Shown piece after piece: positions 1-23,111 of a DNA stretch of 23,111 bases. Position numbers and translations under genes: made by a program. Position 1 is the first letter of the stretch, and the number at the start of each line of letters is the position of its first letter. The notes beneath the pieces were generated by a model, which ran no database searches, was not told the DNA's origin, and saw only the letters and a list, made by a program, of their open reading frames with translations. Origin of the DNA: a virus; the IMG/VR virus record IMGVR_UViG_3300037349_000137, positions 1 through 23,111 of that record; one strand, written 5' to 3'.

Positions 1-906
1 GCCGAAGTTAAGTTCATTGTTAAAATTGATGCACGTATTGAGCTGCTTGTCGCAACCGGGATACGCGGTCAATGTATCGCCGGGCGCCAAGGGATAAGGA
101 AACGGGGAAATAAGTGTGAGACTTGCCGGAGTCCCGGCAGACCATGACCGGACGGACCGGGCAAATCCCGCGTTCTGACCACTGGTCATTACAATACGAC
201 CAAGCGCATAGGTACCGGAACCACCGGGGGCGCCTATCGTGACCGAGATCCCATTTGTCGCGCTCGCACTTGCGGCAACTGTACCGCTTACGGCGAACGC
301 TGCCGCCAACAATGTGCAGCCTGGTGAGAAGAGTTGCCACCGGCAACCGGCTTGAAACAAGTTGCGCGGCATGTTGACATCCAACAGCTCGAGATGGCTG
401 TTGATCGAGACAACCGCGTTGGAGCGCCCGAGATCAACCTCGGCGACGCGCCCGGTAAAAATGTTGATAACACCAAGCGGTGATATCGTCGGCGCATACG
501 TGATGCGATTGGTGCGATTGTCGAGAAATGCACGGTCAACAGCAACCACAGCCCCATCAAGCACACCGGCAACAAGCGCGGATAAAAACGGCTGGTTGCC
601 GATCATAGCCTGAGGCGACGGCGCGCAAATCACCTGCCATGTATCGACGTCGAGGCCAACCTTCCAGTGCCCATACGCTTTATTGTCGATTTGGTCGAAA
701 TAGACGCCCTTTGATGTATATGTGACCGGCGACGTATAGGGCACGACCACGTCGACATCGGCTGTCGTGTAAAGCAGGGGGGCGCCCCCATTAAACGACC
801 CAACAAGTGTGAACGTGTAGAGGTCGCACAGAAAAGCGCCTTGTGGCTTGCTCGCGAGAAATGCCGCCAGCGCCCCAGGCGACGTCTCGTATTTGATGGC
901 CTTAAT
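1..906 (-). CDS. DUF2163-type distal tail protein, 3' end cut by window edge
   Basis: An open frame of 302 codons runs to base 1 without a stop. I recognise the family (DUF2163) from the N-terminal pattern SPGALAAFLAS, the central fold, and the C-terminal PGCDK...TC...F.NELNFG near the edge, where family members usually read GCDK...TC...F.N..NFRGFP. So only a short C-terminal piece is missing. In gene transfer agents and siphophages this protein lies between a DUF2460 protein and an NlpC/P60 peptidase, in the distal tail or baseplate hub. Here it follows DUF2460 directly. The frame holds no ATG, GTG or TTG between the upstream stop at 957-955 and well into the conserved region. The best start is ATT at 906-904, with AAGGGGG six bases upstream. 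Product family confident; start codon inferred. Confidence 0.85.
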   Translation of the reverse strand, partial: MKAIKYETSPGALAAFLASKPQGAFLCDLYTFTLVGSFNGGAPLLYTTADVDVVVPYTSPVTYTSKGVYFDQIDNKAYGHWKVGLDVDTWQVICAPSPQAMIGNQPFLSALVAGVLDGAVVAVDRAFLDNRTNRITYAPTISPLGVINIFTGRVAEVDLGRSNAVVSINSHLELLDVNMPRNLFQAGCRWQLFSPGCTLLAAAFAVSGTVAASASATNGISVTIGAPGGSGTYALGRIVMTSGQNAGFARSVRSWSAGTPASLTLISPFPYPLAPGDTLTAYPGCDKQLNTCINFNNELNFG

Positions 907-957
907 GACAAACCCCCTTAGTGTGCCAAACGCTGCGTGGCATGCGCCCGTTTGTCA

Positions 958-1575
958 TCATAATACCTTCATACTTTCGAAAGTGATCTTCTTCATTTCC
1001 CAAAATTGGTGCATCAAGTGGCTGAGGTCCGCGTTGTCCTCGTCGAAACGGCACGCCCAATCATAGGTACCTGTCCATGTGATCGTAACGCCGTTCGACG
1101 GCGCCGCAGAAAACTGCACACCGTACGTCAACCCCCAATTCGGATCGGTCAGCACACCATATGATGACGTCGCGGTACCGTTGAGGTAAATGCCTGTAAT
1201 CGTCTGGACATCTTGTACCGGTTCCGTGAAGCCACCAAGCGACCGTACGAAATTGAATTGTGTCTGGGTGCCGTTGCCGGTGCCCATCGCTTGCGTCGTA
1301 ACGCTGTTGTCAACCGGGTCCGACCAGTGGAAGGGCAACCCTGCCCCGGCGACGCTGTTGAAAAACCCCATGAACGTCTGCCAATCCTGATTTTGACCGG
1401 CAGCACCTGACCCCAAGTAATCGACTCCGATCTCATACTTGTATCGGGGATACGTCCAAAGCTGCACGCGGTACTCCTTACCGCTGATGGCTTCCTGCTT
1501 GATGGTCTTCCACGTCGGTGATCGGTTCCATGGGTCCATAAAACCGATAAGCGTGGGGAATGTCGGTATCGTCAT
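958..1575 (-). CDS. DUF2460 distal tail protein
   Basis: This 205-residue protein matches the DUF2460 (TIGR02217) pattern. It has an N-terminal FPTLIGF, a YPRYKYEIGVDYL strand near residue 45, the TFMGFFN helix near residue 68, a WSDPVDN strand, a GGFTEPV turn, and a C-terminal CRFDEDNADL followed by FESMKVL. The family is the distal tail protein of siphophages and gene transfer agents, joining the tube end to the tip. The ATG overlaps the stop of the preceding 59-residue gene (ATGA), so translation is probably coupled. The stop is followed within bases by the DUF2163 gene. Length is normal for the family. Family identification is from memory of its conserved pattern; the position next to DUF2163 supports it strongly. 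Confidence 0.9.
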   Translation of the reverse strand: MTIPTFPTLIGFMDPWNRSPTWKTIKQEAISGKEYRVQLWTYPRYKYEIGVDYLGSGAAGQNQDWQTFMGFFNSVAGAGLPFHWSDPVDNSVTTQAMGTGNGTQTQFNFVRSLGGFTEPVQDVQTITGIYLNGTATSSYGVLTDPNWGLTYGVQFSAAPSNGVTITWTGTYDWACRFDEDNADLSHLMHQFWEMKKITFESMKVL

Positions 1576-1751
1576 GCGCCGAGATCGCGCCGCCGCGCGT
1601 CCTTAAGCATGTTGCGCTTCCATAACTCGACACTACTCTCGAGATAATTGACGTAAGCCACCACAGCCCCAAGAACGTCGCCGTCCTTTGGGTGGAACTC
1701 TTTCGGGAAGCGCATAACGCGCCGCGCCAAGTCTTCTGCTGACACCGGCAT
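1572..1751 (-). CDS. Small conserved-looking protein between tape measure and DUF2460 (59 aa)
   Basis: A 59-residue frame sits exactly between the tape measure and DUF2460 genes. It starts at ATG 1751-1749, where the tape measure stop and this start share a base (TGATG). It ends in an ATGA overlap with DUF2460. The protein begins MPVSAEDLARRVMRF and ends in a basic helix, KRNMLKDARRR. It looks helical and charged, without a signal peptide or membrane segment. No Shine-Dalgarno motif is evident, which fits re-initiation after the tape measure. I do not recognise a family. Tight overlap on both sides and the lack of any other way to fill the gap make it a real gene; a role in tail-tip assembly is inferred from position only. 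Confidence 0.8.
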   Translation of the reverse strand: MPVSAEDLARRVMRFPKEFHPKDGDVLGAVVAYVNYLESSVELWKRNMLKDARRRDLGA

Positions 1752-4738
1752 CAGAAAGTACCACGGAGACTTGGGTTGGTATTGAGTTGCCCCTGTATCG
1801 CCCGCGTCATGGCGCGCAGCGTGTAGGGGTTGCGCAAGGCGGTAATCACAGACTGCGAGTCCATTGCCGTGACGTTAAGCGCCACGCTGGCACTACCCCC
1901 TGCAGCGCCGCCGGTGCCGCCCGCTACGCCCGCACCTGCTGCCGGTGCCCCCGCGTCAATCATGCTTTGTATGCCGGTTGACAAGCGTGCCGGCAACACC
2001 ATCTCTTGTGCGTGCGCCATGATAAGACCGTCGCCGCCGACGACCATGCCGCCGGCAGCGGACGGGATCAAAGAGCCAAAAGCTTCGACGGCAACAAACG
2101 CCGCAGCCGCCGCCGGGGGCGCCAGTAGCCAGCCGACATACGGTATCTGCGCCACGTCGTTATAAACGGCTGCCGCGGCCGATGCGGCGTTTTTGGTGAT
2201 GGAGCCGAGGGTAGCACCAATATCGCTCACACCCTTCGCCGAGTTCGCGGCAGCATTGGACGCGACCGACGCGGCATCGCCCGCCTGTTGTGACAATAGT
2301 TTCGCTGCCTGGGTGGCCACCCAATGCTCAAGCGACTTAACGTCCGCCTCGATAAAATCAAGCACCATTGTAGCAGCCGCCTGCTTGGCTGCCGCGCCAA
2401 GCTTCTTGTGGCCAGTCAACATATCACGCACCAAGGTATCAAAACCTTTCTCGATGGGCTGCAGCGCCTTCATCCAATCATCCTGCACAGCTTTGGACTC
2501 AAGGCGCGCATTGTCGGCAATCTGCCGCTGATACTTGACCGCACCATCGTAAAGCTGCTCCCACGCCTTCAGCTTTTGTTGCGCCGTCGACTGCTCGTCC
2601 GACAACTCACGCTCGAGCGTCTCCTTTTCCAATTGCCACTCCTTGGTGGCATATTGGTTTAGGATCTCATATTCCTGCTCTTTGCTGATTTTGCCGGCTT
2701 GAACCTCTTCCGCCAGCTTTGCCTTTTCATTGGCAAGGTCGCCCGACGCCATGCGCTGCTGAAAGGATGCCCACTCAGCCTCGATAGCTTTGCGTTGGTC
2801 CGCCTGCTCCTGTACCGCAGCCGTATGGCGTTTTTCCGCGGCGATCGCTTGATCGCTTCCTTCCTTCCAAACGCCAACCGTAAATTTGACCTCGGCTGCC
2901 GCAGCGTCGATACGCTGTTGGCTACCCTTCTTGGCAGCGTCCGTTACCGCCTCGAGCTTATGCAGTTGCTCGCTGTTTTCCGTGCCATGCAAGCGCGCCA
3001 AGGACTCGTTAAACGACTTCTGTACCTCCAGGCGCTGCGCCGCATTGAGCTTGTCGCCGGACAGCAATTTGCTCCAAATACTACCCTCAGCCTCAAGCAT
3101 CTGCGTCGCACCGAGCTTGCCTTCCGACTGCAACAATGAAATTTGCTCACGTGCGTTGGCGATAGCCTCCTGACCGCCTTCCTTGCGTGCTTGTGTCTCG
3201 GTCGACGCCATTTCGCGCACGACTGCAAGACGCTGAGAACTACCTTCGCGCGTTTCAGCGAGGACGCCCGCCCACACGTTATGCTCAGCTTGTTTCAAGG
3301 CCGACTGTGTGCCGCTCCATGTCGCCTCAAGCTGTGCAACCTGTGTACGTGCACGCTCAAGGACCGGCCCAAGCTGCAGGGTATCAAGGTGCTCTTCCGC
3401 CGACTTTAACCCCTTATTCAGCTTATCGACATCGACCTGGTCGCCTTTACTCTTGGCATCAGCCAATGCCGCCGAAATGCGTGCGATACCAGCCTGGACG
3501 TCGGCGATCTCCTTGGTCGTCTTGTCCTCACCTTCCGCCGACTTGATACCGACCTGCAGGGTCTGCTCCGACGTTTGCGGTTTGGCGGACAACTCCGATA
3601 GATATTGGTGCATAAGATCAATACGCTTTTTCATCTTTTCGTTTTGCTCATCGAGCATTAAATTCTGCACTTTATCGCCGGTAATACCCCCCTGCATCAG
3701 CATTGTATAAGTCAATGCGTTCTTGATGCTTGCAAGCATCCCAGCGTTATGTTCGGCAATCGCAGGGCGTGCCCGGTTAAGCGCCGCATCAAGCGCGCCG
3801 AGCATGACGGCAGCAGCCTTGTTAGCTTCCCCTGACCGTTCTGCGGCGGTGGCAGCGTCAATCTGTGCCTGCGTCACGCCCCCCAGCGACTCCACGAACT
3901 TTTTCGCGTTGGCCAACGGGTCCGTAAACGCCTTGACCATATCCTCGCGTGCTTTTTCGAGATCCTTACCCGACGCCTGCGCGTAATCGGCAACCTCAAC
4001 CGACAAGCCCTGGAGCAGGGGGGTTGTCTCATTCTTAATGCGCGACAACGAGGATATGGTCGCTTCCGCATCAGACTTCGACATATTGCCTGCTGTATGC
4101 AGCGTGTCGATAAGCTGCACGATCTGCGCCCGCGTCAGTTCAATATTGCCGGCGAACTTGGCCCCAATGCCGATGCTGTCTATGGCGTTGGCGGTCTTGA
4201 CCGCCTCCACGGCAAGGTACACAAGCGCTGCCGTCAGCGCCACAACGCCACCGACGGCGCCCAAGGCAGCCGGCCCCAGGCCAAACACACGCTGTCCAAT
4301 GATAGCCAGCGTCCCCGGCACCATGCGCGTGCGCCCCGACGACAATTCATCAAACAATGCACGAAACTCGCGGGTTGCCGTCGATAGACTGCCATGCAAC
4401 CCACCCGCGGTACCGCTCAATTTTGCAAGTTCGGTGGCAAGGGCGGCACTTTCCGTCCTGGCGCTCACCATGGCGCCGGCTGCTTCTGACAAGCCCCCAC
4501 GTGTAGCAGCGCTTGTCGCGGTACCGGCATCGAGGATCTGCTTGGCGTAGTCCTTGGTTGCTGCCGACGCCTGCCGGAAGTTTTCCTGAGACAACGCCAA
4601 GCGTGCCTGAAGATCGGCCGCAGACGTTTTGATACCGTCGAAGCTCGTTTTGACGGCAGTCGACGTTGCCAGAAACTCTTCCTTGGCTTGCGTCGAGTCT
4701 GCCGTAATTCTTACTTCAACTGTGGTGTCATCAGCCAT
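1751..4738 (-). CDS. Tail length tape measure protein
   Basis: This 995-residue protein is the longest in the tail block and lies directly after the frameshifted chaperone genes, the standard tape measure position. It is mostly alanine-, glutamate-, lysine- and glutamine-rich predicted coiled coil, for example residues 380-760. A hydrophobic segment spans about 153-180. A small-residue-rich C-terminal region holds the AAGGMVVGGDGLIMAH motif common in tape measure proteins of this type. Tape measures fill the tail tube lumen, set its length and are ejected with the DNA. At the usual rise of about 0.15 nm per residue, 995 residues would give a tail near 150 nm; this is an estimate. The ATG lies six bases after the chaperone stop and has no strong ribosome-binding site, so coupling is likely. 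Confidence 0.93.
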   Translation of the reverse strand: MADDTTVEVRITADSTQAKEEFLATSTAVKTSFDGIKTSAADLQARLALSQENFRQASAATKDYAKQILDAGTATSAATRGGLSEAAGAMVSARTESAALATELAKLSGTAGGLHGSLSTATREFRALFDELSSGRTRMVPGTLAIIGQRVFGLGPAALGAVGGVVALTAALVYLAVEAVKTANAIDSIGIGAKFAGNIELTRAQIVQLIDTLHTAGNMSKSDAEATISSLSRIKNETTPLLQGLSVEVADYAQASGKDLEKAREDMVKAFTDPLANAKKFVESLGGVTQAQIDAATAAERSGEANKAAAVMLGALDAALNRARPAIAEHNAGMLASIKNALTYTMLMQGGITGDKVQNLMLDEQNEKMKKRIDLMHQYLSELSAKPQTSEQTLQVGIKSAEGEDKTTKEIADVQAGIARISAALADAKSKGDQVDVDKLNKGLKSAEEHLDTLQLGPVLERARTQVAQLEATWSGTQSALKQAEHNVWAGVLAETREGSSQRLAVVREMASTETQARKEGGQEAIANAREQISLLQSEGKLGATQMLEAEGSIWSKLLSGDKLNAAQRLEVQKSFNESLARLHGTENSEQLHKLEAVTDAAKKGSQQRIDAAAAEVKFTVGVWKEGSDQAIAAEKRHTAAVQEQADQRKAIEAEWASFQQRMASGDLANEKAKLAEEVQAGKISKEQEYEILNQYATKEWQLEKETLERELSDEQSTAQQKLKAWEQLYDGAVKYQRQIADNARLESKAVQDDWMKALQPIEKGFDTLVRDMLTGHKKLGAAAKQAAATMVLDFIEADVKSLEHWVATQAAKLLSQQAGDAASVASNAAANSAKGVSDIGATLGSITKNAASAAAAVYNDVAQIPYVGWLLAPPAAAAAFVAVEAFGSLIPSAAGGMVVGGDGLIMAHAQEMVLPARLSTGIQSMIDAGAPAAGAGVAGGTGGAAGGSASVALNVTAMDSQSVITALRNPYTLRAMTRAIQGQLNTNPSLRGTF

Positions 4739-4744
4739 TGTCGT

Positions 4745-5397
4745 TTACACCAATCGTGAGATTGTATCCATCGTCATGACGCCTTTCGTGCCGCCAAGTA
4801 TGCGCGCCCCGCGTGAGCGGTCGTTGGCGATAAGCTTCTTTGCCTCTGCGCGCATATCGGGGAAGTCCCCAATCTGCGGGCTGATGCGCGTGCACTCAAG
4901 GAACTCGACCGGTTTGGGTTTGCGCTTGATACCCAAATACAGCGCCACACTCTCGTTCAACGGTGGATAGGTCGCCCAATACTCAAATTGGTCCAGGACG
5001 TCATGCAGCGTCATCCCATCAATCTCGGCCCAACTGCGGCCGAGACCGGCAGCTAGGCGCCCGTAGATGTGACCCCAGTCGACGACGCTGCGCTCGCTTC
5101 CCCCGATGGGACAAGCCCCGATAGTCGGAGGATGTCGCGATGCGCGCTTGTGAGGGTTGGCCAATCGACCTCAAAATCGAGTATCTTTTCGGCCTCCTCA
5201 GGATAGTCCCGTGCGAGCGCTGCCTTGACGACGTCGATCATACCGTCGTATGCGGCACGCTCCGCATCGACGGCACCCCCATTGGCCGGACCCGCTTGGC
5301 TGGCGAGCCCGACCCCGATATCGCGCAACTGCCGCAGCGTGAGCGGTCGCACGAAAAACTCCTTGTTGCCAAACCGGAGAGTAATCATGCCCGGCAT
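4745..5397 (-). CDS. Tail assembly chaperone, -1 frameshift fusion product (G-T-like)
   Basis: A second frame, open from 5164 to 4745, overlaps the end of the 114-residue chaperone gene and lies one base back (-1) from it. Its only usable start, TTG at 5164, lies inside that gene without a ribosome-binding site. The family-like part begins after the overlap, with VVDWGHIYGRLAAGLGRSW. This is the layout of the lambda G/G-T pair. A -1 slip at the G5 run at 5104-5100, in the codons TCG GGG GAA, lets glycyl-tRNA re-pair perfectly. The fusion would join residues 1-99 of the short form to 118 residues of the second frame, 217 in all. The T-like part is thought to contact the tape measure, which is encoded immediately downstream. 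The slip site is inferred, not proven. Confidence 0.75.
5053..5397 (-). CDS. Tail assembly chaperone, short form (G-like)
   Basis: The 114-residue product begins MPGMITLRFGNKEFFVRPLT and continues with a charged helical body. This pattern of a beta-strand start followed by LRQLRDIG is typical of short tail chaperones. It sits between the tail tube and tape measure genes. It coats the tape measure during tail assembly and is not part of the finished virion in known systems. The ATG shares a base with the tube gene stop (TAATG). The last residues, EASAASSTGVTSTGA, are low-complexity, as expected for the part of the gene that mainly carries the second reading frame. Ribosomes that do not slip at 5104-5100 make this form. 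Confidence 0.85.
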   Translation of the reverse strand: MPGMITLRFGNKEFFVRPLTLRQLRDIGVGLASQAGPANGGAVDAERAAYDGMIDVVKAALARDYPEEAEKILDFEVDWPTLTSAHRDILRLSGLVPSGEASAASSTGVTSTGA

Positions 5398-6143
5398 TAG
5401 CTGACCTCACCAAACGAGAAGTTAGCGATGTTACCCGCCTGGTTGGCAAACACCTCAAAATCAAGCTCGGGAACCATGAAATCATCGAGCTTGGTCGCGG
5501 TGCCGAGTTTGCTTGCAACGCAATTGTAGAGCTTGACGTTGAGCGGCACGCTCTGGAACGTACCGTATAGCTGCGCCTGAAAGGTCGGTGTCGTACCCAT
5601 CAATTGGTTTACCACCGCGATACCCTGCGTGGTCGCCGCTGTCGTGGTGTACGTGTAATTGAGTAGAATGCCGGCGCTCGCGTCCGACGAAAAGAAAGTG
5701 TATACGCCCGTCGCCAATACAACGGAGTACTGCCCCGCGCTGGCAACAGACGTCACACGTGTGAGCGGCAGGCCCGTTGTTTGATAGATGACGCCGTAAT
5801 CGTCGACGAAAGTGGCGCCGTTGGTAGCGGCCACCGTAAACGTCGACGACGCAGGCACGGAGTGAGCCTCGCCATATGACGTCTGCAGTTCGCCGGCGGT
5901 CGCCGCAATACCCCAAAAAAGGTTCGCCATCATGAGGCCAGAAAGGCGCGCCATCTTGGCCTTGCCGGTCAACTTGCCTTTGCCACGGCCGATCGCTACC
6001 GGGTACTGATACTGACCGTATGCCATCTTGGTATCGAACTGCATGTCGATGGCGCAATCTTGGATGAGCCCGAAATTCATCGGGGTGGTGCCGGTGATGT
6101 CGGTACGATAGCCAAGCAGGACGCCTGAGCCGAAGACAAACAT
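5397..6143 (-). CDS. Major tail tube protein
   Basis: The 248-residue product lies directly before the chaperone pair and fits the major tail tube position. It starts MFVFGSGVLLGYRTD and has an N-terminal strand set with IQDCAIDMQFDTK, then GKGKLTGKAKMARLSG. It closes with LDFEVFANQAGNIANFSFGEVS, as in tube proteins that stack into hexameric rings. Residues about 95-168 form a threonine- and valine-rich insert with a DYGVIY...TGLPLTRV...GQYSV...GVYTF pattern that is also found in the connector gene at 7302-8108. This is likely a surface domain on the tail. The start has AGGAG nine bases upstream, inside the end of the previous gene. Family assignment is by position and fold pattern. Confidence 0.85.
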   Translation of the reverse strand: MFVFGSGVLLGYRTDITGTTPMNFGLIQDCAIDMQFDTKMAYGQYQYPVAIGRGKGKLTGKAKMARLSGLMMANLFWGIAATAGELQTSYGEAHSVPASSTFTVAATNGATFVDDYGVIYQTTGLPLTRVTSVASAGQYSVVLATGVYTFFSSDASAGILLNYTYTTTAATTQGIAVVNQLMGTTPTFQAQLYGTFQSVPLNVKLYNCVASKLGTATKLDDFMVPELDFEVFANQAGNIANFSFGEVS

Positions 6144-6145
6144 GC

Positions 6146-6340
6146 TTAAAACTCCTCTGCGATACGCCGCTTCAGCTCATCCTTAGCGGCAATAAGCCTA
6201 TTGTTGATAAGCGACCCCGATTGTGTCGCGACGGAATTGGCAAGCGTGTCGGCGAACCACTGCTCGACAAACTCATTGACACGCGCCGCCTGGTCACCCG
6301 TTTGCGTTGCCACGGGTTGCACTGTCGTGTCATCATCCAA
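6146..6340 (-). CDS. Small acidic hypothetical protein (64 aa)
   Basis: A 64-residue frame fills the gap between the terminator-like gene and the tube gene. The start is TTG at 6340-6338, with AAGGAG eight bases upstream. Nearby ATG triplets are in another frame. The protein begins with an acidic DDDTT stretch and has one predicted amphipathic helix (VNEFVEQWFADTLAN) and a charged C-terminal helix (AAKDELKRRIAEEF). It has no membrane segment or signal. Its last codons contain the ribosome-binding site of the tail tube gene, so the two are coupled. I do not recognise a family. Position suggests a small tail or head-tail joining accessory factor, but nothing in the sequence shows that. Confidence 0.7.
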   Translation of the reverse strand: MDDDTTVQPVATQTGDQAARVNEFVEQWFADTLANSVATQSGSLINNRLIAAKDELKRRIAEEF

Positions 6341-6352
6341 AATACGTGCTCC

Positions 6353-6814
6353 TTAGAAGTTAGGTGGCCACGTCATCTTAACCGGGATGATTGCCACCCC
6401 TTGACCGCCAAGCGCACCCTCAGCCGTCTGGATATTACCTTCAATCCACAGCCGCTTGACCAATTGGTTCAATGTATTCACGCCATATTTGGCAGCATCA
6501 GCGCCTGACGGCTGCAGAATGCTGCGCACGGCATCAATGATAGCATTCAGCGTCGGATCGACCGACGTCTCTTGATCCGGCTGTTGCGCATACAAATAGA
6601 CATCGGCACCCAACGTCCATATGTCCGGCATGCGCTCCGTTTGTTTCACCACCGGGTCGCGCTGCGTCATAAACAGCGCGGGCTGCTCCGATGGTATGAC
6701 CTCCGACCAATGCCGAAGTAACCGGCTTGACGTCGTGAACTGATAACAACCCTGCAGCACCGTAAACAAGGTGGAGAAAATCAGTTCGCTATTCAGCACA
6801 GGCGCAAAAGGCAT
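6353..6814 (-). CDS. Tail terminator-like (gpU-type) protein
   Basis: The 153-residue product has the layout of tail terminator proteins. It has an N-terminal helix, then LLRHWSEVIPSEQPALFMTQR, a strand pair with WTLGADVYLYAQQP, a helix with LNAIIDAVRSIL, an LNQLVKRLWIEGNIQTAEG strand set and a final VAIIPVKMTWP. Terminator proteins cap the head-proximal end of the tail tube and stop its growth. Its place between the gp10-like gene and the tube gene is the usual one. The ATG overlaps the stop of the gp10-like gene by one base (TAATG). The assignment rests on gene order and motif pattern; a generic minor tail protein is the alternative. Confidence 0.75.
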   Translation of the reverse strand: MPFAPVLNSELIFSTLFTVLQGCYQFTTSSRLLRHWSEVIPSEQPALFMTQRDPVVKQTERMPDIWTLGADVYLYAQQPDQETSVDPTLNAIIDAVRSILQPSGADAAKYGVNTLNQLVKRLWIEGNIQTAEGALGGQGVAIIPVKMTWPPNF

Positions 6815-7305
6815 TAATGGTCCCCGGTGGCCTGCGCCACTGCTTTTGTAATTTCGGCAACCGCTTCCGGCGCAATCTCCTTAAGCGCCGACCGCAAAAA
6901 TGACCGCTCCGGCATTTTGGAGCCGGGGTGGTTGACCTTGCGTCGAAACATGAGTTCGCCATTCATGACAAAACGCAACGCCTTGGCGTTTTTCGCTTCG
7001 ATAAGATGCGCCTTTGTCGTGCCGCCGAACTCATGGATCGCACCATAAGGCACCGTCTGCCGGTTAAATCCAACCGACGTTTCAACCCGGTTCGGCTCAT
7101 CAACCATCGCAATATTTTGCGATTGCGACAACCGGCCCGTCTGGCGCTTAAGCACACGCCCCGACAGGTTGGTGATAACAATGCCGTGCAGGTTGAGCCC
7201 TAGCTTATTGATTGTCAGCAACAACCGATCGTGCAGCCGCTGCCCCATCGAGTCAAATTTGGCAACAATAGCCAGATCGCCCTTGATGCTGACATCGACG
7301 CTCAT
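6814..7305 (-). CDS. HK97 gp10-like head-tail/tail completion protein
   Basis: The 163-residue protein shows the HK97 gp10 family pattern. It has a helical N-terminus, a VLKRQTGRLSQSQNI segment near residue 50, YGAIHEFGG near residue 87, and a C-terminal HPGSKMPERSFLRSAL followed by a helix (residues 125-155). Members act in joining head to tail and in tail completion. The start overlaps the connector stop by four bases (ATGA), and the stop overlaps the next gene start by one base, so the three genes form a coupled group. Length is in the usual range. Alternative names for the same role are neck protein or Mu gpG-like morphogenesis protein. Confidence 0.87.
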   Translation of the reverse strand: MSVDVSIKGDLAIVAKFDSMGQRLHDRLLLTINKLGLNLHGIVITNLSGRVLKRQTGRLSQSQNIAMVDEPNRVETSVGFNRQTVPYGAIHEFGGTTKAHLIEAKNAKALRFVMNGELMFRRKVNHPGSKMPERSFLRSALKEIAPEAVAEITKAVAQATGDH

Positions 7306-8108
7306 ACCGGGAAGATCCGCCTATATGGCTGCAACGCCATGTCGACGCTACCCGTAATGAACTTTTGAAAATACGACGTCGTCTCGCCCTTCATACCGTG
7401 CGACACCGTGCCGATACGATTACGCTCATTGACGCGCAAAATCACAAGCTCGATGCATGCCTGCTGGATATCGTCAGGCACATAACTATAGCTAATGAGC
7501 ACGTCTGCGCCGGCATCGGCTGCACTAAATTGGTACGGGGCACCGACAGTCGTCGGCGCCACATACTGCCCCATGGTCGGCGACCCGGTCACAGCTACCA
7601 GCGCAGCGCCACTGGCATACGTAACACCGCTGTCCGCCGCCCAGAAACGGTCCGTGGTGACTTGGTACGGGGCAGCCGGCACCACCTGCGCCTCGGCCAC
7701 CACAAGGTACCCTGCGGTGTAACTAAGCGATATCGACGCGGGACCGCGCGCCAGGCCATACCCGCGCGCCACAAGGCGCTGTTGGGCGCCAGCGCTAACC
7801 CCATCCCATACGTCAAAAAGGTACCCGCTAGCATTGAAGGATGTCGCTGCGGGGATGACCTGCCCAAACGATGACACAGCCTGTATCGACGTCGCCGGCC
7901 ATTGGCGCAGAACAAGCGTGTTACCACCATACCCATCGCGGATTTCCGAGTATGACTTCGACAGCAGGGAGGGACGCTGCAGGTTGTTCAAGATAAACCG
8001 GCTTGACGCGACAATCACCCGCGAGATTTCATCATCATCCGTGGTGGTCGTAATGGAGGGCGACCGCCAATTTTTGACACTATCAAGCGTGGTGAATACT
8101 TCCGACAT
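7302..8108 (-). CDS. Head-tail connector (gp6-like) with inserted beta domain
   Basis: The N-terminal part (TLDSVKNW..., then EISRVIVASSRFILNNLQRP) and the C-terminal helix (DDIQQACIELVILRVNERNR) match the gp6-like connector family, which forms a ring under the portal. At 268 residues it is longer than the roughly 100-200 typical of the family. The extra length comes from about residues 60-150, a strand-rich part common in larger members, and from an insert at about 152-212. That insert has a SGVTYASGAALVAVTG...GQYV...YQFSAADAG pattern and resembles one in the tail tube gene. The ATG is six bases after the stop of the upstream gene, with a purine-rich AAGAAG nearby. Gene order, right after the capsid genes and before gp10, agrees with the call. 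Confidence 0.85.
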   Translation of the reverse strand: MSEVFTTLDSVKNWRSPSITTTTDDDEISRVIVASSRFILNNLQRPSLLSKSYSEIRDGYGGNTLVLRQWPATSIQAVSSFGQVIPAATSFNASGYLFDVWDGVSAGAQQRLVARGYGLARGPASISLSYTAGYLVVAEAQVVPAAPYQVTTDRFWAADSGVTYASGAALVAVTGSPTMGQYVAPTTVGAPYQFSAADAGADVLISYSYVPDDIQQACIELVILRVNERNRIGTVSHGMKGETTSYFQKFITGSVDMALQPYRRIFPV

Positions 8109-8114
8109 AGCCAG

Positions 8115-8447
8115 TTACTTCTTTCCCAGCTTGCCACGCTTACCGTTAGTGTCCGATGCAGCTCCGTCAGAGTCCCCCTGCCCCGTGCCATCGTCGACTG
8201 CGCCATCGACAGTAGCGCCGCCCGACGTGGGGTCGCCATCGACAGTAGCGCCGCCCGACGTGGGGTCGCCATCGGCAGGCGCCACAGGCACCGGGGCAGG
8301 GGGGAGGTGCGCCACATGGAAGCCGTGCGCACGCGCAGCTTCGAGATGGGCGTGTTCGATCATATATCCGCCGTCCTCATCGCGGTCGTGACCAACCGAA
8401 AGGGTGGCGTGCTTGTCCGTCATGTGCTTGACGCGAATACGGGTCAT
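8115..8447 (-). CDS. Low-complexity small protein after the capsid gene (110 aa)
   Basis: The product has a basic, folded-looking N-terminus of about 50 residues (TRIRVKHMTDKHATLSVGHD, then a histidine-rich helix). A proline-rich link PPAPVPVAPADG follows, then a disordered glycine-, aspartate- and threonine-rich part and a lysine-rich end (GKRGKLGKK). Two exact copies of an 11-residue unit, DGDPTSGGATV, come from a 33-base tandem repeat at 8202-8267. GGGGAC lies about 10 bases before the ATG. Small proteins at this spot, between capsid and connector, include head decoration and head completion proteins, but I do not recognise this one and do not assign a role. The gene is followed six bases later by the connector. 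Confidence 0.75.
   Translation of the reverse strand: MTRIRVKHMTDKHATLSVGHDRDEDGGYMIEHAHLEAARAHGFHVAHLPPAPVPVAPADGDPTSGGATVDGDPTSGGATVDGAVDDGTGQGDSDGAASDTNGKRGKLGKK
8202..8274. repeat. Tandem repeat, 33-base unit, 2.2 copies
   Basis: Two identical 33-base units at 8202-8234 and 8235-8267 are followed by seven bases of a third. The unit is a multiple of three and lies in frame, adding 11-residue repeats to the disordered C-terminal half of the 110-residue protein. Perfect identity suggests recent slippage or expansion. Confidence 0.9.
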
Positions 8448-8477
8448 TATGAAGTGTCCCCTGCTGAAAGCTCAAGT

Positions 8478-8505
8478 ATGGCCCCCGCCTTTCGGCAGGG
8501 ACCAT
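8478..8505 (-). promoter_or_regulatory. Strong RNA hairpin just after the major capsid gene
   Basis: In the minus-strand transcript, 12 bases pair with 12 bases around a GAAA tetraloop (bases 8493-8490). The arms are ATGGTCCCTGCC and GGCGGGGGCCAT, with ten Watson-Crick pairs and two G-U pairs. It begins 16 bases after the major capsid stop and lies before the 110-residue gene. The bases after it are not a clear T-run, so it is not a textbook intrinsic terminator. It may slow decay of the capsid message or partly stop polymerase so that capsid protein is made in excess. The structure is seen; the function is inferred. Confidence 0.7.
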
Positions 8506-8521
8506 CCTTCAGCCGCCAGCG

Positions 8522-10171
8522 TTAGCCGTTGCCGATGTTGGTGACGATGCCCATGGCGAACGGCGCGTAGACCGCGAGCGCCTCTTGGGCATAGATGCCG
8601 TAATACTGCACGCGCGTGGTCTTTGGCCAGACTTCGGCATAGTAGTCCTGCCGTGTCTGCACGACCGCGACCTCTGGCGTCGCATTGGAGATGTACCAAG
8701 GCGGCAGCTTTTCCGCCCACCCGACCATCGTACCGGCGACGAGGTTGGGGTGGATCTTGATGGGGATACGCATACCGCCGTCGGCGGTAAACGGGTTGAA
8801 GTAGAAAGCGATGACGCCAGCCGCCGTGAGCTTGTACTCGACCATACCCTCCTGATCCGCCTCGACGTTGTAGCGCAGTAGCGGGGCGGAGGCGTTGGTC
8901 AACACCTTTTTGGTGATGTTGATGAGTTCTTGGCTGTTGACGTAGATGACCGTCGGGCTGATACGATAGTTGTCCCACATGGACTTCAGCATATTGTCGA
9001 TCTCGACGACGCCGCCCGCGCCGGACGCCGTCAAGGGGGTGCCGGTGCCGGCCGTGCCGGTGGCCTGCACCGCAACGTAAGCGTTGGTACCGCTGCCAAA
9101 GGCGGTGCTGAGCAGTCCGTTGAAAGCGACACCGGGATTGGCGGAGTTATCCGCCGAGATCGCCGTCAACGGCTGACGACCGGTCACCAACGGGGCGCCA
9201 ATCGACACGCTGTTGATGGTGGTGATCGCCTGCAACGTCTCCGAGCCGACGGCACTTCCGACAAACCACGCATAGCCAACGGCGCCGGTGACTGCAGTAA
9301 CGGTGCCCGTCAGGAACTGCCCCGACGTCACGGCCTGGGTGGTGGTGGTCGACTTGTTGGAGCTGCCACCGTTGAGGGTGTACTGCTTGCCGTCGTTGCC
9401 CGTGATGTTGAGCTGGGTGGCGACACCACCGGCAAGGCTGCTGTTGAGGAAGCCTTCCTGTGTCAACGCCACGACGCCCACCGAGTACGTGCCGGTGGTC
9501 AACGTCGCTGTCGTGCCGCTCGCCGCGAGCGTCGGCACGGCCGGTGTACCGAGCTGGATACCGCCGCCGTTGCCGCCGGACACGACGCCCGCGTTGCCGC
9601 CAAGCAGCGCAGCCTCCTCCTTGACGAACATTTTCAGCAGGAGGCGCAGTTGCACCATCGCATCTTCGTCTTCAAAACCTTGGGCGGCGAAGCGCGCCTC
9701 CTCGGTCAAGCTGTCTTCCTCGCCGAGTGTCGCATAGGGCAGGGTGACGTTGACGGCGTTGTATGACATGGAAGCCGAGCGCTGTCCTTCCGGCACCCAA
9801 CCCATGTAGGGAAAGCCGGAGCCGATCGTGGCGAGGATGGCCTTCCAGTGCGCGGAGTCGCCGGGGAACTTGCGCTGATCGCGCGGGATGCTGTTGCGCA
9901 ACGGTGTGACCGTCGGGAACAGATTGAGCGCCGGTGCCCGGAGATCATAATAGGTCAGGCCCGTGGACAGGCTGACCGACTTCTTGAACTCCTCACCCAT
10001 GTTATCGGGGTCGAGGGGATTGCTGAACGCCGCCTTGAAAAGATCCAGGGTGGTGCCCGCCGTATCCCGATCCATGTGCCCAAGGCGGTGCGGGTCAGGC
10101 GATTGCGTGCCGTTGATGGCCACCATCGTGCGGTTGATCGCCGCGCCGCGGGGCAGTTTGCTCTTAGCCAT
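8522..10171 (-). CDS. Major capsid protein, HK97-like, with Ig-like insert
   Basis: The 549-residue product is the capsid subunit. Start ATG 10171 is chosen over upstream codons because AAGGAG lies eight bases before it (10185-10180). Residues 1-205 carry the N-terminal arm and E-loop-like region (LRAPALNLFPTVTPLRNSIP, then EDSLTEEARFAAQGFEDED). Residues 385-549 carry the rest of the fold (ISPTVIYVNSQELINITKKVL, then IKIHPNLVAGTMVGWAEKLPPWY and VVQTRQDYYAEVWP). Between them, about 210-335, is a threonine- and glycine-rich beta segment that looks like an Ig or fibronectin type III-like domain (GTYSVGVVALTQEGFLNSS). Such inserts usually stick out of the shell. It directly follows the protease-scaffold gene. 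The HK97 fold is inferred from gene order and pattern. Confidence 0.92.
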   Translation of the reverse strand: MAKSKLPRGAAINRTMVAINGTQSPDPHRLGHMDRDTAGTTLDLFKAAFSNPLDPDNMGEEFKKSVSLSTGLTYYDLRAPALNLFPTVTPLRNSIPRDQRKFPGDSAHWKAILATIGSGFPYMGWVPEGQRSASMSYNAVNVTLPYATLGEEDSLTEEARFAAQGFEDEDAMVQLRLLLKMFVKEEAALLGGNAGVVSGGNGGGIQLGTPAVPTLAASGTTATLTTGTYSVGVVALTQEGFLNSSLAGGVATQLNITGNDGKQYTLNGGSSNKSTTTTQAVTSGQFLTGTVTAVTGAVGYAWFVGSAVGSETLQAITTINSVSIGAPLVTGRQPLTAISADNSANPGVAFNGLLSTAFGSGTNAYVAVQATGTAGTGTPLTASGAGGVVEIDNMLKSMWDNYRISPTVIYVNSQELINITKKVLTNASAPLLRYNVEADQEGMVEYKLTAAGVIAFYFNPFTADGGMRIPIKIHPNLVAGTMVGWAEKLPPWYISNATPEVAVVQTRQDYYAEVWPKTTRVQYYGIYAQEALAVYAPFAMGIVTNIGNG

Positions 10172-10255
10172 ATAAAAGGCTCCTTGCTCTAGTGCGCCGT
10201 TGCCCATGCGGCGAAGGTGCTTGACCCGTTTAGGCACACGGGGTTTGGGTGCGGT

Positions 10256-13024
10256 TTAGAACCGCCCGCCGGGGGCGGGGATCGACCGATGGCCGGCAAG
10301 CTGTAGGAGCGCCTCAGCGCGCTCATGACCAGCCGGGACGTGCTCGAGGATTGCGTCGACCGTGGTACCAGCATCCGACGATTTCGTAATCGCCGTCATG
10401 CCGGGGCCGACGACAGGCGACGGTAGCGGCTGCCTTTCGAGCATCTCCAGGCGCTTGGTCAACGCCGTAACGCTCGTGACAAGCTCGCCCTCCCGTTTGC
10501 GCATGGCAACAACATCACCAATGAGCGGTTGTGTGCGCGCAATCATTTTCGTGAGCGAGGTCAAAGCGACGTCGCGCTCCTCCGTAAGTGACTTGACCAC
10601 GGCCGTATTGGGTGTCCGTGCCGCCAGCGTCGACGCGAACTTTTCGAGAGCGTCAGCCAACCGCTTGCGGTCCCCGCGCTGGTCCGCCGACATACCCTTG
10701 GCAGTCGTCACGCTTGCGCGCAGCGCCTGCGCAATCGACATTGGCCACCGGGCAGCCTTGGCAGCGCGCTCGATAACCAACACCTCCGTTTCGCCGCCCC
10801 TGACCTCGACGTCGGTATCGTCGATGAGTTCCTCGGTCTCCTCGGCGACGATGGCAACCAACAGTTCCGCGCCTTGCGACAGCCACGCCTGGATTTTGGC
10901 CGGCAGGTCGCTCGACGTATCACCCTCGAAAAACTGCTCCATGGCGCTGTTTTGCTGCATGTAGCGAATTTCGTCGAGCATATGCGCCAGGCACGCCACG
11001 GCGTGCATGCCCTTAGCGGTGTCGCCGCCGAGCGCCTTCAGCAGCGCCGCACGCCGCACTGACTTCTCCGCCTTGGTCGCCTTGCCGCAATGGGGGCACT
11101 TGTCGGTATGCTCCTCGATTGCTTTGTCGCAAGACGCGCACTTCATATCGGACTTGGCCACTTTCTTGGTCGATCCTTCCCAGTCTTCCGGCAGCATGTC
11201 GGTTGCACCGAGGTCCTTGGCTCGAGCGATGATATGCGCCTTGGCCTTGGCCTTGTCCTTGGCGCGACCGTATGCGTGTACGGCGTCCTCCAGATCCGTT
11301 TTGGTCTCGATCGGAAAGGACCCATCGGGCAGCGCATGACCCTTGTCGGCAAGCGCCTGCCGCTCCTTGTCGGTAAAATCGCGCTTGCCAAACCAGCCGT
11401 AGTCGAACGTGCCATTAACGAACCCATCACCGGTCTTCACAAGAGCGGTCGCCGGCAACACCTTCTCCGACATGTTGCCGGTATGCGCCTCATAACCCGC
11501 CTTTTCTTTTTCGTGGTGACCAGCCATTTCACGATATCCATCCGCGATGGCGCCGTGGTGTGCAGCGGCGGCACGATGACCGTCTGCCTCATCCTTGGCT
11601 TTGGTGGCAACCTCATGCTCGCCGCTGGTGTGCGCCTCCATGGCGCGCCCCTCGGCAATCTTGGCATCTGACGTATGCTGATCGCGCACCGCATCATGTG
11701 CCGTCGCCCAATGGCGCGCTGCCTCCGCTTCCGCCGAATGGTCGACCACCGGCGGGTCATCGCCTTCCGCGTAGGGTCCGCCGCCAACCTTCTGCAGTAC
11801 CGGCCAGGACAGGGGGGATGACAACACAAGCGCCTTGACAGCCTTGTCCGACTTCGCCTCGCGCTCGTGGTGCGCTTTCAGCGCCTTGAACCGGTCCGCC
11901 ATCATGTGGTGACGCGCGGCAATGGCGCGGTGCGCCTTGGCGGCAGCCTCGTGCTTGTTGGCGCCCGCCTCGTCGCCAAGATCTCGCGCCTTCTTGGCGG
12001 ACGCCATGAGCGACGACGCGGCGGCGTCGTGCTTCTTGGCAAAGGCATCGTGGTCGGAGCCGCGCTTGGCGGCATCGTCCGCCGCCTGCGCATGGTCCAT
12101 ACCCTCGCTCTTCACCACACCGGACGCGAGCGCCGTGGAACTGTCGATCATAGCCAGCAGCGCCTCAGCCTGCTCCGCCGCGGCATGCGCCGCCGTCTTC
12201 GTCGTCATGTCAACGTGCTCCTCGTGCTGGGCAGCCAAGGCCGAGTATTGGGCTGCGTTCTGCCTGTGCTGCTCGGCAAGGCGCGTGCTGCCGTGCTCGA
12301 GCTGGCGGTGAATAGTCTCGGTTGTCGGGTCGCCGTCTTTTTGCGCGCGCTCGGCGATGCCGCGGTGACGGTCTGCCGCCTTAACAGCGCCTTCCGCCAT
12401 TTCCTGATGTCGTTCCGCCTCCGCTCGCGCATCCGCTGCCGCCTTGGTATGCGTCGACAACTTGCCGTCGGCAGAGCGCGGTTGCGCACGTTTCTCGAAG
12501 TCGGTCTGCATGCACTTGGAAGCTTCATCCTTGCCCGTGTGCTGGTGCGTGCGGTCAAAGCACGCCCACACCTGTACCGGCTGCGGCCACAACGCGCCTT
12601 CCGCGCGCTTGACAAGTTGGATGGTCGCTTCCGGATTTGCCGGCCGGTCGACAAGGCTGATCTCATGCAGATCGAGCGCCGTGATGATCGTACGGTCGTT
12701 GGGGTCGCGCGCCGTGACCTTGCCGCCGATCGAGAAGCCCTTGTAGACGCCCTTTTTGACCTTGAGCCAGGCTGTGTCGTCAACGACGTGCGCACCGAGC
12801 CACAACCCGTTGCCGTCCATAACAGCCTCTTGTGCCGTACCGACCGCCGAAGGCTGGTGCATTTCGCGGATGTTGGCGAAGCGCATGTAGTCGGGCAGCG
12901 CTCGCTCCAGCGCAGCGTGGCGCACAATCTCGCCCTGCTGGTCGCGTTTTTCCGTGGACGCGTAGCCAAAGACGAGGCGTTGCTCCTCGTCGATCTTCAT
13001 GATTGCGGCGTAGATGGGTATCAT
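10256..13024 (-). CDS. Fused prohead protease and scaffold, with zinc ribbon and DUF6582-like domain
   Basis: The 922-residue protein begins with a prohead protease domain (about 1-140). It has FGYASTEKRDQQGE, a likely catalytic histidine in REMHQPSAVG (His56) and a likely catalytic serine in EISLVDRPANPEA (Ser123). Three alanine- and histidine-rich helical blocks follow (about 190-285, 305-395, 425-515). Then come a DUF6582-like segment (about 535-610, KRDFTDKERQALADKGHALP), a four-cysteine zinc ribbon (Cys629, 632, 643, 646) and a helical C-terminus with a heptad-like stretch near 800-865. The fusion fits a self-cleaving scaffold encoded just before its capsid protein. The ATG has GAGGT seven bases upstream, formed in part by the previous gene's stop region. 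It is much longer than simple prohead proteases of about 200 residues. Confidence 0.88.
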   Translation of the reverse strand: MIPIYAAIMKIDEEQRLVFGYASTEKRDQQGEIVRHAALERALPDYMRFANIREMHQPSAVGTAQEAVMDGNGLWLGAHVVDDTAWLKVKKGVYKGFSIGGKVTARDPNDRTIITALDLHEISLVDRPANPEATIQLVKRAEGALWPQPVQVWACFDRTHQHTGKDEASKCMQTDFEKRAQPRSADGKLSTHTKAAADARAEAERHQEMAEGAVKAADRHRGIAERAQKDGDPTTETIHRQLEHGSTRLAEQHRQNAAQYSALAAQHEEHVDMTTKTAAHAAAEQAEALLAMIDSSTALASGVVKSEGMDHAQAADDAAKRGSDHDAFAKKHDAAASSLMASAKKARDLGDEAGANKHEAAAKAHRAIAARHHMMADRFKALKAHHEREAKSDKAVKALVLSSPLSWPVLQKVGGGPYAEGDDPPVVDHSAEAEAARHWATAHDAVRDQHTSDAKIAEGRAMEAHTSGEHEVATKAKDEADGHRAAAAHHGAIADGYREMAGHHEKEKAGYEAHTGNMSEKVLPATALVKTGDGFVNGTFDYGWFGKRDFTDKERQALADKGHALPDGSFPIETKTDLEDAVHAYGRAKDKAKAKAHIIARAKDLGATDMLPEDWEGSTKKVAKSDMKCASCDKAIEEHTDKCPHCGKATKAEKSVRRAALLKALGGDTAKGMHAVACLAHMLDEIRYMQQNSAMEQFFEGDTSSDLPAKIQAWLSQGAELLVAIVAEETEELIDDTDVEVRGGETEVLVIERAAKAARWPMSIAQALRASVTTAKGMSADQRGDRKRLADALEKFASTLAARTPNTAVVKSLTEERDVALTSLTKMIARTQPLIGDVVAMRKREGELVTSVTALTKRLEMLERQPLPSPVVGPGMTAITKSSDAGTTVDAILEHVPAGHERAEALLQLAGHRSIPAPGGRF

Positions 13025-13029
13025 TACCG

Positions 13030-13275
13030 TTACCTCGTGTTACCGGCGCCACCTGCCGTCGCCTTGGCGCGCTCTTGACTTTTCGCCAAGAGCTCGAAAT
13101 CAAACGGGTTGAGGGTCAGCATGTTAAAACGCACGCCCTTGACCGGTACGCCGATGGTGCCGCCGCAAAGGATGAATTCCTTGCCGTCCTGTCGCCACCA
13201 GAACATCTGCTGCCCCACCGGTATGGTTTCGTCCTCGCGTACAAGGACAGAACCGACCTCGATCTGCTTAGGCAT
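13030..13275 (-). CDS. Small conserved-looking head-region protein (81 aa)
   Basis: Start ATG 13275 is preferred because GGAGG lies nine bases before it and the protein begins cleanly, MPKQIEVGSVLVREDETIP. It continues with strands (MFWWRQDGKEFILCGGTIG, VKGVRFNMLTLNPFDFELL) and ends in a basic helix. The fold looks like a small beta-barrel, without signal or membrane segment. The stop at 13030 lies five bases before the protease-scaffold ATG, and its start overlaps the stop of the upstream small gene by eight bases. I do not recognise a family. It is translated as part of the portal-to-capsid operon, so a head-related role is likely by position only. Confidence 0.75.
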   Translation of the reverse strand: MPKQIEVGSVLVREDETIPVGQQMFWWRQDGKEFILCGGTIGVPVKGVRFNMLTLNPFDFELLAKSQERAKATAGGAGNTR

Positions 13276-13529
13276 ACGCCAGATCCTCCGGGGTAATCGA
13301 CGCGGCACCTGGCAACTGCCCCAATGCTTTTTCGTGCTCGGCAATCGACAAGTTGCGCAGCTCGCGCACGGGCGAAAGCAAGATCCTTCTCGTGCACTAC
13401 AATCTCGGCATTGGTCATCCCAAGGGACGATTGCAGCGACCGCATCGACCGCTCAACAGCCTGGCGCGGCGTGACAACCTGTGTCAGCTTTTCACCGTGG
13501 CTGTTCGTAACCTCATTTTCCACACCCAT
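13268..13529 (-). CDS. Small gene needing a +1 frameshift to read through (about 86 aa)
   Basis: The start is clear: ATG 13529-13527 with GGAGGGG seven bases upstream, giving MGVENEVTNSHGEKLTQVVT and a helical TPRQAVERSMRSLQSSLG. In that frame, sensible coding lasts to about residue 50 (EIVVHEKDLAF) and then runs across the next gene to 13116. In the +1 frame, the same stretch continues well, SPVRELRNLSIAEHEKALG, then QLPGAASITPEDLAYA, and stops at 13268, eight bases past the next start. The +1 frame has a TAG just upstream of the crossover, so the switch must lie at about 13360-13390. The cause may be programmed shifting, a real mutation or a sequence error. Alternatively, the second half starts on its own at GTG (VRELRNL). 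Function unknown. Confidence 0.6.
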
Positions 13530-13554
13530 CAATCAACCCCTCCGTTGGCGGGTG

Positions 13555-13575
13555 CCCATGCGGCGAGCGCATGGG
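13555..13575 (-). promoter_or_regulatory. Hairpin between glycosyltransferase and next gene
   Basis: A perfect 8-base stem, CCCATGCG with CGCATGGG, surrounds a five-base loop in the 68-base gap after the glycosyltransferase stop. No T-run follows, so it is not a standard terminator. It lies about 20 bases before the ribosome-binding site of the 13529 gene and may shape the message ends. The structure is seen; the role is unknown. Confidence 0.45.
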
Positions 13576-13597
13576 GCAGCACCAATGTGCTTGTAGA

Positions 13598-15007
13598 CTA
13601 TGCCGCGCGCTCACACCCGCGGGGCAGGGTCAGCGGCATAGCAATAACTTCCCTCAGCCGTTCAAACACCGGCGCCCATTCGCCCGCGGTGTCCTGCTTA
13701 ATGAGTTGCATTGATGGGTACAGCGGCGTACGCGAGAGGTCTTTGCCCCAACGCCACCGCCAACACGGATCGACCGGGAGCAGTACAATTGTTGGCACGC
13801 CCAAAGCACCGGCGAGGTGCGCCACCGACGTATCCACAGACACGACAAGGTCGAGCGACTGTATCGCCACCGCCGTATCGGCAAAATCTTTGAACGTCGC
13901 GCCCCAATCAGGGACCAGCGCCCGCGCACCGGACGTTACAATCTCCTGCGCCGCCGGGCCGACCTGCAGCGATACCACATCGACGCCATTGATACCGGCG
14001 AGCTCGATAAACGGCCGTATCGACAGTGACCGGTGGATGGCTACCTCGAGACCTGACCGACCCGACTCCCATATGACCCCAACACGCATCCCGCCACATG
14101 GCGCCGGCTTGACCGTCGGCACTGCATCAGGTGCAAGGCGGAAATACGGGTCGGACGGCAGTGTCTCCACCGTCGCGCCAAGCTGCAGCGGCAGCGACAT
14201 CATCGACACGTGGTAGTCGATTGGCTCATCGAACGTGCTGACGTCGTGTGGGACGACCCTATCAACACACGGCATCCAACCAATCAACCGGCGCAGTTCG
14301 ACTGGCATGGCAACCAACAGTCGGCACCCAAGCGCCTTGGCCAACGGCAGATACCGAGCCCACATGAGGGTATCGCCGAAGCCTTGCTCATGGTGCACCA
14401 GAAGCGTCTTGCCGACGATATCCTGCCCCGTCCACTTGGTAGCCTGCACTTTCGAAGACGCGTGTGCCACGATATGACCGTTCCATCGTATCTCGTGCGC
14501 CTCGAGACCTTCTTTTAGCCTTCCAAGGTCAAGCAGCGCATAAGACCGGTCATACGGCAGGTTTGGATGCGGCGTGCCGTGGCTCAGCGCAATGCCGCGG
14601 TCAAACGCTGCCAGCGCCTCCTCATTGCGCCCAAGCGCACGCAGCAAAAGGCCCTTGTTGTGCCACAGCCCCGAAAAGTCCGGGACGATCGCCTCCGCCC
14701 GTTGAAACATCTCAAGCGCATCATCAAAACGGCGCGCACGCCAATACACGTTGCCGAGGTTGGTCTCGGCATACCCCGGCATGGCACCGGAGGCGATGAA
14801 ACGTAGACCAAGCGCAATCGCCGCCGCGTATTGCCGTGCGTTGACGCAGATAACAGACAGGTTGCACAGCGCACCGCATGTCGGATCAAGCTCCAGCGCC
14901 TTCTCAAAGCGCTGCCGCGCCTCCACATGCCTCCCCTTGGCATCGAGATTGGCGCCATCCTGACACAGCAACTTGGCGAGTGTCGCGGGCGGAATAGTGG
15001 CACTCAT
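13598..15007 (-). CDS. TPR-repeat glycosyltransferase (GT-B fold, GT9/OGT-like)
   Basis: The 469-residue protein has TPR repeats over about residues 10-175 (for example GRHVEARQRFEKALELDP, ARRFDDALEMFQRAEAIVP, GRNEEALAAFDRGIAL). A GT-B type transferase domain follows. Its motifs include LLVHHEQGFGDTLMWARYLP (about 202-221) and SLDLVVSVDTSVAHLAGALG (384-403), then VPTIVLLP and WRWRWG (416-421). The second is a nucleotide-sugar site motif of GT9 and TPR-linked transferases. Known relatives move a sugar to protein or lipopolysaccharide; the substrate here is not shown. Start ATG 15007 overlaps the preceding microprotein stop (ATGA), so it is co-translated with head genes. Modification of a virion protein is a reasonable inference. 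No signal peptide or membrane segment is seen. Confidence 0.88.
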   Translation of the reverse strand: MSATIPPATLAKLLCQDGANLDAKGRHVEARQRFEKALELDPTCGALCNLSVICVNARQYAAAIALGLRFIASGAMPGYAETNLGNVYWRARRFDDALEMFQRAEAIVPDFSGLWHNKGLLLRALGRNEEALAAFDRGIALSHGTPHPNLPYDRSYALLDLGRLKEGLEAHEIRWNGHIVAHASSKVQATKWTGQDIVGKTLLVHHEQGFGDTLMWARYLPLAKALGCRLLVAMPVELRRLIGWMPCVDRVVPHDVSTFDEPIDYHVSMMSLPLQLGATVETLPSDPYFRLAPDAVPTVKPAPCGGMRVGVIWESGRSGLEVAIHRSLSIRPFIELAGINGVDVVSLQVGPAAQEIVTSGARALVPDWGATFKDFADTAVAIQSLDLVVSVDTSVAHLAGALGVPTIVLLPVDPCWRWRWGKDLSRTPLYPSMQLIKQDTAGEWAPVFERLREVIAMPLTLPRGCERAA

Positions 15008-15192
15008 ATGTGTGCCTCCGATACCTTGCGCAACACATCATCCGGTGTGACAGGGGGGCGTGTATCGAAAAACTCGATCCTCACAAGGCGTCCATCCGCG
15101 CCATACTGATAGGCAGATACCTGCGGACAGCGAACACCGTTAGGGTGGATGTTGCCGCAGAAATGACAACAATCTGACGCGATTTGGAGCAT
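15004..15192 (-). CDS. Zinc-knuckle-like microprotein (62 aa)
   Basis: A 62-residue protein has an N-terminal cysteine/histidine cluster, Cys9-x2-Cys12-x3-His16-x5-Cys22, preceded by Cys8. This spacing is close to the CCHC zinc knuckle. A strand pair (VSAYQYGADGRLVRIEFFD) and a short acidic tail follow. Similar very short proteins with CxxCG..H....CP and a V..I.Y...G...R.EF strand are common among phage head genes in my experience, but I know no proven function. Its ATG follows the Mu F-like stop with no gap (CTATGT on the plus strand), and its stop overlaps the glycosyltransferase start by four bases. Nucleic acid or protein binding is an inference from the metal site. Confidence 0.8.
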   Translation of the reverse strand: MLQIASDCCHFCGNIHPNGVRCPQVSAYQYGADGRLVRIEFFDTRPPVTPDDVLRKVSEAHI

Positions 15193-16104
15193 CTATGTCC
15201 CCGGCTTTACGCGCGCCTTGACGGCGCAGCGGCAGCGTGGATGGGCAGGGTACGTCATGTCCCCCGACGGAAAAGGTTCTTCAAGCGGTATCCAACCAGC
15301 GGCAGCATTGAGGAGACAAGTCTCCTCGACCTTACCATCCTCCGACGTGGTCCATGCTTTCTCCATTTGGAAGCCGGTCTTGGCTGCCATGGCGCGGAAC
15401 GACTCAAGAGCCCCCTGCCCATGTGCCATCGCCAGCTCGGCGCGCGCAATAAACGTCGCGCGCGTTTCACTAAAGAGCGGGCTGCCGGTCACGTCATCTT
15501 TGAGCGCCAACAGGCGCTCCTCGATTGTTGGAGCCTCCTCGCCTTCCGGCGCCGGCCCCAACGCATCCACGACAATCTGCTTGACCTTGTCGCGTGTCGT
15601 TTGCGTGATCGTCATCGACGCGTCCGGGTTCGGTACCAAATTGCCTTCCGCGTCGCGCCTCATGCCGATTAGCTCAGCCGCCCGTTGCTCAGCGTATTCA
15701 AGCGCATCTTGGTAAACCTGGTTGACCAAGGCGCTACGCTCGTCCACGCCAAGCTGTGCAATGGCGCCGTCGCCTGTCGTCATTTCGGTAACGGTCGACA
15801 CCACAGCATCTTCCGCGGCTTCCGCCATCGCCTCTTGCGCCGGCTCGACGATCACATCCCACCCATCAAACTCAATTTGGTCCGCCACCTGCTGCGCGGT
15901 AAACTCAATGACAGCATCGGTTGCCTGGTCCAGTTGCTCCGCGGTCATTGTACCCAATTGCGTATAGACCAACGCGGCAACCTGGTCCGCCATCGATGGC
16001 CCGAGTTCGTCAAACGACGTAGCGATCTCGGATGCCAAGCGCTGTTCGGCTGCCCGTACCTTGCTGCTGTCCTGCGTCGGTCCCTGATCGTCCTTCCGGA
16101 TCAC
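15193..16104 (-). CDS. Mu gpF-like head morphogenesis (minor head) protein
   Basis: The 303-residue protein has a long helical N-terminal part, rich in alanine and glutamate (about 15-200), then the Mu F-like domain. In that domain ETRATFIARAELAMAHGQG leads into W251, Cys263 in EETCLLN, and the end motif YPAHPRCRCAV (His288, Cys291, Cys293). These residues are the family hallmark. Such proteins sit at the portal vertex and may be ejected with DNA. The chosen start is GTG 16104, giving a 95-base overlap with the portal gene in another frame. It has only a weak upstream purine stretch. A later start such as Met38 would shorten the overlap but lose a helical part. The start is uncertain and the family call is firm. 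Confidence 0.9.
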   Translation of the reverse strand: MIRKDDQGPTQDSSKVRAAEQRLASEIATSFDELGPSMADQVAALVYTQLGTMTAEQLDQATDAVIEFTAQQVADQIEFDGWDVIVEPAQEAMAEAAEDAVVSTVTEMTTGDGAIAQLGVDERSALVNQVYQDALEYAEQRAAELIGMRRDAEGNLVPNPDASMTITQTTRDKVKQIVVDALGPAPEGEEAPTIEERLLALKDDVTGSPLFSETRATFIARAELAMAHGQGALESFRAMAAKTGFQMEKAWTTSEDGKVEETCLLNAAAGWIPLEEPFPSGDMTYPAHPRCRCAVKARVKPGT

Positions 16105-18121
16105 GACGCTGCCTAAGACGCTCGTGGATATCGCGGCGGCGAAAGGGTGTATCGACCGATTTGTCTACCTCCACCGGCACAACCTTACCCATGTCGTTTA
16201 TCGTCTGGCGCTCCTCGGCACCGAACACCAACACGCCATCAAACGGCTGCGGCTCCCACGTTTCCGGGTCACTGTCAATCGGCGGATCGGGCATCATGCC
16301 ATAGGCAATCGTCACATGCGGCATGTAGCTCACGAAGTCCCAAGAGCACCCTTGCGCGCACAGGTCAACCCATCGTGCCGATAGTTCCGCATTTTCGAAC
16401 ATCAGTACAATGGCACCTTTCGGACCCAGCGGCGATACCATGCGATAGCCGCCATCTGCCAACACCAACGGCGTCGCGTCATCGCTGATAGTGTCCCAGT
16501 CGACGGGTGCACGGCTGTGCGCGATCGTGACGTGCATCTCGTCCCACGGCACGACGTTCCCAAAGCCCTGCGCCTCCGCCCACGCCACAAGCTCATGTGC
16601 ATTGATAACCGGCCGGCTGATGTAAAGCGGGATTGGCGCAGACTTGGCGAGCTTTTCCGCTGCCGTCAGCGTTGGCTCAAGCGGGGGCGCCGTCGGCTTG
16701 TTGTCGATTGCCGCGGGATTGGCGCCGTCGTTTTTGCCGCCGGGCACCGCGCCAGGCGCAATGATCTGTGGTTCCAACGGCACAAAGCCGGCGGGCGTCA
16801 ACACCATCGGCTTGGATGCTGCGCCGCCGAGTTTGTCGAGGCCCAAATTATCACGCACCTCGTCAATCGTCATGGCGCCAATCTTGGCATACCCGGTATT
16901 GATGACCACAGCCTTCGCCGGGTCAAACTCCGCGTCGCTTTCCCACGAGAACTCAAGGTCAGGCGCGTCGAAGTCCTCGCGGATAATCTTGTCCATCAGC
17001 CGCTTGGTCCACATCAAGGTAGGTTGCAGCCCTTCCTCGGCTGCCACCTCCTGCGCGGTACCGGCCGACGCGCGGTTCATTTGTTTCACAGCCCATTGCG
17101 GGCTGATGCTAAAAGCAAAGCAAACGACACGCGCCAGCCACTCATCGAAATCATCCTTGAGCGGCGGCTGCTTCATCGGCTGCCACTTGCTGTCGTGTGG
17201 CACCCACCACGCTTTACGTCGTTGCTGAACGTTGCCGGCAAAGATCGCATCCCATGCGTTTTGCACAGCCATGATCTGTTCAGGCGTCGAATTGGCACCC
17301 GCCGTTAGAAAGCCATCCGGGATATTGCCATCCACGAAATAGCCTTGTTGGCTGCGCATGCGCTGAATGCCAATCTCGGCCCATGTGATGATCTGCTCGA
17401 CCGGACCATACCCATAGATGTGATCCGCCCGCGTATTTTTGACGGCATAGATAAGCTCGCCCGCCGCGAACGTCGTGTAGTCGCTCGCCGGCACGCCTTT
17501 AAGCACCTGCTGATATGCGGGCGACGGCGGCAGCGGCAAGCGACCCTTGCTGTCAATCAACGGCTTGATGGTTGCTGCGTCAACCTGCTGCAGCGCATAC
17601 AACGCACCGCCGCGGTTGCGCTGTTTGTAGAGCGCCACACCATCATAGACGAAATGTTGATCGAGCACCGCACGCAGCCACTGCGACCAATCAAGGCGCT
17701 TGTCGGGCGACGCAAAGAACGCGGTAATCTCCTTGATCTTACCCGTACGCGGACTGCTTGCCGGGCGCTTGCCCTTGCCCGCTTCACGCGGCAGGATCGT
17801 CCAATTCTGCGCCTCCACCTGATCCTTGCGCGTCTCGATAACAAGGCGCAGCAAGGGCCAATTTTGGCTTAGATACTTCAGCAACTGGAAGCTAACCGCT
17901 TCCGTTGCGCGCGGGATATAGTTGATGTTAAGCGCAGTTTGATAATCGAACTGCCGCCCACGTACATCGTCCTGCGGCGCCATCGGCTTAAGCGGCTGCT
18001 GCGGACCAAACCACGTACCAGCGTCGACGCCCGCGATGGTGACACGACCCGTGGAGGGATCGCGTCGCGTCAACGCCGCGAGCGTCAACCTCTGAAGAAT
18101 GTTTGGACCCTTACCGGCCAT
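16010..18121 (-). CDS. Portal protein fused to an Acb1-like 2H phosphoesterase domain
   Basis: The 703-residue product has a portal domain over about 60-450 (INYIPRATEAVSFQLLKYLS, LRLVIETRKDQVEAQNWTI, VYDGVALY, LPPSPAYQQVL, AGELIYAVKNTRADHIYGYGP, SISPQWAVKQMNRAS). A proline-rich link (451-494) leads to a domain at about 495-650 with two HxT motifs, His530-x-Thr532 and His602-x-Thr604, 72 apart. PLYISRPVINAHELVAWA and VPWDEMHVTIAHS match the anti-CBASS protein Acb1 (T4 57B type), which cuts cyclic oligonucleotide signals. The portal is the DNA gate at one capsid vertex. The ATG has no good ribosome-binding site and overlaps a 30-codon leader frame. The last 95 bases overlap the Mu F-like gene. 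Whether the domain is active is inferred from intact motifs. Confidence 0.92.
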   Translation of the reverse strand: MAGKGPNILQRLTLAALTRRDPSTGRVTIAGVDAGTWFGPQQPLKPMAPQDDVRGRQFDYQTALNINYIPRATEAVSFQLLKYLSQNWPLLRLVIETRKDQVEAQNWTILPREAGKGKRPASSPRTGKIKEITAFFASPDKRLDWSQWLRAVLDQHFVYDGVALYKQRNRGGALYALQQVDAATIKPLIDSKGRLPLPPSPAYQQVLKGVPASDYTTFAAGELIYAVKNTRADHIYGYGPVEQIITWAEIGIQRMRSQQGYFVDGNIPDGFLTAGANSTPEQIMAVQNAWDAIFAGNVQQRRKAWWVPHDSKWQPMKQPPLKDDFDEWLARVVCFAFSISPQWAVKQMNRASAGTAQEVAAEEGLQPTLMWTKRLMDKIIREDFDAPDLEFSWESDAEFDPAKAVVINTGYAKIGAMTIDEVRDNLGLDKLGGAASKPMVLTPAGFVPLEPQIIAPGAVPGGKNDGANPAAIDNKPTAPPLEPTLTAAEKLAKSAPIPLYISRPVINAHELVAWAEAQGFGNVVPWDEMHVTIAHSRAPVDWDTISDDATPLVLADGGYRMVSPLGPKGAIVLMFENAELSARWVDLCAQGCSWDFVSYMPHVTIAYGMMPDPPIDSDPETWEPQPFDGVLVFGAEERQTINDMGKVVPVEVDKSVDTPFRRRDIHERLRQRRDPEGRSGTDAGQQQGTGSRTALGIRDRYVV

Positions 18122-18203
18122 GACACGCCCGGCTTGGACGCAGGGGCAGGGGGGCGTCGTTGCCCTGGCCCGTCCTTGCGTGTTTGCTCAACATCCGCTT
18201 CAT
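18111..18203 (-). CDS. Possible short leader ORF coupled to portal (30 aa)
   Basis: A short frame begins at ATG 18203 or, better placed for the GAAAGGA upstream, at ATG 18194 (nine-base spacing). It ends in a stop that overlaps the portal start by 11 bases. The portal ATG lacks a clear ribosome-binding site of its own, so ribosomes leaving this frame may start it. The peptide is basic and proline-rich, with no recognisable family. It could be non-coding leader sequence after the terminator at 18215. Confidence 0.35.
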   Translation of the reverse strand: MKRMLSKHARTGQGNDAPLPLRPSRACHGR

Positions 18204-18214
18204 TCCTTTCAGGC

Positions 18215-18244
18215 AAAAAGCGCGCAGTGAGACCGCGCGCCTTT
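18215..18244 (-). terminator. Intrinsic terminator after the capsid-associated gene
   Basis: In the minus-strand transcript, the stem AAAGGCGCGC pairs with GCGCGCTTTT (10 pairs, one G-U), and inner bases extend it to about 13 pairs with a CTC loop. Five T's at 18219-18215 follow. It begins three bases after the stop codon of the gene at 18248. This is a textbook rho-independent signal, and it divides the structural block between that gene and portal. Confidence 0.85.
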
Positions 18245-18247
18245 CCG

Positions 18248-18994
18248 TCAGCCGTTGTAGACGACGCCGAACGTGTACGTATGCGTGCCGTTGGGCGCCG
18301 TGGTGGGCGCGATGAACGTGCATAGAGTGCCGGCAGTCGCGTTACCACTTGTCGTGATGGTGCCGACGGTCTCGTTGACGTTGTCCTTCGTCTCCTTGTA
18401 AACCGTGAGGTTCGCAAAAAGCTGCGGCAGCGGCAGCGCAATGGTAGCCGTGCTGCCGATCTGCATCGTGGGCGACGTGCCACCGACGAGGCCCGCCACG
18501 ACACACGCCGTGGTCGAAATGGTCGCGGCTCCCTGCGATGCGTTGAGCGTAAGGTTGGTGCTCGCCGCCGTGGCAAGGTTGAAGACGTCGGTGACGGCGT
18601 TACCACACTGGTTGGTGTAGACCATCGTCAAGGTGCCGGCGGTGATCGCCGACGTGCCCGGATAGATGATCGCTTGGTAGGGGCGCGCGACGTCCGGCTG
18701 CGCGGCGATCGTCAAGGCGCCATTGCTGAGCGCAGCGGACGTAAAATAAGCGGCGACTGCGGCGGCGGCAGGCACGAAAGGACCAAGCCAATCGCTACGC
18801 TGAACGCTCCATCGAACACCACCGGCGATGAGCCCGCTCACGTCGTTCGGGTTGATGCCGGAAACGACCGTCGACACGCCGCCTGTGGTATAGCCGGTGA
18901 TGAGCCCGGTGGTCGCGGCCTGGTACGTGTCATTGTTGACGTAATACTCTTCGCCCGGCTGACCCATCATTTGGCCGGTAAGATTCGCAGTCAT
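18248..18994 (-). CDS. Putative capsid-associated/decoration structural protein
   Basis: The 248-residue product starts at ATG 18994, where GAGGAG lies eight bases upstream. A further start inside 19111-18994, at ATG 19087 with GGAGG four bases before it, is also possible and would add 31 residues. The protein is glycine-, threonine- and alanine-rich and strand-rich, with ITAGTLTMVYTNQCGNAVTD followed by repeated beta patterns (LTLNASQGAATISTT, GTITTSGNATAGTLCTF), ending HTYTFGVVYNG. It has no membrane segment. That pattern fits phage surface or decoration proteins, but I do not recognise a family. It lies between terL-tRNA and portal and ends at a strong terminator, so it can be made in a different amount from portal. 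Role inferred from position and composition. Confidence 0.75.
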   Translation of the reverse strand: MTANLTGQMMGQPGEEYYVNNDTYQAATTGLITGYTTGGVSTVVSGINPNDVSGLIAGGVRWSVQRSDWLGPFVPAAAAVAAYFTSAALSNGALTIAAQPDVARPYQAIIYPGTSAITAGTLTMVYTNQCGNAVTDVFNLATAASTNLTLNASQGAATISTTACVVAGLVGGTSPTMQIGSTATIALPLPQLFANLTVYKETKDNVNETVGTITTSGNATAGTLCTFIAPTTAPNGTHTYTFGVVYNG

Positions 18995-19022
18995 GTGCTT
19001 GCTCCTCAGATAGCGGCCGAAG

Positions 19023-19034
19023 CCCCGGCCGGGG
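19023..19034. repeat. Perfect 12-base GC palindrome
   Basis: CCCCGGCCGGGG is its own reverse complement. It lies just past the stop of a possible 47-codon frame and about 30 bases before the ATG at 18994. A competing stem can form with the nearby CTTCGGCC, so the leader may switch shape. No T-run follows. Confidence 0.5.
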
Positions 19035-19035
19035 T

Positions 19036-19179
19036 TTACAAAACAAGCCGTCGCATGGGGCGCCTGCCGAACAGCCGCGGTGTCCATGCTTCCTCCGGTC
19101 CCGAAGCGCACCGCGCGTGCGGTTCCGGCATCAAGTCATCCGGCAGCAGCGCAGCGGACCGCACGTCAGCCTCCTCCAT
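19036..19179 (-). CDS. Possible small ORF after the tRNA (47 aa)
   Basis: A frame of 47 codons begins at ATG 19179, 12 bases after the tRNA 3' end, and ends at 19036. Codon third bases are GC-rich, like the real genes here. The peptide starts MEEADVRSAALLPDDLM and has a basic end. No good ribosome-binding site precedes it, and a GGAGGAAGC inside it points to the next frame instead. I do not recognise it; it may be untranslated leader. Confidence 0.3.
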   Translation of the reverse strand: MEEADVRSAALLPDDLMPEPHARCASGPEEAWTPRLFGRRPMRRLVL

Positions 19180-19190
19180 ATCAGCTAGAG

Positions 19191-19265
19191 TGGTGCCACC
19201 TGATGGTATCGAACCATCGACCTCCAGTTTACAAAACTGATGCTCTACCTCTGAGCTAAGATGGC
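19191..19265 (-). tRNA. tRNA-Thr (anticodon TGT), CCA encoded
   Basis: The minus strand folds as a standard tRNA. The 7-pair acceptor stem is GCCATCT with AGGTGGC (one G-U). The D arm is GCTC/GAGC, the anticodon stem TCAGT/ACTGG has loop TTTGTAA, the variable loop is 5 bases (AGGTC), and the T arm GATGG/CCATC has loop TTCGATA. Then come discriminator A and encoded CCA. Anticodon TGT reads ACA threonine codons. The 5' end lies inside terL: tRNA bases 8-10 (T, A, G at 19258-19256) are the terL stop codon. It would be cut out of the structural transcript by RNase P and 3' processing. Its likely use is to support translation of threonine-rich virion proteins downstream. Confidence 0.95.
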
Positions 19266-20875
19266 GCATCGACACACCCATGCGATCGCATTGTTTGCTC
19301 ATCCAGCCGGTCGACCGCGGCAATAATGCCGTCAACATCGGCGTCATATCGAATGCCGGTTCGTGGCGCAAAGCACATATGCGCGCGTGGGGCGCGCATG
19401 CGTAGGGGTCCAGGGGGCGGTGCCACGGCAGCAGGGTCAGCAATCGGGGTGCGCACCACAGGCGCCTTGGCGGCGCCCGGTGATACGCCCAAACGGCTGG
19501 CAAGGCGTGCATAGTGGTCCGCCCACATCTGCCCGTCCCCGTCCTGCACCATCAGTTCCGTAAATCCCCACACCATCGCATCAAGCCGGTCAGGGGAGCC
19601 GTCTTTCTTGCGGTCGTAATCGGACGCAAATGTGCACAGTTGATCTTCCAGATCGGCAAGCGATCCAACATGGTGGACGCGTCCTTGCTCATACAATGCC
19701 GCGACCGGCTCCGCCCGTATGACCTTACCGCGCGACGCATGTACGGCTTTATATGCGACATTCACATCAACCATTTTGACCGTGTTGCCGACCATCTCAC
19801 CGCCGTTGTTCACCTCCGCGATGATACGGTCCGCCTGATGATCGTGGTACGCCTTAACAGCAACCCGCGCCCACTCCGTCGGCGCATACCGTCCCGACAG
19901 ATCATCCAACACATACCCATGGTCATCCACACCGAGCCCGCACACCATGATACCGGTCTCGTCCGAATCCTCCTCGCTTGACGCGGCAGGGTCAATCGCC
20001 ACGACGATACGCCGCATGCGAGGCAGCGGCTTGGCAACCGGGTGGCGCGCGGCGTCGATCCACTTGCGCTCCCAAAGCGCGCCGGGGACGTCTTCCAGTA
20101 GCTCACCTTCAAGCTCCTGCCGGCCCTTGCGCGATCCCTCGTAGCGCCGGATAAGCGTCGAGAAAAAAGATGCTGCTAGATTGGAGCGATTTTCGTACGT
20201 CTTGCCGCGCGTCACCACGGTGGATTTTGTCGACATGAGATCGCGCAGCAGCGCAATTGGCTTCGGCGTCGTCGTGATGCAGACCCGCGGGTCCTTACCG
20301 ACGCGCAAGCCGAACTGTAACTGATCCCACGTCTCTTGCCCGTACCGCCACTTACAAAGCTCGTCACACCATGCCGCATCGTGTTCCGGCCCACGTAGCT
20401 GCTCAGGCTCAACGGCATTGTAGAGCGTCGCAATCGCGCCGTTTGGCCATGTCAAACGCCGCTTGGACGGCTCGTATTTTGGCCGGAAGTCTTTCGCGTG
20501 CACCTGCAGGATGCCGCTACCCGCTGTCGGATCGCTTGGTGGCTTACCATCACCCACCATCACATCACGCGCATCCGCGGCCGTCTCAGCTACGAGCGCC
20601 ATACTCCGGTACTTGCCGCGTGCCAGGGGGGTACTGCCGCACATATTGGCGCGCACCCATTCAGATCCAGTTCGGGTTTTGCCGAAGCCACGTCCGGCGA
20701 GCACAAGCCAGGCTGTCCAAGCCCCCGGCGGCTGTATCTGCTTGGGGCGACCCCAAAACAGCCAATCATATTCAAGTGCCGCCGCTTCCGCTGTCGTCAG
20801 GTCCGCCAGTACCTTCAGCCGGTCCGCTTCGGGTAAGGAGGCCAGCAATTCGGCTTGCGATGCGTTCTCGTGCAT
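19256..20875 (-). CDS. Terminase large subunit
   Basis: The 539-residue ATPase-nuclease motor has a Walker A motif GRGFGKT (61-67, in LVLAGRGFGKTRTG). A Walker B-type AAWCDEL follows, with Asp171 and Glu172, and a coupling-like CITTTPKP near 199. The C-terminal nuclease has VVAIDPAAS (Asp295), IIAEVNNGG (Glu354) and SPDRLDAMVWG (Asp429, Asp432). It cuts concatemers and pumps DNA through the portal. The start ATG has GAGGTGG five bases before it and overlaps the small-subunit gene by 104 bases in another frame. The last four codons and the TAG stop overlap the tRNA. The C-terminal tail after residue 465 (proline-rich, then RTGIRYDADVDG) is an addition beyond the nuclease core. Confidence 0.96.
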   Translation of the reverse strand: MHENASQAELLASLPEADRLKVLADLTTAEAAALEYDWLFWGRPKQIQPPGAWTAWLVLAGRGFGKTRTGSEWVRANMCGSTPLARGKYRSMALVAETAADARDVMVGDGKPPSDPTAGSGILQVHAKDFRPKYEPSKRRLTWPNGAIATLYNAVEPEQLRGPEHDAAWCDELCKWRYGQETWDQLQFGLRVGKDPRVCITTTPKPIALLRDLMSTKSTVVTRGKTYENRSNLAASFFSTLIRRYEGSRKGRQELEGELLEDVPGALWERKWIDAARHPVAKPLPRMRRIVVAIDPAASSEEDSDETGIMVCGLGVDDHGYVLDDLSGRYAPTEWARVAVKAYHDHQADRIIAEVNNGGEMVGNTVKMVDVNVAYKAVHASRGKVIRAEPVAALYEQGRVHHVGSLADLEDQLCTFASDYDRKKDGSPDRLDAMVWGFTELMVQDGDGQMWADHYARLASRLGVSPGAAKAPVVRTPIADPAAVAPPPGPLRMRAPRAHMCFAPRTGIRYDADVDGIIAAVDRLDEQTMRSHGCVDAPS

Positions 20876-21440
20876 CCACCACCTCGATAGGTCCGCCGTC
20901 GGGACCGCTTACCTGCACGGAGCTTTTATTTACGAACATTCCGATGTGCTTGCCCAGATCGACAAGAGCTCCCTTCTTGTCGTGCAGCACAATCTTGAGC
21001 GACTTGACGTCGCGGGCTGTAGGTCCGCGTCCATCTTTGTACTCCTCGATCGTCACAGATGACAGCGCAGCCATCTCGTCACGCGTGGCATCCGTCAGGT
21101 GGAGGTATGGGCTTCCATCATCGGCAAAGCGAACAAAATCAGCCATGTTGCTGAATCCGATACGCGCAAGCTCTTCTTTGATCCTGGTTTCGTTGACGAC
21201 GTATCGTTCCATCGTCTTGGCAGTAGCCGCGGCAAGATGAGCATCAGCCGCTTCGATTATCGGCTTTATCTTGTAATGAGTCAGAAGGTGGCTGGCAGCT
21301 TGGGCAACGCCAAGCGGGGCTGCCGTCGTGTTGTACGCTGCGCGATATGCCGCCGACCCATTCCGACCATTCGTCAAATAAGCTACAACGAACGCGCGCT
21401 GCTTCTTTGTGAGTTGAGATTGGCGACCGGACCCTGCCAC
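20772..21440 (-). CDS. Terminase small subunit (Terminase_2 type)
   Basis: The 222-residue product begins with SQLTKKQRAFVVAYLTNGRN and GSAAYRAAYN, followed by AQAASHLLTHYKI. This is the helix-turn-helix N-terminus typical of Terminase_2 small subunits, which bind the packaging site and form a ring that brings DNA to the large subunit. A central helical part (EELARIGFSNMADFVRFADD, LSSVTIEEYKDG, LKIVLHDKKGALVDLGKHIGMF) is also standard. The end is disordered and glycine-rich. The start is GTG 21440, three bases after the NusG-like stop (21444). A further overlap of 104 bases with terL suggests coupling. The call is secure from pattern and from the large subunit next to it. Confidence 0.92.
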   Translation of the reverse strand: MAGSGRQSQLTKKQRAFVVAYLTNGRNGSAAYRAAYNTTAAPLGVAQAASHLLTHYKIKPIIEAADAHLAAATAKTMERYVVNETRIKEELARIGFSNMADFVRFADDGSPYLHLTDATRDEMAALSSVTIEEYKDGRGPTARDVKSLKIVLHDKKGALVDLGKHIGMFVNKSSVQVSGPDGGPIEVVDARERIASRIAGLLTRSGPAEGTGGPDDSGSGGT

Positions 21441-21443
21441 AGC

Positions 21444-22028
21444 TCACGCAAAAACCTCGACCTGCGACGCATCAAGCGTCACCCGGTGTGGCCTCCCAAA
21501 CATGGACAGCAGGAGACCGACGCGCTCCTTGGTTGACCACTCGCATTCGCCGATACACGACGAAAAGGGGCCGGACAGCACCCGCGCCTGCTCCCCTGCC
21601 TTCACAACCAAGCGCATCACTTCCAGCACGTCGCCGAAAAACCCCCGCGCATCCCGTGCGCGCAAAACATCAACAACACCATCCGCCAGCGGCAAGGGGC
21701 GCTCCCCGGCGCCAAGCAACCCGGTACCATTACGTCGCTTGATGCCACGGGTGCCGTTGATGACCTCCCACCGGTCATGCGCCAGATCGAAACGAACGAA
21801 CAGGTACCCCGGAAAAATGGACTCCTTCACCTCAACCCGGCGACCACGCGTCACCCGGCAAAACGTGTGCACCGGATGATAGGTCTCAAACGCCTGCAGG
21901 CTTAGATTTTCATCCGCCACGCTTTCACGGCGGTGTTCCGTCTCAGCCACGTACCAGCGCTTTGCCAAAGGTTTCACCCCCCAAAATAGCCACCGCACAG
22001 CGCGATCTCGCGCCGTCGTACCCAACAA
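21444..22028 (-). CDS. NusG-like transcription elongation/antitermination factor
   Basis: The 194-residue protein has an NGN-type N-terminal domain. It carries KRWYVAETEHRRES, then ETYHPVHTFCRVTRGRR, then the hallmark VKESIFPGYLFVRFDL and WEVINGTRGIKR. A KOW domain follows at about 140-194 (VVKAGEQARVLSGPF, GECEW, RVGLLLSMFGRPHRVTLD, VEVF). NusG-type factors bind RNA polymerase at the beta' clamp and change pausing and termination. A specialised paralogue such as RfaH or LoaP often works on the operon next to its gene. Here that is the packaging and head operon, with an intrinsic terminator at 18215. The start is TTG 22028; GTG 21977 is an alternative that drops 17 leading residues. No ribosome-binding site decides between them. 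Confidence 0.9.
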   Translation of the reverse strand: MLGTTARDRAVRWLFWGVKPLAKRWYVAETEHRRESVADENLSLQAFETYHPVHTFCRVTRGRRVEVKESIFPGYLFVRFDLAHDRWEVINGTRGIKRRNGTGLLGAGERPLPLADGVVDVLRARDARGFFGDVLEVMRLVVKAGEQARVLSGPFSSCIGECEWSTKERVGLLLSMFGRPHRVTLDASQVEVFA

Positions 22029-22083
22029 GTACGCCTAAAGCGCCGGTTTGTAAATATCAATACCGGTTCAATACAACGCCACA

Positions 22084-22106
22084 TTAGGGCAGGGGGGTTG
22101 CCCTAA
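22084..22106. repeat. Inverted repeat, 7-base arms
   Basis: TTAGGGC and GCCCTAA flank a nine-base loop with a G6 run (plus strand). It lies upstream of the NusG-like start, in the would-be leader. It may be an operator or an RNA hairpin. No T-run follows on either strand. Confidence 0.5.
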
Positions 22107-22189
22107 ACCGCCTTATACGTGCGCGCGACAACCTAAAAAAGTATTGTAATTTACTTTATACCACACATAAGTTACATTACTTTTTAACG

Positions 22190-22217
22190 TTGTACCACAA
22201 AGCGCACCTTATATCAT
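22190..22217 (+). promoter_or_regulatory. Candidate promoter for the 22243 gene
   Basis: TTGTAC (22190-22195) and TATCAT (22212-22217) stand 16 bases apart. The -10 box matches the consensus at five of six places; the -35 box is weak. The box ends 25 bases before the ATG. One copy of the TGTACCACAA word covers the -35 box (22191-22200), so a bound protein there could block it. Sigma-70-type promoter inferred by eye only. Confidence 0.4.
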
Positions 22218-22242
22218 AACACCTATTACAAGGCACCCAATC

Positions 22243-22779
22243 ATGGCAAGGCGCCGTTTCGTTGAAGACATGATAAATCATGTACCACAAGCGTTTATCG
22301 ACCCCCCTGCCACAGATACCGAGCTCCCTACAATGCAAGTGTGGGTTGCAGGCAAGGTGGTTGTATCCGGCTGGGACGACGAGAAACGCATCATTGTGGA
22401 CAAGGCGCGCGTGTTGCTGGCGCAACTTGGCTTGACCTTGCATGAGCAACCTTACCGCGAGGACGACCAGCCGAGGCGCCGGGTCTGGTCGACGCGCCGC
22501 GTCAGCCTGGACGATATCGAGTTGGAGATCAGCCTTAGCCCGGCGGTCATGCTGCAGGAGCTTTCCGAGCGCCTGTATCGTGAGGTGGGCTTCGATTGGG
22601 GAGCCGCCGTGCGTGAGGCCTCCATCAAAAAGCTGCGCGTGGCGCTGCACCGCCTGGGAGCTGGTGGTCGTATCGTCAAGCGATATGACACACGTGGCCG
22701 GATGCGCCTGTTTATCCCGGCGCACCCCGATCTGCCTAAATATGCCGTCAGCCCATCAGGGATAGGCGCCACGCTATGA
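22243..22779 (+). CDS. Unrecognised protein with possible winged-helix C-terminus (178 aa)
   Basis: This is one of two plus-strand genes and it diverges from the NusG-like gene. ATG 22243 has AAGG nine bases upstream. The protein has a basic start (MARRRFVEDMINHVPQ), a mid-part with strands and helices, and a C-terminal region at about 100-165 (SPAVMLQELSERLYREVGF, then a basic helix SIKKLRVALHRLG and a strand pair RIVKRYDTRGRMRLFIP). The last looks like a recognition helix plus wing of a winged-helix DNA-binding domain. I do not recognise a family. Being divergent from the late operon, it could regulate it, but nothing beyond position and the fold impression shows this. The third TGTACCACAA word lies inside its early codons. 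Confidence 0.75.
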   Translation: MARRRFVEDMINHVPQAFIDPPATDTELPTMQVWVAGKVVVSGWDDEKRIIVDKARVLLAQLGLTLHEQPYREDDQPRRRVWSTRRVSLDDIELEISLSPAVMLQELSERLYREVGFDWGAAVREASIKKLRVALHRLGAGGRIVKRYDTRGRMRLFIPAHPDLPKYAVSPSGIGATL

Positions 22780-22893
22780 CCCCCTAGCACCCCCTGCACC
22801 ATAAATCTGAACTTTCTTCCAACCAGCCTCTTTACAAAGGTACAATCCCTTGCTACCTTCATAACAACGAAACGCGCACCACAGGAGCCGCCC

Positions 22894-23111
22894 ATGACCA
22901 CCCGCTACGAGATCGCCGCCGTTACCCGCGTTGTGCCATATATGTGGTCACATTTGCATAACTGCATGCTGCACGAAGTACAGGCCCGATTGACGCCTGA
23001 CGCGCAATTCATCGGCGTTTGCAATTTTCCGACCTTCGAGAAGGCCAACGCATTTGCCGTCGAATTGACAAATAACGCCGACATGCGCACCCGCTGGGTT
23101 CGCCGCAGTTT
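22894..23111 (+). CDS. Unrecognised protein, 3' end cut by window edge
   Basis: A frame of at least 72 codons begins at ATG 22894 and runs to the window end. AGGAG lies six bases before the start, a strong ribosome-binding site. The visible part starts MTTRYEIAAVTRVVPYMWSH and continues with strands and helices (FIGVCNFPTFEKANAFAVEL). It is probably cytoplasmic, with no signal peptide. It is separated from the 22243 gene by 114 bases that hold no clear terminator. A TTTACA with TACCTT 17 bases on is a weak promoter-like pair there. I do not recognise it. Function unknown. Confidence 0.7.
   Translation, partial: MTTRYEIAAVTRVVPYMWSHLHNCMLHEVQARLTPDAQFIGVCNFPTFEKANAFAVELTNNADMRTRWVRRS

Follow-up and report, generated by a model that had tools for sequence, protein, structure and literature searches.

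The window analysed here, the whole stretch of 23,111 nucleotides of viral DNA that forms IMG/VR record IMGVR_UViG_3300037349_000137, encodes a portal protein that continues, in one open frame, into an Acb1-type 2H phosphoesterase domain; the distinguishing feature is the portal type that bears the Acb1 domain, as portals of this type are nearly always without it. We consider it probable (roughly 0.6) that the product is a bifunctional portal, in which an active Acb1-type 2H phosphodiesterase, made late together with the portal, degrades CBASS signals in the cytosol. Comparison with other Acb1 sequences indicates that the domain is a mobile module whose partners are mostly head proteins.

The features of the fusion gene and of the gene that follows it are listed below by position in the window; catalytic and base-stacking residues were assigned by alignment to T4 Acb1, and the base-stacking roles are those described for T4 (PMC9117128).

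16010..18121, minus strand: portal-Acb1 fusion gene, 703 aa, a single open frame with PF04860 and PF23474 both above the Pfam cut-offs.
16745..18043, minus strand: portal domain, residues about 27-459 (PF04860, phrog_2662, the profile of window-type portals and a fold search).
16628..16744, minus strand: Pro/Ala-rich linker, residues 460-498, of low confidence and unstructured in the full-length model.
16211..16627, minus strand: Acb1-type 2H phosphoesterase domain, residues 499-637, modelled as 488-657 (PF23474, AlphaFold2, Foldseek).
16622..16624, minus strand: Y500, equivalent to base-stacking Y12 of T4 Acb1.
16526..16534, minus strand: catalytic motif 1, H530-V-T532, equivalent to T4 H44/T46.
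16334..16336, minus strand: F596, equivalent to base-stacking F107 of T4 Acb1.
16310..16318, minus strand: catalytic motif 2, H602-V-T604, equivalent to T4 H113/T115.
16010..16150, minus strand: C-terminal tail after the Acb1 domain, residues 658-703 and the stop codon, mostly overlapping the start of the next gene.
15193..16104, minus strand: MuF-like head protein, a separate open reading frame with a GTG start (PF04233, E 3.3e-7).

The frame is free of stops across portal, linker and Acb1 domain. PF04860 matches residues 133-426 (E 6.6e-16), and the fusion protein matches the portal profile phrog_2662 (E 5.8e-63), which covers portal and MuF together. A full-length model was usable for the portal part only, the Acb1 part having almost no alignment depth there; in it the portal part was fairly confident, and the top matches in a fold search were portals (phage 812, HK97 and gene transfer agent, GTA) at E 1.6e-17 and weaker. 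Residues 658-703 had no family match. The MuF gene overlaps the end of the portal gene by 95 bases in a different frame, an arrangement that could allow translational coupling, a frameshift product being less likely. Gene order fits a portal, which lies between the terminase genes (small subunit 20772-21440, large subunit 19256-20875) and the head genes, the latter including MuF and an S78 protease (10256-13024), all on the minus strand. A tRNA-Thr (TGT) gene sits between the terminase and portal genes (19191-19265, minus strand). A protein with a NusG N-terminal domain (21444-22028, minus strand; E 1.6e-16), perhaps a phage antiterminator, adjoins the gene for the terminase small subunit, and a TPR protein with a weak glycosyltransferase-9 match lies in the head gene cluster (13598-15007, minus strand).

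The sequence-only reading of this DNA had proposed an Acb1-like 2H domain on the portal, and profile, PDB sequence and structural evidence agree with it. Pfam places PF23474 (Acb1) at residues 499-637 with E 7.1e-24 and 84.6 bits against a cut-off of 27. A phmmer search of PDB sequences returned the Pam3 portal 8hds (E 8.6e-14) and FBB1 Acb1 7t26 (E 4.8e-8). In PHROGs, residues 509-615 match phrog_755, labelled RNA ligase; the record of T4 57B, which we take to be the T4 Acb1 gene, bears the same old label. The structure prediction that had been proposed as a check was carried out on residues 488-657 with an alignment of 56 relatives, and AlphaFold2 returned a model with mean pLDDT 90.5 and pTM 0.82. 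Its best Foldseek match in the PDB was FBB1 Acb1 7t26 (E 8.5e-9, TM 0.78 by target length), 7t27 being second, followed by a phosphodiesterase of Burkholderia phage BCSR5 and then LigT (best E 1.2e-4). The window domain is thus predicted to have the 2H fold, with Acb1 crystal structures clearly the nearest. A plain LigT or 2'-5' RNA ligase domain was rejected, as those Pfam models gave no match at E 0.01 and the structural matches were weaker; chance HxT motifs were ruled out by the profile, the structure and conservation across the family. The Pam3 portal is the nearest protein by sequence to the window Acb1 domain (profile E 4.1e-48), yet its structure 8hds was not among the Foldseek matches listed, and its Acb1 domain may for this reason be unmodelled in the coordinates and possibly mobile.

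The two HxT motifs, read earlier as His530/Thr532 and His602/Thr604, lie exactly at those residues, and 16172-16639 corresponds to residues 495-650. In T4 Acb1, Y12, W74, F107 and W147 stack bases, W147 lying in the lid, and E141 contacts adenine (PMC9117128). The window domain resembles T4 and FBB1 Acb1 (PDB 7t26, 7t27) in predicted fold, in the HxT/HxT tetrad and in the equivalents of Tyr12 and Phe107, and it keeps 30 of 35 near-invariant family positions. It differs from T4 Acb1, a free protein, in having Q639 in place of E141, S563 in place of W74 (a position that varies across the family) and no counterpart of the lid residue W147. Specificity or rate may differ in consequence of these three changes, and the loss of the lid Trp and Glu141 makes altered specificity a real possibility.

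Since the scans used motif patterns, each motif was scored only in loci found via the other. All 41 loci identified by motif 2 alone had HxT at motif 1; of 79 identified by motif 1 alone, 78 had HxT or HxS at motif 2. Among the loci listed, which held 162 distinct Acb1 domains, H44, T46 and H113 were each kept in 161, and T115 was Thr in 139 and Ser in 23. The exception for motif 2 was L107, in which the second catalytic His is replaced by Asn, the sole such loss among these domains. Both HxT motifs thus appear nearly universal in the Acb1 family as sampled.

One alternative, which we think unlikely, is a domain that is active as a 2H phosphoesterase but whose main substrate is not the CBASS signal. 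The substrate would be RNA, cut by an Usb1-like RNase, or the 2',3'-cyclic ends of RNA, or another defence nucleotide. The substitution of Gln for the adenine-contacting Glu, the missing lid Trp and the matches to LigT-type 2H structures speak for it, as does the RNase role that Iyer et al. (2017) proposed first when they described such 2H domains on MuF or portal; they added the degradation of nucleotide-activated defence nucleotides as a possibility (PMC5512222). Set against this, the LigT and 2'-5' RNA ligase models fail at a threshold that Acb1 passes at E 7e-24, Acb1 crystal structures are clearly the nearest folds, and Hobbs et al. (2022), who demonstrated the activity of T4 Acb1, tested nine further acb1 genes, all of which cut 3',3'-cGAMP and cAAA (PMC9117128).

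We consider it improbable that the domain is catalytically dead, or a structural extension that is retained because it serves portal assembly or contacts with DNA. The losses of the lid Trp and Glu141, the long branch of the window domain, the missing second His in L107 and the fact that most portals of the window type do without Acb1 would all fit such an extension. However, both HxT motifs are intact in the window, a structural role does not demand the tetrad, and the motifs are kept across the family at the rates given above. Selection argues in the same direction. Because the window domain has no close kin, dN/dS was taken on its relatives, namely fused portals of the PF06381 or PF06074 family compared in 21 non-overlapping pairs; for these relatives, rather than for the window domain itself, the median was 0.094 in the Acb1 part, against 0.071 in the portal part. 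Related fused Acb1 copies are under purifying selection, and relics would drift toward 1. Since fused copies also keep both HxT motifs, the class of domain to which this one belongs is not a relic, and the earlier suggestion of a structural relic does not hold for that class. In the L175/L173 pair, synonymous divergence was unequal (dS 0.93 in the portal part and 0.12 in the Acb1 part), and the two parts also differ in L136 and L157. Such strong differences in some pairs are as expected if the domain was exchanged separately by recombination, which they suggest.

The distribution of Acb1 was examined with alignment scans, which were required, as a single-sequence scan of viral contigs with the domain gave no matches. 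The sample comprised the best 80 of 560 viral-contig loci and 79 genome loci, with loci of named phages added. Among the loci listed, Acb1 was found on PF06381 portals (126 ORFs), on Mu-type PF06074 portals (15), on HK97-type PF04860 portals (4), on window-type portals (2: the window and L088), on S78 prohead proteases (6) and on DUF2213 proteins (2), and 14 ORFs were free, truncated or other. Sampling favoured sequences similar to the query alignment, and these counts show the range of partners and not their abundance. The other ORFs include an ADP-ribosyltransferase-Acb1 protein (L077) and two giant multidomain proteins (L084, L102). Of 385 genomes drawn from the class to which genome G001 belongs, 2 had an Acb1 match above the cut-off.

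The Acb1 domain of the window is 26-45% identical to domains on other partners, and no significant similarity was seen between its portal part and those of the other three families. Acb1 parts that align, joined to portal parts that are dissimilar, point to a domain that has moved between head proteins. A single ancestral portal-Acb1 fusion for all portal families is disfavoured on the same grounds and because nearly all window-type portals are without Acb1. In the tree, support was obtained for a clade of HK97-type domains and for one of PF06074 domains, from which only L030 is missing; the deep branches are not resolved, and the window domain lies on a branch of 1.24 compared with a median of 0.43. 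Grouping all prohead-protease fusions as one clade was rejected (AU p 0.008). Two proteins that public databases label as prohead proteases, DSS3P8 gp129 (L011:3992-4444, 150 aa) and ZHS_4 (L008:2116-2715, 199 aa), match Acb1 and had no protease match, and are not fusions; the ZHS_4 Acb1 gene sits between the terminase and portal genes. In L070:2688-5204, Acb1 is followed by a linker with the motif HPRDEDGKF and then by a tail that looks ADP-ribosyltransferase-like by eye and had no Pfam match. Extra partial copies of the portal gene lie in tandem downstream of an intact portal gene in L012:8568-13330, L014, L022 and L013:9140-10885.

Within the lineage of the window's own portal the fusion is rare: among about 93 loci with window-type portals that were screened, only the window and L088 (IMGVR_UViG_3300035696_000787) carry Acb1 on the portal. 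L088 has the same portal type, with Acb1 likewise positioned behind the portal. It differs in that its portal part is 39% identical to that of the window, a further 230 aa follow Acb1 within the ORF, and its Acb1 groups with the protease-fused domain of L107 rather than with that of the window; a test of a single origin for the window and L088 fusions did not reject it (AU p 0.27). A single ORF covers portal and MuF domain in Strzyga and in many other relatives. Portal tails in the lineage range from 2 to 677 residues and hold, in individual cases, a phage-type inorganic pyrophosphatase (L187:7342-9372, L189:7303-8595), an AHH nuclease (L212:7312-7917) or MuF with an intein-like region (L244:4310-6115). 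L107, a prophage with a window-type portal, carries its Acb1 in a 1054-aa frame that fuses NUDIX, Acb1 and an XkdF-type protease (L107:4344-7505).

The view that portal-Acb1 fusion is a known architecture is borne out by earlier work: 2H domains fused to MuF or portal, and also a pyrophosphatase-portal fusion, appear in Iyer et al. (2017) on phage polyvalent proteins (PMC5512222). The window fusion is therefore not the first of its kind. The window protein belongs among polyvalent proteins as that text delimits them, by a 2H domain on the portal or MuF of a portal-terminase phage (PMC5512222). Going by the same text, those fusions share with the window the 2H domain on the portal; the text predates the Acb1 name and assays and names no portal type in the passage concerned, and the window domain is on a portal of PF04860/phrog_2662 type, with MuF in a separate overlapping gene. 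PF06381 portals (Pseudanabaena phage Pam3 8hds, phiPSA1, Rhizobium phages) also carry a C-terminal Acb1, in several cases with a minor capsid or head morphogenesis gene coming next as in the window, whereas their portal part belongs to another family and bears no significant similarity to that of the window. In the literature covered, which was partial, no paper was found that takes up Acb1-bearing portals or prohead proteases as a topic.

In the bifunctional portal that we favour, the portal subunit (residues about 27-459) would function normally, with the Acb1 enzyme (about 490-655) tethered by a flexible linker. The protein would be made late in infection, and free subunits, new portal rings or procapsids in the cytosol would hydrolyse CBASS cyclic di- and trinucleotides; with the signal cleared, the cell would not abort the infection. 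After DNA packaging the Acb1 domains would lie shut in around the portal crown, their task being over. The elements of this account that we infer are expression late in infection, catalysis, a CBASS signal as substrate, and action from the portal before assembly or from the procapsid. Portals are present in few copies, and the dose of enzyme may be limited by this.

The C-termini of portals generally point into the head, and portals remain with the empty head outside the cell and are not injected, so that action from the first moment of infection, considered in the sequence-only reading, is less likely. Activity of T4 Acb1 starts about 15 min into infection, which corresponds to the late onset of CBASS (PMC9117128), and this late timing makes a late cytosolic portal a plausible carrier. 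Delivery with the virion, in which the Acb1 on the portal would gain access or exposure to the cytosol as the DNA enters and act at the start, is very improbable, given where portals stay and when CBASS and T4 Acb1 act, although polyvalent and MuF fusions are thought by Iyer et al. to be packaged and injected (PMC5512222) and giant multidomain proteins, one of them with an ADP-ribosyltransferase domain, are further carriers of Acb1. By analogy with T4, such delivery would be unnecessary, as new portal should be forming in the cytosol by the time it is needed.

The prohead protease, one of the partner types of Acb1, is reported to interact with a CBASS sensor (PMC12409349, citing Richmond-Buccola 2024). 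We tentatively propose, as a possibility, that the head proteins of tailed phages serve as permanent attachment sites for counter-defence enzymes, the portal C-terminus and the prohead protease foremost among them. Acb1 would have been joined to them time and again, the antidote thereby being produced at the same time as those head components whose assembly triggers CBASS. In the window lineage, a pyrophosphatase, an AHH nuclease or MuF is found at this same site.

Should the domain be active, counter-defence would be a second task of an essential structural protein, how much CBASS inhibition occurs and when would depend on head assembly, and the gene could not simply be lost. Screens for anti-CBASS genes that are limited to small free-standing genes would then miss many fusions to portals, proteases and DUF2213 proteins. 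With Acb1 present on unrelated head proteins, among them the prohead protease with its reported CBASS sensor interaction, the link between head assembly and CBASS can be tested directly.
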